Assembly: GCF_016861785.1 (NCBI RefSeq)
Contig: NZ_BOLS01000009.1
Location: 62,001 to 126,000 of the forward strand
DNA from: Lacticaseibacillus mingshuiensis
Lineage (GTDB): Bacteria > Bacillota > Bacilli > Lactobacillales > Lactobacillaceae
Length of the DNA stretch: 64,000 nucleotides
Direction of reading: 5' to 3'
Made by a program: the position numbers and the translations under genes. The number at the start of each line of letters is the position of its first letter. Within the stretch, counting starts at the first letter, position 1. Positions 1-64,000 of the stretch are shown one piece after another. The notes beneath the pieces were generated by a model. The model saw only the letters and a list, made by a program, of their open reading frames with translations, did not search any database and was not told the DNA's origin.

Positions 1-903
1 CGGCGTCTGTTCAACGCCATCAATGGTGTACGTGAAAGACTTGACCGTCGTGCCTACTTCAGTCAAACCGGCCGAGCGATCAAAACCGTTCGTATATTCA
101 TGAAGCACGATCTCCTGAGAGAAATTGCCCCCATGACTCAGAACGTTGGTCACCGTGATCGAGCCGTCCGCATTCTTCTTGGTCGTGGTCGTCCCATCCG
201 CGGCCGGCATTTTCTCAATTTCGCTGTCGTAGGAATAAGTATCCCCGGCTGGCAAGTTCAGCGTAAACGTCGCGCTAGTCCCGGCAGGCGCAAACATGGC
301 AAAGGTCAGCGTCACATTGCCATTATATCCATCGTTCCCAATCGTATCCCGATCCAGGCTCACCGTCCCAGTTGCCGTTTGTGCCGCAGCAACCGCCGCG
401 ACCTGCGTCTTCAGTTGAGACTGACCTTGTGCCGCCGCATTCCTAGAAGCGACAGACGCCAAAGTAGCCGTATCTGCGCTGGTGTCCGCAGAAGCGGTCA
501 CGTTATCGGTAAAAGTTTCAGTCGTGCCGGGCGTTACTGCGGAAGTACCCGTTTCCGCCGTGGCTTCTGTACCCGCGTCTGCGCTGTCCGTGGTTGAAGT
601 CGAAGTGGTTGCCTCGACAACCCCCTTCGAATCATCCGAATCCGTCCCGGCCACCGCCGAATCCGTCTCCGAGCTCGTCGCCGCGTCAATCCCGCTCGTC
701 GCCGAACTCGCAGCCGCACTCGTCGCCGCCGCAACCGGTGCCTGCGTCTCAGCTCCCACCAGCTGAGGCGCCTGCATCACCATTGCGCCCGAGAAGATCA
801 GAGAGATCCCGGCCGTGACCCAGACCTTACCCATCTTGTACATCTTGAAATGGCGCTTTTCATCGTTAGTGAGCTGATCCAACCGCTTATGTGTATTCTG
901 CAT
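1..903 (-). CDS. KxYKxGKxW-signal surface protein, N-terminal 301 residues (3' end beyond the window)
   Basis: The reading frame is open from ATG at 903 to the window edge. The N-terminus MQNTHKRLDQLTNDEKRHFK is followed by MYKMGKVWVTAGI, a clear KxYKxGKxW signal-peptide motif at about residues 20-33, then a hydrophobic stretch ending near LVGA. Residues 50-130 are an A/S/T/D/E-rich low-complexity segment with no cysteine, typical of the stalk region of lactobacillar adhesins and glucan-related surface proteins. Past residue 150 the sequence looks like beta-rich adhesin domains (residues around NVTLTFAMFAPAGTSATFTL). The ribosome-binding site is unusual, TTGGGGGAC seven bases before ATG, rather than AGGAGG. 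The protein is probably exported by the Sec or accessory Sec route; function beyond surface attachment is unknown because the C-terminus is missing. Confidence 0.85.
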   Translation of the reverse strand, partial: MQNTHKRLDQLTNDEKRHFKMYKMGKVWVTAGISLIFSGAMVMQAPQLVGAETQAPVAAATSAAASSATSGIDAATSSETDSAVAGTDSDDSKGVVEATTSTSTTDSADAGTEATAETGTSAVTPGTTETFTDNVTASADTSADTATLASVASRNAAAQGQSQLKTQVAAVAAAQTATGTVSLDRDTIGNDGYNGNVTLTFAMFAPAGTSATFTLNLPAGDTYSYDSEIEKMPAADGTTTTKKNADGSITVTNVLSHGGNFSQEIVLHEYTNGFDRSAGLTEVGTTVKSFTYTIDGVEQTP

Positions 904-1381
904 AAATAGTCCCCCAATTTTGAGATGGCGTCTGCCTTGTGTTGTCGCAATTTATAAATATCTATTCGAGTACATATTACCCAAGATCAAAATCAGCTAA
1001 TGTCTAATTTCGAAAAATATTTTTGTTCGATTTGAAATAACTTCACTTTGTAAACAAGTGGGGCGAAAAGATACATTATAGAAAAAAACTAATTTCCCGC
1101 CAGCTAAATTTGCGTCTAGACCGTTCAACCCACACTTTTGTGGTCATGGTCACTCACGGGCGCCACGGCTTGTCAAGAAATGTGTCCGCGTCCCCGTTTC
1201 AATTTTAAATAACTACGTGCCACTAATTAACAAAACACCCAAAATCGGGCCAATTTTCAAAAAAATTGAATTCTGCCATCATTTTTGTCTGCGAAAACGA
1301 CCAGACCCCAAAATTCACCCGCCACGACCACCCCCAAGACGGGTCAAAAATTATAATCAACTCACACCAAAAACGGCACAG
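904..1381. other. AT-rich non-coding region upstream of the surface protein gene
   Basis: About 480 bases without a convincing gene, clearly more AT-rich than the flanks. It must hold the minus-strand promoter of the surface protein; TATAAT-like sequence on the minus strand occurs near 1350 and AT-rich -10-like sequence near 950. I see no repeat or RNA structure that I can defend. Confidence 0.5.
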
Positions 1382-1414
1382 AAAAAGCGCATCCCCCAAG
1401 ATTGGAAGATGCGC
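1382..1414 (-). terminator. Rho-independent terminator after nagA
   Basis: On the minus strand GCGCATC (1414-1408) and GATGCGC (1393-1387) form a perfect 7-bp stem, followed by five T residues (1386-1382). It lies 20 bases after the nagA stop. Confidence 0.8.
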
Positions 1415-1434
1415 CTCGCAATTTTCAAAAAAGG

Positions 1435-2598
1435 TTATGCCTGGTAACGGCTCTCGCCATCCAGGTAGGTCTCGCTCAGGCTCATGTCTGGGTTCAGGAC
1501 CAGGAAATCAGCGTCGCGGCCAGGAAGAATGCTGCCACAGGTGGCATCGATCTTCGCGGACTTCGCAGGCACATAGGCGCCCATGTTGACGGCCTCTTCA
1601 GCCGTTGCGGAGTTCCAGTCGACAACGTTCTTGATCGCGTCCTTGAGCTGGAGAATGGAGCCCGCCAAGTTGTGGGTCTCGTCCTTCAAGCGCGCCGTGC
1701 CGTTTGCGACAACAACTGGGAATTCACCCAGCATGTAGTCGCCATCCGGCTGCAGGCCAGCGGACATGCAGTCGGTGACCAGCGCGATATGTTCCGCACT
1801 CTTTTCCTTGACCAGCACAGAAATGACTTCTGGCCGGACATGGTGCCCATCGGCGATCAGCTCATCGTCGACGTTCTTCATGTACATCGCGGCGCCGACC
1901 ATGCCAGGTGCACGGTGCGTCAAGCCGCTCATCGCGTTGAACGTGTGGCAGAACATCGTCGCACCGGCTTCAATGCAGGCCTTGGCTTGCTCGAAGGTCG
2001 CACTGGAATGGCCCAGCGCTACGACTTTGCCATCATCGCCGGCCATGTGCTGAATGAACGGCACCGCACCATCACGTTCAGCGGCCAGGGACATCTTTTG
2101 CAAGAGGCCCTTCGCACTCTTTTGCCATTCGTCGTATTCCTCGATCGACGGGTCGCGGAAATACTTCGGGTTCTGGGCGCCTTTATGTTCCTCGGTGAAA
2201 AATGGGCCTTCGAAGTGGATACCCTTGATCTTCGCGCCTTTTTCCTCGCCGGCATGGTCGCCGATGGTCTTGCAGACGTCATTGAGCTGCTCAAACGAGC
2301 CGGTCAACGTGGTCGGCAGCCAAGCCGTGACCCCGGTCTGAAGCAGGCCTTCAGACATCTCTTCGATGCCGGCCCAATCATTGTCCATCACATCATGGCC
2401 GAGCAGCCCGTGAATATGAGTGTCGACCAGCCCTGGCGCGATCCAGCGACCGCTGTAATCCTTGATCTCGCCAGCCGGCTGCTTGCCGTAGCTCGGCACA
2501 TACGCGCCAAACTTGCCGTCGTCGGTGACCTCAAGCCAGCCGCCGATCTCGGTGTTGTTTTTCAAGAAGAACTTATCTGCATGGATCCAATAACTCAT
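1435..2598 (-). CDS. nagA: N-acetylglucosamine-6-phosphate deacetylase
   Basis: The product of 387 residues matches the usual NagA length (about 380-390). It deacetylates GlcNAc-6-phosphate to glucosamine-6-phosphate in the cytoplasm, feeding amino-sugar catabolism and cell-wall recycling. Visible amidohydrolase motifs in order are VDTHIHG (metal-binding His pair), HFEGPF, GHSSATFEQA, CHTFNAMSGL, LVTDCMSAG and NLAGSIL. An upstream in-frame start at 2745 exists, but MSYWIHADKFF at 2598 has AGGAG ten bases upstream and fits the family start. The gene is monocistronic with its own terminator. A NagR-type palindrome at 2672-2683 lies in the upstream region, so GlcNAc-responsive repression is likely. 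Confidence 0.95.
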   Translation of the reverse strand: MSYWIHADKFFLKNNTEIGGWLEVTDDGKFGAYVPSYGKQPAGEIKDYSGRWIAPGLVDTHIHGLLGHDVMDNDWAGIEEMSEGLLQTGVTAWLPTTLTGSFEQLNDVCKTIGDHAGEEKGAKIKGIHFEGPFFTEEHKGAQNPKYFRDPSIEEYDEWQKSAKGLLQKMSLAAERDGAVPFIQHMAGDDGKVVALGHSSATFEQAKACIEAGATMFCHTFNAMSGLTHRAPGMVGAAMYMKNVDDELIADGHHVRPEVISVLVKEKSAEHIALVTDCMSAGLQPDGDYMLGEFPVVVANGTARLKDETHNLAGSILQLKDAIKNVVDWNSATAEEAVNMGAYVPAKSAKIDATCGSILPGRDADFLVLNPDMSLSETYLDGESRYQA

Positions 2599-2671
2599 GA
2601 TTGATCTGCTCCTATCTGTAATCAACGTTCTGCGGCATTTACCACGTCCAGTGTAGCATGAAACCCGTTTC

Positions 2672-2683
2672 TGGTCTATACCA
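2672..2683. promoter_or_regulatory. Candidate NagR/DasR-type operator
   Basis: TGGTCTATACCA is an imperfect palindrome that differs at one position from the GntR/HutC-family dre core TGGTCTAGACCA. It lies 74 bases upstream of nagA, the classical target of this regulator. The regulator gene itself is not in the window. Confidence 0.6.
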
Positions 2684-2868
2684 AAAAATCGATAACTGAA
2701 GACTAGTTTTCTTGTGCCAATTATTTCTTCTATATTAATGGCCACATCACCGAAAATCGCGTCGCCCAGTGTATCGCGGAAGTTGATTTTGTCATCGCTT
2801 AATCAACAACCACTCGCTATACTGAAGGCAGCCAACACGGTATCATTTTAATTGTAGGAGGTGGGCAC

Positions 2869-4002
2869 ATGACAGCCATGAAGATCGGCCAACAGATCGC
2901 GGCCCTGCGCCAAGGCAAGGCGGTGACCCAACAAACACTTGCGGATTTTCTTGGGGTCTCCAAGGCCTCGGTCTCGAAGTGGGAAAAAGATCAGACGTTT
3001 CCGGACATCACGCTGTTGCCGCTACTGGCCGCGTATTTTGGCGTCAGCATCGACACCCTGCTCAGCTACGACGCACAGCTGTCCGCCGAGCAGATTCGCC
3101 GAATCTATTCCCAGCTCAGCAAAGCCTTTCAGACCCAGCCGGCCACCCAAGTCCTCACCTCGATCACAGACCTCACCCGCCGCTATTATTCCTGCGCGCC
3201 ACTTTTGTTTGAGGTTGGCCAGCTCATCCTCAACCATTTTGACCTATTACCAGGCAAAGATGCCAGCGAAAAGACTCAGACGTATGTCACCCAGGCGCGC
3301 GATCTGTTTCAGCGCTGCCAACAGCTCAGCAGCGACCCCACCGTTTTGACCAAGTCCCGCGCGGCCGAGGCCTACTGCGACCTGCAGCTGAATCAACCGG
3401 ACGAGGTGCTGGCGCTGCTTGGTGAGACCGCGACCGAGACGTATCCCACCGAGGCGCTGATTGCCTGGGCGCATCAGGTCAAAGGCGAGACCCAGGCCGC
3501 CATCACCACCACCCAGGCCGCGCTGTATCAATACGTGACCATCCTGCTCAGCCAGCTGACCAATTACGCCCAGCTGATCGCCGGCAAGCCTGACCAAGTC
3601 GCGGCCACCGAAGCGCGCGGCTTGGCGCTGATCGACGCGTTTCACATCGCCGACCTCAGCCCAGTATTGCTCGTGAACTTCCTGATCTCCTGCGCCAGCG
3701 CCCGGGCGATCGGCGGGGCCACTGCCGAAGCCTTGGCCGACCTTCAGCGTTACGCCGCCCTCTTGGAAACGATGACCCTGCCCCTTGGCCTGCATGGCGA
3801 TGCCTATTTTGACCAGATCGATGACTGGCTCGCCCAGACCGACCTCGGCGGGCAATTGCCGCGCAACGCCGATCAACTGCTACACGAATTGCCCAATGTG
3901 CCGTTTACCGTTCCGCCACTGGCCGCCCTGCTTGCGCAGCCCGCGCAGGCGCCGCTTGCCGCCCGCTTCACTCAACTCAAGGAGACGTTTGCCCATGCAT
4001 AA
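2869..4002 (+). CDS. XRE-family transcriptional regulator with a long helical C-terminal domain
   Basis: A 377-residue protein with an N-terminal helix-turn-helix (residues 5-60, with TQQTLADFLGVSKASVSKWE as the recognition region) and DITLLPLLAAYFGVSIDTLL after it. The remaining 300 residues are alanine/leucine-rich and helical, without a motif I can name; they resemble the TPR-like sensory domains of peptide-responsive regulators. The start has TAGGAGGTG eight bases upstream. The next three genes overlap or abut it and form one operon with an ABC exporter, so it most likely controls that transporter in response to an unknown compound. Confidence 0.85.
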   Translation: MTAMKIGQQIAALRQGKAVTQQTLADFLGVSKASVSKWEKDQTFPDITLLPLLAAYFGVSIDTLLSYDAQLSAEQIRRIYSQLSKAFQTQPATQVLTSITDLTRRYYSCAPLLFEVGQLILNHFDLLPGKDASEKTQTYVTQARDLFQRCQQLSSDPTVLTKSRAAEAYCDLQLNQPDEVLALLGETATETYPTEALIAWAHQVKGETQAAITTTQAALYQYVTILLSQLTNYAQLIAGKPDQVAATEARGLALIDAFHIADLSPVLLVNFLISCASARAIGGATAEALADLQRYAALLETMTLPLGLHGDAYFDQIDDWLAQTDLGGQLPRNADQLLHELPNVPFTVPPLAALLAQPAQAPLAARFTQLKETFAHA

Positions 4003-4207
4003 CTCAGAATTGTTCATGGAATACCTGCCATTTTTCATTCCGCTGATCATCTTGGAAGTCGCGCTGATGCTGACTGCGGTCGTCCACGTCCTGCGCCATC
4101 CCCATTATCGCTTCGGCAACAAGGCCCTCTGGCTCGCCATCGTGATTCTCTTTCAACTCGTTGGCCCGGTGGTTTACTTCGTCTTCGGGCGTGGTGAAAA
4201 AGCATGA
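3995..4207 (+). CDS. Small PLDc_N-type membrane protein in the ABC exporter operon
   Basis: Seventy residues with two transmembrane helices (about 9-32 and 45-64), separated by a short RHPHYRFGNK loop. The second helix ends in GPVVYFVFGRGEKA, the signature of the PLDc_N domain, the two-helix anchor of cardiolipin synthases found as a stand-alone protein beside many Firmicute ABC exporters. The ATG overlaps the upstream stop codon by eight bases, has AAGGAGA upstream, and the stop overlaps the next ATG (ATGA). Its role in the transporter is unknown. Confidence 0.85.
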   Translation: MHNSELFMEYLPFFIPLIILEVALMLTAVVHVLRHPHYRFGNKALWLAIVILFQLVGPVVYFVFGRGEKA

Positions 4208-5097
4208 CCGCCGCCCTTGACCTACGCGGCGTGACCAAACAGTTTGGCGACCACCACGTGTTGCGCGGCCTGGATCTCACCGTCGAGCCCGGCCAAATTT
4301 TTGGCTTCATCGGCGAAAATGGCGCCGGCAAAACTACCACGATGCGCCTGATTCTCGGGCTCGAGCGTCCCGATGCCGGCACGCTGCAGGTGTTCGGTCA
4401 GCCCGTCACCTTTGGCCGCACCCCGACCAACAAACTGATCGGCTACCTGCCTGACGTCCCGGCTTTTTATGGCGACCTGTCCGCTCGCGAGTACCTGCGC
4501 CTGTGCGCGGCCATCACGAGCGGCGACCCCGCCGACATCGCGCCGCTTCTGCATGAAGTCGGCCTCGCCGATGACCGCCGCCACATCGCCGGCTTTTCCC
4601 GCGGCATGAAGCAGCGCCTCGGCATCGCGCAGGCCTTGTTGGGCAAGCCGCAGCTTCTGATCTGCGACGAGCCGACCTCCGCCCTGGACCCCGCCGGCCG
4701 CAACGACTTCTTGGCCCTGCTTAGCGGCCTCCGCGGCAGTTTGACCATCGTCTTGTCCACCCACATCCTGACCGACGTCGAGCGCATCTGCGACCACGTC
4801 GGCATTTTGCACGACGGCGTCCTCCAGGAACAAGGCCCCCTTGCCGATTTGAAAAATAAATACGCGCAGGCCGCCATTGCCCTGACCTTCGCAACTGAAG
4901 CGGAAACGGCCACCGCAGCCAAGATCCTGAACGTCCCGGCGACAAACACCACCACTCTCACCCTGCCCTACACCGGCGAGTATGCCCCTGCCGCCACCCA
5001 GGTGATGGCGGCGCTGGCCCAGTCCGGCGTGGCGCCTTTGACTTTCGCCCGCGTCGACCCGACGCTCGATCAAGTCTTCATGGAGGTGATCAGATGA
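4204..5097 (+). CDS. ABC transporter ATP-binding protein (BcrA/CcmA type)
   Basis: A 297-residue ATPase with Walker A GENGAGKTT (about residues 37-45), signature FSRGMKQRLG, Walker B LLICDEPTSALDP and the switch histidine in STHILTDVE. The C-terminal 80 residues are the extra domain common in drug, bacteriocin and antibiotic exporters. The start overlaps the preceding stop (ATGA) and its stop overlaps the permease start, so the subunits are translationally coupled. Substrate unknown; resistance to a peptide antibiotic is a reasonable but unproven guess. Confidence 0.92.
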   Translation: MTAALDLRGVTKQFGDHHVLRGLDLTVEPGQIFGFIGENGAGKTTTMRLILGLERPDAGTLQVFGQPVTFGRTPTNKLIGYLPDVPAFYGDLSAREYLRLCAAITSGDPADIAPLLHEVGLADDRRHIAGFSRGMKQRLGIAQALLGKPQLLICDEPTSALDPAGRNDFLALLSGLRGSLTIVLSTHILTDVERICDHVGILHDGVLQEQGPLADLKNKYAQAAIALTFATEAETATAAKILNVPATNTTTLTLPYTGEYAPAATQVMAALAQSGVAPLTFARVDPTLDQVFMEVIR

Positions 5098-5861
5098 GCA
5101 TGAGCTGGCTATTTTTCAAAAAAGAATGTCTGACGTTCTGGCGAAGCCGGCGCGCGCTGATCATGCTGGTGGTGTTCGCCGCGCTCGGGATTCTGTCGCC
5201 ACTGATGGCAAAGCTGACTCCCGAGATTCTCAAATTGTCCGGCGCGACCGCGGCCCTGAGCGCCCTCATTCCGAAGGCCGATTCCGCCGCCAGCTGGACC
5301 CAGTACTACAAAAACATGAGCCAGATCGGCCTGCTCGTCTTCGCCATCGTCTTTGGCACCAGCGTTTCCGGCGAGCTCAAGGACGGCACCCTGATCAACC
5401 TCGTCACCAAAGGCCTCCCGCGCCGGGCCGTGATCCTCGGCAAAGTCGCCCTGGCCATCCTGACCTGGCTCGGCAGCGTCACCCTCGCCTTTTTGATCAG
5501 CTGGGCGTATACCGCTTATTATTTTCCTGATCACAAGTCCCCACACCTGCTCGCCGGCCTGGTCGCCCTCCTCGTGTTCGGCCTCCTGCTTTCCGCCGTC
5601 CTCATCTTCGGCTCCAGCCTTGGGCAAAATAGTGCGGCGGGGCTGCTCACCGGCGTGGGCGCTTACGCGGGACTCGCGATTCTAAACCTGTTCAAGAGTT
5701 GCCAGCGCTTCAACCCATTGTCGCTACTCACCGATAACATGACCCTGACCACAGGCGGCGAGACGCTCAGCCATTACACGCCGGCCATCGTGATCACCAT
5801 TGTCGCGACGGCCCTGCTCACATGGGCCGCGGTGCGCGTGTTGGAAGAGAAACGGCTGTAA
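5094..5861 (+). CDS. ABC transporter permease (ABC-2 type)
   Basis: A 255-residue membrane protein that starts with a cytoplasmic KKECLTFWRSRRA segment, followed by about six hydrophobic helices and a large extracytoplasmic loop after the first (residues 38-75). The segment GTSVSGELKDGTLINLVTKGLPRRAVILGK is the typical ABC-2 permease coupling region. It overlaps the ATPase gene by four bases and ends just before a strong terminator, so it is the last gene of the regulator operon. Confidence 0.9.
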   Translation: MSMSWLFFKKECLTFWRSRRALIMLVVFAALGILSPLMAKLTPEILKLSGATAALSALIPKADSAASWTQYYKNMSQIGLLVFAIVFGTSVSGELKDGTLINLVTKGLPRRAVILGKVALAILTWLGSVTLAFLISWAYTAYYFPDHKSPHLLAGLVALLVFGLLLSAVLIFGSSLGQNSAAGLLTGVGAYAGLAILNLFKSCQRFNPLSLLTDNMTLTTGGETLSHYTPAIVITIVATALLTWAAVRVLEEKRL

Positions 5862-5872
5862 TTTTTCCACAT

Positions 5873-5916
5873 AAAAATGACCCTCACCGTTTTTGACAGC
5901 GGCGAGGGTCATTTTG
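5873..5916. terminator. Bidirectional terminator between exporter operon and aquaporin gene
   Basis: AAAATGACCCTC (5874-5885) pairs perfectly with GAGGGTCATTTT (5904-5915). Flanking A and T runs on both sides let it serve the two convergent genes. Confidence 0.85.
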
Positions 5917-5925
5917 AATTTTGAA

Positions 5926-6585
5926 TTAGTCTTCTTCACTGCCGAGCAGGTACTTGGCGCCAAATGCCGCCAAGACCGCACCGACTTCTGGGGCGAGAAT
6001 GTAGAGCCACAGATGAGACAGCGCCGAGCCACCGGCAAAGATCACCGGGCCAAATGAACGGGCCGGGTTCAAAGACGCGCCGGTCAGGTTCAGGGCAAAG
6101 ATGATCAGCAGGGCCAGCGCCACGCCGATCGCGATGCCGGCAAAGCGGCTGTCGCCAAACTTCTTGGAGGTCACCGACAAGATGATCATCAAGAACAAGA
6201 AGGTCGCCAGGGCTTCAACGAAGAATGCCATGCCCGCGCCAATTTTCGGAAAATCGGTCTGGCCGAGGCTGGCTGTGGACAGGCCAAGCGATGCGACGCA
6301 AGCCTTCACGATGCCGGCCGCCACCGTTGCCCCGAGGAACTGGGCAATGATGTACGTGATCGCTTCAACGGCATTCACACGCTTGTTGATCCACATCGCA
6401 GTCGTCACAGCTGGATTGAAATGGCCGCCCGAGATGCCGCCAAACGCATAGGCAGACACCGTGATCGACAGGCCAAACGCCAGCGCGATGGTCAACACGT
6501 CGCCTTTTGCAATGACGACGCTGCTGGTCCCGATAAAGATCAACATGAACGTGCCCATAAATTCAGCACAGAATTTTTTTAACAA
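5926..6585 (-). CDS. MIP-family aquaporin/glycerol facilitator
   Basis: A channel of 219 residues with six helices and both half-helix motifs: HFNPAVT in the first half and LNPARSFGP in the second. The residues after the second NPA and the small loop lengths look more like a water channel than the longer GlpF type, but this is not certain. The frame is open to GTG at 6606, yet AAGGAG at 6600-6595 would then be coding. I prefer TTG at 6585, nine bases after that AGGAG, which gives the typical N-terminus MLKKFCAEFMGTFMLIF. Monocistronic, convergent with the ABC operon. Confidence 0.9.
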   Translation of the reverse strand: MLKKFCAEFMGTFMLIFIGTSSVVIAKGDVLTIALAFGLSITVSAYAFGGISGGHFNPAVTTAMWINKRVNAVEAITYIIAQFLGATVAAGIVKACVASLGLSTASLGQTDFPKIGAGMAFFVEALATFLFLMIILSVTSKKFGDSRFAGIAIGVALALLIIFALNLTGASLNPARSFGPVIFAGGSALSHLWLYILAPEVGAVLAAFGAKYLLGSEED

Positions 6586-6712
6586 AACGAATCGCTCCTT
6601 TGACACCTAGGATATGTACCCTTCCACCTTACCTTATTGAGGCCATGAATGAAACTGGAAGGGCGCGATTCGCGCAAGAAATAGAGGGGCGATCTCAGGG
6701 GAAAGGCGGCCG

Positions 6713-6886
6713 TCACTCGCGATACGTCAACTTATAATACGGCGTTTCCCTCATCATCCGCGCAAGGTCTTCCAACTCAGCGCGGCGTTCCGGCGTGTAG
6801 ATACCCTTCTCACGATCCATGAACTCCTTATACTGCGCTTCGTCCATTTCGATGGTGAGGCGGTGTATGCTAAACGGCTTATCCAT
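6713..6886 (-). CDS. Small hypothetical protein, 57 residues
   Basis: The protein begins MDKPFSIHRLTIEMDEAQYK and ends YYKLTYRE. It is hydrophilic and helical, without membrane segments. The ribosome-binding site is AGGGGGGA, nine bases before ATG. I do not recognise a family; the charged DREKGIYTPERRAELEDLARM core could be a small DNA- or protein-binding helix pair. It sits alone between the aquaporin and HAD genes. Its G-run leader is a possible pairing partner for the C-loop RNA at 9453-9794. Confidence 0.65.
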   Translation of the reverse strand: MDKPFSIHRLTIEMDEAQYKEFMDREKGIYTPERRAELEDLARMMRETPYYKLTYRE

Positions 6887-6947
6887 GTCGAGTCCCCCCT
6901 TTAGTTTTGTGAGGTCAGTATATCAGAGCCGCCAAGTAACTTGTCAA

Positions 6948-6981
6948 GCGAAAAATAACCCCGAAGAAAAATTCTTCGGGG
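6948..6981 (-). terminator. Terminator after the HAD phosphatase gene
   Basis: CCCCGAAGAA (6959-6968) and TTCTTCGGGG (6972-6981) form a perfect 10-bp stem with a three-base loop. On the minus strand it is followed by TTATTTTT. Confidence 0.85.
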
Positions 6982-7041
6982 ACTCAAATTCTTTAATATA
7001 AATATTTTCCCAGCATCTAACGATTCAAAACATAACGTCCA

Positions 7042-7860
7042 TCACAACCTCAGCTTTGTCGCCAGTGCCGTCACCGGATCCTCATTATTTGTGACATCCA
7101 GCACCAGCCCGGCCGCCTCTTTCACCGCCGGAATCGCATTGGCGACCGCAACACCGAGGCCGACTTTGCGAATCATGCTCAAGTCGTTGGAATTGTCGCC
7201 CAGCGCGATGATCTCATCCGGTGCGATGCCGATGCGCGCGCCCAGTGCGATCGCCGCGTCGCCCTTGTCGATGCCCGCCGGATTGAACTCAACATAGCGA
7301 TTTGAGGAAAAACTGACAGTGGGCTGATAATCGATCGTCTTTGCGACCTCATCGCGCAGGGCTTCCCGCATTTTCATCTCGGGATGCTGAAAGATCACCT
7401 TCGCAATGTCGCGGCCGGCAAAATCCTGCAGGTCGCTCGCGTGGAATTCAGTGAAGGCCACCTGGCGATTGGCCAAATAGCCGAGCTCGACCGGATTTGG
7501 CCGCGTCACATAGACATGATGGAACGTGTAGACATGCGCACAATAATCCGGATGCGCCATCGCGAGCTGGAAGATCTGGTCCGCGACCTCAAACGGCAAC
7601 GGCTTCGCCAAAACGATCTCGTTGTGGGCATTATCCACAACCGCCCCGCCATTATAAGAGATCACATATTGGCCGGCCTCGCCGCGGGTGCCGAGGTCAT
7701 CCAGCAGCCGCTGCACCGACGCGAACCCGCGGCCGGTGTTCGGCACGAATTTGATGCCCTGGCGCTTCAGCCGCGCGATGGTCTCAAGATCGCGCGCCGA
7801 GACCGACCCGTCATCCTTTAATAGACTTTCATCAAGATCGCTGACGATCATTTTATACAT
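7042..7860 (-). CDS. Cof-type HAD-superfamily phosphatase
   Basis: A cytoplasmic 272-residue phosphatase. HAD motif I is DLDESL (residues 8-13, nucleophile Asp8). A substrate-gating C2-type cap fills the middle, and motifs III and IV are seen as the lysine of GIDKGDAAIAL and GDNSNDLSMI. This subfamily removes phosphate from sugar phosphates or flavin nucleotides; the substrate cannot be told from sequence. AAGGAG is seven bases upstream. Only 12 bases separate it from the upstream gene, so both are probably one transcript ending at 6948. Confidence 0.9.
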   Translation of the reverse strand: MYKMIVSDLDESLLKDDGSVSARDLETIARLKRQGIKFVPNTGRGFASVQRLLDDLGTRGEAGQYVISYNGGAVVDNAHNEIVLAKPLPFEVADQIFQLAMAHPDYCAHVYTFHHVYVTRPNPVELGYLANRQVAFTEFHASDLQDFAGRDIAKVIFQHPEMKMREALRDEVAKTIDYQPTVSFSSNRYVEFNPAGIDKGDAAIALGARIGIAPDEIIALGDNSNDLSMIRKVGLGVAVANAIPAVKEAAGLVLDVTNNEDPVTALATKLRL

Positions 7861-7872
7861 GAGAAAAACTCC

Positions 7873-8952
7873 TTATTTGTTCAACGTAAATGTGAGGCGT
7901 ACCGGGTTGTGATCAGAATATTCAAAACCGGTATCGGTGACCGCCACGGTATGCGCCGTAATATTCGGCGACAGAATAAACCCATCGATCAATGTGACAA
8001 ATGATTTTGCCGAATACGGCTTATCCAATCCGCGGGCAGATGGCACCTTGGCCTCTGCCAACCCCATCGTCGGCATGTAGAAGCCCTTTGGCAACTGGTC
8101 ATGCGGGAACGGATGCGTCCAAGTCTGAGGCTTGCTGCTGGTGCCGAAGATCTTCGGCGTGTCCGGCAGTGGCGTGTGATTATAATCACCAGCCACGATC
8201 ACATAATCGCCACTGGCATACGCCTTTTTAATATAGGCGAACAGCGTATCGAATTGGGCCTGCTGGACCTCACGTTTTTTCGTGAAGGCCGACATGTGGA
8301 TATTGATCAGCTGAAGCGTTTTGCCGCCTTCGACCCTGACCTTCGTCGCCGTGAACGCCCGGTCCAAATCGATGAACCGCCCGAGGCCATTATCGATTGG
8401 CAACTTGTACCGCCGCGCGCTCGTAACCCCGGCACTGACCAGCGTCACGAGGCCGGATTTGGCTTTGCCGATCGGGTCCGTGAACGGGTAGAACAGATAC
8501 GGCGAGTCGTAGTTCGGGCCGTAGACCGCCGTGTGCGTCCCCTTGAACGCATTTTCCAACTTGGTGACCTCATTGACATGCTGCGAGCGGTCCCCATCCC
8601 AGTCGACTTCTTGGAAAAATGCGATGTCGGGGGCATCCGTTTCGGTGGTCTTGATGATTCCATCGAGGCTGGCATTCACGGCCTTTTTGGAATAAGCGCG
8701 CGAATATTTGCCGCCATCCATGAAAAATGAATAGCTCGGTGGATACGAACCGTAGCCGATGTTATAAGTCTGTGCGGTGTAGGTCTTGCCGGTCTGAAGC
8801 TCGCCTGTTTGCTCGTGCTTGGCGGTCAGCGGCAGGTCGTCGGCCATGCGGTGATACGCGGAAAATAGGTAGATCAGGTAGCCGCCAAACGCGATGACCA
8901 CCGCGCCGAGCAGGGCCAACAGGATCTTCCACCAGCGATGTTTTTTCTTCAT
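7873..8952 (-). CDS. Membrane-anchored endonuclease/exonuclease/phosphatase-family protein
   Basis: A 359-residue protein with a basic N-terminus (MKKKHRWWK), one transmembrane helix at residues 9-30 and an extracytoplasmic catalytic domain. Family motifs are the Glu of AFFQEVDWDGDRS, the NIHMSAF segment, AGDYNHTPL (Asp/Asn pair) and the C-terminal YSDHNPV with the catalytic Asp-His. The fold is shared by sphingomyelinases, inositol phosphatases and nucleases; the substrate is unknown, but the surface location suggests lipid, phosphodiester or DNA cleavage outside the cell. Its ribosome-binding site is G-rich, AGAGGGGGAGA. It is cotranscribed with the downstream HAD gene. Confidence 0.85.
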   Translation of the reverse strand: MKKKHRWWKILLALLGAVVIAFGGYLIYLFSAYHRMADDLPLTAKHEQTGELQTGKTYTAQTYNIGYGSYPPSYSFFMDGGKYSRAYSKKAVNASLDGIIKTTETDAPDIAFFQEVDWDGDRSQHVNEVTKLENAFKGTHTAVYGPNYDSPYLFYPFTDPIGKAKSGLVTLVSAGVTSARRYKLPIDNGLGRFIDLDRAFTATKVRVEGGKTLQLINIHMSAFTKKREVQQAQFDTLFAYIKKAYASGDYVIVAGDYNHTPLPDTPKIFGTSSKPQTWTHPFPHDQLPKGFYMPTMGLAEAKVPSARGLDKPYSAKSFVTLIDGFILSPNITAHTVAVTDTGFEYSDHNPVRLTFTLNK

Positions 8953-9091
8953 AATTGTCTCCCCCTCTAGCGTGCGGGCGGGTCGCCCACAAAAACGTCC
9001 GACTTTTAGGATAATCTAATCCGGCAAATTGTGCCACCTTGGCGATGTAAATGTGCGTTAATGCAAAGTACCTTTGTTTGATGTTTCGGCC

Positions 9092-9262
9092 GGGTGGACT
9101 CTCGGGTGGGCTCCGGGCAGAACTGGCTGGAACGCTCCCAGGCAACTTTATGCCCGCGAAGTTCGCGGTCATAAAGCTTGCCTTCGGTGTAAGCGGCACA
9201 GCCGCTAACACCGACGAGGGGGCTGAGCCGGTTCTGCCCTCCGCCCACCCGAGAGCCCACCC
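9092..9262. repeat. Large structured intergenic repeat, copy 1
   Basis: The ends 9092-9128 and 9226-9262 form a 37-position inverted repeat with only four mismatches and one G-T pair. Inside are CTTTATG/CATAAAG enclosing CGCGAA/TTCGCG, then CGGTGT/ACACCG enclosing AGCGGC/GCCGCT, and GCTCCC can pair with GGGGGC to close the core. The same architecture with shared core sequence recurs at 26316-26510. It is either a folded RNA or a dispersed palindromic element; the transcribed strand is not clear. Confidence 0.8.
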
Positions 9263-9452
9263 TCACATCCTACAATAAAGGGACTTTGCGGAACGATTTA
9301 CGTCACCAGGCACATTTTGCCGCTTATTTTATATCCTAAAAGTCCGCATTCGTAGCCACTCCGTCTGTTGACTCGGCCATGCTTTTCACGAAGACAGATT
9401 TTCTCCATCCTCTGCACACCAGCTTCTCGCGTATTGCGCCCCCCAAACCGCA

Positions 9453-9794
9453 CAAAAAAACCACTGGTAGGGGGCCAGTGGCGTTTGGAGGAGTTCACAA
9501 GTTAGGGGACTTGTGAGTATTTTGTCAGATCGCATTAGGGGGGTGTGATCCGACGTTTGCAATGCGGATAGGGGGTCTGCATCGCTTTGGTGCGTGATCT
9601 TCGATTGGGGGTCGAAGATCGTCAGGGGTTTGGCGGCCGCAAGTTAGGGGGACTTGCGACCAAGGGTTTGCACGCCCGGCGACTTAGGGGGATCGCTGGC
9701 GGTGCACTCGCGATATTAGGGGGTATCACGAGATTGGAGGAGTTTTTCATGAAGTTGCGGCAAGAGTTTTGTTCTTCTGGGGTAGCTCTTGTCT
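9453..9794 (-). ncRNA. Multi-hairpin C-loop RNA candidate (about 340 nt)
   Basis: On the minus strand nine consecutive hairpins run from 9791 to 9461. In plus coordinates they lie at 9761-9791, 9707-9732, 9670-9705, 9638-9658, 9596-9620, 9559-9585, 9524-9554, 9496-9515 and 9461-9481. The last eight all carry CCCC(C)(C)UA or CCCCCAA in the loop while their stems have unrelated sequences, for example GATCTTCGA, CGCAAGT and CCACTGG. Two linkers read CUCCUCC (9742-9736 and 9493-9487), an anti-Shine-Dalgarno sequence. The final hairpin is followed by seven T residues, a textbook terminator, and a perfect TATAAT lies just upstream. No coding frame explains this pattern. I do not recognise a known family; Firmicute sRNAs such as RsaE, FsrA and LhrC use single C-rich loops to pair with ribosome-binding sites, and this would be a multivalent version. 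Confidence 0.8.
9454..9481 (-). terminator. Terminator hairpin of the C-loop RNA
   Basis: CCACTGG and CCAGTGG form a 7-bp stem with loop CCCCCTA, followed on the minus strand by TTTTTTT (9460-9454). The terminator itself carries the repeated loop. Confidence 0.85.
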
Positions 9795-9800
9795 ACGTTT

Positions 9801-9837
9801 ATTATACTAACGGGAGAGTGTGAACACTTTGTGAACA
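9801..9837 (-). promoter_or_regulatory. Promoter and Pho-box-like direct repeat of the C-loop RNA
   Basis: On the minus strand two perfect TGTTCACA units (9837-9830 and 9826-9819) repeat with an 11-bp period. Twelve bases later comes TATAAT (9806-9801). No good -35 hexamer is present, as expected for an activator-dependent promoter. TTCACA-N5-TTCACA fits the PhoP/PhoB direct-repeat pattern (TTHACA in Bacillus, GTTCAC in Streptomyces). The link to phosphate is inference. Confidence 0.65.
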
Positions 9838-10216
9838 GAACGTGGCGCTTCTGTCATCTTTTCAAGCGCGCTTTGTGAAAATAGGTCCAGGAAGCCCTCA
9901 CGCTGGTGTCCTACTGCACCGGCACGTCTTGTCACCCACCGAGAAAATACCCGAAGCTTTCACTTGTGCGCACTGCCAATTCCGGCCCAGGTCCATGCCC
10001 ACCGAGCAAAAAGCACACAATGCGCTACACACGAAGCACGTTATCTCAAATGTGTGTGGAGATTCTCGCAGCCAATTTTCAAAAAAAGAGGGAGTAGATC
10101 GTACATGTGGTCCCAGTTTCTTTGGGCGAACTGGATTGCACATTTGTCCCAGTTCCCATCAGCCAACGACAATTGTTAAAAACAAATGCGGCTCCTTCAA
10201 AAGATTGGACAGAAGA
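9838..10216. other. Non-coding region between the RNA candidate and mazEF
   Basis: About 380 bases with no convincing gene on either strand. Short direct repeats such as TCCCAGTT (twice, near 10112 and 10148) occur, but I see no hairpin array, terminator or mobile-element end here. Confidence 0.4.
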
Positions 10217-10253
10217 TTGCCATCCTAAGGAAATCGGTGTATACTTGGTGTAT
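10217..10253 (+). promoter_or_regulatory. mazEF promoter with direct-repeat operator
   Basis: TTGCCA (10217-10222) and TATACT (10240-10245) are separated by 17 bases. GGTGTAT occurs twice (10236-10242 and 10247-10253) at 11-bp spacing across the -10 box, which suits autorepression by the MazE-MazF complex. Confidence 0.65.
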
Positions 10254-10273
10254 CCCAAAAGGAGGTAAAATAC

Positions 10274-10504
10274 ATGGACATTAAGGCAAGAAAGGTCGGC
10301 CACTCAATTACACTTACAGTGCCGATCAACATTAAGGTTGAAATTGGTCAAGAGTTCACCGTCCACACTCAGCCCGATGGTAGCATTGTTTTTACTCCTA
10401 AACACCAAAATCCGTTTGAAGGTAACTGGTTTAATGAAGATCTAGCACAAACAGAGGCCCTCCTCGAGCCCGATACGGAGGTCCTTGATAGTGAGTGGAG
10501 CTAG
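10274..10504 (+). CDS. mazE: MazE/PemI-type antitoxin (AbrB-like fold)
   Basis: A 76-residue protein with an N-terminal swapped-hairpin DNA-binding region (MDIKARKVGHSITLTVPINI) and an acidic C-terminal tail (EDLAQTEALLEPDTEVLDSEW), the usual toxin-neutralising part. AAAGGAGG lies seven bases before ATG. The last 14 bases overlap the toxin gene, typical of these pairs. Confidence 0.9.
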   Translation: MDIKARKVGHSITLTVPINIKVEIGQEFTVHTQPDGSIVFTPKHQNPFEGNWFNEDLAQTEALLEPDTEVLDSEWS

Positions 10505-10853
10505 TGAGTACATCCCAAATAAAGGGGACATTGTCACCATCGACTTCGAGCCCAGTAAAGGATCAGAGATTCGCAAACGACGGCCTGCTCTAGTACTCAG
10601 CAATAGTAAGTATTCGAGACTAACGCGACTTGCCGTGGTTTGTCCCATTACACACGCAACAAATAACCGTTTAAGTGGTAACGGTCTGCTCGTAGAATTA
10701 AAGAAGACGAAAACAAGCGGCTTTGTTAATCCGTTACAGTTTCACACCTTCGATTTCCGAACCCGAAAAATGCGTTTCGTGGAAAAGGTTCCTAACTCTT
10801 TGCTTAGACAGGTCCTCCAGTGTGTCAACGATATCATTAATGCGCGGGAGTAG
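10491..10853 (+). CDS. mazF: MazF/PemK-family mRNA interferase toxin
   Basis: The 120-residue product cleaves RNA at short sequences when its antitoxin is lost. Family motifs KGDIVTIDF, the catalytic-loop KRRPALVLSN, VVCPITHATN and the C-terminal LLRQVLQCVNDII helix are present. The frame is open to TTG at 10485, but GGAGG (10477-10481) is only three bases from that codon and nine from GTG at 10491, so GTG is preferred. It overlaps mazE by 14 bases. Confidence 0.9.
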   Translation: MSGASEYIPNKGDIVTIDFEPSKGSEIRKRRPALVLSNSKYSRLTRLAVVCPITHATNNRLSGNGLLVELKKTKTSGFVNPLQFHTFDFRTRKMRFVEKVPNSLLRQVLQCVNDIINARE

Positions 10854-10901
10854 TAATGATATCGCTTCTCTATGTGCAAGGCCCTGCAATCGCCATACAG
10901 T

Positions 10902-10938
10902 AAATGGGCTTCTCTTGACTGGGAAGCCCATTTGTTGT
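10902..10938 (+). terminator. Terminator after mazEF
   Basis: AAATGGGCTTC (10902-10912) pairs with GAAGCCCATTT (10923-10933), an 11-bp perfect stem followed by TTGTT. It lies 48 bases after the toxin stop. Confidence 0.8.
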
Positions 10939-10979
10939 CTCTAGCAGTGCGTAACAGTATGATCGTCCCTGAAGCAAAT

Positions 10980-11090
10980 TTAACTGACCCGACGCATCAA
11001 GTGTACGAAATACAACATCTTCTGCGCGGCCTGTTTGTCAACGTTGGCCTCGTCTGCTACGTTGTTCAGGCGCTGAAATAGATTGCTCAC
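10980..11090 (-). pseudogene. abiEii: Remnant of an AbiEii/AbiGii-type toxin gene
   Basis: A 36-codon frame starts with GTG overlapping the abiEi stop by one base (TAGTG), the normal abiEi-abiEii coupling. It reads MSNLFQRLNNVADEANVDKQ, then AAQKMLYFVHLMRRVS, which resembles the first helices of AbiEii nucleotidyltransferases, and stops. The family has about 250-300 residues, so at least four fifths is missing, including the catalytic GS motif. The mazEF terminator begins 40 bases further on, so the rest was probably lost when that region was exchanged. Confidence 0.6.
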
Positions 11091-11671
11091 TAAACCAAAA
11101 CCTCCAGTGCGTAATCGATCGTCGAATTCGCATAGAGCTTATTTTTGAAGTGCATCAGCTCACGGTCAGACTGGCTGGACCGGAAGCGACTCATATATTC
11201 CTTGAGCGCCTCGAGACGAACGGCGGTATCGATCTGCGGATCGTCCCAGATGTCTAGCAACGTGCGGGTCGGCGAATAGACAGTCACCGTTGCGCCACTA
11301 GTGGTCGTAACTTCTGTGAGGCCAAGCATTAATCGATCAGGCTGCTGCCGAAACGGTTTGATTTGATGACTGACCAAGTTCTTGTTGCTGTATCCATTTG
11401 GAAAAGCCATATCAATATGCTTGGGCAATTCGTCAGTCATGTCATACAGGGCCAGTGCCGACATTTTCGCAAAGATACCGTTGGGGTAAATCAGGGCGAT
11501 CATCGCATAAATGTCGTATGGCATACCCGCGCGTGCATAAACACCACGCGTCATCTTCGTGATGAGGCCGTCCGTCAGTGCCGCCTTCAAGTCACGCTTA
11601 GAGAGTCCGGCTTCGTATGCCATTTGGGTTGTGAATAAGCCCCTGTTAAATATTGAATCGATTGGTTGCAT
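11090..11671 (-). CDS. abiEi: AbiEi-type antitoxin/transcriptional regulator (type IV TA)
   Basis: A 193-residue protein with an N-terminal winged helix (about residues 10-60, FTTQMAYEAGLSKRDLKAAL as the recognition region) and an AbiEi C-terminal domain with YSPTRTLLDIWDDP and the VRLEALKEYM helix. In complete systems it represses the operon and counters a nucleotidyltransferase toxin. The ATG at 11671 with GGGAGGGA upstream is preferred over the in-frame codon at 11728. Its toxin partner downstream is reduced to 36 codons, so this is an orphan antitoxin. Confidence 0.85.
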   Translation of the reverse strand: MQPIDSIFNRGLFTTQMAYEAGLSKRDLKAALTDGLITKMTRGVYARAGMPYDIYAMIALIYPNGIFAKMSALALYDMTDELPKHIDMAFPNGYSNKNLVSHQIKPFRQQPDRLMLGLTEVTTTSGATVTVYSPTRTLLDIWDDPQIDTAVRLEALKEYMSRFRSSQSDRELMHFKNKLYANSTIDYALEVLV

Positions 11672-11807
11672 CGCTCGTCCCTCCCGCACACGCTTCATCA
11701 CAAAAATGTGTGCGTAAGGGACACGCACGTCAAAATTCTACAATCTTAAATCGCAAAGCAAAACGCCATGACATTTGGCGAAGGGCGTATCATGATGCAG
11801 CCCCCTT

Positions 11808-11987
11808 CAGTCACGCACCAGCTCCTCCGCATCGTCATCCCTATCCAAAGACGCCATCAATGCGTCCACAGAATGAACCGCGGTCGATCTGCCATCCTTT
11901 ATTTCCAGAATAGCTTCGTCAAGTGGCGTCTCTGCCTGCTTTGACAAAATTGGATTCCCGGTTTGTCTTCGAAGCGTTTGTTCTTCT
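11808..11987 (-). pseudogene. 5'-truncated RelB/DinJ-like antitoxin fragment
   Basis: A 59-codon open stretch without an ATG, GTG or TTG start near its beginning. It encodes FVKQAETPLDEAILEIKDGR and STAVHSVDALMASL, the C-terminal toxin-wrapping segment of RelB/DinJ antitoxins. The ribbon-helix-helix N-terminus is not found in this frame. No toxin gene follows. It is one of several decayed toxin-antitoxin pieces in this island. Confidence 0.4.
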
Positions 11988-12162
11988 TCATCATCTGATT
12001 ACCCTTCGCCAAAAATACCACGAAAGCTTACACACTGGCAATCGAACCAGAAAACTTGGCGATTTGGCCATATCAAGCACGCGAACCTGCCAAACTCTTC
12101 ACCCGTCAAAATACCACGATTTCCTCCAGTTCATCGCGACTCCAAACCAGCCCCTCCGATTC

Positions 12163-12198
12163 AAAAGGGCGCCACCACCATCTCTGGCAGAGGCGCCC
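12163..12198 (-). terminator. Terminator after the first GH38 gene
   Basis: On the minus strand GGGCGCC (12198-12192) pairs with GGCGCCC (12173-12167), followed by TTTT. The loop is 18 bases. Confidence 0.65.
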
Positions 12199-12228
12199 AA
12201 TAACGATCAAACGCAACGTTCCAACTCT

Positions 12229-15200
12229 TTAAAAATCAAACGCCACAGTCAAAACCTGATACGGACTCAACGTGACCACAACACTGCCATCCGCCAACAC
12301 ATTCTTGGCATCCTCGGCCACGGACTCATCGAGTTTGGCGATAAACGCCGCCTTGGCCTCGGTGGTTGGGGTGATGGTGACCTTTTCGTGGCTGCCAGTG
12401 TAATCGTGCAGGCGAACGAGGACATGCGCCCCATTTTCCGCGAGCTTGATCGCATCCACCTGGACCGGATACTGGGCATCGAAGTTGAACAGCGCCGTTG
12501 TGGCCGGGGCCGCGACGCCATTTTCAACCTGCAACGGTTCGTTCAGTTCCGCCGCCGTCTTTTCCACGTTGCCGGCCAGGAAGTCGCCTTCGTGTGGCAG
12601 AAGCGAGTAGATGAAATCGTGCTCGCCTTCGTCCGCGTGCAGGTCCGGCTGGTTGCCCGACTTCAGGAGCGTCATGGAGATCTGCTTGGCCTTGATGCGG
12701 TAGCCGTATTTCGAGTCGTTGAGCAGGGCCAGGCCATAGTCGCGCTCGGAGAGGTCCGCCCACTTGTGCGCGACGGTCTCGAACTTCGCCCAGTCCCAGC
12801 TGGTGTTGTCGTTGGTCGGGCGCTCGACGTTGCCGTACTGGATGTCGTAGCGCGCGTTGTCGGCCAAGAGGTTCGTGTTGAACGCGGTCCGAAGCAGGCG
12901 CTGGCGCTCGTGCCAGTCGACATGGGTGAGAAAATCGATCTGCGGCTTGTCCGCATAGAAGCGCATCGTCTGCGTCAGCTTAGAGGCGCCAAATGTGTAG
13001 ACCAGATCCAGATCCGCGTAAAACGCGTTGTTCTCGCCCAGCGTCACACTGTCCGCAACCAGGCGCGTCGCCTTTTCCGGATAGTCCTGATCGATGTTCC
13101 AATCGTCGTACGTCAGCGGCTTGTCTTCGTAAAGTGTGAGCACGTTGCCCCCGCGGGTCTCGTCCAGCAGATCGCGGTCATGCTTCAGGTCGCGGATCTG
13201 TTCAAGCCGCCCGTCCTTGGCGTAGGTCACCTTGTAAAAAGGCGTGACCAACGTATGCGGCGCGGCGGTCGCGGTCTGCTTTGGCGTAACGGCTTCCGGC
13301 GCGGCAACCCCGGTGCCAGCCGCTTCTCCGGCATCCGCGGTTTCGGCCCCAGTCCCAGCCGTCACGGTCAGGGCCACAGCCCCCATCGCCGGCACGGTGA
13401 CGGCCACCACCGTCTTTTCGGCAGTGTGGACCGTGGCCAGTTGCTTGCCATCCGTCGCGGCCTGGACCCCAGCCGGCAAGGCAACGAGCTCGGTGCGCGG
13501 CCACGCCAACGTGTTTTCCACAAGGACGTGGTCGGTTGCCGGCGTTGCGAAGGCGGCCTGGAGCTTGGCCTGCAGGTCCGCGACGCCGTCAAAGAGTTGC
13601 TTGAATTCGACGGCGGCGTCTTCGTAGACTTCGTGGATGGCCGAGCCCGGCAAAATATCGTGGAACTGGTTCCGCAACAAGATGATCCACAGGTCGCGGA
13701 TGGCCTCGGTCGGGTAGGTCACGCCATGTTGGACGTGAGCGGCGGAATAGCGCAGTTCCAGGTCACGCAGGGCAAATTCGGCGCGGCGGTTCCACTTTTT
13801 CACGTTGGCCTGCGAGGTGTAGGTGCCGCGATGGAACTCAAGGTACAGCTCGCCTTGCCAGGTCGCGACCTCATCTTGGGCAGCGGCAACGCGCTTGTCC
13901 AGCCGGTCAAAATAGTCATCGGCACGGCCCGGTTTGACGTGCGGCAAGCCTGGCAGTTCGTCGAGGATCTTCATGTTTTTGATCATTTCGCGGGTCGGTC
14001 CGCCGCCGCCATCGCCGAAGCCGTAGCTGACAAGCAGGTCGTCGTTCAGGCCCTTGTCGGCGTACACATGATAGGAGCCCAGCACGGATTTTGGCGTCAA
14101 GGTGCCGTTATACGTGTAGGTCCACTGGTTCGGGTCGTCGAGGTTGGTCCAGTTGTCGACGGTGGTGATGAAATGCGTCAAGACCTTGGTGCCGTCGATG
14201 CCCTGCCAGTAGAACGTGTCATGCGGCATGCGGTTCGTGTCGTTCCAGGAGATCTTCGTGGTCATGAAATTGTCGACGCCAAAGCCCTTCATGATCTGCG
14301 GCGTCGCGGCCGAATAGCCGAAAACATCGGGCAGCCACAGCACATTTTGGCGCGCGCCGAATTTTTCCTTGAAGTAGCCAATGCCATACAGGAACTGGCG
14401 GGTCAGGCTCTCGCCGCTCGGAATGTTGGTGTCTGGCTCCAGCCACGTGGCGCCATTGGCTTCCCAGCGACCTTCCTTGATGCGCGCCTGAATCTGTTTC
14501 CACAGATCCGGATAATCCTTTTCCAGATACGCGTAGTCTTGCGGCGTGCTCTGGAAGAAAATGTAATCCGGGTACTCCTTCATCAGCTCAAGCACCGTGG
14601 AAAATGAGCGGGCGATCTTCTCGCGCGTGTGCCGAAGCCGCCACAACCAGGCGACATCGATGTGCGTGTGCCCCACCGCGGTGATGGTGTACGCCTTTTT
14701 CTCACCGGCATGGGCCGCGATGAATTGCTGAATCTGGCCCAGCACCGACGCGGCGATCGTGCCGACATTTTCCGGCGTGACTTCCGCCCAGACGAATTGC
14801 TGGAAGGACTTTTTCACAAGCGCGATGTAGCCGTAGCGCAGCGGTTCATCCGGGCCGAGCTGGGCGATGGTCTCGATGATGTTCTCAAGGTACGCCGCCG
14901 CGTCGACGACATGCTGGTCGATGATGCCGCTCGCCAGCGTCTCAAGGGTGTAATGCTGGACGCGCGGCACCCCGCCGCCTTCCGTGCCCGTCCACAACTT
15001 GATCACGACATGCAGGGTCTGACCGGAAAAACTGTCCTCAAAATAGGCATCGCGGTGATTGTAATCGACGGCCTGCCGAGGCGCACCATTCACAAAGACC
15101 AGGCCCTCAAACGCGGACCCATTGCCGCCGGTGCGGCCAAGCTCCGTGTGCAACACAAAATGCCCGCCAGCCGGAATCTCCGGCACGGTGATGGTGAACC

Positions 15201-15411
15201 GCAGCCAAAAATACTTATCGCGGCCTTCCCACTTGGCGCCTTGTTCGATCGGCGACCAGGTGGCATCTTCCGGCTCCCAGCGATTGTCCTCGCGCGTGTC
15301 CGGCGTTAATTCCAGCCCAGCGACCGGCGTAAAATTCGCGTAAGTGTAGCTCTGCAAAATGTGCAGTTGTTGGTTTGCTTTTGCCAAAAAATCAGAGATC
15401 TTTTGTTCCAT
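12229..15411 (-). CDS. GH38 alpha-mannosidase, copy 1
   Basis: A 1060-residue enzyme of normal bacterial GH38 size that removes alpha-linked mannose from oligosaccharides. The zinc-binding GHTHIDVAWLWRLRHT lies near residue 245 and the catalytic Asp in WLPDVFGYSAATPQIM near 355, with the all-beta C-terminal domains behind. There is no signal peptide, so it acts inside the cell. A linker rich in A, T, G and E (around residues 660-700) is absent from the paralogue at 21032-24184, which is otherwise very similar. AAGGAG precedes the ATG. It follows the GH36-like gene by 61 bases and is the last gene of the transcript. Confidence 0.95.
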   Translation of the reverse strand: MEQKISDFLAKANQQLHILQSYTYANFTPVAGLELTPDTREDNRWEPEDATWSPIEQGAKWEGRDKYFWLRFTITVPEIPAGGHFVLHTELGRTGGNGSAFEGLVFVNGAPRQAVDYNHRDAYFEDSFSGQTLHVVIKLWTGTEGGGVPRVQHYTLETLASGIIDQHVVDAAAYLENIIETIAQLGPDEPLRYGYIALVKKSFQQFVWAEVTPENVGTIAASVLGQIQQFIAAHAGEKKAYTITAVGHTHIDVAWLWRLRHTREKIARSFSTVLELMKEYPDYIFFQSTPQDYAYLEKDYPDLWKQIQARIKEGRWEANGATWLEPDTNIPSGESLTRQFLYGIGYFKEKFGARQNVLWLPDVFGYSAATPQIMKGFGVDNFMTTKISWNDTNRMPHDTFYWQGIDGTKVLTHFITTVDNWTNLDDPNQWTYTYNGTLTPKSVLGSYHVYADKGLNDDLLVSYGFGDGGGGPTREMIKNMKILDELPGLPHVKPGRADDYFDRLDKRVAAAQDEVATWQGELYLEFHRGTYTSQANVKKWNRRAEFALRDLELRYSAAHVQHGVTYPTEAIRDLWIILLRNQFHDILPGSAIHEVYEDAAVEFKQLFDGVADLQAKLQAAFATPATDHVLVENTLAWPRTELVALPAGVQAATDGKQLATVHTAEKTVVAVTVPAMGAVALTVTAGTGAETADAGEAAGTGVAAPEAVTPKQTATAAPHTLVTPFYKVTYAKDGRLEQIRDLKHDRDLLDETRGGNVLTLYEDKPLTYDDWNIDQDYPEKATRLVADSVTLGENNAFYADLDLVYTFGASKLTQTMRFYADKPQIDFLTHVDWHERQRLLRTAFNTNLLADNARYDIQYGNVERPTNDNTSWDWAKFETVAHKWADLSERDYGLALLNDSKYGYRIKAKQISMTLLKSGNQPDLHADEGEHDFIYSLLPHEGDFLAGNVEKTAAELNEPLQVENGVAAPATTALFNFDAQYPVQVDAIKLAENGAHVLVRLHDYTGSHEKVTITPTTEAKAAFIAKLDESVAEDAKNVLADGSVVVTLSPYQVLTVAFDF

Positions 15412-15472
15412 GATATTGGCTCCTTTTTAGTGGATTCAGATTCTCTATAAAATGATGTGCGAAAAATGGCAA

Positions 15473-17050
15473 CTAGAGGCTTTCACTTAAGTCGACATCC
15501 CACTCAAACGAAAGCGCCTCGCCATCCGCGGTCCGCCAATCCTGTGGCGTCCGCCCCGCCCGCAAGTCCGCCGGCACCGCCTGCGTCTCATTGCGCAAGG
15601 CCTCGCCGATCGCGACTTGCAGCGCCTGTTTTTGCGAAGCAGGCAGCCCCGGCAAGTCCGCCGACACGAACAAGGTGGTGTTGCTGGCCGCAAGTAGCCT
15701 CAGCCACTCGCAATTTTGCGCCCACGGAATCGCGTCCGTGATGCCCACGCAATCCGCGTCGATGCGGTAGAAGCTGCCTTCCTGCGCCAGCCGAAACGCC
15801 AGCGTGTTCACGCCGCGGTTGACGGTGCGGTGGAAGGACACGCCGCTGGTATCATCGCCGATGCGCATCACATCCAGCAGCCCAGCCGACAAATGACTGG
15901 CCGTGTTGCAGCCCATCACCAGCGCCGGCCCCGCCGCGTCCTTGATCGTGCGGTACAGCTGACTGAAGATCTCCGCCGTCGTGTGCGTGCGGTCGGCGAA
16001 ATGGCAAGGCCGGTCAAAATAATCCAGCCCCGTCGCATTGCCCCAGCGGCCCAGCACATCAAACGCGGAGAAATCGAACTTGATCAGCTCAAACCCCCAC
16101 GAAACAAAGCGCCGCACATCCGCTGCGACCTGCGCCAACACCTCTGGCCGACTGGGATCCAGCGTGATCGTCGCCTCCTCTTGATGCAAGGCAAACGGCG
16201 CCAGCGCCGACTCGCGCGTCACCAGCGGCCGAAACCACAAGCCAGGCCGCGTGCCGAGATCCCGCAACTCCTGCGCCACCTCAGCCATATCGCCGAATTT
16301 CTCATTGCCCCCGGTCCACGGCCCGCCGTTATAATCCGCCGCGTGCTGGACCTGCCAGCCATCATCGATGAGCACCCACGGCCGATAACCAAATGGCTGG
16401 CACAACGCGGCCATCGCCCGGGCATTCTCAACGATCAACTGGCGGGAGTTCGCGCCATAAGCAAAATACCAATCATTCGTGCCGACCAGCGGCGCCTCGC
16501 GGACAGGCGGTGTCGCACGCCCGGCAAGCCGAGCGCAAAAATCGGCCAGCACCGCCGTCAAACGCTGAGCCGCCGGATACGCGTGTGTCACCAATCGACA
16601 ACACCGCAGCGCCCGCGCGCCCAACGCGACTGGTTCCGTGCCACTGCGCACATCCAGCCACAGCGTGCGGGTCGTCTCTTTGACTGTCCAAGCACAAAAC
16701 GCATTTGGCTGAATGGCCACCCCGATGGCTTCCTGCCCCGCCGTATTTTGCTCGATCAAGTACCAGTCATAGACCTGGCCGTCATCGAAGCGGTGGACCT
16801 GCAAGTCGCCATACGAGCGTTCAAACGCATCACCGAAAAACAGCGCCTCGGCGCGTGGGGCACGCGGAAAGTCCACGCGCACCCGTGCCACAAGCAGATG
16901 CGGGGAAAATAGCGTGATCGTGCCATCTGCCGTGATCGTCACGGCCGTTTCGCTGTCCGGCAGGCGCCACGACTCGATGTGGTCATGCACCAAGTCGTGC
17001 CACGTCCCGTCTTCAAGCTCAAGCAAGATCTTGTCTGGATCGGCTGGCAT
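15473..17050 (-). CDS. GH36-like alpha-galactosidase-family protein (clan GH-D)
   Basis: A 525-residue protein with a beta-rich N-terminus and a TIM barrel with the clan GH-D marks: VLIDDGWQ, then LIKFDFSAFD (probable nucleophile Asp) and MRIGDDTSG (probable acid/base). It is shorter than canonical GH36 (about 720-740), like the atypical members in Firmicute oligosaccharide loci, so specificity for alpha-galactose is uncertain. No signal peptide. The ATG at 17050 is chosen because AAAGGAG lies eight bases upstream, although the frame is open to 17212. A cre-like site and a TTGGTATACCAA palindrome lie in its promoter region. Confidence 0.75.
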   Translation of the reverse strand: MPADPDKILLELEDGTWHDLVHDHIESWRLPDSETAVTITADGTITLFSPHLLVARVRVDFPRAPRAEALFFGDAFERSYGDLQVHRFDDGQVYDWYLIEQNTAGQEAIGVAIQPNAFCAWTVKETTRTLWLDVRSGTEPVALGARALRCCRLVTHAYPAAQRLTAVLADFCARLAGRATPPVREAPLVGTNDWYFAYGANSRQLIVENARAMAALCQPFGYRPWVLIDDGWQVQHAADYNGGPWTGGNEKFGDMAEVAQELRDLGTRPGLWFRPLVTRESALAPFALHQEEATITLDPSRPEVLAQVAADVRRFVSWGFELIKFDFSAFDVLGRWGNATGLDYFDRPCHFADRTHTTAEIFSQLYRTIKDAAGPALVMGCNTASHLSAGLLDVMRIGDDTSGVSFHRTVNRGVNTLAFRLAQEGSFYRIDADCVGITDAIPWAQNCEWLRLLAASNTTLFVSADLPGLPASQKQALQVAIGEALRNETQAVPADLRAGRTPQDWRTADGEALSFEWDVDLSESL

Positions 17051-17072
17051 TGCATCGTCTCCTTTATCAAAA

Positions 17073-17086
17073 TGAGAGCGCTTTTC
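17073..17086. promoter_or_regulatory. cre-like site upstream of the GH36-like gene
   Basis: TGAGAGCGCTTTTC matches 11 of 14 positions of the CcpA consensus TGWAARCGYTWNCA. It lies just before the ribosome-binding site of the 17050 gene and suggests carbon catabolite repression. Confidence 0.5.
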
Positions 17087-17162
17087 CGGTTCGTGTTGAG
17101 TATACCGCCCACGCCGCGCCGAAACGGCTTTTGCCCGGAATCCGGCGAATAAGTGGTTGGGA

Positions 17163-17174
17163 TTGGTATACCAA
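17163..17174. promoter_or_regulatory. Palindromic operator candidate TTGGTATACCAA
   Basis: A perfect 12-bp palindrome in the 170-bp gap between the GH78 and GH36-like genes. It resembles GntR/HutC-type operators, and its TGGTATACCA core is close to the nagA-upstream site TGGTCTATACCA. Confidence 0.45.
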
Positions 17175-17220
17175 GTTTGACCCGCCTCGTCGCGCCTCGA
17201 AAAACAAGTCACGGGCCAAG

Positions 17221-19887
17221 TTACCTCAGCGCATAATTCAGCGTCACGGCTGTCCCGCCCTCAACGTGCAAGTGATACGCGCCGGCCGCCTCGTCATAGG
17301 TGTCACGCGAGCCAAGCCCCCTGTCCAAGCTGCCAGGCCGCGCATCAAACAGCACGATTTCCGCGTGACAGCCGGTGGGAATCTGAACCCGCATCACCAC
17401 GGCGCCGTCCTGATTGGCCCAGGCCACCGCGATCTTGCCGGCCACGGACTGGTACGAACCACTCACATCACGCAAGCCCGACGCCTTGATCAACGGCGCG
17501 ACCTGAACTTGCGTAAATCCAGACAGCCCAATCATCTGGTCGATACCCACCAAATGCCGATAGATCCAATCGCCGACCGCCCCGAACGCGTAATGATTAA
17601 ACAAATTCATGGTATCCGACCACAGCGTGCCGTCTTGGCGAATGCCGTCCCAGTGTTCCCAGATCGTCGTCGCGCCTTGCCGCACCGAGTACAGCCAGGA
17701 CGGAAAATCCTCCTGCCGAAGCAGCGCCACCGCAGTCTCCGGATAGCCATTTTCCGACAGTGCCTCCAGCAGATAAGGCGTCCCGACAAAGCCCGTATTC
17801 AGATGCGTGTTGTTGTTCACGACCAAGCTGTTCAGGCGCTTGGCGATCGCCGCACGTTGCCCCTCAGACAGCCGCATCATCTTCAGCGCCAGGACCTGCG
17901 CCGTTTGCGTCTGCACGGTCAACTCGTCGCCATCGCAATAGGTCTTTTGAAAATAGTCATCGATTCCATCACGCAGGTCCGCATACCCCGCCGCATCATC
18001 CGTCCGTCCCAGCTCCCGCGCCGTCTGCCGCATGATCTCCGTGGTGTAGCGGTGAAAACAGCAGGCCAAATATGGATGCGGCGTCGCGCCAAAATTACTG
18101 CCCGGCACATCCAGCGCCACCCAGTCGCCATAGTGGAAGCCTTGATTGCCCGTGTACGGCGTCGGCCCGGCCTGATTGTTGAAGGCGATCCAGGCGGCCA
18201 TGCTTTCGTATTGATCCTCGAGCACCGTGCGATCGCCAGTGAATAGAAACACCTGCCACGGCACAATCACCGCCGCATCGCCCCAGGCCGCCGACGAATT
18301 GGTCTCCGGCGAAAGCGGCGTGATGACATCCGGAATGACCGCCGGCACCCCGCCATTTTCCAACTGATCGCTGGCCAGGTCCGCGAGCCACTTGCGGTAA
18401 AACGCGGCGCTGTCGAAGTTGAACAGGCCGGTGCTCGCAAACACCTGCGTATCACCCGTCCAGCCGAGCCGCTCATCGCGCTGCGGGCAATCGGTCGGCA
18501 CATCGACAAAGTTGCCGCGCTGCCCCCACACGATGTTGTCAAACAGCCGGTTGAGCATCATGTCGTTGCACGTGAAATACCCCGTGCGCGGCATCGCCGT
18601 TTGCACCACCTCCGCCGAAAATGCGCGCGGGTCCAGCACCAGCGGCCGGTTTGCCTCAACGACCACATAGCGAAAGCCTTGGAAGGTAAAGTGCGTCCAC
18701 GCCGCCCCATCGTTAGGCGTCGCATGTGGCAACACGAGCAGCTGCTTGGCCTTGCGCAGGTTGCCAAAATACGCATTGCCAGCCGGATCCAGCACCTCGG
18801 CGTGATGCAGCGAGAGTGCTGTTTCACCCGCCGGCAACAAGTGCGCCAGATCCACCCGCACCCGGCCGACCAGATTCTGGCCAAAATCAAGCGTCACCGC
18901 CCCATTTGGCGAAGTGAACACCCGCTGCACGCCCACCGTTTCCGTGACCTGACAAGGCTGATCGCGCTGCGGGGTCAACACAGCCTTGTCCGCCTCGACC
19001 ACCGTCGCCGCCTGCCAGCCGGTGCGATCCCCACGCGTCAGAAAATCGGCATTCGCCTGGCGTCCGTCGATCACCTCGCCGTCATACAGCTCCGACGATA
19101 CGATCGGCCCAGGCGCCGTCAGCCACGTCTCATCCGTGGCCACCACCGCCCGCGTACCATCGGTGTACGTCACCACGAGTTTGGCGATCAACGATTTTTC
19201 ATCGCCATAAAAGTGTGGGTGCTTGTCCCACGTCAGCATCCCCAAGTACCAGCCGTTTGCCAGCCGCGCATCCAGCCGCACCGGCCCGCCGCCTGCCAGC
19301 GCCGCCGTCACGTCATAGACCTGATACTGAATCGCATGGCTGTATGACGTCCACCCCGGCGTCAATAAGTCGGCCCCAATCTTCTCGCCATCCGCGTAGA
19401 ATTCATATAACCCGCGGGCACTCGCATACAGCAGCGCCGACGCCACCGGCTTTTCAGGCTGAACAGTCCGGGAAAACAGGAACTCGCCTTCCGCCTCCGT
19501 CGGATCCGCCGCGCACGTCACCCACGCCGCCTCATCCCACGTCGTTCCCGTGAAAAATTCGGCCGTGTCCCGCCACGTCTGCCCAGTTTCATCGACCAAG
19601 GTGACCACCACTGCATACCGGCGTTCAGGTGCCAGTCTCAGCCCGTCAAACTCCGTCACCGCCTGGGCGCCGGCCGCCAGCGTGACCCACCACACAGGCT
19701 CGGCAGTCTCAGCCGTCCCGCGCCCAACCGCACCATCCGCCTGCGTCGAAGCGCCGCCCACCATCGCAATGGCCAGACACCCCTGCACCACCTTGGCGGC
19801 CAGGGCATCCACCGTCCAGCTCACCCGCCGAAGCGTCCCTATCAGCGGTTCTTCTTGATCATTGACGCGAATCTGTAACAACCCCAT
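17221..19887 (-). CDS. GH78 alpha-L-rhamnosidase-family protein
   Basis: An 888-residue protein with N-terminal beta domains (residues 1-330) and an (alpha/alpha)6 catalytic domain. The family motif DCPQRDERLGWTGDTQVFA (acid residues near the catalytic centre) and the C-terminal LFNHYAFGAVGDWIYRHLVG are clear. It removes terminal alpha-L-rhamnose or a related sugar. No signal peptide. The frame begins at GTG 19896, but AAAGGG lies eight bases before ATG 19887, which I prefer; the alternative is three codons longer and overlaps the upstream gene by four bases. It is cotranscribed with the GH76 gene. Confidence 0.92.
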   Translation of the reverse strand: MGLLQIRVNDQEEPLIGTLRRVSWTVDALAAKVVQGCLAIAMVGGASTQADGAVGRGTAETAEPVWWVTLAAGAQAVTEFDGLRLAPERRYAVVVTLVDETGQTWRDTAEFFTGTTWDEAAWVTCAADPTEAEGEFLFSRTVQPEKPVASALLYASARGLYEFYADGEKIGADLLTPGWTSYSHAIQYQVYDVTAALAGGGPVRLDARLANGWYLGMLTWDKHPHFYGDEKSLIAKLVVTYTDGTRAVVATDETWLTAPGPIVSSELYDGEVIDGRQANADFLTRGDRTGWQAATVVEADKAVLTPQRDQPCQVTETVGVQRVFTSPNGAVTLDFGQNLVGRVRVDLAHLLPAGETALSLHHAEVLDPAGNAYFGNLRKAKQLLVLPHATPNDGAAWTHFTFQGFRYVVVEANRPLVLDPRAFSAEVVQTAMPRTGYFTCNDMMLNRLFDNIVWGQRGNFVDVPTDCPQRDERLGWTGDTQVFASTGLFNFDSAAFYRKWLADLASDQLENGGVPAVIPDVITPLSPETNSSAAWGDAAVIVPWQVFLFTGDRTVLEDQYESMAAWIAFNNQAGPTPYTGNQGFHYGDWVALDVPGSNFGATPHPYLACCFHRYTTEIMRQTARELGRTDDAAGYADLRDGIDDYFQKTYCDGDELTVQTQTAQVLALKMMRLSEGQRAAIAKRLNSLVVNNNTHLNTGFVGTPYLLEALSENGYPETAVALLRQEDFPSWLYSVRQGATTIWEHWDGIRQDGTLWSDTMNLFNHYAFGAVGDWIYRHLVGIDQMIGLSGFTQVQVAPLIKASGLRDVSGSYQSVAGKIAVAWANQDGAVVMRVQIPTGCHAEIVLFDARPGSLDRGLGSRDTYDEAAGAYHLHVEGGTAVTLNYALR

Positions 19888-19892
19888 CTGCT

Positions 19893-20942
19893 TCACCCTT
19901 TCGCTTCCAGAGACGCCGCGGCCTCCAGCGCCATCACCGCACTGAGTTCTTCCGCCAAGTCCACCGGCGGCAGCATCACATTTTCCCGCCAGTTGGCCTT
20001 CGCCAAGAGCCAGCCATCATCCGTCATCGCGTGCGCCGCCAGCACCGCGCAGCTCGATAAAATAAAGTCGCGCAGCCCCACATCGCCGGTCTCTTGCACC
20101 AACAGCGCCGCATACCGGTAGAAAATTCCCTTGAACAACCCGACATCCCCGCCGCCTTCCCCGACATCGACCAGCACGCCATCCTGCGCCAGCCGCGCCA
20201 AAGTCGTGTGAGCACACGTCAGCGCATCCTCAAGATACTGCCGCTCGCCGGTCACATGATAAAACTCGATCAGCGCACCGATATAAACGCCTTGGTTATA
20301 CGAGAATGGCCACTGCACATCGATCTGCCCATCGCCCAGCCGGTTGATGCCATCCGCCACGAATTGCGACGCCGCATCCACCAGCGTCGCCCGAAGCCAA
20401 GCCAGATCCGCCAGACTCTTTTCCAGATAGTCAGGCTGCGGGTCCAGCTGATACAGCCGAAGCGCCAAGATCATCGCAGGCGCATTCGCCGGCGTGTTCT
20501 TGTAGTCCAGCTGCATCCGCGTCCACGCGAACCCGCCGCCTTGCGCCTCATTCCACGCCGTCCGGAACATGTCTGAACAGACCTGCTGGGCATCCGCCAG
20601 ATACCCCGCCGTCCCGGTCGCCTGATAAAGCCGCACCGCCGCCAACGCGTTCCACAACTCGTCGTCATAATAAACATGCAGCAACGTCCCGTGATTGCGC
20701 GCCTTGTTCGCCGCATACGTGGCCTCGGCCCGCCGCAAGTCAAGGGCCTCTCCGCTTCGCGAAAAGGCATCCAGCTGACTGTCCACCAGGTGCGCCACCC
20801 ACCAATAATTAAAGACGTCATTTTGGTGCCAGTGCGTCAAAGGATAAACATTGTTGTATCGCCGCAATGGATCCGCCGAGCGAAAATAATGTTCCAAGCT
20901 GCGCTGGGCCAAGTCCGCTTCTTCCTCAAAATTCATCTCCAC
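19893..20942 (-). CDS. GH76-family alpha-1,6-mannanase-like protein
   Basis: A 349-residue (alpha/alpha)6-barrel protein. The paired aspartates that define GH76 are visible in HVYYDDELWNALAAVR (about residues 90-105), and SYNQGVYIGALIEFY is a further family landmark. GH76 enzymes cut alpha-1,6-mannan backbones such as yeast mannan. Unlike most characterised members it lacks a signal peptide, so it would act on imported oligomannosides. The ATG has GAGGTG ten bases upstream. Confidence 0.85.
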   Translation of the reverse strand: MEMNFEEEADLAQRSLEHYFRSADPLRRYNNVYPLTHWHQNDVFNYWWVAHLVDSQLDAFSRSGEALDLRRAEATYAANKARNHGTLLHVYYDDELWNALAAVRLYQATGTAGYLADAQQVCSDMFRTAWNEAQGGGFAWTRMQLDYKNTPANAPAMILALRLYQLDPQPDYLEKSLADLAWLRATLVDAASQFVADGINRLGDGQIDVQWPFSYNQGVYIGALIEFYHVTGERQYLEDALTCAHTTLARLAQDGVLVDVGEGGGDVGLFKGIFYRYAALLVQETGDVGLRDFILSSCAVLAAHAMTDDGWLLAKANWRENVMLPPVDLAEELSAVMALEAAASLEAKG

Positions 20943-20958
20943 ACCTCATCTCTCCACC

Positions 20959-20990
20959 AAAAACAGCCCCCACCATTCCGGCAGGAGCTG
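20959..20990 (-). terminator. Intercistronic terminator/attenuator between GH38 copy 2 and GH76
   Basis: On the minus strand CAGCTCC (20990-20984) pairs with GGGGCTG (20970-20964), followed by TTTTT. A second hairpin (GCGCG, TGGC arms) lies just before it near 20995-21025. It would trim transcription between adjacent genes of the locus. Confidence 0.55.
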
Positions 20991-21031
20991 CGGCGCGCTG
21001 GCCAGGGGAAGAGCCAACGCGCAAAACGAGA

Positions 21032-24000
21032 TCAAAAGTCAAAGGCCACCGTCAAAATCTGATACGGCCGCATGGTGATATTCACGCAATCATCCACCAA
21101 CAGGTCCGCCGCGTCATCGACCAGCGTCTCATCCAAGTTGGCCAAGTAAGCGGCCTTCGCCGGATGATTGGGCCGAATCATGACGCCTTCGTGCCCGCCG
21201 GTGTAATCATGCAGGCGCACGAGCACATGTTGCCCATCTTCGGAGACTTTGATGGCATCCACCGCCACCGGATGTTCGCCCGTGAAGGTGAACAGCGGCA
21301 CCACCGTATTTTCGCCGACACCGGCGTTCACGGTCAGCGGCTGGTTCAATTCGCTGGCCGCCTTCTCCACCTCGCCGACCAAAAAGTCGCCGTCGTGTGG
21401 CAACAAAGAATACGTGAAGTCATGTTCGCCTTCGTCCGCGTGCGGATCCGGGTAATTGCCCGACTTGAGCAGCGTCATCGACACCTGCTTATCCTTGATG
21501 CGATAGCCATACTTACTGTCATTGAGCAGTGCCAGCCCGTAATCGCGTTCGGAGAGATCCGCCCACTTGTGCGCGCAGGTCTCGAACTTCGCCTGATCCC
21601 AGCTGGTATTGTCGTTGGTCGGCCGCAGCACGTTGCCATATTGAATGTCGTAGCGCGCATTGTCCGCCAAAATATTGGTGTTAAAGGCCGTCCGAAGCAG
21701 GCGCTGGCGCTCGTGCCAATCGACATGGGTGATGAAATCGATCTGCGGCTTGTCCGCATAGAAGCGAATCGTCTGCTTGATCGTCGACTCGCCGATCACA
21801 TACTTGGAGTCAAGATCGGCATAGAGATCGTTTTCCTCACCGACCCGCCAGCTCTTGGCAACCAGCCGCTGGGCCTTGTCCGGATAGTCTTTATTGATAT
21901 CCCAGTCGTCGAAATACAGCGGCTTGTCTTCGTAGATCGTCAGGACATTTCCCCCCAGCTTCGAGTCGAGGAATTCGCGGCCGGTCACACGGTCCCGCAA
22001 CGAAACGAGATGACCATCTGAGTCAAACTGCACGTCGTAAAATGGCGTCGTCGCCGTGTGGTCGCTCACAAAAAGCGCCGGAACCGGATGCGCGGGCGTC
22101 AGAAGGTCGCGTTCATCCGTTGCCTCTGAAAGCGTGAGGGTCACGCTGCCCATCGCCGGCACCGTCACCTGAACCACAGTCCCCGCCTTGACCTGGGCGC
22201 GCGGCGCAAAGTCGCCATTTGGCAGCTTGGCTTTCACGAGCTTCGGCAGGTGCACCAGCCCGGTTTGCGGCCAAGCCAAATGATTGACCACCGTCACCTG
22301 ATCTGGCGCCTTGGTCGTCGTCTGGTCGGTCAACGCCGCCTGCAGTGCCGCCACACCATCAAACAGTTGCTTGAACTCGACCGCCGCATCCTCGTAGACC
22401 TCGCGAATCGCCGACCCCGGCAAAATGTCATGGAACTGATTCCGCAGCAGGATGATCCACAAGTCGCGTAATTTTTCCGTCGGGTAATCGATACCGTGCT
22501 CGACATGCGCCGCCGCGTACCGCAACTCAACATCCCGCAGCGCGTATTCGGCGCGGCGATTCCACTTTTTCACATTGGCCTGCGACGTGTACGTGCCGCG
22601 GTGGAATTCCAGGTACAACTCCCCGCGCCACGTGGCAACATCTGCCGCCGCCGTTTCGATTTTCTCATCGAGCCGATCAAAATAATCATCCACTCGCCCA
22701 GGGCGAACATGCGGCAAGCCCGGCAGTTCATCCATGATCGACATATTCTTGATCTGCTCGCGCGTTGGACCGCCGCCACCATCGCCGAAGCCGTAGCTCA
22801 GCAGCAAGTCATCGTTCAGCGGCTTATCCGCATACACATGATACGTCCCCAGCACCGTCCGCGGCGTCAAGAGGCCATTGTACGTGTAGCGCCACTCCCG
22901 CGGGTTGTCGAACTCGGCTTCCGGCTCGACCGTCGTGACAAAATGCGTCAGGACCTTCGACCCATCAATGCCCTGCCAGTAAAACGTGTCATGCGGCATC
23001 CGGTTTGTGTCGTTCCACGAGATCTTCGTGGTCATGAAATTCTTGACCCCAAAGCCCTGCATGATCTGCGGCACCGCTGCCGAGTACCCGAACACATCCG
23101 GCAACCACAACACATTTTGCCGGGCATTGAAGTGCTGGTGGAAATAGCCACTGCCATACAGGAACTGGCGCGTCAGACTTTCGCCACTAGGAATATTCGT
23201 ATCCGGCTCCAGCCACGTCGCGCCATTGGCCTCCCAGCGTCCTTCCTTGATGCGGGCCTGGATCTCCTCCCACATCTCCGGATAATCTTCCTGCAAGTAG
23301 GCATAATCCTGAGGCGTGCTTTGGAAAAAGACATAGTCGGGATATTCCTTCATCAGCTCCAACACCGTCGAGAAGGACCGGGCCACTTTTTCCTGCGTGT
23401 GGCGCAGCCGCCACAGCCACGCGACATCGATGTGCGTGTGCCCCACCGCAGTGATCGTGTACGCCTTTTTCTCCCCGGCATGGCTGGCGATGAATTGATG
23501 GATCTGGCCCAGCACTGCCTGGGCCACACCGTCGATCGTGCTCGGCGTCATCTCCGCCCAGACAAACTGCGCAAACGCCTGCCGCACAAGGGTCATGTAG
23601 CCATAGCGCAGCGGTTCATCCGGCCCCAGCGTCGCCACCGTGCCGACAATGTTATCGAGATAATCGAACACATCGACCACCGGCTGATCCAGCACCCCGG
23701 CACACAGCGCCTTCAGCTCATAATGCTGGATCTGCGGCTCGCCGCCCCCTTCCAGCCCCGTCCAGAGCTTGATTGCGATCTGGAGCGTCTGGCCGGCAAA
23801 ACTGTCCTCAAAATAGGCGTCTTCGTGATTGGAATCCACCGCCTGGCGCGGCTTGCCATTCACAAACACCAGTCCCTCAAACCCGGAATTACCGCCGCCT
23901 CCTGTACGACCCAATTCCATGTGCAGGACAAAGTGCGCGCCTTTTTCAAGACTTGGCACCGTCAGCGAAAAACGCAGCCAAAAATATTTATCGCGGCCTT

Positions 24001-24184
24001 CCCACTTGCTGCCAAGTTCGACCGGCGTCCACGTCGCATCGGCCGGCTCCCAGCGCTTGTCCGCGCAGGTGTCCGGCGTCAGCGCCAGATCAGTGACATC
24101 ACTGAAGCCGGCGTAGAACCAGCCATGCAAGATGGCCAGCTGCTGGCGGGCCTTTGCGAGAAAATCATCTACGGAATAATTCAA
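21032..24184 (-). CDS. GH38 alpha-mannosidase, copy 2
   Basis: A 1050-residue paralogue of the 12229-15411 enzyme, with the same GHTHIDVAWLWRLRHT metal site and WLPDVFGYSAAVPQIM catalytic segment. The catalytic halves are almost identical by eye; the loops after residue 640 differ, suggesting different linkage or chain-length preference. The start is a TTG codon (MNYSVDDFLAKA) with AAGGAG eight bases upstream; no ATG fits as well. No signal peptide. It follows the 24204 gene by 19 bases and so is cotranscribed with it. Confidence 0.94.
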   Translation of the reverse strand: MNYSVDDFLAKARQQLAILHGWFYAGFSDVTDLALTPDTCADKRWEPADATWTPVELGSKWEGRDKYFWLRFSLTVPSLEKGAHFVLHMELGRTGGGGNSGFEGLVFVNGKPRQAVDSNHEDAYFEDSFAGQTLQIAIKLWTGLEGGGEPQIQHYELKALCAGVLDQPVVDVFDYLDNIVGTVATLGPDEPLRYGYMTLVRQAFAQFVWAEMTPSTIDGVAQAVLGQIHQFIASHAGEKKAYTITAVGHTHIDVAWLWRLRHTQEKVARSFSTVLELMKEYPDYVFFQSTPQDYAYLQEDYPEMWEEIQARIKEGRWEANGATWLEPDTNIPSGESLTRQFLYGSGYFHQHFNARQNVLWLPDVFGYSAAVPQIMQGFGVKNFMTTKISWNDTNRMPHDTFYWQGIDGSKVLTHFVTTVEPEAEFDNPREWRYTYNGLLTPRTVLGTYHVYADKPLNDDLLLSYGFGDGGGGPTREQIKNMSIMDELPGLPHVRPGRVDDYFDRLDEKIETAAADVATWRGELYLEFHRGTYTSQANVKKWNRRAEYALRDVELRYAAAHVEHGIDYPTEKLRDLWIILLRNQFHDILPGSAIREVYEDAAVEFKQLFDGVAALQAALTDQTTTKAPDQVTVVNHLAWPQTGLVHLPKLVKAKLPNGDFAPRAQVKAGTVVQVTVPAMGSVTLTLSEATDERDLLTPAHPVPALFVSDHTATTPFYDVQFDSDGHLVSLRDRVTGREFLDSKLGGNVLTIYEDKPLYFDDWDINKDYPDKAQRLVAKSWRVGEENDLYADLDSKYVIGESTIKQTIRFYADKPQIDFITHVDWHERQRLLRTAFNTNILADNARYDIQYGNVLRPTNDNTSWDQAKFETCAHKWADLSERDYGLALLNDSKYGYRIKDKQVSMTLLKSGNYPDPHADEGEHDFTYSLLPHDGDFLVGEVEKAASELNQPLTVNAGVGENTVVPLFTFTGEHPVAVDAIKVSEDGQHVLVRLHDYTGGHEGVMIRPNHPAKAAYLANLDETLVDDAADLLVDDCVNITMRPYQILTVAFDF

Positions 24185-24203
24185 ATCGTTCTCTCCTTAT
24201 CAG

Positions 24204-26189
24204 TCAGCCGCGAAATTTATGCAGCGACTTGAGCAGCGGCATGAACGTGCCGCCGATGACCGTGCGATTCTTGAACGCCACGAAATGGCCGTCAGTCGTG
24301 TGATACCAATCGGAAAATGGGACCCGATCCGGGGTGTCATGCAGGAACTTGGCCAGCGGCGTGGTGAAAACAGCCAGCCCCTTGCGATTTTCCGCCAGCG
24401 CACCGACCCACATCAGCCAATCGGCCTTCGTGTATTCCGCCCGCGGGTCAAGCGGCGTCCCGTAATCGTTGGCCTCTTTGGCGTAACGCGCGAGCTCCTT
24501 TTCCTTGACCTCTGGGGTGAAGAGATTCAGATGCAGCACTTCATCCCAGACCAAGTTGTACTTCAACGACCATGAATCCGCCTGGTCAAAGGCCAAACGC
24601 GTATCCGTGTCATTTGCCGCCGTCTTTTCCCAGATCGCGGCCATCTCCTGGGCGGCCAAGGTCAAGCGCTTGGCATCGTCTTCGTTGATATCCAGCAGCG
24701 CCTTGCCCAACGCACCTAGCGCGACGATCGCCTTCAAGGACAGGTTGACGTTATGCGCCAAATGGCCGGCAAAATCATCCGTGCACAGCTGGTTCTCTGG
24801 ATCTTGACCATTGCGAATGAGAAAGTCGCTCCAGGCGATCAGCTGGTCCTTGTGCGCCCGGACAAAGCCATCCTTGAGCAGCGCATCCGCGGCGCAGCTC
24901 ATGATGATCATGTCCCCGCATTCCTCAACGGGCATCTGGAACTTTTCCTCGTACAGATCCGAGGAAGCCGGATACGTGTAGTACGGTGGAATCGTGTCGC
25001 GGTCGATGATCCAGGTGCCATCATCGCGGCCGCGCTGTTGCTTCATCCCATAGACCTGCCCCGTCGCGTATGGATAGCGGCCGGCGTCATGCGGCGCAAA
25101 GGCAAACGGCCACACCGGCAGACTGGCGAAGCGGAAAATTGGCCGCAGCATGCCTTCCACCAGCTGTGGGTTGAACGCAAGGTACAGCGGCGTCGAAGGA
25201 TAGGAAACATCGACCGTTGCGATACAGCCATTGGAGTTACATTCCTTGCTGAGGAAAAGTAGCTCGCCATTTTCATCCTCGACCAGCTTGTGCGCCGCGA
25301 TCGACTGGCGATACGCGGTCGCACAGATCAGGCGGTAATCATCCCCACCGACCGTGCTGGCCTGCTTGTTAATGGACTCGTTGAGCTGGGCGCAATGCGC
25401 CAAAATTGGGTCGATCTGCTGGCTACGCACATCCAGCAAGTCCAGCAGCGATGGATATTGCTTCTTCCAGTATGCGTTCAGCGTGTGGCCAAAATAATTG
25501 ATCGAGGCCACATCGTCGTACGCGATCAACAGGTCGCAGCTACCGTTGTCATAAGTCGACAGGTTCATCGACGCCTTCAGTACATAATCATTCCACTCGC
25601 TGACCGCACTCACTGTGGTCTGGCTTTCGTTGCTGGCGGCCAGATACAGATAGCCCCAATCGATATTGATGAGGTCGCCGGATTGGTTGAGTGGGGCCTG
25701 CCGCGCCTTGCCCAGCATCACGGCCGTCGAATGCGCCAACTCAAACGAGGACGCGATCAGGCGATTGTCGTTCAGACTTTCATAGGTGATCGCACTGTCG
25801 AAGGTCAGCTGGAGCTCGGCATCATGGGCCTTGCCATCCGCCGACGCCAGCGCCGCCCGGAAATACGTGACCGGCTCAGACACGGCCTCAAGATCGGCGA
25901 GGTCAAAATGCTGGGCAAACGTCAGCGTCAAGGTGACTTGCGCATTTTGGAATGTCGCGATGGTCTCGGTCGGCTGAATGCTGAGGTCGACTTGCGGCAG
26001 TTTTTCAACACCGCGATTTTCGCCGATCACTGAATAGGTTTGGCCCGCAATGCGCAGGACCGCGCGAATCGGCATCTGTTTGCCGTTCCAACTTTCAGTT
26101 TCGCGATCATTGAGGTGATCTGCCGGGGACCAGATGGAAAAATATGGATCATGGACGACCAGCGGGACTGATGGGATTCGATCTACCAT
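24204..26189 (-). CDS. Glutaminase-A-like glycosidase-locus protein (DUF4965/DUF5127/DUF1793)
   Basis: A 661-residue protein. It starts with VPLVVHDPYFSIWSPADHLN, the N-terminal signature of fungal GtaA-like proteins, followed by a beta-sandwich and an (alpha/alpha)6-like domain with FQMPVEECGDMIIMSCAADA and DTRLAFDQADSWSLKYNLVWD. The family is annotated as glutaminase A from one fungal enzyme, but in bacteria it sits in glycan-use loci and probably acts on carbohydrate; its reaction here is unknown. No signal peptide. AAGGAG lies nine bases before ATG. It is the first gene of a transcript with GH38 copy 2. Confidence 0.75.
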   Translation of the reverse strand: MVDRIPSVPLVVHDPYFSIWSPADHLNDRETESWNGKQMPIRAVLRIAGQTYSVIGENRGVEKLPQVDLSIQPTETIATFQNAQVTLTLTFAQHFDLADLEAVSEPVTYFRAALASADGKAHDAELQLTFDSAITYESLNDNRLIASSFELAHSTAVMLGKARQAPLNQSGDLINIDWGYLYLAASNESQTTVSAVSEWNDYVLKASMNLSTYDNGSCDLLIAYDDVASINYFGHTLNAYWKKQYPSLLDLLDVRSQQIDPILAHCAQLNESINKQASTVGGDDYRLICATAYRQSIAAHKLVEDENGELLFLSKECNSNGCIATVDVSYPSTPLYLAFNPQLVEGMLRPIFRFASLPVWPFAFAPHDAGRYPYATGQVYGMKQQRGRDDGTWIIDRDTIPPYYTYPASSDLYEEKFQMPVEECGDMIIMSCAADALLKDGFVRAHKDQLIAWSDFLIRNGQDPENQLCTDDFAGHLAHNVNLSLKAIVALGALGKALLDINEDDAKRLTLAAQEMAAIWEKTAANDTDTRLAFDQADSWSLKYNLVWDEVLHLNLFTPEVKEKELARYAKEANDYGTPLDPRAEYTKADWLMWVGALAENRKGLAVFTTPLAKFLHDTPDRVPFSDWYHTTDGHFVAFKNRTVIGGTFMPLLKSLHKFRG

Positions 26190-26315
26190 ATGTCACAACT
26201 CCTTTTAGACCGGCTCCGCAGCCGGTCAAACCTTACTCGAATTTTGAATAATTGCGGGGAACCGGCATCGTGGCCAGTTCCTAAAATACTTTGATTTGAT
26301 TCTGTGTTAACGCCC

Positions 26316-26510
26316 GGGTGGGCTCCGGCCAGAAATCGGCTGGAACGCTCCCAAGTGACTTTGAGCCCGCAAAAAGAGCGGTCTCAAAGCTCACTTTCGG
26401 TGTAAGCGGCACAGCCGCTAACACCGACGAGGGGGCTTGATTCGGGCGTTAGGCGTTTACGCCTTACGCCCGGACATGCGAAGCGAGCCGTTTCTGGCCG
26501 GAGCCCACCC
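26316..26510. repeat. Large structured intergenic repeat, copy 2
   Basis: The ends 26316-26335 and 26491-26510 form a perfect 20-bp inverted repeat. The inner hairpins of the 9092 copy recur with compensating changes: CTTTGAG/CTCAAAG replaces CTTTATG/CATAAAG, while the block AGCGGCACAGCCGCT is unchanged. An extra hairpin, CGGGCGT/ACGCCCG with AGGCGT/ACGCCT inside, is added at 26443-26472. No coding frame runs through it. Confidence 0.8.
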
Positions 26511-26683
26511 TCATATACAGTTCTGAAATTTTTTTGCAGGGACTGGCAACGTATTGCTGGTGTCCTTGACTGTTCGAAAGTGGCAGGCTAGTTTGCCCGC
26601 CAGAGATGCGGTAAACAGACTCTGGTTTCCCGTCTATCCCCAATGGCGTGCTGTTCCGGCAATCATGACCGCCTGCCCTTCCT

Positions 26684-26756
26684 CAAAAAAAGCAGAGACC
26701 CAGAGCCCTTTGTGGTCATCGCGTGTGCAGATGGCAAAAGGACAAAAGGTCTCTGT
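26684..26756 (-). terminator. Probable terminator after the GH92 gene
   Basis: On the minus strand CAGAGACC (26756-26749) pairs with GGTCTCTG (26700-26693), followed by CTTTTTTT. The 48-base loop is long, so this is less certain than the others. Confidence 0.45.
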
Positions 26757-26813
26757 CGAAGAAGGCTTTTTAACTTGGCGGTGAGCCGCCATATATTAGA
26801 AGCAGCGTGTCTA

Positions 26814-28937
26814 TTAGTCGCGTTTGGTCAAACTATACGGCACTTCATCTGGATCAAAGTTATCCGGATTTGGCACCAACCCCAGCGTATAATCAATGTT
26901 CCCGCCGTTCATCAGGGTCTCGTGGGTGATGTATGGCTTGTGGTACGCCTCACCGTTCACTTCGAGATGGTCGATGAATTGATGCTGCGGCAGGTTTTGC
27001 GTCGTGGTCAGAGTCAGGTCCTTGCCGTTTGCCAGATGCACGATGATCTGGTCATACAGCGGCATGCCGAACAGATACTGGTCGGTGCCTGGGCAGAATG
27101 GATAGAAACCAAGGCTGTTGAAGATGTAGCAGGACGCCATGGACCCGTTATCTTCATCCCCTGGATAGCCTTGCCAGCCAGCGGAAAACAGTTTGGTCAT
27201 CATCTGCTTGATCATCGGCTGCATATAATACGACTTGCCGGCAAAGGCGAAGAGATACGGCAGATGGAAGCTCGGCTGGTTGCCCATGTTGATCTGGCCA
27301 AACTCGTTGACTTCCATTTCGGCAACTTCATGAATGATGTGGCCGTAGCCTTTGACGTCGTATTTCGGCTCAGAGTTCGCCATGGTGGTGATCTGCTTCA
27401 AGAACGCCTTGTCGCCGCCGTACAAATTGATCAAGCCCTGAATGTCATGCGGCTCCTGGAAGGTCGACTGCCAAGACGAGCCCTCAGTGAAATCGCCGCC
27501 CCATGAGATCGGGGAGAAGCCTGGCTTGAAGTTGCCATCACGGTCTTTTGCCACCATGAAGCCGACTTCTTTATCAAAATTATTTTGATAATTCAGCGCC
27601 AGCTTGCGGTACTTGGCCGCCAGCTCGTCCTTGCCAAGATGCGCCGCGACGATCGAGATGCACCAGTCGCTGAACGCATAGTCGAGGGAGTTGTTGACGG
27701 ATTCCGGGACGTCGGCCGGAATGTAGCCATACTTGGCGTAATCATTCTGGTAGCGCCGGCCCAAGCGACCGTTTGGATCCTGCTCCGTCGCCGAATGCAG
27801 CATCCCTTCCAGGAACGTCTCATTCAATTCAGGCGCAATGCCCTTGATCACCGCGTCTGCAAGAACCGCGTCGATCAAGTTGCCCGGCATGCCGCCGCCA
27901 TCCGCAGGCGACAGCCATTTTGGCATGTAGCCGCCTTCTTTATAGCTGTTGACAAAACCGTGCAGGATCTTCGGATACTCGTCGCCTTCGATCAGCGATT
28001 GCAGCGAATAAACCGTGCGGGCCGTGTCCCAAAAACCATTGTTGGTGTAGAGATACCCTGGCTTGACGTCATCGGCGTGCATGTCGTAATGGACCGGCTC
28101 GCCATCTTCATCCAATTCGTAGAGTTTCATCGGGTAGAGGAACGCGCGCCAGAGATTCTGATAGAACGTCTGGACCCGCTCGCGGTCGTGATCAAAGATC
28201 TCGATCTTGCCGAGCTTGGCGTTCCACGCGTCGGTGATGTTGGCTGAAAGCGTCGCCTCGTCTTCTTGCGGCATGTTGCGAACGGCATAATCCATACTGA
28301 TGAAGGACGTGCCGAGCCGTAGCGTGACGTCATTGCTGGTGGCAAAGCTCAGCTGCAAGGCGCCATCTTCGATCGTGGTCGCATCGACGACGGGGGAGGT
28401 CGTTTCGATGTGGAACCGCAATTTCAGTGGTGTGGTGCGATCCGCGTGCAACTGCAGCGAGTAGCCCTCGATGACATTGCCCTCGTGCTTGGTCACTTTG
28501 CCTTCAGTCGGGAAGGAAATGATCACGCCGAGCTCGTCATCGGCGGCCGTGATGTGCATCAGCGCGCCGTATTCGGAAGGCACCAGCGTCGTGCGGATGC
28601 GATCGTTTTTCTGCACGATTTCCAGCTTATTGGGCTGGAACGTGGAGAATTGCGGGGCGTATGGTACATCCAGCAGGCCCTTGGAGCGCGTCGCGAATGG
28701 CAAAATTCGCACCGAGGCGAAGTCACCTTTCGTGCCGGCCCACATTGTCGGTTGGTGAGTCAGGCGGAAGCCGCGATAATGCTGGGCCTCCGGGTGGAAC
28801 CACCAGTTATCATTGGTGGTCTCGATGGCAAAATAGTTCATCCCAAACGGATAGCCAGTGAAGGGAAAACTGTTCCCACGAGACAGTTCAAACGTGTTGC
28901 TTGTTGCGTGCCGTGTGTCAATTGAAGAAATATCCAT
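26814..28937 (-). CDS. GH92 alpha-mannosidase (probably exo-alpha-1,2)
   Basis: A 707-residue calcium-dependent exo-mannosidase. The N-terminal beta-sandwich is followed by an (alpha/alpha)6 domain with NNGFWDTARTVYSLQ, GGMPGNLIDAVLADA, the GYPGDEDNGSMASCYIFNSL catalytic-base region and GFYPFCPGTDQYLFGMPLYD. Most GH92 enzymes trim alpha-1,2-mannose from N-glycans or yeast mannan; the exact linkage cannot be read. No signal peptide. It lies three bases after the 28941 gene, so both are translated from one message. Confidence 0.94.
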   Translation of the reverse strand: MDISSIDTRHATSNTFELSRGNSFPFTGYPFGMNYFAIETTNDNWWFHPEAQHYRGFRLTHQPTMWAGTKGDFASVRILPFATRSKGLLDVPYAPQFSTFQPNKLEIVQKNDRIRTTLVPSEYGALMHITAADDELGVIISFPTEGKVTKHEGNVIEGYSLQLHADRTTPLKLRFHIETTSPVVDATTIEDGALQLSFATSNDVTLRLGTSFISMDYAVRNMPQEDEATLSANITDAWNAKLGKIEIFDHDRERVQTFYQNLWRAFLYPMKLYELDEDGEPVHYDMHADDVKPGYLYTNNGFWDTARTVYSLQSLIEGDEYPKILHGFVNSYKEGGYMPKWLSPADGGGMPGNLIDAVLADAVIKGIAPELNETFLEGMLHSATEQDPNGRLGRRYQNDYAKYGYIPADVPESVNNSLDYAFSDWCISIVAAHLGKDELAAKYRKLALNYQNNFDKEVGFMVAKDRDGNFKPGFSPISWGGDFTEGSSWQSTFQEPHDIQGLINLYGGDKAFLKQITTMANSEPKYDVKGYGHIIHEVAEMEVNEFGQINMGNQPSFHLPYLFAFAGKSYYMQPMIKQMMTKLFSAGWQGYPGDEDNGSMASCYIFNSLGFYPFCPGTDQYLFGMPLYDQIIVHLANGKDLTLTTTQNLPQHQFIDHLEVNGEAYHKPYITHETLMNGGNIDYTLGLVPNPDNFDPDEVPYSLTKRD

Positions 28938-28940
28938 CTT

Positions 28941-31130
28941 CTATTGATCCTCCGATTGTTGGATAGTCAGCTCAACCTGCGAGCCGGTGCCAAGATAGTT
29001 GATTTTGAGCAGCGACTGCGCCGGGTAAAGCGTGTAGTGCACTTCCAGGTTCCGGCCCTGGTCGTCGACTGCCGAGACAGCTGTGACATCGTGCGGAACC
29101 TTGAGCATCAGATAGGACTGGGTGCCAGCATTGGTCTGCAGGCGCATCTGAATTTTGCCTGCGTCTTCCGTTTCCGCCAAGACGCGGGCCGTGGTGCCGA
29201 TGATAGTCGTCGCGCTTGGGGCGCGGTCGACATCATACAGCAGACTGGTCTGGCCAGGATGCGTCATCACCCGTTCCTTGAGGTCAAAGTCTGGGGTCTG
29301 CAGATCGACAAAATTGCCTGTGCGCGACACACTGTTGCCCGGCTCCGTTTCATCAAACACCGCCGTGACCACATATGGGCCGCGAACCAGACTCAGGCTA
29401 TTCGTCTGGTCCCACTGATCCCCGCGACCATCGATCGTCTGCGCCACCAGATCGACATACGTCTGTTCCGTCGCCGCATCTTCGGTGAACACCGCAGGAT
29501 TCGCGTCGACATACAGGAACTGACCTTGGCCGATAGGGGTGATCGGCGCCGGCGTTCCAGTGATGCCAAGCAGCGAAAGCAGATGTTCAAGTGGAGTGGC
29601 GTGGGTCTTGCCATTCTCATTCCACCAGGCCGGCATGTCGTTGTACGGATCCTTGTTGTCGCCAACATAGATCAGCGTGCCGCCGCGGGCCACCCAAGCC
29701 GCCAATTCACTATTGACCGCAGGCGAGGCCGGCTTCATGAAGTCGTAGCTCAACACCAGATACTTCAGTTCATTGAGGTAATTGGGAATGCGCGTGACAT
29801 TGTCGATCTGCACGCACCGCAACGGCAAGCCGCGTTTCAGCAGCGGCAAGCTCATGCCGTAAAACATCGGGAACTCATCGCCGGAATATTGCGCCAGCTG
29901 TTTTTCCGTCAGCTCGCCCAGCATCGGCGTGCCATGGTCGTCATGGTCCGGATCCGGATACGTCCGCTGATACAGCGCGGTGTCACTGAGCGCAACGCCA
30001 AGGCGCAAGTCATTGTTGTGCTCGTAGTGATAGTCCGGCTGGTCCATGTTGCCAAGCGTCTGGAACATGTTTTGCAAAAGCGTGCGGTAACGCGGCGGAA
30101 TCGGCTCACCTAGCGTCGCGTTCGGGTCGTCCGGATCCGGCTTTGGATAGCGGCCGTTGAAGACCCGGTTTGGCCAAGGGCAGACCTCAAAGCGGGAAAC
30201 TTCGGGATGCAGCAGCGAAGCCGTCACCGTTTCAAGATAGCTGGCCTGATAAGACGACCATGGATAACGCGGATTGTCTTCGATCGGGTCGGCCAAATAC
30301 CACATCCGCTTGCCGGTGCCCTTGATCAGCTCCTGCATGACGGAATATTCGCAGTACGCCGTTTCCAGCGTCCGCTCCTTGGTCACCCCGCGATACGTGT
30401 TCGCGCTGCGGCTGGTGCCGGTCCAGACCTGGGCGATGAACCCGTCCAGCGAGTCAATGGAATTCAGCAGGCCTTCTGGGCTCATGATCTTCCATTGCGT
30501 GTAGTTGATCAGGCTATGGGTCGGCACATAAAAGCGCACTACCTTGCCTTTTTGCGTCAGCGAGTACTCCTTTACAGAGTCCGCCACCCGCTCGAGAATG
30601 CGTTTATATAAAAGCGCTTTGAGCTTCGCGGCTTTGTAGTGCGCCGAGACATTGGTCGTCGGGGCCTGCCACGGCTCGCGATAAAACAGCTCATATTGTA
30701 ATTTGAAAGCGTCCGAATAGCCGGAGTGATCCCAGAACTCGGGTTCCTCCATGTGGATCGCCTCGACCCCGGCGTCGATCGCTTTTTTCATCTGCTCAGA
30801 CAAGTAGTTGGAAAAGGCGATGGTCGGGACCATATACGGAATGTCTTTGCCATGGCCGACAATGGATCCATCAACGCGGCGTTGCGCTTCAGCCCAGTGA
30901 TCCAGGCCGTCCCACCTGCCGTACAAATAATCCTGATAAGTGCCCCAGGCGATTCCAGTCATCAAGTGCACGACATAACCGCGTGCCTTGTATGCCCGGA
31001 TCCGCTCGTACAGACTCTCATCGTTGCCGTACACCATAACAAAATCGACCCCGACGTCCAGCGCCGGGTCAAACGGGGCAGACTCCTGAAATCCTGTGAG
31101 TTCAGATTGCCTCGTGCGAATAAAGCTCAT
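28941..31130 (-). CDS. Uncharacterised glycosidase-like protein with TIM barrel and GATase-like domain
   Basis: A 729-residue protein I cannot place in a known family. The first 330 residues look like a (beta/alpha)8 barrel, with AIHMEEPEFWDHSGYSD (near residue 118) as the likely acidic active-site strand. The middle has DFMKPASPAVNSELAAWVAR and GGTLIYVGDNKDPYND, which resemble the trimerisation/GATase-like domain of GH42-type enzymes. The last 150 residues are beta-rich. No signal peptide. It lies between yesL and the GH92 gene in a tight operon, so a role in breaking down an imported mannose-rich glycan is inferred. Confidence 0.6.
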   Translation of the reverse strand: MSFIRTRQSELTGFQESAPFDPALDVGVDFVMVYGNDESLYERIRAYKARGYVVHLMTGIAWGTYQDYLYGRWDGLDHWAEAQRRVDGSIVGHGKDIPYMVPTIAFSNYLSEQMKKAIDAGVEAIHMEEPEFWDHSGYSDAFKLQYELFYREPWQAPTTNVSAHYKAAKLKALLYKRILERVADSVKEYSLTQKGKVVRFYVPTHSLINYTQWKIMSPEGLLNSIDSLDGFIAQVWTGTSRSANTYRGVTKERTLETAYCEYSVMQELIKGTGKRMWYLADPIEDNPRYPWSSYQASYLETVTASLLHPEVSRFEVCPWPNRVFNGRYPKPDPDDPNATLGEPIPPRYRTLLQNMFQTLGNMDQPDYHYEHNNDLRLGVALSDTALYQRTYPDPDHDDHGTPMLGELTEKQLAQYSGDEFPMFYGMSLPLLKRGLPLRCVQIDNVTRIPNYLNELKYLVLSYDFMKPASPAVNSELAAWVARGGTLIYVGDNKDPYNDMPAWWNENGKTHATPLEHLLSLLGITGTPAPITPIGQGQFLYVDANPAVFTEDAATEQTYVDLVAQTIDGRGDQWDQTNSLSLVRGPYVVTAVFDETEPGNSVSRTGNFVDLQTPDFDLKERVMTHPGQTSLLYDVDRAPSATTIIGTTARVLAETEDAGKIQMRLQTNAGTQSYLMLKVPHDVTAVSAVDDQGRNLEVHYTLYPAQSLLKINYLGTGSQVELTIQQSEDQ

Positions 31131-31133
31131 CGA

Positions 31134-31754
31134 TTATACCTCATGAATTGCTGGGACTTTTTCAGCCAACTTATTGAACTTGCGGAGCATCATGCCCATG
31201 ATCACGTAAGCTGGCAACCCAATGCCGAGGAAGAAGACCAACAACGGGTTGATCATGTAAAGCAGCGCGGTGACCGCGATCATCAAAACGATCAAGACCA
31301 CCTGCAGCGGGCAGATAAAGAGAAACAGAAAAGGTTGCAGCCATGCGCGGAACCCGTGCACGTCAAAGTGAGAATACACTGGGAAGAAGAAGACCATCGT
31401 CAAGACGATCAGCATGCGGGTCAGTTTGAGCATGATCTCAATGACCACGTTGGACTGCCCGACACCATTGAGCATCGCTGTTTCAACTAGGAGGATGAAT
31501 CCTGCGGCCGCGAAGCTCAGTGTGATCTTCCAACTCGACTTGAAGTTGGCCCAGTAGAATTGTTTGAATTCGCGATAGACCTTGCCGTCATAGTTGTTCT
31601 TCATCTTGTCTCGGATACAATCAAATGCTGTGAGTGTCGCAGGTACAATGCCCAGCACAATGCCGCCCTCAAGTGTAAAGAGGAACCAGCAGAGATTGAT
31701 CTTCATCATGTAATAGATGTCGTTGATGACACGCATCCCTTTTTCTGCAAACAT
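31134..31754 (-). CDS. yesL: YesL-family membrane protein (DUF624)
   Basis: A 206-residue protein with five to six membrane helices and the family-typical FKQFYWANFKSSWK cytoplasmic segment. YesL-type proteins are found with LplB/LplC/LplA importers of complex oligosaccharides in Bacillus and lactobacilli; their role in transport is not established. Its ribosome-binding site is AAGGGG. Five bases separate it from the upstream permease gene and three from the next gene. Confidence 0.85.
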   Translation of the reverse strand: MFAEKGMRVINDIYYMMKINLCWFLFTLEGGIVLGIVPATLTAFDCIRDKMKNNYDGKVYREFKQFYWANFKSSWKITLSFAAAGFILLVETAMLNGVGQSNVVIEIMLKLTRMLIVLTMVFFFPVYSHFDVHGFRAWLQPFLFLFICPLQVVLIVLMIAVTALLYMINPLLVFFLGIGLPAYVIMGMMLRKFNKLAEKVPAIHEV

Positions 31755-31759
31755 CTAAA

Positions 31760-32662
31760 TCACCCCTTAATAGCGCCGACCATGATACCCTTTTCAAAGT
31801 ATTTCTGAACGACTGGATAAAACAGCATAACTGGCAATGTGGAGATAATAACAACACTGTATTTCATAGTCAGCTTCAGCATCATCATCTGCGCGTCAGC
31901 CCCTTGGCTCAGCGCGGTACTGGTGTCACCGAAGGATCCTTGCACCAGGATCTCCCGCAAGATCAGTTGCAGAGGGAACTTGGAGCGATCAGTCAGGTAG
32001 ATCATCGCTGTGTAGTAATCGTTCCACCGGCCAACGCCGTAGAACATCGCCATAACGGCAATGATCGGAGTTGATAGTGGTAAGACAACGCGCCACAACA
32101 GTTGCAGATCGTTGGCCCCATCGACATAGGCACTTTCCAGCAATTCGTTTGGAATGTTGGCCTGGAAGTAGGTCCGCATCAAGATCATGTTGTAAACGCT
32201 CAAGGCGCCTGGCAGGATCATGACCCAGATCGTGTTCAAAATGCCGAGCTGCTGGTTGACCAAGTATGTCGGGATCAAGCCGCCACTGAAGAACATTGTG
32301 ATCGTGAAGAAGATCGTGATCGGGCCTTTGCCAACAAAGTCTTTACGCGACAGCGGATAGGCGCCGAGGGTGGTGACGATCAGGTTGACCATCGTCCCTG
32401 CGAATGTGTAAAGAACAGCGTTGCCAAACCCGGTCAGGATGTCCCCATTTTTCAGAACTTCGGTATACCCTTTGAGGGTGAACCCACGCGGCCAAAGTAG
32501 CAGCGGCGTGTCGAAGATCTTGTTTGGATCACTCAAGGACGCCATGATAACGAAGATGATCGGGTAGAGAATGATGAGGGTAAAGATCGTGATGATCGCA
32601 ATGTTCACGATATCAAAAACTCTGTCACCCCTGGTTGGTTTGTAGATCGCACGTGATGCCAT
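31760..32662 (-). CDS. Carbohydrate ABC transporter permease (LplC/YtcP type)
   Basis: A 300-residue permease with six membrane helices and the EAA-type loop LESAYVDGANDLQLLWRVVLPLSTP, which contacts the ATPase. With the 32678 permease and the lipoprotein at 33793 it forms an importer of oligosaccharides. No ATPase gene is present in the window, so a shared MsmX-like ATPase is expected. AAGGAGGGG is the ribosome-binding site, 15 bases after the partner gene. Confidence 0.92.
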   Translation of the reverse strand: MASRAIYKPTRGDRVFDIVNIAIITIFTLIILYPIIFVIMASLSDPNKIFDTPLLLWPRGFTLKGYTEVLKNGDILTGFGNAVLYTFAGTMVNLIVTTLGAYPLSRKDFVGKGPITIFFTITMFFSGGLIPTYLVNQQLGILNTIWVMILPGALSVYNMILMRTYFQANIPNELLESAYVDGANDLQLLWRVVLPLSTPIIAVMAMFYGVGRWNDYYTAMIYLTDRSKFPLQLILREILVQGSFGDTSTALSQGADAQMMMLKLTMKYSVVIISTLPVMLFYPVVQKYFEKGIMVGAIKG

Positions 32663-32677
32663 AGATGTCCCCTCCTT

Positions 32678-33640
32678 CTACCACAGACTGGTATCGCCAA
32701 CGTGCTGGGCGAACTTGTTAACGATGAACAAGAAGATGAAGTTGACGACGTTGTTGAACAGTCCGACGGCAGTCGAGAAGCTATACTCCCCATTGACCAA
32801 CCCGACTTTGTAAACGTATGTCGACAGCACTTCTGAGGTCGAAAGGTTAGAGGCATTCTGCATCAAGAAGGTCTTATCAAACCCAACAGCCATGATCCCA
32901 CCAGTTGCCAAGATCGCAGAGATCACGATGGTCGGCATAATGGCTGGAATGGTGATATTGCGGATGATCTGGAAGCGTGACGCGCCTTCCAGATAAGCGG
33001 CTTCGTATTGATCCTGAGGAATCCCAGACATCGCAGCGGTGTAGATCAGGGTCCCCCAACCAACACCTTGCCAGATCCCAGACCAAACATACAGATGCGG
33101 GAATGCACCTGGCGAACCCAGGAAGTCAACGGCCTTACCACCAAACATGGTGATAATGCTGTTGATGACACCGTTTTGGGTGCCGAAGAAGAAGTTGATC
33201 ATCCCGACGATAATAACTACGGAAATGAAGTTCGGGATATAAGAGATCGTCTGAACGGTCGACTTGAACCACTTCACACGAATTTCGTTGAACATCAAGG
33301 CCAAGATAATTGGCAGTGGAATCGAGACCAACAGACCGTAGATACTGATCCGCAACGTGTTCCAAATGATGTTCCCAAAGAAATAACCTTTGAAGAAACG
33401 TGTAAAGTTATCAAGCCCAGTCCATGGACTACCGAAGATCCCGAAAGCCGGGGAATAATTCTTAAAAGCAATGATGATCCCGTACATCGGCCAGTAACTC
33501 CAGATCAACGTGAAGACGATCGGGATGAGCATCATTAAATACAATGTCTTGTGCTGGCTGAAATAGCGTTTTCTGAGTTGACGCCGCTTTACCTTATCAA
33601 TTTTCGGTAAAGCCACTTTTTTTGCTGTTGCTGCCGCCAT
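32678..33640 (-). CDS. Carbohydrate ABC transporter permease (LplB/YteP type)
   Basis: A 320-residue permease with a basic N-terminus, six membrane helices and the EAA loop YEAAYLEGASRFQIIRNITIP. LplB/YteP-type permeases in Bacillus import rhamnogalacturonan and related oligosaccharides; here the gene context points to mannose-rich glycans. It lies 150 bases after the binding-protein gene, behind two hairpins that probably lower its expression relative to the lipoprotein. Confidence 0.92.
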   Translation of the reverse strand: MAAATAKKVALPKIDKVKRRQLRKRYFSQHKTLYLMMLIPIVFTLIWSYWPMYGIIIAFKNYSPAFGIFGSPWTGLDNFTRFFKGYFFGNIIWNTLRISIYGLLVSIPLPIILALMFNEIRVKWFKSTVQTISYIPNFISVVIIVGMINFFFGTQNGVINSIITMFGGKAVDFLGSPGAFPHLYVWSGIWQGVGWGTLIYTAAMSGIPQDQYEAAYLEGASRFQIIRNITIPAIMPTIVISAILATGGIMAVGFDKTFLMQNASNLSTSEVLSTYVYKVGLVNGEYSFSTAVGLFNNVVNFIFLFIVNKFAQHVGDTSLW

Positions 33641-33681
33641 ACACGGTTACCTCCCTTCAAATGGGCACTGCACTGACCCTG

Positions 33682-33775
33682 AAGGTGCCGCGGCACTAAC
33701 CAGCCCTGAGCGGGGGCTGGTGTCGCGGTACCTTTAGGATATAAAGATTGCCCAAGGTTCCTACCCCGGGCAATC
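33682..33775 (-). promoter_or_regulatory. Two intercistronic hairpins between binding-protein and permease genes
   Basis: On the minus strand GATTGCCC (33775-33768) pairs with GGGCAATC (33753-33746), followed by TTTATAT, a weak terminator. A second, longer hairpin spans 33734-33682 with CCAGCCC/GGGCTGG at its tip. Such structures usually protect the upstream message and reduce read-through, giving more binding protein than permease. Confidence 0.7.
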
Positions 33776-33792
33776 AACGCGAGGGGAATTAG

Positions 33793-35373
33793 TTATTCAC
33801 TCTCGTAACGCTTATACTGCGCACGACGGATCTTGACCCATTCGTCAACACCGATCTTCTTCAACTGCGTCTTGTAAGCGTCCCATTGCTTGTCAATGTC
33901 CCACTTGCCGGTGACAAACTTCACACGTGCCTGGTCAACATAGTTGTTCATATCTGTTTGAATGGTCGAGAGCTTATTGGCTTCCTCAACTGTCCCTTGC
34001 AGACCTGGCAATACTTGCTTAGGCATGTGATTCAGCGGATCGTCAGTGAAGACTTCCGGCTGCAGACCCTTGGAAATGGACTTCAGCTTTTCTTCAACTT
34101 CCAGATATGGGAAGAACCCTGCATAAACGTTGTCCACATACTGGTACGCACCAAGCTGGGCGCCCTTTGGGTAGTCCAAGATCTTCTTGACGTAGACCTT
34201 GTTCCCGTTCTTGTCGACATTGTAGGTCACGCCTTCTTTACCGAAGTAACCGAAGTCAGAACCTTCCTTGCTGTAGAAGTAATCGACCCACTTGAGCATC
34301 TTCTTGGTCTTTGCTTCGTCTGCTTCCTTGGTGATGATGAAGGCAGAAGTCCCCATGACACCAGACTGGGTGACCAGAGAACCATTCTTGCCGTCAGGGC
34401 CATTCAGAATTGCAATTGGCTCGTAGTTGTTCATCGAGCTAGCACCGATAAAGTCAGAGCCGACCCAAGCGAACAGACCAACTTTGTCCTTCGCAGCATC
34501 GGCGACCCACTTATCGTAGTCCATGCCAGAGAAGGCAGTCTTAGCAATCAGGCCCTTCTTGTAGAGCTCTGCTTCGTATTCCCAGACCTGCTTCATCTTG
34601 TCGTCGGTGAAGATGTACTGCAACTGGTCGTTATCATCGATGTAGAAGTTGTTTTCCATCGCGGTACGGCCGGCAGTGTTAAAGCCAAATGCGGCTTTGA
34701 TCATGAGTTCAAACGCACCGAACTGGCCGGAGTCCATGTAGAACCCTTGCTCGTCAGCCTTGCCGTTACCGTTGGGATCCTTGGTCACGAACTGCTCGAG
34801 AACGTTGGCCAGTTCGGTCGTGTTGGTTGGCTTCTTCAGGTTGAGCTTCTTAAGCCAGTTCTTGTTGATGTAAAGCTTGAAGTTACGGCCGCCGCCAAGT
34901 GGATCAGTACTCATATATGGCAGGCTGTAGATATGGCCATCTGAAGACGTGATTGCCTTTGCTACGGATGGATCATCTTCCATCAACTTGGCAAGATTTG
35001 GCGCATACTTTGGAATCAGTTTTTCCAAAGGCTTGAAGAGACCCTGGCTACCGTACTTGGTCAACTCTTCGTTAGACCAGCCCGTCTGATAGAAGCCATC
35101 TGGCAAAGTCTTACGAGAAAGGATCAACTGCTTCTTGTTGTCCCAGTCCTTGACTTGTTCCCAGTTGACCGTGACGCCGGTCTTCTTTTGATATTGTTTC
35201 CACATCCAAAGATCTTTGTTCTTTGGGTGAACGTCGCTATGGTCTGGCGAGATCAAGGAGATCGTGTTTTTGTCTTCCTTGCTTGCGCCACTCTTTGACC
35301 CGCAAGCTGCCAATGTTACGGCGGCTGTGAGAACCATTAACGTTGTGCCCAGTACCTTAACAGACTTTTTCAT
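33793..35373 (-). CDS. Sugar ABC transporter substrate-binding lipoprotein (LplA/YtcQ type)
   Basis: A 526-residue lipoprotein with signal peptide MKKSVKVLGTTLMVLTAAVT and lipobox LAAC (cysteine near residue 24). The mature part has the large two-lobe fold of family-1 extracellular solute-binding proteins for long oligosaccharides (LPYMSTDPLGGGRNFKLYIN, TKDPNGNGKADEQGFYMDS). It binds the imported glycan at the cell surface and hands it to the permeases downstream. A closely similar protein is encoded at 43379-44968. Confidence 0.93.
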   Translation of the reverse strand: MKKSVKVLGTTLMVLTAAVTLAACGSKSGASKEDKNTISLISPDHSDVHPKNKDLWMWKQYQKKTGVTVNWEQVKDWDNKKQLILSRKTLPDGFYQTGWSNEELTKYGSQGLFKPLEKLIPKYAPNLAKLMEDDPSVAKAITSSDGHIYSLPYMSTDPLGGGRNFKLYINKNWLKKLNLKKPTNTTELANVLEQFVTKDPNGNGKADEQGFYMDSGQFGAFELMIKAAFGFNTAGRTAMENNFYIDDNDQLQYIFTDDKMKQVWEYEAELYKKGLIAKTAFSGMDYDKWVADAAKDKVGLFAWVGSDFIGASSMNNYEPIAILNGPDGKNGSLVTQSGVMGTSAFIITKEADEAKTKKMLKWVDYFYSKEGSDFGYFGKEGVTYNVDKNGNKVYVKKILDYPKGAQLGAYQYVDNVYAGFFPYLEVEEKLKSISKGLQPEVFTDDPLNHMPKQVLPGLQGTVEEANKLSTIQTDMNNYVDQARVKFVTGKWDIDKQWDAYKTQLKKIGVDEWVKIRRAQYKRYESE

Positions 35374-35640
35374 TATGTACTCACCTCATACATAAAATTT
35401 TATTTTGAAACGACTGCAACATTCATCGATCTAAATCTTTGGTCCTTGATCCTCATGCTTGTTGATGTCTAAGCATCAAAGGCTGTCATACGACCGCTCC
35501 TGTTACCAAGTTCAAAACCCTGTCAGTCAATTAACCGTTATCGACTTCATACCCTGGCGAGTGCCCGTGACCATCGGAAACTCGCAATTTGTTACGAATA
35601 ATAATTGAAAGCAATGAACGCACAATTATAACAAAGTGTT
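35374..35640 (-). promoter_or_regulatory. Promoter and long structured leader of the importer operon
   Basis: An extended -10 box, TGTTATAAT, lies on the minus strand with TATAAT at 35630-35625. It implies a leader of about 245 bases. The leader holds two hairpins, GCGAGT/ACTCGC (about 35582-35554) and TTGATG/CATCAA (near 35480-35463). No riboswitch class is recognised, and there is no terminator-antiterminator pair that I can show. Confidence 0.5.
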
Positions 35641-35737
35641 CCCCTAAGACTTTCACTTACCCTGGTCTAACCACCCCCGAAAAATTTTGGTTTCAAATCG
35701 TACCAGCCACATGTAGAATAGAGGCATGTCCAAAAGT

Positions 35738-35751
35738 TGTCAACGCTTACA
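35738..35751 (+). promoter_or_regulatory. cre site between the importer operon and its regulator gene
   Basis: TGTCAACGCTTACA matches 13 of 14 positions of TGWAARCGYTWNCA, the best CcpA site in the window. It lies between the divergent binding-protein and regulator genes and indicates carbon catabolite repression of the glycan locus. Confidence 0.75.
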
Positions 35752-35877
35752 TTTATTTTCATCTCATTTTTGGGCTAATGACTTTCGTTTTATATCATTT
35801 AGCGAGAGCCAAAAAGTTGACGTTTCGCATCACACCGGCCTTTGCGCGAAGGCCGTCCAAAAAGGTGGCGTTTATTT

Positions 35878-36993
35878 ATGAATCGAGGGTCATCCAAGCC
35901 CCTGTATGAGCAGATCTACGAGGATCTGAAAGACAAGATCAACGACAATACTTACCCAATCAACACGCTGTTGCCAACGGAAAAAGAGCTGACCGGTCTT
36001 TATAATGTCAGCCGCATCACGATTCAAAAAGCGGTCAACTTACTGGCCTCCGAAGATATGGTGACGCGGCATGCCGGGGTCGGCACTACGGTCATTCACC
36101 AGGAGCGCCTCCCTTCTAGCAACCGATTGATCGGCCTCGTGATGTCCGGGATCTCAGATTCGTTTGGACGGCGATTGGTGGAAAGCATCACTGACGCATG
36201 CAACCTAGCTGGCTATTCCCTGATCATCAAGTTTTCCCATGAAAGCCAGCGCAAAGAGCAAGCCTGCATTCAGGCGCTCCTCGATATTCCCGTTCAAGGC
36301 ATCCTGATTGCGCCCCTTGAGAAGACATTCTTCGATCCGCTGCTGATGCAAAAGATTCTAGATGGCATGCCGATCGTTGTACTCGACAAGCAATTCACCG
36401 GCATCGATTCGCTCTTTGTTGGGACAGACCATACCGCCGGTGCCGAGCAAGCCGCACAATTGATTGCCGGGATGGGCCATCGCAATATTGGTTTCTTCGG
36501 TTATGACCGGATCGCGAACTCCTCGTTGGAAACTCGAGAAAGTGCGTTCAACAATGTCTACTCGCACACCAACCACCCATTGCGTGCCGCCGCATTTGCC
36601 AACATTGTCCAGTCGCATTATTTTCAGCACGATGAGGTGGCGCTGCAGGAGGATATCCAGCGGATTCGGAACTTCATTGCCACCAAGCGGCCGACTTGTG
36701 TCATCGCGATCGACAATTATGTCGCCTCTCTGACGCGCGAAGCAATCAAGGAATTGCACCTCAGTATTCCCAAGGATATCTGCCTCTTTGGCTTTGACTC
36801 CGATTCCTCCGCTTTTCCATCCCTGCGCTACACCTATCTGGCCCAGGACGAAGAGATGATCGGGAAGACCGCGTTCGCGATGCTGAGCGAATACATCTCA
36901 AACAAGCACGTTGCCGTGAAAAAGCAACTGATTCCACCGGCCATCGTGGATTATGGCAGTGTCATCCGCGCCTCGGAAATGCTGCGCGCCTGA
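35878..36993 (+). CDS. GntR-type regulator with LacI-type ligand-binding domain (AraR-like)
   Basis: A 371-residue regulator. Residues 8-75 are a GntR winged helix (KPLYEQIYEDLKDKI, PTEKELTGLYNVSRITIQKA). The rest is a periplasmic-binding-protein fold of the LacI type, with LIGLVMSGISDSFGRRLVE, VLDKQFTGID and DICLFGFDSD. This domain pairing is known from AraR of Bacillus and makes a sugar-responsive repressor. ATG at 35878 has AAAGGTGG nine bases upstream; a TTG-initiated extension from 35842 is less likely. It is divergent from the importer operon and probably controls it. Confidence 0.88.
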   Translation: MNRGSSKPLYEQIYEDLKDKINDNTYPINTLLPTEKELTGLYNVSRITIQKAVNLLASEDMVTRHAGVGTTVIHQERLPSSNRLIGLVMSGISDSFGRRLVESITDACNLAGYSLIIKFSHESQRKEQACIQALLDIPVQGILIAPLEKTFFDPLLMQKILDGMPIVVLDKQFTGIDSLFVGTDHTAGAEQAAQLIAGMGHRNIGFFGYDRIANSSLETRESAFNNVYSHTNHPLRAAAFANIVQSHYFQHDEVALQEDIQRIRNFIATKRPTCVIAIDNYVASLTREAIKELHLSIPKDICLFGFDSDSSAFPSLRYTYLAQDEEMIGKTAFAMLSEYISNKHVAVKKQLIPPAIVDYGSVIRASEMLRA

Positions 36994-37020
36994 CAGATAA
37001 TTGACTTAGCGAGGAAATAA

Positions 37021-37036
37021 CGTAAGCGTTCAGAAC
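37021..37036 (+). promoter_or_regulatory. Operator candidate upstream of the GH43 gene
   Basis: CGTAAGCGTTCAGAAC shares GTAAGCG-TTCAGAA with the site at 39917-39932 upstream of the GH2 gene. It may be a degenerate cre or a site for a local regulator. Confidence 0.35.
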
Positions 37037-37233
37037 CGGGAGCCATGATGCATTTTGTCGTGACTCCTTTTTTGCATCTCGCATTGATGTCAGATCAGAA
37101 TTGTTACTCGCCGCATTGACGATCTGTGGGACTCACCGCAGTTGGCCGCGAACTTGTTGCCATTTTTCGCAAGGATTGGCGTCGGAGATAACCAGCAGCT
37201 ATCATCAAGGCAGACAGACCTCGGAGGTGCCTC

Positions 37234-38142
37234 ATGTCAACTTATCAAAATCCGGTTCTCGCCAATGTCGCGGATCCCGATGTACTGCTATTCAATGGCC
37301 TGTACTATCTCTACCCAACCACCACGGACAAAGAGGTTGGTGGCATCAAAGTGTATACGTCGCGTGACCTCGTTCACTGGCAAGACCGCGGGCTCGCGAT
37401 GCGTGGCGGCGATCAGAATTGGGGCACACATGGGTTCTGGGCCCCAGATGTCACCGACTTCAACGGCCAATTCATCATGACTTACACCGCCGAGGAACAT
37501 CTATGCATCGCCGTCAGCGACGATCCGCTCGGGCCATTCGTTCAGCCACACTTCGGCCCGCTGCACCCCGCCACCAAAGAGATCGACGCGCATGTGTTTG
37601 TCGATGATGACGGTCAAGCCTATCTGTATTTTGTCCGCTTCACCGCCGGCAACGTGATCTGGGGCGCACAACTGACACCAGATCGTCTCGGCATCGAGGA
37701 AGACACCGTCGTCGAGTTGCTTTGGCCCTCGCAGCCCTGGGAAAAACAGATGGGCGACGTCAACGAGGCGCCTTTCGTGCTCAAACACGAGGGTCAGTAT
37801 CTCCTGACCTACTCTGGCTCCCATTTTGCCAGTCCAAGTTACGGCGTTGGTTTGGCAATTGGGGAGGCGCCACTCGGCCCGTTCGTGAAGCATGCCGACA
37901 ATCCCATCTTGCATGGCACAGAGTTGGTGCACGGCCCCGGTCACCACACGTTCGCTTGGAGCCCCGATGGCAGTGAGCTGTTCATCCTCTATCACGTCCA
38001 CGCCGATGCGACACACGCAAACCCGCGCAAGATGGCGATCGACCGCGCCTTCTTCGCCAAGGATGCAGATGGCCGGCCGCGTCTCATCATCAACGGCCCG
38101 ACCAGCGATCCTCAACCGATGCCGGCCGGCGCACCACAATAA
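37234..38142 (+). CDS. GH43-family glycosidase, first copy
   Basis: A 302-residue five-bladed beta-propeller enzyme. The catalytic base Asp is in NVADPDVLL (about residues 11-19), the pKa-modulating Asp in EIDAHVFVDDDG and the acid Glu in VNEAPFVL. GH43 members release L-arabinose or D-xylose from plant oligosaccharides; which one is not clear. No signal peptide. GGAGGTG lies before ATG. A strong terminator follows directly. Confidence 0.9.
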   Translation: MSTYQNPVLANVADPDVLLFNGLYYLYPTTTDKEVGGIKVYTSRDLVHWQDRGLAMRGGDQNWGTHGFWAPDVTDFNGQFIMTYTAEEHLCIAVSDDPLGPFVQPHFGPLHPATKEIDAHVFVDDDGQAYLYFVRFTAGNVIWGAQLTPDRLGIEEDTVVELLWPSQPWEKQMGDVNEAPFVLKHEGQYLLTYSGSHFASPSYGVGLAIGEAPLGPFVKHADNPILHGTELVHGPGHHTFAWSPDGSELFILYHVHADATHANPRKMAIDRAFFAKDADGRPRLIINGPTSDPQPMPAGAPQ

Positions 38143-38157
38143 TTGTCAAGACACAAA

Positions 38158-38192
38158 CAGGCCACGATTCGTGATCATCGAATCGTGGCCTG
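38158..38192. terminator. Bidirectional terminator after the first GH43 gene
   Basis: CAGGCCACGATTCG (38158-38171) pairs perfectly with CGAATCGTGGCCTG (38179-38192) around a seven-base loop, followed by TTTTG. It separates two convergent genes. Confidence 0.85.
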
Positions 38193-38212
38193 TTTTGTCC
38201 AGTAACACTATG

Positions 38213-38740
38213 CTATTTGATTTTGGCTAATGTCTTGGGATGTGGGACTTTTGCCGGCTGATACGCGACAAACAATTTGCCATACTTACCCGGCATCTTG
38301 ATGTTCGGTTCGCGTGTCATCCCCGTATTTTTGAAAAACTTGGTGCGTTTGGACTCACTGGATTTCAATACCCACACGAGGTCGATCTGATTGCCGGCGA
38401 CCTGAGCAGTCAAGGCATCTTGGTCCTGATACTGGTTGAGGTTGACGGCCGAGACATCGACGATCTGCCGACTGCCCACCTTCAATTCCTTCTCGTAATC
38501 TTTCTTCAGCTGCGTCGCCACTTCGGAATAATCTTCGTCGCCCATCAGCCGTACTGATAGAACCGTCTCCGAGCGACCCGAGACTGAGACGCCGATGGAA
38601 ATGGCCATCGCCAGCACCGCGACGATTGCAATGACCCAGCCCTTGTAACTGTACCAGAGATAGCCGATCTTTTTCGGCCAAGTCAAGGTTTTCAGTGTCT
38701 CCTTGACGCGGCGCGCATCTTTTTTCTCTTTTGATTCCAT
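38213..38740 (-). CDS. Hypothetical single-pass membrane protein
   Basis: A 175-residue protein with a charged cytoplasmic head (MESKEKKDARRVKETLKTL), one membrane helix at about residues 33-52 (GWVIAIVAVLAMAISIGVSV) and an outer domain of about 120 residues. The outer part contains QIDLVWVLKSSESK, vaguely like part of a solute-binding protein, but I do not recognise a family. GGAGGAAAC precedes ATG. It may be cotranscribed with the regulator gene upstream, 113 bases away. Confidence 0.7.
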   Translation of the reverse strand: MESKEKKDARRVKETLKTLTWPKKIGYLWYSYKGWVIAIVAVLAMAISIGVSVSGRSETVLSVRLMGDEDYSEVATQLKKDYEKELKVGSRQIVDVSAVNLNQYQDQDALTAQVAGNQIDLVWVLKSSESKRTKFFKNTGMTREPNIKMPGKYGKLFVAYQPAKVPHPKTLAKIK

Positions 38741-38853
38741 TCACGTTTCCTCCTACACAGGTCCTGTGTGTCATCATGCGCCAGAAATAAAGCGCTGCCA
38801 AGGCCGAAAATTGGCGGTGTCATCTTTTCTTTTCGGCGAAGCCGCCAGCCAGC

Positions 38854-39771
38854 TTACTCGTCCTTGGAAAAATAATAAGTGACATGGATGTCCTGTGGGT
38901 AGTTGCCAAAGTCCTTGCCAAACAATGTCATCCCACCTTGATGCGGACTGGTAGGATCGATGCCGATCGCAAAACGCAATGTTGAACTGTCCTGCAAGTC
39001 GAGATTCGCCAGCGACGCCTTGGAGATCTCATAGCCATCAAGCCCAGTGCTGTCGCGCTGAATATGTAAATGCTTCAGCACCCCATATTGGCTGTGCGTC
39101 GACGGCCACCACCGCGGAGTCAACTTGCCACGCACATCCGAGTAATTCGCCGGCACGGTGATCGTCCCGATTTTGACATCGTTGAGCCAAAACGAAATAT
39201 CGCTGGGCCAATTGTTGTTCGACCCGGGGAACTCCGAGGAGATCTCAAACGAGATGTCGATCATTTCGGCGCGGCGGTTGCCTTTCACCTCATTTGGCAG
39301 CATGTACTCGATGCGCCCTTTGGTGAACCAAAGCAAAGACGCCGACAAGCGTTCCGGTTGGAGAAAGACGGTCGGGTCATCGAAGTCGCCGATTGCCTCA
39401 TCCTTATTGGCCAGGCCGCAGCTCGGCTCGATGCCTTCATTGGCAAAATAGTTGCCGAGGGGCAGTTCATAATCCAGCCGCTTGAATTCCGGATAGACAG
39501 TCTCTGGCAACGAAAAGTTGATGTTGGCAGCCTGCACCGCGAACACCTTTTGCCTTTTATCGCCTTGCGTGTCGGCGCGCTGGACGATCAGCCCCGCTTC
39601 ACCAAGCGCCTTCAGATGCTTAGAAACGATTGCCTTGCTGTAATGCAATTCGCTGGCCAACCGAGTCACATTCATCGGTTGCTTCGCCAGCTGATTCATG
39701 ATCTCGATGCGCGTCTCAGAATCCAGCGCATGAAGCACTACCAGCGCGTTTTCATCCAGTTGCAGTTCCAT
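38854..39771 (-). CDS. ArsR-type winged-helix regulator with C-terminal sugar-binding-like domain
   Basis: A 305-residue regulator. Residues 5-80 form an ArsR-type winged helix (DSETRIEIMNQLAKQPMNVT, LASELHYSKAIVSKHLKALG). The remaining 220 residues are beta-rich with many aromatic residues (ISFWLNDVKIGTITVPANY) and look like a carbohydrate-sensing jelly roll, without the metal-binding cysteines of classical ArsR. ATG at 39771 with GGAGGAGG upstream is preferred over 39810. It is divergent from the GH2/GH43 pair and probably regulates it. Confidence 0.82.
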   Translation of the reverse strand: MELQLDENALVVLHALDSETRIEIMNQLAKQPMNVTRLASELHYSKAIVSKHLKALGEAGLIVQRADTQGDKRQKVFAVQAANINFSLPETVYPEFKRLDYELPLGNYFANEGIEPSCGLANKDEAIGDFDDPTVFLQPERLSASLLWFTKGRIEYMLPNEVKGNRRAEMIDISFEISSEFPGSNNNWPSDISFWLNDVKIGTITVPANYSDVRGKLTPRWWPSTHSQYGVLKHLHIQRDSTGLDGYEISKASLANLDLQDSSTLRFAIGIDPTSPHQGGMTLFGKDFGNYPQDIHVTYYFSKDE

Positions 39772-39882
39772 TTTGATGGCCTCCTCCAGGTGGTATAGTT
39801 GCCATTTCAATTAACATTCTAGCACTTATTATGCAGGCCGGCTACCGGTCGTTCGCTTTTATCAAAGAACGTCAAAGCCCCG

Positions 39883-39932
39883 TTGACACTGTGTTTTCTT
39901 GCTATATGATGAAAAATGTAAGCGGTTCAGAA
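39883..39932 (+). promoter_or_regulatory. Promoter and operator of the GH2-GH43 operon
   Basis: TTGACA (39883-39888) and TATGAT (39905-39910) are 16 bases apart. TGTAAGCGGTTCA (39917-39929) follows at the expected transcription start, where a bound repressor would block initiation. The same motif appears near 37021. Confidence 0.7.
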
Positions 39933-40020
39933 TTAGTTACCCATATTGGCAACATTTTATAAAAAATCGTTGTAGGTCCCCTCGCCCACAACCAATTCTC
40001 TCCGAAAGAAGCGTGGCAAC

Positions 40021-41847
40021 ATGGCAAGAACGGAATATCCACGGCCCCAATTTGTGCGTGACGGCGACTGGCAATCACTCAATGGCACCTGGCAATTCAG
40101 CTTCGATGATGACGATCGCGGCCGCGGTGCCCACTGGGAAAATGGCCTTCCAAATAACCACACCCAGATCAATGTGCCTTTTGTCTATCAGGCGCCGGCC
40201 AGTGGCATCGACGACCAGACCGTGCATGACATTGTTTGGTATCAGCGCGACTTGGCAATCACAGCGCCCCAAGCCGGCCAGCGCGCCTTGCTCCATTTCG
40301 GAGCGGTCGATTATTTCGCTGATGTCTTTGTCAACGGCCAGCTGGTCGGCCACCACGAAGGCGGCGACAGCAGTTTCACCTTTGACATCACCGATGCATT
40401 GACCGCCGATGCCCAGCAGGTCCTCACCGTCCGCGCGGAAGACCGCACCTACGATGAGACCCTGCCCCGTGGCAAACAGTCTTGGACCGGCCACGCCGAG
40501 GCAATCTGGTACACCAACTCCACCGGCATCTGGCAGCCAGTGTGGCTAGAAGTCGTCAACGCTGCTCGCCTCGAGAGTGTTCGCCTGACACCTGATCTAG
40601 ATCACACCAGCATTGGCATCGCCGCCGAGCTCAGTGACGCCGCGATCGGCGGTAGCTTGAAGATCGCGATCTCCTTCAAAGGTGAGCTGGTCGCTGAGGA
40701 TACCGTGCGCATCGTCGCCAATCACACGGTCCGCAGCATTGATCTCGTGCAGCAGCACATTTTCCGTACCTCGTTTCACAACGATGGCTGGACCTGGACC
40801 CCGGAAAATCCAAACCTGTTTGACATCACATTCACCGTCCTCGCCGTGGATGGTCAGCAGACCGATACGGTTGCCTCGTATTTTGGCCTTCGCAAAGTCA
40901 GCCGCGAAAATGGCATGATCTTCCTGAACAACCGCCCGTGTTATCAGCGACTGGTGCTGGATCAAGGCTATTGGCCTGAAGGGCTCTTGACCGCTCCAAC
41001 CGACGAGGCGTTCAAAAAGGACATCGAGCTTGCTAAAGCAGCCGGCTTCAATGGTTGCCGGAAACACCAGAAGGTCGAGGATCCGCGTTTCCTCTACTGG
41101 GCCGACAAGCTTGGCTACCTCGTGTGGGAAGAGATCGCCTCAGTGCCGTATTTCTCCGAGAACTCGGTGGATCGCGTGATCGATGCTTGGCAGGACACCG
41201 TGCGCCGCGACTACAACCACCCATCGATCATCATGTGGGTGCCGTTCAATGAAAGCTGGGGCGTCGATCGCATTCACTACGACACCCAGGTGCAGCACTT
41301 CTCTACCGCCGTGTATCACCTAGTTCACACGCTGGACGACACACGTTTGGTGATGACCAATGACGGCTGGGAGACGACAGACGGCGATGTGATCGGCATT
41401 CACAATTATAGCCACGGTGATTCCGCAGAAAGTGCGGCTTACCACCACTTCAAAGACACGCTGAGCACAACCGAGAAGATTCTCGATCAATCCTCAGCCA
41501 ACTGGGCGAACTTTGCCAACGGGTATACCTACCAGGGTCAGCCGATCGTGCTGTCCGAATTCGGTGGCATTGGCTTTGACGCCTCACGAAAAGACGGCTG
41601 GGGTTACACCCGCGCGACCTCGGTCGACAATTATCTCAGCGAGTTGACCCGCGTGCTTGATGCACTGCAGGCGTCCGAATGCTTGTGGGGCTATTGCTAC
41701 ACCCAGCTGACCGACGTGATGCAGGAAGTCAACGGCGTCCTCACTAAGGACCGCGAGCCAAAAGCCCCGCTGGAAGAGTTGCACAAGCGATTTGTCTTTC
41801 CACGCTTTGGCCGACTCAACGACACGGCGGCTGATTACCGCCACTGA
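40021..41847 (+). CDS. GH2-family beta-glycosidase (short form)
   Basis: A 608-residue enzyme with the GH2 order: N-terminal jelly roll (LLHFGAVDYFADVFVNGQLVG), immunoglobulin-like domain and TIM barrel. The acid/base Glu is in WVPFNESWGV and the nucleophile in IVLSEFGGIG. It lacks the large C-terminal domain of LacZ. Substrate could be beta-galactoside, beta-glucuronide or beta-mannoside. No signal peptide. The ribosome-binding site (GAAAGAAG) is weak. The GH43 gene follows after 44 bases. Confidence 0.9.
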   Translation: MARTEYPRPQFVRDGDWQSLNGTWQFSFDDDDRGRGAHWENGLPNNHTQINVPFVYQAPASGIDDQTVHDIVWYQRDLAITAPQAGQRALLHFGAVDYFADVFVNGQLVGHHEGGDSSFTFDITDALTADAQQVLTVRAEDRTYDETLPRGKQSWTGHAEAIWYTNSTGIWQPVWLEVVNAARLESVRLTPDLDHTSIGIAAELSDAAIGGSLKIAISFKGELVAEDTVRIVANHTVRSIDLVQQHIFRTSFHNDGWTWTPENPNLFDITFTVLAVDGQQTDTVASYFGLRKVSRENGMIFLNNRPCYQRLVLDQGYWPEGLLTAPTDEAFKKDIELAKAAGFNGCRKHQKVEDPRFLYWADKLGYLVWEEIASVPYFSENSVDRVIDAWQDTVRRDYNHPSIIMWVPFNESWGVDRIHYDTQVQHFSTAVYHLVHTLDDTRLVMTNDGWETTDGDVIGIHNYSHGDSAESAAYHHFKDTLSTTEKILDQSSANWANFANGYTYQGQPIVLSEFGGIGFDASRKDGWGYTRATSVDNYLSELTRVLDALQASECLWGYCYTQLTDVMQEVNGVLTKDREPKAPLEELHKRFVFPRFGRLNDTAADYRH

Positions 41848-41891
41848 TCATTCGCCTCTCGACACATCCCCTTTTCAAGGAGGCAACTCCC

Positions 41892-42851
41892 ATGCAATTC
41901 ACCAACCCGCTGCCCGACGATGGCAAGCGGTACGCCGATCCTTGGCTCATCCGCGTTGGCGATACCTATTTCTACTGCGGCGCCGGCCCGCACAGCAGCA
42001 TCCTGATCAAGACCAGTTCCTCTCCCCTGGACATCTTGACCAAGGATGATCACGTGATCTGGCAGGCCCCGGTCGGCACCAAGTACAGCTTTGAAGTCTG
42101 GGCGCCCGAGCTGCATTTTCTCCGCGGCCATTGGTACGTGTACTTTGCCGCCGATGATGGCCTCAACGACCACCACCGCATGTACGTCTTGCTCGGCGGC
42201 CGAGACGCCAATGATCCGCTGGCCGAGCCATATGAATTTGTCGGGCGGCTCGAGCTGGATGCGAACCGCTGGGCGATCGATGGCACGGTCCTTGAGTGGC
42301 ACGATCAGCTGTATTTTATCTGGTCAGGCTGGGCCGGCGTGGAAAATGTGGCGCAGAATCTCTACATCCAGCGGCTCAAAGACCCCGCGACCCCAATTGG
42401 CGAGCGCATCTTGATCGCCGCCCCAACGCATGCGTGGGAACAACGTGGCGGCAGTCCCGGCACTCCCGGCGGCCTGCCATATGTGAATGAAGGCCCAGAA
42501 GTCCTCATTCACAACGGGTTCTTGTCGATCATCTATTCAGCCAGCGGTGTGTGGACCGATGATTATTGCCTCGGCCAACTGCGCTTCATCGGCAGCGACC
42601 CGATGGATCCACATGCTTGGCAGAAAGCTGATGATCCGCTTTTTGAGAAAACGGCGCATGTCTTCACCCCAGGACATTGCTCGTTCATCACCAGCGCCAG
42701 TGGGCAAGATTACCTCGTTTACCACGCCGCGATTCACCAAGGCGCCGGCACGATGCGCAACATCCGCATGCAGCCGTTCACTTGGACCGCAACCGGCGAT
42801 CCAGTCTTCGGCCAGCCCATCACGCCTGGCATCCCCGTCGCATTTACTTAA
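41892..42851 (+). CDS. GH43-family glycosidase, second copy
   Basis: A 319-residue beta-propeller enzyme. The catalytic Asp is in RYADPWLIR, the second Asp in WAIDGTVLEW, the Glu in YVNEGPEVL, and SFEVWAPELHFL is a family landmark. It is only distantly like the GH43 at 37234, so the two probably remove different arabinose- or xylose-type side groups. CAAGGAGG precedes ATG. It shares the transcript of the GH2 gene and ends at a strong terminator. Confidence 0.9.
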   Translation: MQFTNPLPDDGKRYADPWLIRVGDTYFYCGAGPHSSILIKTSSSPLDILTKDDHVIWQAPVGTKYSFEVWAPELHFLRGHWYVYFAADDGLNDHHRMYVLLGGRDANDPLAEPYEFVGRLELDANRWAIDGTVLEWHDQLYFIWSGWAGVENVAQNLYIQRLKDPATPIGERILIAAPTHAWEQRGGSPGTPGGLPYVNEGPEVLIHNGFLSIIYSASGVWTDDYCLGQLRFIGSDPMDPHAWQKADDPLFEKTAHVFTPGHCSFITSASGQDYLVYHAAIHQGAGTMRNIRMQPFTWTATGDPVFGQPITPGIPVAFT

Positions 42852-42925
42852 CTGCATCACGCCTTACGCTGAGACCCGTTCCCCCAGATTCGGGTCCAGC
42901 CCAATTCTCTTCCTCCCTTTTTTGG

Positions 42926-42971
42926 AAAGACCACGTCGTTTCCTCCCCCGGAACTGACGTGGTCTTTTTTT
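42926..42971 (+). terminator. Terminator after the GH2-GH43 operon
   Basis: AAAGACCACGTC (42926-42937) pairs with GACGTGGTCTTT (42956-42967), followed by more T residues. Confidence 0.88.
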
Positions 42972-43226
42972 CGTGTCAAAAAAATGTGTCTATATAATAG
43001 GAAGAAAAGTGCTAGAAAGTGGCAGAAAACGCGAGGCGTGACTGGGGCAAAAAGGCCGACTGCCGCGGCTGGTGGCCACTAACATAGGTGTGTTAAATAG
43101 CAACAGATGCGTGTTCTGCGTGCAGGGGTGTGATGAGAGTGATTTCCTCAGAACAAACCTGACCGCTTTTGGGATTTGGAAAGGAGAACTTTATCTCAGC
43201 TTTTCTTCCTTATAATGGTAGCTCCC
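42972..43226. other. Non-coding spacer between two terminators
   Basis: No gene is seen. AAAGGAGAACTTT near 43180 looks like a ribosome-binding site but leads to no reading frame of useful length. Confidence 0.4.
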
Positions 43227-43283
43227 AAAGCAAAAGGGATTCCCCAGTGCGCAGACACGCACCGGGAAATCCCTTTGCTTCTT
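43227..43283 (-). terminator. Terminator after the orphan binding-protein gene
   Basis: A long hairpin on the minus strand, with AAGCAAAGGGATT paired to AATCCCTTTTGCTT through one bulge and a CGCAC/GTGCG tip, followed by T residues. It lies about 95 bases after the gene at 43379. Confidence 0.75.
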
Positions 43284-43378
43284 ATGATCTGGCAATCCGA
43301 CTGAGGTGAGCAGTCAGACTGTCAGCTACCGAGCTTGTTCTGCGCCGCGCCGCTTACTTCAGCGACGGCGCCAGCAGA

Positions 43379-44968
43379 TCAGTCTTCTTCGTAGCGCTTA
43401 TACTGAGCGCGGCGAATCTCAAGCCACTTATCAAGGCCGATCTTCTTGAGCTGTGCCACATAAGAATCCCACTGCGTATCGAGATTCCACTTGCCCGTGA
43501 CAAACTTGACCCGCGCTTGATCAACGTAATTATTCAAGTCAGTTTGAATCGAGGCGATCTCAGCCGATTCTTCCGTTGTCCCTTGAAGGTTTGGCAGGAC
43601 CTGCTTTGGCATGTGGCTCAACGGATCATCCGTAAAGACTTCAGGTGCCATGCCCTTGCCGATGTTTTTCAACCGTTCCTCAACTTCAAGGTATGGATAA
43701 AAGCCGCCATAGACGTTGTCGACATACTGATAAGCACCAAGTGACGCGCCCTTCGGATCGTTCAAGATCTTATCAACGAAGACCTTGTTGCCATCTTTGT
43801 TAACGTTGTAGGTCACGCCTTCCTTACCAAAGTAGCCGAAGTCGGAGCCTTCCTTGCTGTAGAAGTAATCGACCCATTTCAGCATTTGCTTGGCCTTTGC
43901 TTCAGACGCCGCCTTGGTGATGATGAAGGCAGAGGTTCCCATGACACCAGACTGAGTAACAGTCGCGCCGTTTTTCCCATCCGCATCTGACAAAACTGAG
44001 ATTGGGACGTACTCGCTCCCAACCTTTTCACCAAAACTCATTTCCTGACCAACCCAGGCGTAGCATCCGACCACTTCCTTGGAGCCATCTGCGATCCACT
44101 TATCATGGTCCACCCCGGCAAAAGCGGTCTTGGCGATCAAGCCCTTCTTGTACAGTTCAGCTAGATACTTCCAGGCATCCTGCATCTTCGGATCAGAGTA
44201 GATGTACTGCAGTTGATCCTTGTCGTCGATATAAAAACCTGCTTCCATCGCGGTACGGCCAGCTGTGTTGAAGCCAAACGTGGATTTGATCATCAACTCA
44301 AAGGAGCCAAAGTTCCCGGAGTCCATGTAAAAGCCTTGTTCGTCAGCCTTGCCGTTGCCGTTTGGATCCTTGGTCACAAACTGTTCCAACACATTCTCAA
44401 GCTCGGTCGTGTTGGTTGGCTTCTTCAGGCCCAGCTTGTCCAACCACTTCTTGTTGATGTACAGCTTGAAGTGGCGGCCGCCGCCCAGCGGGTCGGTACT
44501 CATGTATGGCAAACCATAGATGTGACCATTGGAAGAGGTGATCGCTTTTTTGATCGACGGATCTTCTTCCATCAGCTTATTTAAGTTCGGCGCATACTTG
44601 GGAATTAACTTCTCCAGTGGCTGGAAAAGGCCCTGGCTCCCATATTTGGTCAATTCATCGTTCGACCAATTTGTCTGATACAAGCCATCTGGTAGGGTCT
44701 TGCGATTAAGGATCAATTGTTTTTTTTGATCCAGATCCTTCATGGTCTCCCAATTGACATGGACACCAGACATTTTTTCGTATTCTTTCCACATCCAAAG
44801 ATTTTGCGTCTTTGGATGAACATCGCTATGATCGGGCGCGATCAAGGAGATCGTTTTTGGATCTTCCTTTGTCGCTGCCGAAGTTGAACCACAAGCCGTA
44901 AGCGTGAATGCTGACGAAAACAGAATCATCCCTGCCGCCAGAAACTTGGTGCGCTTTAACATCATCAA
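43379..44968 (-). CDS. Orphan sugar-binding lipoprotein, paralogue of the importer protein
   Basis: A 529-residue lipoprotein with lipobox LTAC (cysteine near residue 26). It is nearly colinear with the 33793-35373 protein; long blocks such as MWKEYEK, LPYMSTDPLGGG and TKDPNGNGKADEQGFYMDSG match. No permease genes are close, so it probably feeds the 31760-33640 permeases with another glycan. The start has GGGGG six bases upstream instead of AGGAGG. Monocistronic. Confidence 0.92.
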   Translation of the reverse strand: MMMLKRTKFLAAGMILFSSAFTLTACGSTSAATKEDPKTISLIAPDHSDVHPKTQNLWMWKEYEKMSGVHVNWETMKDLDQKKQLILNRKTLPDGLYQTNWSNDELTKYGSQGLFQPLEKLIPKYAPNLNKLMEEDPSIKKAITSSNGHIYGLPYMSTDPLGGGRHFKLYINKKWLDKLGLKKPTNTTELENVLEQFVTKDPNGNGKADEQGFYMDSGNFGSFELMIKSTFGFNTAGRTAMEAGFYIDDKDQLQYIYSDPKMQDAWKYLAELYKKGLIAKTAFAGVDHDKWIADGSKEVVGCYAWVGQEMSFGEKVGSEYVPISVLSDADGKNGATVTQSGVMGTSAFIITKAASEAKAKQMLKWVDYFYSKEGSDFGYFGKEGVTYNVNKDGNKVFVDKILNDPKGASLGAYQYVDNVYGGFYPYLEVEERLKNIGKGMAPEVFTDDPLSHMPKQVLPNLQGTTEESAEIASIQTDLNNYVDQARVKFVTGKWNLDTQWDSYVAQLKKIGLDKWLEIRRAQYKRYEED

Positions 44969-45252
44969 AAACCCCCGTAATTGATTTCATGACTAGTAGT
45001 AAATTCAATGTAAGTAGCTCAGTAGTGCGGATCGAATAATGCCAAAAACTAATTCAGATCACGGATGCATTCCATCCTCTTTGTCGCAAAGATGCGCTGT
45101 CTTCGCGGCAAAGAAAACGGGATGCGAGCGCCGAATGTGAGGGACCCCAGTTTCGTGTCTCACAATCGGATGAAAACAATGCTATCGCTAATCAGTCAAG
45201 GTCGCCTTGACCGTCAGTGCCTCACCCCCTTTAAGGTGCACACCTTACTTCC

Positions 45253-48105
<2,853 letters not shown>

Positions 48106-48348
48106 CTATCTCCTTACCCTATTCAGAAAATTCTGAGACATCAAGTTTCCCCCAAATGAATCTTGTGCTAGTCCGGTCGAGCCAGATGACCACACCAGAT
48201 GGCCAAGCAACTCGGTTCATCTTCCACTCAGTCTGTTGTTTTGACCTCCGTCGCATGCTTCACTTCTCGCATCGGCAAAGCTTGCTTGCCGGCCGCAATG
48301 TGACACCAAACCGAATATGGTCAAAACAGGAATCAGTAGCTCCATTTG

Positions 48349-48442
48349 GGAAAGCGCTTTATCGGAGGCAATATACAAAGCGTGTTTCCTGCTGTCAACG
48401 GGTTTGGTCGAATTGAGGGATTTGACATTCAAAACATGTCAA
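48349..48442 (-). promoter_or_regulatory. cre-like site and inverted repeat upstream of the LacZ-like gene
   Basis: GGAAAGCGCTTTAT (48349-48362) matches 12 of 14 cre positions. TTGACAT and ATGTCAA (48422-48428 and 48436-48442) form an inverted repeat with a seven-base spacer, a possible operator. Both lie upstream of the 48099 start. Confidence 0.5.
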
Positions 48443-48937
48443 TCACCCGGGTTCAATGTGACACCTGGCCCTCGTGAAAAATGGGCGCGGTGAAATAGAC
48501 GATCATCGTCACACCGGGTATGGTTGATCGCGCCAAAGGATCATTACGTGAACTTTTAAAAAAAAGTGAAACAAGTTTTCTAACTGAGCTGTAATCGAAA
48601 ATACGCGCAACATTTTGGCCTGGTTGGAAACATAATGAATGATGTGCTCTGAGGGGCCTTCTTTGGGAACTACCGAGTCACAAGATTACCGAATCAAGTA
48701 ATGCCACCCCGTCTGTTGTTATTTTTAGCAATGGCTAGAGGAAAACCTTGAATGAAGTCCTGCCGCTTGAAGAGACTCAAAAAGCGCCCGTCGCGCAGCA
48801 TCAAGCTGGCTCAAGACGCCGATAGCTAACTTCAATGGTTTCGCCGACCACAGAACTCAAGATAAGACAATTTCAAGTCGGTCGACCTCTCAGCCACCCT
48901 TCAGTTAGCGGCTGGTCAACAGTTTTCTGGCTTCTGA
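48443..48937. other. Non-coding region
   Basis: About 500 bases with no supportable gene, terminator or repeat on either strand. It may hold decayed sequence. Confidence 0.35.
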
Positions 48938-49624
48938 TCAGTCCGCTTCATACAACCCCACCTCAGTCGCCGTCTCCCCTTTCGTCAAAGTGATCAGCCG
49001 ATACCCGCGCGGCAAGACCCCATAGCAGTTATACCCTGACACATTGCCATAGACGAGATGGATGCCCAGATACGTGCCGTCGAAGTTGTTGTTGTGATCA
49101 TGACCACAAAAGACGTGATCGATATGCTGGTTATTCAGGAAGCGACTGAACAAGCCAGTATTCAAGGCCCCAGATGCGATGCGCGGGTGCATCTCCCACC
49201 ACGTGCCCGTCAAGATATGTTCGGCCGCGTGCTCGTACTCGACCAACGGAATGTGCAGGACCGCCATGTCGTGAGTCGGACCAAATGCGGCCTTATTTGC
49301 GCGGAACGTCTGCTCATACCAGTCAATGGTTTCCGGCGTGATCCAGTCATAGCCGCCCATGTCGTGCGGCGCATCGGCCCCACTGTCGAAGAAGTAGAGC
49401 ACATTCGTCACGGTCTCGCCCTCACCGACTTCGATCGTGAAGCTCTGCTTATTAGCTGGATCGATATAGCTCTGCGCCGGCTCGACGCGGTTCACTAAGC
49501 CCAGTTCAAGCGCACGCCTGATCGCAGCAAAACTCTTCTGGTCCTCCGCGTTGAATGGCGCCTCGCCGATATGAATGTCTGTCAGCTGCATGATTTTCAG
49601 CTGACCATTATGTAGTTGTAACAT
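48938..49624 (-). CDS. Metallophosphoesterase with internal deletion
   Basis: The 228-residue frame starts as a normal calcineurin-like phosphoesterase (LKIMQLTDIHIGE, first metal ligands Asp16 and His18) and ends with FCGHDHNNNFDG, the last metal motif. Between them the GD and GNH(D/E) motifs are missing. The break falls after SFAAIRRALE, which runs straight into LGLVNRVEP; about 60-70 residues expected there are absent without breaking the frame. The protein is therefore probably inactive. It has a good ribosome-binding site (GGAGGAG) and is cotranscribed with the DUF1861 gene. Confidence 0.75.
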   Translation of the reverse strand: MLQLHNGQLKIMQLTDIHIGEAPFNAEDQKSFAAIRRALELGLVNRVEPAQSYIDPANKQSFTIEVGEGETVTNVLYFFDSGADAPHDMGGYDWITPETIDWYEQTFRANKAAFGPTHDMAVLHIPLVEYEHAAEHILTGTWWEMHPRIASGALNTGLFSRFLNNQHIDHVFCGHDHNNNFDGTYLGIHLVYGNVSGYNCYGVLPRGYRLITLTKGETATEVGLYEAD

Positions 49625-49648
49625 GTGCTCCTCCTCTTGCGTGTTTTC

Positions 49649-50581
49649 TCACGCCAGCCCAGCCGCCCACGGCCACACCACCACAGTCCGTCCTTCGCAA
49701 CTATCACCCAACCCGCTATACAGATCGCAGCGGCCGTCCTCGCGCAACACCAGCCCGCTGGTGAAGGCGCAATCGGTCAGCTGCGGTTTTTTCGCCGGGG
49801 CCGCGGGGTAGTTTGCGCGCGTCGCCAACAGATGCAGGTCGCTCACGGTACGGGTCACTGGATCCAGCACAAACGCCATGTTCAGGTAGACCTGCGCCCC
49901 GTTTTCACCTGCATAGGCAACGTGCCCCAGCGCGCCGATCGAGCCATCCACCAGCAGGAATGCTTGGTTGACGCCGCCCCATTGCCCCGCATCGAACAGC
50001 CCCGTCAACGCCGGCGCGTTCTCGAACGTGGCCGCCTGCAGGTCCGCCAGCGTGTCAACCGTGGTGAAGCTGATCACCGCCTCGCTGCCATATTGCTTGG
50101 CCACCTGCGCCCCGCGCGGCCGGGAGAACACGCCGATGCGGCCATCCGCAAGCGCCACGAGCCGATTGTCCTTCATGTCATCCGGTCCGGAAGTGAAATA
50201 ATGCAGGTCAGCCAGGTCCGCGCCGCGGAAAAAGTCAGAGTAATAGGTCGCCAGCCGTCCTTGATCCATCCGAATGTGGGTGCCGCCCAAGACAAGGTCG
50301 CCGTCAATGCGGGTGACATACGGATCTTCCAGCGTGTAGATCATACTGTCCGGCACCAGGGTCCAGTCATCGGGACCGCTTGCCGCAAACAGGCGCACCC
50401 AAGACCGCATCCATTCGCCGCGCCGTTCCACTCGGCCAAAGATGTAGCGCTGGCCATGATTGATGAACGGTTGTGAACAGTTATACACATCAAAGCCATC
50501 GACGCCATGAAACTGTTGCAAAACGGCTTCGTCGGACACGCCGCGTGCGTCCAGTTGCTGTTTTTCCTCAAGTGAGTTCAT
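49649..50581 (-). CDS. DUF1861-family protein (beta-propeller glycosidase-like)
   Basis: A 310-residue protein with GVDGFDVYNCSQPF, IFGRVERRGEWMRSWVRLF, YTLEDPYVTRIDGDLVLGG and GVNQAFLLVDGSIGALGH. These are landmarks of DUF1861, a group related in fold to GH43/GH130 propellers; no reaction is established. The ATG at 50581 with GGAGGAG upstream is preferred over an in-frame start at 50617. A cre-like site lies just upstream, so it is carbon-regulated like the glycosidase genes. Confidence 0.8.
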   Translation of the reverse strand: MNSLEEKQQLDARGVSDEAVLQQFHGVDGFDVYNCSQPFINHGQRYIFGRVERRGEWMRSWVRLFAASGPDDWTLVPDSMIYTLEDPYVTRIDGDLVLGGTHIRMDQGRLATYYSDFFRGADLADLHYFTSGPDDMKDNRLVALADGRIGVFSRPRGAQVAKQYGSEAVISFTTVDTLADLQAATFENAPALTGLFDAGQWGGVNQAFLLVDGSIGALGHVAYAGENGAQVYLNMAFVLDPVTRTVSDLHLLATRANYPAAPAKKPQLTDCAFTSGLVLREDGRCDLYSGLGDSCEGRTVVVWPWAAGLA

Positions 50582-50596
50582 GTTACTCCTCCCGTC

Positions 50597-50610
50597 TAGA
50601 AAGCGCTTCA
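50597..50610. promoter_or_regulatory. cre-like site of the DUF1861 operon
   Basis: The AAAGCGCTT core lies 16 bases upstream of the start codon; about 11 of 14 cre positions match. Confidence 0.4.
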
Positions 50611-50752
50611 CCGCCAAGGGTACTGGGGCCGGCGCTGCGTGTCAACGATGCCGCGCCAGATTGGGGCGAATGACCTGCAAAATATGGCAATTGTTTATGT
50701 ATGAGGCGGGTCTCCTCGCCTCTTGCCATGCACCAATCCGTCATTAAGCGCG

Positions 50753-50962
50753 TCACACCTCTGCCAAATAGATCAGCAGAAAGGCCGCGATCGGCGCACC
50801 ATACGCAGCCTGATACTCGCGGATGTGAGGGTCGCGCTGCGCGGATTTTTCCAAGAACGCGGCGAAGTTGGCCGGGCCCAGCGGCGTTTCGGGCGCGTCG
50901 ATGCTTAGCCGTTGCTGGGTACCGGCCTCATCAACGAAGATCAACACGATACTGCCATGCAT
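50753..50962 (-). CDS. Small DUF2922-like protein
   Basis: Sixty-nine residues: IVLIFVDEAGTQQRLSIDAP, then LGPANFAAFLEKSAQRDP. The pattern (hydrophobic strand, short turn, strand, then a helix) is that of DUF2922, and it matches both halves of the 51028 protein. It is the last gene of the holin-lysin operon, 65 bases after the previous stop. GGAGGTGAC precedes ATG. Function unknown. Confidence 0.7.
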   Translation of the reverse strand: MHGSIVLIFVDEAGTQQRLSIDAPETPLGPANFAAFLEKSAQRDPHIREYQAAYGAPIAAFLLIYLAEV

Positions 50963-51027
50963 AAGTCACCTCCCTATTTTTCATAAATGAGCCTGACGAT
51001 TTTCCATAAATGGACCTGCCGGAATAA

Positions 51028-51585
51028 TCACAAGCGGGCTGGGTCAATCAACCGCACTGGGCCAACTTTGCCCACGTGGCCCTCACTGACGATTCGCTGG
51101 ACGCGCGCCATGACTGGATCGCCGAAGTTGTCCACGAGCCAGCGGATGCCAGAGTCGGTGTAGATCAGCATCGTCAAGATCTCCTTGTAATTCTCGGTGG
51201 TGGGCATTTCCTTCAGCCCGTAGACCGTGCGGATGCGCCGGCGCCCCTTGCGATCGACGAACACGAGCTGCAGGACTTCGCGCCGCTCCTCAGCGATCTG
51301 CTTCACGGTCGCCTGGTCCACGACGCCATCCGTGCCGGCCAGCGCGAGGTAGGTCGCGACCGGCCGCCCGTATCGCGAGAGGTAGTAGCCCGCGATGTGG
51401 CTGATCGCGGTCTCGTCGATAAAGACCTGTTGAAAATTGGCCTGGTTCAGCGGCTGCTTCGGTGGGTCGAGCCGTAGCCGGTGCGGTTGCCCTTTCGCAT
51501 CCACAAAATCCAAAAGCCAGAGTGATTTCATTTGCGTTTCCGTTTTCACTTGTTCTGTTTCTCTCATTGGTGTTGCCTCTGTCAT
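51028..51585 (-). CDS. Tandem DUF2922-like protein
   Basis: A 185-residue protein with a charged N-terminal tail and two copies of the same domain: LLDFVDAKGQPHRLRLDPPK with PLNQANFQQVFIDE, and LQLVFVDRKGRRRIRTVYGL with TTENYKEILTMLIY. The second copy is divergent. DUF2922 proteins occur with DUF1659, holins and cell-wall hydrolases in many Firmicutes, but no function is known. ATG 51585 is chosen; TTG 51612 is possible. It follows the GH25 gene by 57 bases. Confidence 0.7.
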   Translation of the reverse strand: MTEATPMRETEQVKTETQMKSLWLLDFVDAKGQPHRLRLDPPKQPLNQANFQQVFIDETAISHIAGYYLSRYGRPVATYLALAGTDGVVDQATVKQIAEERREVLQLVFVDRKGRRRIRTVYGLKEMPTTENYKEILTMLIYTDSGIRWLVDNFGDPVMARVQRIVSEGHVGKVGPVRLIDPARL

Positions 51586-51642
51586 TTGACTCACTTCTTT
51601 CGTGCTCGACAAAGTTGATTGACGCGTATCTACCCGCGCTAC

Positions 51643-52680
51643 TTACGAGAAACTGCCCCAATACGAGGTGCGTTTGGTGCCGCTTGCGGTGCCGGTGGCC
51701 ATGTAGCCAAACTTGCCCCCACTGCGCGGCTGGCGGATCCAGACGTAGCCGCCACTGTAGGTGAAGGCGTTATAACTCACTTTCTGGCCGGCTTGCAGGG
51801 TGGCGATCGCCTTGGCACTGGTACTTGGGCCTTCGCGCAGGATGATCGCACGATTGAGCGTGAATGTGCCTTTCTCTGAGTGCCAATTTGAGGCAGTCGT
51901 TGCTGGCTTCACCGCAGTGGCCGGTTTCGCGGCTGTGCTTGGCGGGGCGGGCTTTGCTGCGGTGGCCGGTTTCGCCGTTGCGACGGTTGGGCTGGTTGGC
52001 GCAGGTTTCGCGGGCACTGTTTTCCCTGGTGTTGAACCCGCCTTGCCTGTCGCCCACTTTTGCCAGTCGGCTTTGGTGCCGTAGAAGACGTTGAAGTCGA
52101 GGCGGCCGCGCCAGCCTGGGAGGTAGCCGGTGGAGGTGTACTGGAAGATGGTCATGGCGGGCCAATTCTTGAGCTTGCCGTTAAGGGGGCGCGGGATGTA
52201 GCCGCGGACGTCGCCGAAGTTGTACTGGGCGAGCCACAGGGGGTAGCCGGCCGCGACGAGCTTGGTCCAGTTGCGGTGATTTTCCTCGTTGAGGTAGGTG
52301 TACACGAAGCCGGTGATGCCGGTGGCGGCGCGGATGCGATCGAGGAACCGTTTGCCGTTGTCGGGGCCGGTCTGGTTGAGCAGCGGCGCGTCTTCGATGT
52401 CCACGACGAGAATCGCCTGGCCGATGTAGGGGCGCGCGGCGCTGAGAAAATAGTCGGCTTGGGCAATGGGGTCGCCGTTTTTCAGGTAATGGTAAAGCCC
52501 AAGCAACTTGCCGGCTGCTTGGGCCTGCTGGGCGTGTTTGGTGAATGCGGGATTGCGATACCCGGTGCCTTCAGTGGCTTTGACGATGACAAAATCGCCG
52601 GTGGTGCGGGTCAGATCGATATACGTGTGCAGCTGCGTGTCGTATTGATGCGACGACACGTCGATGCCATTGAGTGTCAT
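51643..52680 (-). CDS. GH25 lysozyme-type cell-wall hydrolase with SH3 domain
   Basis: A 345-residue muramidase. The GH25 barrel (residues 1-205) shows GIDVSSHQ (first catalytic Asp), FVIVKATEGTGY, LVVDIEDAP (catalytic Asp/Glu pair) and IFQYTSTG. A repetitive A/K/P/T linker (about residues 215-265) leads to a C-terminal SH3-type wall-binding domain (RAIILREGPSTSAKAIATLQ). There is no signal peptide, so release depends on the holin encoded six bases upstream, as in phage lysis cassettes. No phage structural genes are nearby. Confidence 0.94.
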   Translation of the reverse strand: MTLNGIDVSSHQYDTQLHTYIDLTRTTGDFVIVKATEGTGYRNPAFTKHAQQAQAAGKLLGLYHYLKNGDPIAQADYFLSAARPYIGQAILVVDIEDAPLLNQTGPDNGKRFLDRIRAATGITGFVYTYLNEENHRNWTKLVAAGYPLWLAQYNFGDVRGYIPRPLNGKLKNWPAMTIFQYTSTGYLPGWRGRLDFNVFYGTKADWQKWATGKAGSTPGKTVPAKPAPTSPTVATAKPATAAKPAPPSTAAKPATAVKPATTASNWHSEKGTFTLNRAIILREGPSTSAKAIATLQAGQKVSYNAFTYSGGYVWIRQPRSGGKFGYMATGTASGTKRTSYWGSFS

Positions 52681-52686
52681 GGTGCC

Positions 52687-53331
52687 TCATCCTTTCTGGG
52701 CGGCGTCGTGGTCTTCTTCTGATTCACGGTCGCGTTCTGAGTCGTGATCATCCGGTGCGTTTGTGGTGGCGTGGTCAGCCGCAACTTCTGCGGATTCTGT
52801 TTCAGTGTCGGTGTCGGTGTACGTCTCGGCGTCAGTCTCGGCGTCAGTGTCGGCGTCGGTGTCGGTGTCTGCTTCGGCGTCTGCCTCGATGTCGGCTTCT
52901 ACATCGGCTTCCGCTTTCGGCGGTCGTTTCGGCGCACTTGGCTGGGCGGCCGGTTTTTTCGTCGTGTCATCCGCGTCCCCCAGCCCACTGCGGAAGATCG
53001 CCAAGTATTTCATCAGACCCACCGCACGAAAACCGATCTCGGAAACATTTTCCAAGATGCTGCCGATCTCGTAAAAGATCAACATTGCGGTCCACCAGAG
53101 GCCAAGATTCAGCGGCATGGTGACGCCAACGATCGGCGCGACGTGGTCGATGGCGCTGGCGGCGATCAGGGTCGCAAAGGTGCCGAACTTGATCATGAGG
53201 CCTTGCAGGTTCACGGCGGAGCGCCAGTTGTGCTGCTTGAGGGCTTTCGCGTAGCCGGTCACGAGGTCGAGGCCGACGACGGTGAACCACCAGCCGACGA
53301 TTGGCAGGCCGCCTGAGAATATCTTATCCAT
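52687..53331 (-). CDS. phi29-type holin (TcdE/UviB-like) with long acidic tail
   Basis: A 214-residue protein. The first 125 residues are a typical toxin-secretion/phage-lysis holin with three hydrophobic helices (LPIVGWWFTVVGLDLVTGYA, LWWTAMLIFYEIGSILENVS). The last 85-90 residues are a tail of E/A/D/T repeats (EADAEADTDTDADT) ending DHDSERDRESEEDHD. Holins normally end in a short charged tail; one this long is unusual. ATG at 53331 has AAAGGAGG upstream. It is the first gene of the lysis operon. Confidence 0.88.
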   Translation of the reverse strand: MDKIFSGGLPIVGWWFTVVGLDLVTGYAKALKQHNWRSAVNLQGLMIKFGTFATLIAASAIDHVAPIVGVTMPLNLGLWWTAMLIFYEIGSILENVSEIGFRAVGLMKYLAIFRSGLGDADDTTKKPAAQPSAPKRPPKAEADVEADIEADAEADTDTDADTDAETDAETYTDTDTETESAEVAADHATTNAPDDHDSERDRESEEDHDAAQKG

Positions 53332-53383
53332 GGTTGTCACCTCCTTTCTATGTACGTGGGCTGAAAGGAGGCGAGTCGTTTTA

Positions 53384-53413
53384 TTGGACAAAATATGAAG
53401 TCGTGTCTATATT
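53384..53413 (+). promoter_or_regulatory. Promoter of the ComK-like gene
   Basis: TTGGAC (53384-53389) and TATATT (53408-53413) are 18 bases apart, 53 bases upstream of the chosen start. The divergent holin operon must start in the same gap. Confidence 0.5.
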
Positions 53414-53465
53414 ATTGCCATAAAATATCTTGATCATGACAATTTTACCTGAAAGGGTGATATCG

Positions 53466-54311
53466 ATGCGGTTGACTATTTCCGAACTGGTCGATACAGC
53501 GGCGACCATTATCCCCACCCCAACCTTGGACGTGACGACGCCTGCTTATGTGATGAATCTTCCGAAATTGATTGGGACCGAGCTATCAACGTTGCCCGAT
53601 ATCGTCATGTTTTTGCCAGTGGATATGCGTCCGATTCGCACCTTGATTCTTGATTCTCGCGGCGGTCTGATGACTTCGATTTTCACAACAGCAACGCTTG
53701 CGGGCCATCTAAAAGAGCTTGAGCGGCCGTGGCAACAAAAGATCTGCGAGTTTTTTCGTACTGAGTTGAACAAATTTCACGAAGATGGCGCGCTATCCGA
53801 AAATATTCCGGAAGATATTTTTGTCGGGCTGCAATATTTTGTGCCGATCAGTAGCGGCATGAAACGGAGCTCTGCGTGGACCAATCTCAATTATGTTGAT
53901 CAGGTCGAGATCGGCCCGACCAACGTGGACCTCACCATTCGTTCCAGCAATGGCCAATTCAAGTTGCGCTTATTTCCGGACAAACGCGTGCCACGCGACC
54001 TCAAGCTGCGCTATGAGCTTGCCCACCAGGTCGCGGTGCTGACTGCGGAGGTGGTCAAGGCGTCGATTGGGCTCTATGCGCGAGGCATGGCCAGCGAGCT
54101 TTCACCCTCCAAGGCGGCCTACGCCGTTTCACCCATGATCCCGGCCAGCTCCGCGAACTCGCTCTTGCCGCATGTGAACCGCGAACAGCTTGCCACAAAA
54201 CTCCGACCGATCTTGACGCAAGAGCTGCATGATCTGTCGCGTGTCGAGTTTGTCCTGGACGATCTATTAGAGACCCTGTCTGAAGCGCTCGATGAAAACA
54301 AAATCAATTAA
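53466..54311 (+). CDS. Possible ComK-like protein
   Basis: A 281-residue soluble protein. PDIVMFLPVDMRPI, then VPISSGMKRSSAWTNLNYVD and a C-terminal FRLFPDKRVPRDLKLRYELA-like segment recall the layout of ComK, the Bacillus competence regulator (about 190 residues), but similarity is faint and this protein is longer. ATG at 53466 has AAAGGG eight bases upstream; the frame is open to TTG 53430. It is divergent from the holin operon and lies upstream of a ComX-like sigma gene, a context that supports a regulatory role. Confidence 0.5.
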   Translation: MRLTISELVDTAATIIPTPTLDVTTPAYVMNLPKLIGTELSTLPDIVMFLPVDMRPIRTLILDSRGGLMTSIFTTATLAGHLKELERPWQQKICEFFRTELNKFHEDGALSENIPEDIFVGLQYFVPISSGMKRSSAWTNLNYVDQVEIGPTNVDLTIRSSNGQFKLRLFPDKRVPRDLKLRYELAHQVAVLTAEVVKASIGLYARGMASELSPSKAAYAVSPMIPASSANSLLPHVNREQLATKLRPILTQELHDLSRVEFVLDDLLETLSEALDENKIN

Positions 54312-54514
54312 ACTTTTTTCATCCGCAGAGTCTGTCGACAGCCAGTACTGGTCTGATATCTTATAGACAATGTGGCCTGTATGAAATCCGCAATGTATCG
54401 CGGTTTAGTTGCCACTCTGCGGACGTGCAAAGTTTGAGAACCCGCGTTATCCTAACCTCATCTTGATGCATCAGGAAATTTCTGACGCGGCAGTGCACGG
54501 CTGCGTCCATCAGG

Positions 54515-55079
54515 ATGATGGCGATGGAGAAAATTGACCCGGCAAAAAGTGAGAAAGGCTTTGAGCTGGCAATGGCAAACAAGCGAACAGTGCGGCGGGC
54601 AGTCAATCGTTTTGGTCGTCGAGTCACGGATCCAGACTTTGAGGACTTTATGCAGGAAGGAATCTTGCTCTATGTGGCGTTTTACTCCATCTATAAATGG
54701 TGAAGCAACACCAGAAAGGAATCTAGAAACGTTCAACAATTTAGCGGTGCGGTATCTCTATCGCGCTTTTGTGGATGGCGCTCGCAATACAAAATTGCGG
54801 CTCGAGCGTGAGACTATGAAGTACGAAGAACGTGTCGATGTGGTCGATTCAAGGGACGAGGTGGAGCGGCGCGTCATGTTGGATGTGCTTTACCGCAGCT
54901 TAACACCACGTGAGAAGCCTGTATTTGAGCTCGTCTATCTCCAAGATCTATCAATCGAGGAAGCTGCGAACAGGCTCGGTAAAACGCGGCGTTATGTCTG
55001 GCAGGTGCGCAAGGAAATTCATGAACATCATCAGGTTCCAGACTTCATTGATCGCAAACGCGGACCAATGGTGAGTTGA
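54515..55079 (+). pseudogene. ComX/SigH-like sigma factor split by an apparent frameshift
   Basis: The first frame (54515-54703) encodes a sigma region 2 start: NKRTVRRAVNRFGRRV, then DPDFEDFMQEGILLYVAFYS, ending IYKW at TGA 54701-54703. The continuation is in the +1 frame: TPERNLETFNNLAVRYLYRA, then a region 4 helix-turn-helix with LTPREKPVFELVYLQDL and SIEEAANRLGKTRRYVWQVR, to 55079. Together they make about 187 residues, the size of ComX-type factors. Either one base was lost near 54690-54705, or a +1 shift occurs at UGG UGA A. No slippery run or upstream Shine-Dalgarno stimulator is seen. Confidence 0.7.
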
Positions 55080-55133
55080 GTGATGAATTACGGTTAAAGG
55101 TCGTCGACCACCTTAATCTGGTGGCGTTATGTA

Positions 55134-55152
55134 CGGGGGCGGTGCGCCCCCG
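55134..55152. terminator. GC-rich hairpin between convergent sigma and DUF2922 genes
   Basis: CGGGGGCG and CGCCCCCG form a perfect 8-bp stem with a GTG loop. There is no T run, so termination is uncertain, but the position between convergent genes fits. Confidence 0.5.
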
Positions 55153-55161
55153 CATTACATA

Positions 55162-55416
55162 CTAGTTATTCTCGTCTGGATCTTCCGGCACAAGGATCGT
55201 TGTTGCTGTTACAACGCGTCGTGCAGTGATGCGCGTCTCGTAAAAGTTCACAAGATTGCTCTGCACCACGCGGGAATGGATGATGTGATCCATCGCAGCG
55301 AGAATGCGCTCACGAGAGATGTTGGCATCAAAGTTACGGATAACCAGCGTATGCCGCTTGCCGTCATGATCTCCGAAGACCAGCTGGATAACCTCTTGCT
55401 CACGTTCTTCTGTCAT
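55162..55416 (-). CDS. DUF2922 protein
   Basis: Eighty-four residues: VIQLVFGDHDGKRHTLVIRN, followed by the helix SRERILAAMDHII and a C-terminal ITARRVVTATTILV strand pair. This is the common stand-alone DUF2922 form. AAAGGAGG lies eight bases before ATG 55416. It follows the DUF1659 gene by 53 bases and both read away from the 55742 motif. Function unknown. Confidence 0.82.
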   Translation of the reverse strand: MTEEREQEVIQLVFGDHDGKRHTLVIRNFDANISRERILAAMDHIIHSRVVQSNLVNFYETRITARRVVTATTILVPEDPDENN

Positions 55417-55469
55417 AGTAGTCACCTCCTTTCGTCAAAAGAGGATGCGCGGTCATTAACTTCTACCGC

Positions 55470-55700
55470 TTAGTTGTCTGGAACCATCATGCTACCGCGG
55501 TTCACTTCGAACGTCTGCGCGACTTTCAAAGCGACGCGATCACCCGCGTGGAATGAGGAAATCGCATCTGCGAATTCAAACAATTCGGCGTTCTGAGCGA
55601 ACGGATCGATTGCGGCAAACCGGCGTGTGGCCTTATACTCTGGGTCACGAACGTTGGTTAAGTTGATCTGCAGGGTCATCCCGAGAATATCTCGTGTCAT
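55470..55700 (-). CDS. DUF1659 protein
   Basis: Seventy-six residues starting MTRDILGMTLQINLTNVRDP, with the ADAISSFHAGDRVALKVAQT segment. DUF1659 and DUF2922 genes occur as neighbours across Firmicutes, often with sigma factors, YvrJ-like peptides and holins; no function is established. ATG at 55700 is preferred to GTG 55709, because AAGGAGG is eight bases upstream. Its promoter region contains the 16-bp motif at 55742-55757. Confidence 0.82.
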   Translation of the reverse strand: MTRDILGMTLQINLTNVRDPEYKATRRFAAIDPFAQNAELFEFADAISSFHAGDRVALKVAQTFEVNRGSMMVPDN

Positions 55701-55741
55701 TTTGCTCACCTCCTTTTTTGGGTGTTAGGGTTCTTTCCCCC

Positions 55742-55757
55742 TACATATAGTTAAGCG
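55742..55757 (-). promoter_or_regulatory. 16-bp promoter-like motif in front of DUF1659
   Basis: On the minus strand it reads CGCTTAACTATATGTA, 42 bases upstream of the start codon. An identical copy points the other way at 56139-56154. It may be the promoter read by the local sigma factor. Confidence 0.55.
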
Positions 55758-56138
55758 AGTGGGCGGCGGAATTTGTGATTGTAGTTTTGAAAATGCCCGT
55801 TCCACACAATTATGGAGCGGACAAAAAGAAGAGGCACCGGTGGGCGAAGGTGATTCTCAATACGCACGTACGCGCGCGCGTCAAAATAAATGAGGCGTTG
55901 GGCTTTGTAAGCAGCAAATGTGGCAGTATGAATCGTTGACCTCACTGTTTTGCTAAGCACTTAGGGCATTCGATTGACACCTACCGCTGCGGGAAGGTCA
56001 TCGAACTGAAGACAATACGTTTGAAAGAGTGAGCGGTCTAGCCCATTCGCTTCTGACGCAAGATTCCTGTTATATCGGCATTCCTGGCCAATTTAAAAAA
56101 TTCTTCCGAGATCTCGATCACATTTTCCGCTCGACACG

Positions 56139-56154
56139 CGCTTAACTATATGTA
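56139..56154 (+). promoter_or_regulatory. Second copy of the 16-bp promoter-like motif
   Basis: CGCTTAACTATATGTA on the plus strand, a perfect inverted copy of 55742-55757 with 381 bases between. It points toward a region without a recognisable gene until the 38-codon frame at 57063. Confidence 0.5.
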
Positions 56155-56347
56155 AGGGTCAGGAAGGTGGACTCTTAACGACCCCCTGGGTGAGCATGTG
56201 GCGATCGGATATTGTCACATGCGGTCCAACCCTATCCGAAGGGGGCTGACGAGAAACAACCACACCTACAGAATGCTTGTCTAGCTAGCAGGCGTTCAGC
56301 ACACGCACCATGGGGGCCCGGGTCCCCACAATAGTCTTTCATCGCAA

Positions 56348-56489
56348 TGTCGTGCAGCCCACCTTCGTTTGCAGGAGCTGAATGCGGCCCATCTTGAGAA
56401 CGACACCTTCTTCTTCGGAAGCGGGAAGGTCACCGAAATTCTAAGCCTATATGTCACCCAACTTGCACCAGCGTCCGATATGGCGGCGA
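56348..56489 (+). repeat. Direct repeat, copy A
   Basis: About 140 bases repeated at 56620-56764. The central part GGAAGCGGGAAGGTCACCGA is identical; the ends have scattered changes and small indels. A short related piece (GCGGGAAGGTCATCGAA) occurs near 55990. Confidence 0.75.
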
Positions 56490-56619
56490 TTCAAAGATCA
56501 ATCCGAGATGAAAGGCGATTGGCTTGCCTCGGCGAGCCAGAAATGTTGTCCTGTCCCCGGCGGCAACGCCATGTCACGTTCTTTGACAGCTGAATAAGTT
56601 CTACCAGCATCCACACAAG

Positions 56620-56764
56620 TGTCGTGCAGCCCACCTTTGTTTGCAGCACCGGGTATGCGGCCCATCTTGAGAACGACGCCTACTTCTTCGGAAGCGGGAA
56701 GGTCACCGAAATTCTAAGCCTACATGACCTAAGCTTACTGCACCAGCAATCGATATGGCGGCGG
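56620..56764 (+). repeat. Direct repeat, copy B
   Basis: Second copy, 272 bases from the first. The pair could be remnants of a duplicated gene (one frame reads AAHLEND-FFGSGKVTEILSL in both) or repeated parts of an RNA. Confidence 0.75.
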
Positions 56765-57062
56765 CACGGATGCCAAAGAAAGCGCAAAAGAGCATTAACG
56801 GCACGAGATCACTTCGCCTCCCGCTGGACGAAACGATCAACTGCCACCCTCCGATTTCAGCGGGATCGGAGGTACATAAATCAGCAACAGCGGATCGACC
56901 ATCCCCCTCTTTCGGCGATTCAGTCCGCCCTGAAAGCTCGTTGACGTCAATGGTGGAAGACGTTACATTCAAGAAGGCGTCAACCCAAACTGACAAGACG
57001 CTCCGCGGAAAGCGCAATGATGTCCAGCTAGAATAGCCATTAACCAACTGGAGGACCCCAAG

Positions 57063-57179
57063 ATGATCGAGATCAACGGAATCAAGATACACGGCTTCGA
57101 GCAAATGACCACCGCAGAGGTCATGCCGCCGGACCCACACGCGATTCAGAGGGCCGCGGACGCGATCTTCGCAGATTAA
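57063..57179 (+). CDS. Hypothetical 38-residue peptide
   Basis: MIEINGIKIHGFEQMTTAEV is followed by MPPDPHAIQRAADAIFAD. GGAGG lies eight bases before ATG, and the frame is not covered by any larger gene. It is acidic at the C-terminus and lacks a signal peptide, so it is not an obvious pheromone or bacteriocin. No family recognised. Confidence 0.45.
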   Translation: MIEINGIKIHGFEQMTTAEVMPPDPHAIQRAADAIFAD

Positions 57180-57310
57180 GTGATTCAAGAAGTCATAAGG
57201 GCACTCGCCGATCGATAGCCCCCGCCGCACCACAGACTATGAAAAACTAAGCATTTCCAGTAAGCCCAACGACAATGATGGCCAGTGCGCTACCTCTCCC
57301 CCCGGCAGTA

Positions 57311-57337
57311 TGCTATATTACAAGCGAAGCGCTTACA
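57311..57337 (+). promoter_or_regulatory. Extended -10 promoter and cre-like site of the alpha-galactosidase gene
   Basis: TGCTATATT (57311-57319) is an extended -10 box. GCGAAGCGCTTACA (57324-57337) matches 11 of 14 cre positions and covers the expected transcription start, so CcpA would block initiation. Confidence 0.6.
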
Positions 57338-57403
57338 ATTGCCGCAACGGCAAGGGTCGCCTGCCCCACTGCGGCGGCGGCCAGCGCACGAAAGGACAAG
57401 CAG

Positions 57404-59623
57404 ATGCCAATTATTTTTCACGAGACGGATCAGGTCTTCCATCTCCACAACAACCAGATCAGTTACGTGATGCAGGTGCTTCCCAATGGCCAGCTCGCGC
57501 AGCTGTATTTTGGCGCAGCCATTCGCGACACCGACCACCTCGCCACCCTCGCGCGGGCCACGTACCCGTTCGACGCGGCCGCGCCCGACATGACGATCAT
57601 GGAACAGCTCCAGCGCGAGTACCCGGACTTCGGCACCGGCGACATGCGCGCGCCTGCGTTTGCACTTGAGCAAGCAAACGGCAGCCACGTGACGAACTTT
57701 GTGTATTCGAGCGCAAAAATCACGCCGGGTAAGCCGCAGCTGCCCGGCCTGCCCGCGACGTATGTGGAAGCGGCCGCGGAGGCGACCACGCTGGCGGTCA
57801 CGCTGGTCGATGCCTTGATTCACACGAAGTTGATTTTGACGTATACGATTTTTGAAAATAGGCCGGTGGTGACCCGCAGTGCGCGGTTTGAAAGCGACGC
57901 AGCGGAGGCCCTCACGATGACGCGGGCGATGAGTCTTTCGCTGGACCTGCCCGATCAAGACTACGAGATGCTGACGCTGAATGGCGCGTGGGCGCGGGAA
58001 CGCCAGCTCAGTGTGATGCCGCTGACGCCGGGCGTGCATTCCGTCGGTAGCGTGCGCGGCCACAGTAGCGCGCAGTTCAATCCGTTTGTTGCGCTGAAAC
58101 GCCCGACCACCACCGAAAATAGCGGCGAGGTGCTCGGCTTCAGCCTTGTGTATAGTGGCAACTTTCTCGCCCAGGTCGAGGCCGATCCAAACGCGATGAC
58201 TCGTGTTATGTTGGGCATTCACCCGGATCATTTTGCGTGGCGGCTTGATCGCGAGCACACGTTCCAGACGCCGGAAGTCGTAATGACGTATGCCGCGCAT
58301 GGGCTGAACGAAATGAGTCAGACGTTCCACGAGCTGTTTCGCACCCGTCTGTGCCGCGGCCCCTGGCGTGACAAGCCGCGGCCGATTCTCATCAACAATT
58401 GGGAGGCCACCTATTTTGACTTCGATGAGGAAAAAATTCTGAGCATCGCCCGGCTGGCCAAGCAGACCGGCATCGAGATGTTCGTCCTCGACGATGGCTG
58501 GTTCGGCAAACGCAACGATGACCGCCATTCACTGGGCGATTGGCAGCCAAATCTCACCAAGCTCCCAGGCGGCATCGCGGGGCTGGCGACGAAGATCAAC
58601 GCGTTAGGGCTGCGGTTTGGCCTGTGGTTCGAACCGGAAATGGTCAATCCGCAAAGTGACCTGTACGCCGCCCATCCGGACTGGGTGCTGGCCACCCCGG
58701 AGCGGCCGATCTCGGTGGGTCGCCATCAGTATGTGCTCGATTTTTCACGGCCGGAAGTCGTCGATGCCATTTACCAGCAGATGCATCAGGTGCTGGCGGG
58801 CGCGGCAATCGATTATGTCAAGTGGGACATGAACCGCAGTTTGACCGAGGTGTTTTCCCAGGGCCAGCCGGCAGCGCTACAAGGTGAGGTCTATCACAAA
58901 TTTATTTTGGGCGTTTATGATCTATATGAGCGCCTGATATCCGATTTTCCACATATTTTGTTCGAGTCCTGTGCCAGTGGCGGCGCGCGATTTGACGCGG
59001 GCATGTTGTACTACGCGCCGCAAGCCTGGACCTCCGACGACACGGATGCCGTGGAGCGCCAGAAGATCCAATACGGCACGTCGCTGGTTTACCCGCTTTC
59101 CAGCATCAGCGCCCATGTCTCCGCGGTGCCAAACGAGCAAGTCGGCCGCACCACGCCGCTTGCGACTCGCGCCAATGTCGCGCTATTCGGCACGTTTGGC
59201 TACGAGCTCGACCTCGCCAAGCTCAGCGCCGCGCAGCTGGCGGAAGTCTCTCGGCAGGTCGCGTTTATGAAGCAGTATCGCGCGCTGATTCAGGGCGGCA
59301 CGTTCTACCGCCTGCTCAGTCCTTACGACGGCGACCGCGAGCAGATGGCCTGGATGGTCGTCGCGCCGGATAAAAAGCGCGCGCTGGTCGGTTACTACCG
59401 GACATTGGCGCACGCAAATGGGATGCCGTCCCAGCGGCTACGGTTGCGCGGGCTGGATGAGGGCTTGCTGTATCATGTTTCGTTGCTTGAGGAGGACCAT
59501 TATGGCGATGAGTTGCAGCGGGCTGGGTTGCGGGTCACTGGCGATCTGGAACGTGGCCAACAGTTTGATGGGACGCGTGGGGATTTTCAGTCGCGGGTTT
59601 ATGTTTTGACGGCGGTGGAGTGA
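57404..59623 (+). CDS. aga: GH36 alpha-galactosidase
   Basis: A 739-residue cytoplasmic enzyme that cuts alpha-1,6-galactose from melibiose, raffinose and stachyose. N-terminal beta-supersandwich, then a TIM barrel with FVLDDGWFGKRNDD, FGLWFEPEMVNP, the nucleophile in YVKWDMNRS and the acid/base in AWTSDDTDA. The glycine-rich ESCASGGARFD that binds substrate is intact. ATG at 57404 (MPIIFHETDQ) fits the family; the frame is open to 57275. AAAGGA lies upstream. Monocistronic with a strong terminator. Confidence 0.95.
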   Translation: MPIIFHETDQVFHLHNNQISYVMQVLPNGQLAQLYFGAAIRDTDHLATLARATYPFDAAAPDMTIMEQLQREYPDFGTGDMRAPAFALEQANGSHVTNFVYSSAKITPGKPQLPGLPATYVEAAAEATTLAVTLVDALIHTKLILTYTIFENRPVVTRSARFESDAAEALTMTRAMSLSLDLPDQDYEMLTLNGAWARERQLSVMPLTPGVHSVGSVRGHSSAQFNPFVALKRPTTTENSGEVLGFSLVYSGNFLAQVEADPNAMTRVMLGIHPDHFAWRLDREHTFQTPEVVMTYAAHGLNEMSQTFHELFRTRLCRGPWRDKPRPILINNWEATYFDFDEEKILSIARLAKQTGIEMFVLDDGWFGKRNDDRHSLGDWQPNLTKLPGGIAGLATKINALGLRFGLWFEPEMVNPQSDLYAAHPDWVLATPERPISVGRHQYVLDFSRPEVVDAIYQQMHQVLAGAAIDYVKWDMNRSLTEVFSQGQPAALQGEVYHKFILGVYDLYERLISDFPHILFESCASGGARFDAGMLYYAPQAWTSDDTDAVERQKIQYGTSLVYPLSSISAHVSAVPNEQVGRTTPLATRANVALFGTFGYELDLAKLSAAQLAEVSRQVAFMKQYRALIQGGTFYRLLSPYDGDREQMAWMVVAPDKKRALVGYYRTLAHANGMPSQRLRLRGLDEGLLYHVSLLEEDHYGDELQRAGLRVTGDLERGQQFDGTRGDFQSRVYVLTAVE

Positions 59624-59650
59624 CTGGGCGCACACTTTTTGGAAAAATGA

Positions 59651-59685
59651 AAACGGCCACCCTGAGGAATTGCGGGTGGCCGTTT
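59651..59685. terminator. Repeated terminator, copy 1
   Basis: AAACGGCCACCC (59651-59662) pairs with GGGTGGCCGTTT (59674-59685). Near-identical copies lie at 60505-60541 and 63566-63602. Confidence 0.85.
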
Positions 59686-59706
59686 GTATAGGCAGATCAA
59701 ACTATC

Positions 59707-59979
59707 CTAGCTGTATAGATCCTGCCGGAAGTCTTCGAGCGAGTCAAATTCAACAAAGTCGCCGCGTTCGATCTCGGCGTGTGTCTTCGAAGTAGCACAA
59801 TCGAGCGGGCTGATTGTCGTCGGCTTGAACGGGAGCCCTTGGTCAACGACAACCTGTTTCAGGTAAATGTTGATTCCAGTCGAGAGGTCCATTACCAACT
59901 CGGCAAACACCGCACGCGCCGCCTCTTTACTCTCTTGATCAAGGCGCAGGCTAGTCACTGATCTGTCTTTGGGTTGCAT
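59707..59979 (-). CDS. RelB/DinJ-family antitoxin
   Basis: A 90-residue protein with a ribbon-helix-helix N-terminus (SVTSLRLDQESKEAARAVFA, then DLSTGINIYLKQVVVDQGLP) and an acidic C-terminus (FVEFDSLEDFRQDLYS). GAGGTG lies six bases before ATG 59979; ATG 59985 is an alternative. No toxin gene follows before the terminator, so it is an orphan antitoxin. It is divergent from the 60102 antitoxin and the two are different members of the family. Confidence 0.85.
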   Translation of the reverse strand: MQPKDRSVTSLRLDQESKEAARAVFAELVMDLSTGINIYLKQVVVDQGLPFKPTTISPLDCATSKTHAEIERGDFVEFDSLEDFRQDLYS

Positions 59980-60051
59980 GTGCATCACCTCGGAAAAATA
60001 ATCGTACGTCATACCGCGAATGGCAATACCGGTCCGGCGTTTGTGTTACGC

Positions 60052-60059
60052 TGTATACA
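60052..60059. promoter_or_regulatory. TGTATACA palindrome between divergent antitoxin genes
   Basis: A short perfect palindrome in the 122-bp gap between the two antitoxin genes. It could be an autoregulatory site; the evidence is position only. Confidence 0.3.
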
Positions 60060-60101
60060 CGATTGCCTCACAATATAAGCCTAAACAAAGGAGTGATTGG
60101 C

Positions 60102-60380
60102 ATGCCCGCAAAAACCGCAAGTATTAACGTTCGTGTTGACAAACAGCTGAAAGAAGATGCACTCAGAGACTTAGACGCGCTCGGGTTGGACATGAGCACA
60201 CTCATTGTGATGACGCTCAAGGCGGTGACGCGCGAACACGCGTTGCCGTTTCTTCCAACGCTGAAGCCGTCATCTGAGCTAGCGGCCTCTATTGATGATA
60301 TCAAGACTGGCCAGCTGACAGAGATCAACGATGTAGTCGATTACTTCAAGCAACTAGAACATGATGCCGATGCCGATTAA
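60102..60380 (+). CDS. dinJ: DinJ/RelB-family antitoxin
   Basis: A 92-residue protein: AKTASINVRVDKQLKEDALR is the ribbon-helix-helix strand and helix, LDMSTLIVMTLKAVTREHAL the second helix, and a C-terminal acidic tail (VVDYFKQLEHDADAD) wraps the toxin. ATG at 60102 has AAAGGAG nine bases upstream. The stop overlaps the start of a truncated YafQ-like toxin gene, the normal arrangement of dinJ-yafQ. Confidence 0.9.
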   Translation: MPAKTASINVRVDKQLKEDALRDLDALGLDMSTLIVMTLKAVTREHALPFLPTLKPSSELAASIDDIKTGQLTEINDVVDYFKQLEHDADAD

Positions 60381-60480
60381 AGAAACCGCCCACTATGCGC
60401 GACAGCTCAAAAGACTGCATAAAAAGCATTACAGGCTCAGCGCCTATAAAGTGGCCTTTGATGCCCTGCACGTGGAGTGA
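60361..60480 (+). pseudogene. yafQ: Truncated YafQ/RelE-type toxin
   Basis: The frame overlaps the end of dinJ and reads PIKETAHYARQLKRLHKKHY, then RLSAYKVAFDALHVE and stop. This matches the N-terminal third of YafQ-type mRNA endonucleases (about 90 residues); the catalytic C-terminal half is gone. The last codons, GTGGAGTGA, coincide with the 3' end of the alpha-galactosidase gene and its flank, so the break lies at a copy of the repeated terminator. Confidence 0.7.
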
Positions 60481-60504
60481 CTGCGCGGACAATTTTGATA
60501 GACG

Positions 60505-60541
60505 AAAACGGCCACCTCGCGGAATTACGGGGTGGCCGTTT
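60505..60541. terminator. Repeated terminator, copy 2
   Basis: AAACGGCCACC (60506-60516) pairs with GGTGGCCGTTT (60531-60541). The preceding 35 bases also resemble the sequence before copy 1, including GTGGAGTGACTG. Confidence 0.85.
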
Positions 60542-60763
60542 GCTTGCCCTTGCCTCGACAGATTGCTCTCCTTTCTGGCATCCTTGCACTTAGCTGTAAG
60601 CATTTATTGGCTTTACATCAAACATTACATATACTTAGATTGGTGATGTAGCATGTCATCCGCTGATTGCAGTCAAGTTATCGAGTGACTCACTCACAAC
60701 CTAGAAAGCACGCAAATAATCGAGCATAATTACATAAGAACCTGATGAACGAGGAGTAAGCCA

Positions 60764-63529
60764 ATGTTAAGACCAGATGAACAGCGCAAAGCGGCCACTG
60801 CGTTTGTTGAACGGTGGCAAGATCGTGGGAATGAGCGGCAAGATAGTCAGACTTTCTGGTTGGACCTACTTGCAAATGTATACGGGATTGATCAGCCTGG
60901 GGAATATATCAGTTTCGAAGATCAAGTGCACCTTGACCACGCGAGCTTTATCGACGGCTACATCACCGCAACAAATGTGATGATCGAACAAAAAGGCCGA
61001 ACCAAGGACCTTCGTAAAGGTATCAAGCAGTCAGACGGCACTTTTTTGACGCCATTTCAGCAGGCCCAACGTTACGCTATGAATCTGCCCTACTCTCAGC
61101 GCCCGCGTTGGATCATCACCTGCAATTTCACCGAATTCTATGTCTACGATATGGAGCGACCAGGTGGGGACCCAGCTGTCATTGCCCTTGCGAACCTGCC
61201 AGAGGAATGCTATCGATTAGACTTTCTGGTCGACCAAGCGAATCCGCATCTCGAAAGAGAGATCCAAGTCTCCATGCAGGCTGGCGATCTGGTCGGAAAA
61301 ATCTATGACGAGTTGCTCAAGCAATACCGCGATCCGGACTCTGATGAAACGCAGCGCGCAATCAACCAGTTATCAGTTCGACTCGTCTTTTGCCTCTATG
61401 CCGAAGATGCTGGACTGTTTGGTCGGCACGGTATGTTCCACGATTACCTAGCCGACTTCGGGACACGCTTCTTGCGCAACGCTGTTATCGACCTCTTTCG
61501 TGTCCTCGATACACCAATCGACAAACGCGACCCCTACCTTGATCAGAAACTAGCCGAATTCCCGTACGTGAATGGTGGCATGTTTGCTGATAAAAACATT
61601 GAGATCCCGCAGTTTACTGACGAATTGCGGACGCTCTTACTTGAACACGCAAGCGCTGATTTTGACTGGTCACAGATCAGTCCGACTATCTTCGGTGCGG
61701 TGTTTGAAAGTACCCTGAATCCAGAAACCCGTCGCCAAGGCGGCATTCACTACACTTCTATTGAGAACATCCACAAGCTGATCGACCCACTGTTCTTAAA
61801 TGATTTGCGCGGCGAACTTGAAGACATCAAGAAGCTCAATCAACCTGCTTCGGTAAAACGTCGTGCAACCGCCTTTCAAGATAAACTCGCAGGGTTGACA
61901 TTTCTCGACCCGGCCTGTGGTTCAGGCAACTTCTTGACCGAGACCTATTTGTCATTGCGCAAACTGGAAAATGAAGCAATTCGGTTGATATATGGCGACC
62001 AGAATATGCTGGCTTTGGAAAAGCAGATCATCAAAGTCTCAATCCAGCAATTCTATGGCTTCGAGATCAACGACTTTGCCGTTTCAGTTGGGAAAACAGC
62101 CTTGTGGATCGCCGAATCTCAGATGATGGAAGAGACCAAATCCATTGTCTACACCAATATCGACTTCTTACCACTCAAGACATACACCAATATCACCGAA
62201 GGCAACGCCCTACGCTTGGACTGGGCGGCATTGGTACCAGCAGACCGACTGAGTTACATCATTGGCAATCCGCCTTTCAACGGTGCGCGTCTTATGAGCA
62301 AGGATCAAAAGGCTGACCTCGAGCAGGTCGATACTCACGTGGCAGGAATCGGCAATCTCGATTACGTAGCTGGTTGGTATCTCAAGGCTGCTCAACTGAT
62401 GCAGGGTCATACCATTCGTGCCGCATTTGTATCAACCAACTCGATCACTCAAGGGGAACAAGTTGCCCTATTGTGGCGGCCGATGTTCAAACGCTATCAC
62501 ATGCATATCGACTATGCATATCAGACGTTCAAATGGACAAGTGAAGCTAAGGAGAGAGCGGCGGTTTTCTGCGTGATTGTTGGATTTAGCCAGACATACA
62601 ATGCGCAAAAGGTCATTTATACTAGTGGCGGGCAGCCAGTATTAGTCAAGCATATTAATCCCTACCTGGTCGATGCCAAGGATGCCTTCATCGAAAGCCG
62701 CCGGGCACCGATTTGTCCTGTCCCCAGGATTGGAATTGGAAATAAGCCAATTGACGATGGTAATTACCTATTTGAAGAGGCCGAGATGGAAGCGTTTATC
62801 AACGCTGAGCCCGCCTCAAAGCCATACTTCAAGCCGTGGTATGGATCGCGTGAATTCATCAATCGAAAGCCTCGCTACTGTTTATGGGTCGGTGACGCAA
62901 CGCCAAGCGAGCTGCGCAAGATGCCGCGTGTGATGGAACGAATCCAAAGAGTGCAAGAATTCCGCCTAGCAAGCGATAGTCTAGGTACGCGCAAGTTGGC
63001 TGAACGGCCAACCCACTTTCATGTTGAGAATATGCCAAAAGGAAATTATCTGGTTATTCCAAGCGTGAGTTCCGAAAGGCGCAGATACATTCCAATTGGT
63101 TTCATGTCCCCAGACGTACTGGCCAGCAACCTCGTTTTGGTTGTTCTTGACGCCAATCTCTACGATTTCGGCGTGCTCACCTCTAATGTGCATATGGCCT
63201 GGATGCGCACCGTCGCAGGACGTCTAGAGATGCGATATCGGTACTCCGCTAAAGTTGTCTATAATAATTTTCCCTGGCCCAATGTTACCGCTGATCAGCA
63301 GGCTATGATTTCTGAAACTGCCCAGCAGATATTGGATGCCCGTGCGCTGTATCCGGACAGCTCTTACGCTGACTTATATGATGAGCGTACAATGCCAAGT
63401 GAATTGCGGAAGGCACACCAGAATAATGATCGCGCCGTCATGCGTGCATACGGTATGGACGTCGCTACTACTACCGAAAGCGACAGTGTTGCGAAGCTCT
63501 TTGCGCTGTATGCACATTTAACAAAGTGA
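60764..63529 (+). CDS. MmeI-type (type IIL) restriction-modification enzyme
   Basis: A 921-residue single-chain enzyme that would both methylate and cut DNA at a fixed distance from an asymmetric site; MmeI itself has 919 residues. Domains in order: N-terminal nuclease with a PD-(D/E)xK-like core (DGYITATNVMIEQKGR), helical spacer, gamma-class adenine methyltransferase (motif I FLDPACGSGNFLTE, motif IV IGNPPFNG), target-recognition domain (about 640-830) and C-terminal helices. GAGGAG lies before ATG. All key motifs are intact, so it is probably active. It stands alone between two repeated terminators, consistent with a transferred defence cassette. Confidence 0.92.
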   Translation: MLRPDEQRKAATAFVERWQDRGNERQDSQTFWLDLLANVYGIDQPGEYISFEDQVHLDHASFIDGYITATNVMIEQKGRTKDLRKGIKQSDGTFLTPFQQAQRYAMNLPYSQRPRWIITCNFTEFYVYDMERPGGDPAVIALANLPEECYRLDFLVDQANPHLEREIQVSMQAGDLVGKIYDELLKQYRDPDSDETQRAINQLSVRLVFCLYAEDAGLFGRHGMFHDYLADFGTRFLRNAVIDLFRVLDTPIDKRDPYLDQKLAEFPYVNGGMFADKNIEIPQFTDELRTLLLEHASADFDWSQISPTIFGAVFESTLNPETRRQGGIHYTSIENIHKLIDPLFLNDLRGELEDIKKLNQPASVKRRATAFQDKLAGLTFLDPACGSGNFLTETYLSLRKLENEAIRLIYGDQNMLALEKQIIKVSIQQFYGFEINDFAVSVGKTALWIAESQMMEETKSIVYTNIDFLPLKTYTNITEGNALRLDWAALVPADRLSYIIGNPPFNGARLMSKDQKADLEQVDTHVAGIGNLDYVAGWYLKAAQLMQGHTIRAAFVSTNSITQGEQVALLWRPMFKRYHMHIDYAYQTFKWTSEAKERAAVFCVIVGFSQTYNAQKVIYTSGGQPVLVKHINPYLVDAKDAFIESRRAPICPVPRIGIGNKPIDDGNYLFEEAEMEAFINAEPASKPYFKPWYGSREFINRKPRYCLWVGDATPSELRKMPRVMERIQRVQEFRLASDSLGTRKLAERPTHFHVENMPKGNYLVIPSVSSERRRYIPIGFMSPDVLASNLVLVVLDANLYDFGVLTSNVHMAWMRTVAGRLEMRYRYSAKVVYNNFPWPNVTADQQAMISETAQQILDARALYPDSSYADLYDERTMPSELRKAHQNNDRAVMRAYGMDVATTTESDSVAKLFALYAHLTK

Positions 63530-63565
63530 TTGAGAATAAGCTCTCACACGATCTAGATAGACCGA

Positions 63566-63602
63566 AAACGGCCACCTCGCGGAATTTGCGGGGTGGCCGC
63601 TT
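63566..63602. terminator. Repeated terminator, copy 3
   Basis: AAACGGCCACC pairs with GGTGGCCGCTT, one mismatch from the other copies. It separates the convergent MmeI-type and HigA-like genes. Confidence 0.8.
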
Positions 63603-63614
63603 GTGTACGCACTG

Positions 63615-63896
63615 TCATTCTGAGAGTTCTCCATCCTTTTGATCCGTCACGCTGAGCTTGATTTTCATCTCCAGCGCCGCCGCATACCGACAAAGCGTCC
63701 GAAGCGACGGCACCGCATCAAGCCGCTCGATCTTGGCGAGCTGTGCAACCCGCATCCCCATCCGCGCGGCCAGGTCTTTTTGCGAAATATCGCGGCGGAA
63801 TCGGGTCGCTTGTAACACGCTCAGGGCATCGATCAGCTCAAGTTCCTCCGGGGGAATACTGACAATGTGTAACTTATATTCCTGCCAGGTCGTCAT
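63615..63896 (-). CDS. XRE-family HigA-like antitoxin/regulator
   Basis: A 93-residue protein with a helix-turn-helix in its middle (ISQKDLAARMGMRVAQLAKI) and a C-terminal segment typical of HigA-type antitoxins that follow their toxin gene. The start follows AAAGGA at nine bases. The stop of a partial gene lies 38 bases upstream, so a toxin-first operon (higBA order) is plausible. Confidence 0.82.
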   Translation of the reverse strand: MTTWQEYKLHIVSIPPEELELIDALSVLQATRFRRDISQKDLAARMGMRVAQLAKIERLDAVPSLRTLCRYAAALEMKIKLSVTDQKDGELSE

Positions 63897-63934
63897 ATGG
63901 TCGGGTTCCTTTCATTTGAACGTGTCCGCGCCCC

Positions 63935-64000
63935 TCACCCAACGACCCCATCGTCATACCGCTTCAGCCAGGTCTGAAACAGCTCGAACCACGCGGCGAC
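63935..64000 (-). CDS. 3' end of a gene upstream of the HigA-like gene
   Basis: Only the last 21 codons are in the window: AAWFELFQTWLKRYDDGVVG and stop. By position it could be the toxin partner, but the visible residues do not identify it. Confidence 0.4.
   Translation of the reverse strand, partial: VAAWFELFQTWLKRYDDGVVG

Follow-up and report, generated by a model that had tools for sequence, protein, structure and literature searches.

Does a series of C-loop hairpins in the genome of Lacticaseibacillus mingshuiensis encode a small RNA, and, if so, to which kind of regulator does it belong? The hairpins lie on the minus strand at positions 9797-9454 of the window, the 64,000-nucleotide stretch of DNA analysed here. 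This region folds as a hairpin array with a minimum free energy (MFE) of -112.3 kcal/mol, compared with a mean of -63.5 kcal/mol for shuffled sequences (z -9.46; an equally low MFE in 0 of 100 shuffles). A counter of C-loop hairpins gives eight for the array and from 0 to 3 in 2000 dinucleotide shuffles (1403, 512, 78, and 7 shuffles with 0, 1, 2, and 3, respectively); every other 345-nt tile of the window, taken in 50-base steps away from the array, contains at most three. Both results confirm the eight minus-strand hairpins that a preliminary description had placed here. In order from hairpin 1 to hairpin 8, the loops are CCCCCUAA, CCCCCUAA, CCCCCUA, CCCCCAA, CCCCCUA, CCCCCCUAA, CCCCUA, and CCCCCUA, which agrees with the nearly constant loop described earlier (CCCCCUA with one CCCCCAA and with C4 and C6 variants). 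In the MFE structure, the stems comprise 8-13 pairs. They had been regarded as unrelated and mostly do differ, but hairpins 3 and 7 have the stem portion CAAGU/ACUUG in common. A ninth hairpin precedes these eight at the 5' end, and part of the leader bases that follow it closes the outermost stem of the MFE structure (the features are collected in Table 1).

Table 1. Features predicted at the hairpin array and its promoter (window positions; SD, Shine-Dalgarno sequence; G021, L. yichunensis).
Feature	Position	Strand	Remarks
Direct repeat TTCACA-AAGTG-TTCACA, in place of a -35 box	9819..9835	-	Likely OmpR-type response regulator site; class proposed
-10 region TAGTATAAT	9801..9809	-	Relatives' register TAGTAT (9809-9804) overlaps TATAAT (9806-9801)
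Predicted small RNA transcript	9454..9797	-	~340-344 nt; putative start set by the -10, end by the U run
5' hairpin CAAGAG..CUCUUG, 19-nt loop with CCCC	9761..9791	-	Counterpart of the relatives' 5' hairpin
Leader AACUUCAUGAAAAACUCCUCC	9736..9756	-	Complementary to SD and start codon (GGAGGAGUUUUUCAUGAAGUU); contains anti-SD linker 1
Anti-SD linker 1, CUCCUCC	9742-9736	-	Inside the leader
Hairpin 1, loop CCCCCUAA	9707..9732	-	MFE fold
Hairpin 2, loop CCCCCUAA	9669..9706	-	MFE fold; three changes in G021, one at the outermost pair, two leaving the fold intact
Hairpin 3, loop CCCCCUA	9634..9662	-	In G021, one G-U becomes A-U
Hairpin 4, loop CCCCCAA	9596..9620	-	MFE fold
Hairpin 5, loop CCCCCUA	9559..9585	-	3' arm altered in G021, folding retained with a bulge
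Hairpin 6, loop CCCCCCUAA	9524..9554	-	MFE fold
Hairpin 7, loop CCCCUA (CCCCCUA in G021)	9495..9516	-	MFE fold and comparison
Anti-SD linker 2, CUCCUCC	9487..9493	-	From sequence
Hairpin 8 (loop CCCCCUA) with seven U, intrinsic terminator	9454..9482	-	From sequence

The plus strand also folds better than its shuffles (z -6.3), as is expected of a complement; despite this fold, the minus strand is taken as the RNA strand because the promoter, the terminator, and the relatives described below all point to it. The terminator with its run of seven U is present as had been noted, and so are the two CUCCUCC linkers, which are complementary to a strong SD. The 5' linker exceeds the anti-SD role assigned to it, as it is the end of a leader (9756-9736) complementary to a complete translation start, GGAGGAG-N6-AUGAAGUU. 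That the minus strand specifies a structured RNA presenting C-rich, anti-SD sequence appears well supported by the C-rich loops, by the covarying stems of the relatives, and by conservation of the promoter and array beyond that of the more distant flanks.

In a DNA search of 60 genomes, the array was found only in its own genome and in that of L. yichunensis (G021). Promoter and array are 98.3% identical in the two species over 413 aligned bases (seven substitutions and two indels). Identity falls to 75.6% over the 400 nt upstream and to 66.7% over the 200 nt downstream; the neighbouring mannosidase gene is 93.4% identical. Approximately 115 nt directly upstream of the promoter (9850-9965, minus strand), which contain TTTTCACAAAG, are also well conserved, better than the sequence farther out, and thus conservation extends beyond the RNA. 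Most of the substitutions in G021 affect stems, yet none of the eight hairpins fails to fold there; one substitution, at the outermost pair of hairpin 2, is without compensation. The loops differ by a single extra C, in hairpin 7.

Part of this conservation could be explained by a coding sequence on the plus strand, namely, a 78-codon frame at 9587-9823 or a short frame within it behind GGAGGAG-TTTTTC-ATG. The longer frame keeps its length and protein in G021: its four differences (9637, 9676, 9697, and 9706) are all third-position and synonymous, for which the chance is approx. 1.5% if they arose as random transitions, and the three other substitutions and both indels fall outside it. Moreover, a textbook SD and ATG stand on the plus strand at 9736-9750. 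However, the coding evidence comprises two sequences and four differences only, and the longer frame has a TTG/GTG start without an SD and no Pfam match at E 1. In the relatives, the corresponding antisense frames range from 5 to 98 codons, are shifted after the start, and are not conserved, whereas promoter, terminator, and covariation all belong to the minus strand. A coding role is, in our judgement, very improbable, though conservation of the frame in G021 slightly lowered the weight given to the antisense RNA explanation preferred below.

The promoter links the array to a wider set of genes. Upstream of the array, the direct repeat TTCACA-AAGTG-TTCACA is followed by N9-TAGTAT. The perfect TATAAT to which the preliminary description drew attention is present, but the register kept in relatives is TAGTAT, three bases upstream. 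The signature CACA-N5-TTCACA-N11-13-TATA occurs at 23 sites in 19 of 30 genomes of the genus and in none of the 30 in a reversed control; by reading of the sequences, 22 of the 23 sites precede a similar small-RNA gene. The window promoter shares this architecture, with a CACA-N5-TTCACA repeat in register with the -10. Of the 54 sites gathered for a promoter alignment, the six without TTCA[CT]A were left out and 48 used, such that this choice of sites accounts for part of the conservation in the second hexamer; the columns of the CACA half, TTT, and TANNNT were unselected. The promoter is apparently of a two-component type, and its architecture suggests the class of the regulator. The 23rd site precedes a major-facilitator (MFS) transporter gene, whose homologue in the genome of the window likewise has the repeat. 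In two species (L066, G000:C16:39481; L050, G029:C25:7890), TTCACA-N5-TTCACA was observed 5' of such a gene, with a -10 register that reads CANNNT there; this hints at the MFS transporter as a candidate protein-coding member of the sRNA regulon.

The small-RNA genes behind this promoter form a family, whose typical member (type 1) is approx. 150 nt long and has four hairpins. In an alignment of 16 sequences, type 1 has a near-invariant core, CAAC-U5-8-CAU-UUUU(U)-ACUCCUCC, that is complementary to GGAGGAGU-AAAA-AUG-AAAAAGUUG; the leader of the window array occupies the same position as this invariant anti-SD/anti-AUG core. The RNAalifold structure of type 1 comprises 24 pairs, 17 of which have changed on both sides. 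Such both-side changes amount to 62 cells against a shuffled mean of 20.2 (0 of 500 shuffles as high) and to 7-11 in slid controls, a comparison biased in favour of the structure, which was derived from the same alignment. Among five such measures of covariation, one, the number of further pair types, was matched by 32 of 500 shuffles.

These data also bear on the reading of the array as a DNA-level repeat, made up of protein-binding sites or a mobile palindrome, which a repeated TAGGGGG motif might suggest. Had that been so, as the preliminary description pointed out, relatives might show stems that lose pairing while the primary sequence is kept; when this was looked for in the family, the opposite was found, as the stems covary. 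Within the array, the arms vary among units and the loop alone is constant; the array is a single copy in its own 2.76-Mb genome, and promoter and terminator lie on one strand. A DNA-level repeat is scarcely credible on this evidence.

C-rich loops are a general property of the family. In a survey of 53 members (with the ends of two shifted by hand and one shuffle per member), 182 of 215 predicted loops were C-rich, compared with 28 of 158 after base shuffling. Exactly four hairpins were predicted in 49 of the 53 members, and the largest number was six (in G011); the array of the window comprises nine hairpins, of which eight carry C4-6 loops. Loop variants in the wider family include CCACCCA, CCUCCAA, CCCCCAA, and CCCCCUAA. 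A second form, type 2, lies in tandem 3' of type 1 in three genomes (G017, G012, and G029); in G017, it consists of a leader and then two hairpins with CCUCCAA loops. The window leader aligns with the G017 type-2 leader with a score of 53 (maximum of 26 in 500 shuffles), with that of G012 with a score of 39 (shuffled maximum of 28), and with type 1 of its own genome with a score of 38 (shuffled maximum of 31; 500 shuffles each), while its alignment with the G029 type-2 leader is not above chance (score 17; 191 of 500 shuffles as good). The covariance model built on type 1 (R1) gives no match on the window array at E 0.05, and on the G021 copy it touches only (E 0.023). The array has a 5' hairpin followed by an anti-AUG and anti-SD (CUCCUCC) leader, and then C-rich hairpin loops and a hairpin terminator, as in the family. 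Since three of the four leader alignments exceed those of shuffles and R1 does not match the array, the array is, on this comparison of sequences, a divergent, expanded paralogue of a Lactobacillaceae family of TTCACA-box antisense sRNAs and not a type-1 member. The initial reading as a C-loop regulatory RNA thus holds for a structured, C-rich, anti-SD RNA, but it omitted the multicopy family of which the array is a paralogue, the promoter type, and the anti-start-codon leader.

The same features allow an alternative to base pairing, in which an RNA-binding protein would be sequestered by the array, one copy at each CCCCCUA loop. Titration RNAs such as CsrB/RsmZ repeat a loop motif and, in the Gac/Rsm case, are under two-component control (PMC4132741), and a constant loop on varied stems, in many copies per molecule, resembles them; protein titration has also been raised for LhrC by its authors (PMC4132741). 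In contrast, the GGA loop motifs of CsrB/RsmZ bind CsrA, whereas the CCCCCUA loops of the array are without GGA and are accompanied by a pairing leader. An anti-SD/anti-AUG leader has no role in titration, and the variation of loops across the family suits pairing with varied SDs better than a single protein site. Titration is accordingly regarded as unlikely.

The family is widespread in lactobacilli. At E 0.01, R1 matches are present in 168 of 397 Lactobacillaceae genomes, often in several copies; among good genomes, 161 of 378 match, in 21 of 40 genera. All 26 genomes drawn from the genus match, with 1-7 copies each and at least two copies in 24, and the window's own genome has three R1 copies in addition to the array. 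A 26-base exact core of the relatives yielded 25 matching stretches in a scan of named genomes, all of them in Lacticaseibacillus. In 23 genomes from other families of the order, the best R1 matches reach E 5e-6 and resemble the family in a CAUUUU..ACUCCUCC core, some of them lying in tandem; at a permissive E of 1, 22 of the 23 give something, though weak matches are no evidence. In one of these families, two loci (L128 and L129) each carry, in a stretch of approx. 1 kb, three near-identical tandem copies of a shorter relative with the core CAUUUUAUUUACUCCUCC. Within the Lactobacillaceae, tandem sRNA pairs with CCCCCUAA loops, as in the window, lie in G006 and G011 (L024 and L025) between what, from a reading of the open reading frames (ORFs), appear to be genes for a copper-type P-ATPase and a Trk-type potassium transporter. 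A UCCUCC-array pattern was found in 4 of 397 Lactobacillaceae genomes, with a family sRNA in G017 only; the pattern misses the type-2 copy of G012, in which one gap is 9 nt.

Searched against Rfam 15, neither the window nor the sRNAs at 20 loci of relatives gave a match at the cut-offs; there was no match at E 10 around the array (9300-10000), and none at E 0.01 on eight loci of other families. Near relatives gave two tRNAs and other weak, chance-like matches. Two candidates were rejected as below cut-off: rli32, which scored 29.6 bits on the type-1 gene of the own genome (cut-off of 100), and ar14, which scored 34 and 27.2 bits on two relatives from other genera (cut-off of 58.8). A plasmid BLAST gave no match. 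In the published literature searched, no description of the sRNA family was found, and the family thus appears undescribed there, although the kind of system is known. A survey of Lacticaseibacillus paracasei BL23, which reports 307 putative sRNAs (PMC8220740), may contain some of its members. The analysis thereby brings to light a widespread, often multicopy sRNA family of lactobacilli that is without an Rfam model at cut-off.

Several known systems resemble the array in part. The closest precedent for its repeated-loop design is the cuckoo RNAs of Rhizobiales (alpha-r14/NfeR1; SmelA075 and SmelA099), which are described as having 3-4 hairpins that present one anti-SD loop on highly variable stems and whose motifs are predicted to be equally able to reach many mRNAs, many of them for ABC transport (PMC3927594, PMC10746234). 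The likeness is one of architecture only: the cuckoo loop CCUCCUCCC is absent from the array, whose loops are of the CCCCCUA type, and the cuckoo RNAs are alphaproteobacterial with three or four loops, compared with eight here. The window region 9300-10000 has no match to ar14, the Rfam family of the cuckoo RNAs, at E 10, and relatives in other genera match it only below threshold; the likeness is thus likely convergent, which suggests that the cuckoo-RNA design arose independently in Firmicutes. The preliminary description compared the array with Firmicute sRNAs, which it credited with one to three C-rich loops; for the repeated-loop design itself, the cuckoo RNAs provide a precedent.

The csRNAs of streptococci, which belong to the CiaRH regulon, are multicopy, carry a hexamer-N5-hexamer repeat approx. 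10 nt before the -10, and consist of an unpaired anti-SD and anti-AUG stretch and a terminator, with predicted lengths of 51-202 nt (PMC3091779). The array resembles them in its N5 repeat with a -10 about ten bases on, its anti-SD/anti-start region, its terminator, and the existence of several copies. In contrast, the CiaR box NTTAAG-N5-TTTAAG is absent and the hexamers of the array are TTCACA; CiaH homologues have been reported absent from Lactobacillus, and a constant-loop array is not among the csRNA features described in the relevant part of that account (PMC3091779). LhrC1-5 of Listeria monocytogenes are likewise multicopy and under two-component control (LisRK), and pair with mRNA through redundant C-rich motifs in the loops and the linker; a surface adhesin is among their targets, and no LisR consensus was known (PMC4132741). 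The array shares the repeated C-rich loop motifs, with eight loops and two linkers against three motifs per LhrC molecule, and the window has no Rfam match. As far as they are described in the sources cited, neither the cuckoo RNAs, with three or four loops, nor LhrC, with three motifs, reaches the eight loops of the array. Because the array lacks the CiaR box and the CCUCCUCCC loop and has no Rfam match, it is not filed in the csRNA, cuckoo, or LhrC families. RNAIII, RsaE, and SprD of Staphylococcus aureus and FsrA of Bacillus subtilis have few C-rich motifs per RNA and promoters other than that of the array. They are UCCC-motif sRNAs in which the C-rich motif takes part in mRNA binding (PMC4132741).

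It is probable that the array encodes a stress-type antisense RNA, an enlarged paralogue of its family that is induced by a regulator and blocks SD and start regions. In such a mechanism, a response regulator of the OmpR family would bind the TTCACA-N5-TTCACA repeat and turn on transcription, and the resulting RNA of approx. 340 nt would fold as nine hairpins. The single-stranded leader (anti-GGAGGAG-N6-AUGAAG) would pair with one or a few mRNAs at the SD and start codon. For the eight CCCCCUA-type loops, together with the second CUCCUCC linker, we infer pairing with the G-rich SDs of other mRNAs (UAGGGGG, GGAGGAG). Ribosome loading would be blocked and the mRNAs probably exposed to decay; eight copies of the loop may raise the chance of contact or allow several mRNAs to be held by one RNA.

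Possible targets of the loops were sought as TAGGGGG-N4-10-ATG, with 16 matches in the own genome against 9 in reversed controls and 14 against 6 in G021. Two species without the array, G002 (30 against 9) and G005 (25 against 10), have more such sites than the own genome; because the sites are commoner in array-less species, co-evolution with the array is unsupported. TAGGAGG start sites number 108 against 7 in controls. All 16 TAGGGGG loci of the own genome were examined (an ORF of 60 aa or more in 14), as were the first 30 of the 108 TAGGAGG loci (25 with an ORF) and ten TAGGGGG loci each of the 14, 30, and 25 in G021, G002, and G005. Judged by their N-termini, the UAGGGGG-start genes of the own genome include one for a pilin-like protein and three, for an OppA-like lipoprotein, a second lipoprotein, and a surface protein, whose start motifs are letter-identical in the G021 list. 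In class, this set is similar to LapB, an adhesin targeted by LhrC (PMC4132741), and to the ABC-transport genes that are candidate targets of the cuckoo RNA NfeR1 (PMC10746234). Signal or membrane N-termini were not significantly more frequent among TAGGGGG genes (6 of 14) than among TAGGAGG genes (4 of 25; p 0.12).

That the enrichment of targets is not specific to array-bearing species would also suit a genuine base-pairing sRNA in which the leader alone works and the extra loops are near-neutral and mainly stabilising, as would the occurrence of the loop expansion in only 2 of 30 genomes of the genus. Against this, the loops of the array are the same in both species except for one added C, and C-rich loops are retained family-wide; near-neutral loops appear decidedly unlikely. 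If, as is preferred here, the loops of the antisense RNA act on mRNAs, a more elaborate, tentative possibility is a hub RNA, in which the eight C-loops and two CUCCUCC linkers would mimic the anti-SD end of the ribosome and hold several mRNAs; the number of loops would then set the degree of repression, and a whole envelope-stress regulon might be tuned by gain and loss of hairpins instead of gene copies. With four-hairpin members and a nine-hairpin one in a single genome, the array constitutes a natural valency experiment, and loop counting could test why antisense RNAs repeat a C-rich motif.

The surroundings of the array contain further elements. A PemK/MazF-like toxin gene (10485-10853, plus strand; Pfam E 2.9e-20) lies behind a small ORF with the size and place of an antitoxin, together forming a module at 10274-10853. 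In G021, only approx. 515 bases separate the array promoter from the mannosidase gene, without a listed ORF of this kind; judging from these two loci, the module was probably either inserted here or lost in G021. A protein with an AbiEi-type antitoxin domain (Pfam PF13338) is encoded at 11090-11728 on the minus strand. Finally, a long near-palindromic element (GGGTGGGCTCTCGGG...) is located at 9090-9262, and long palindromes also occur 3' of the sRNAs at L032, L062, and L028; it is perhaps a REP-like element of the genus.
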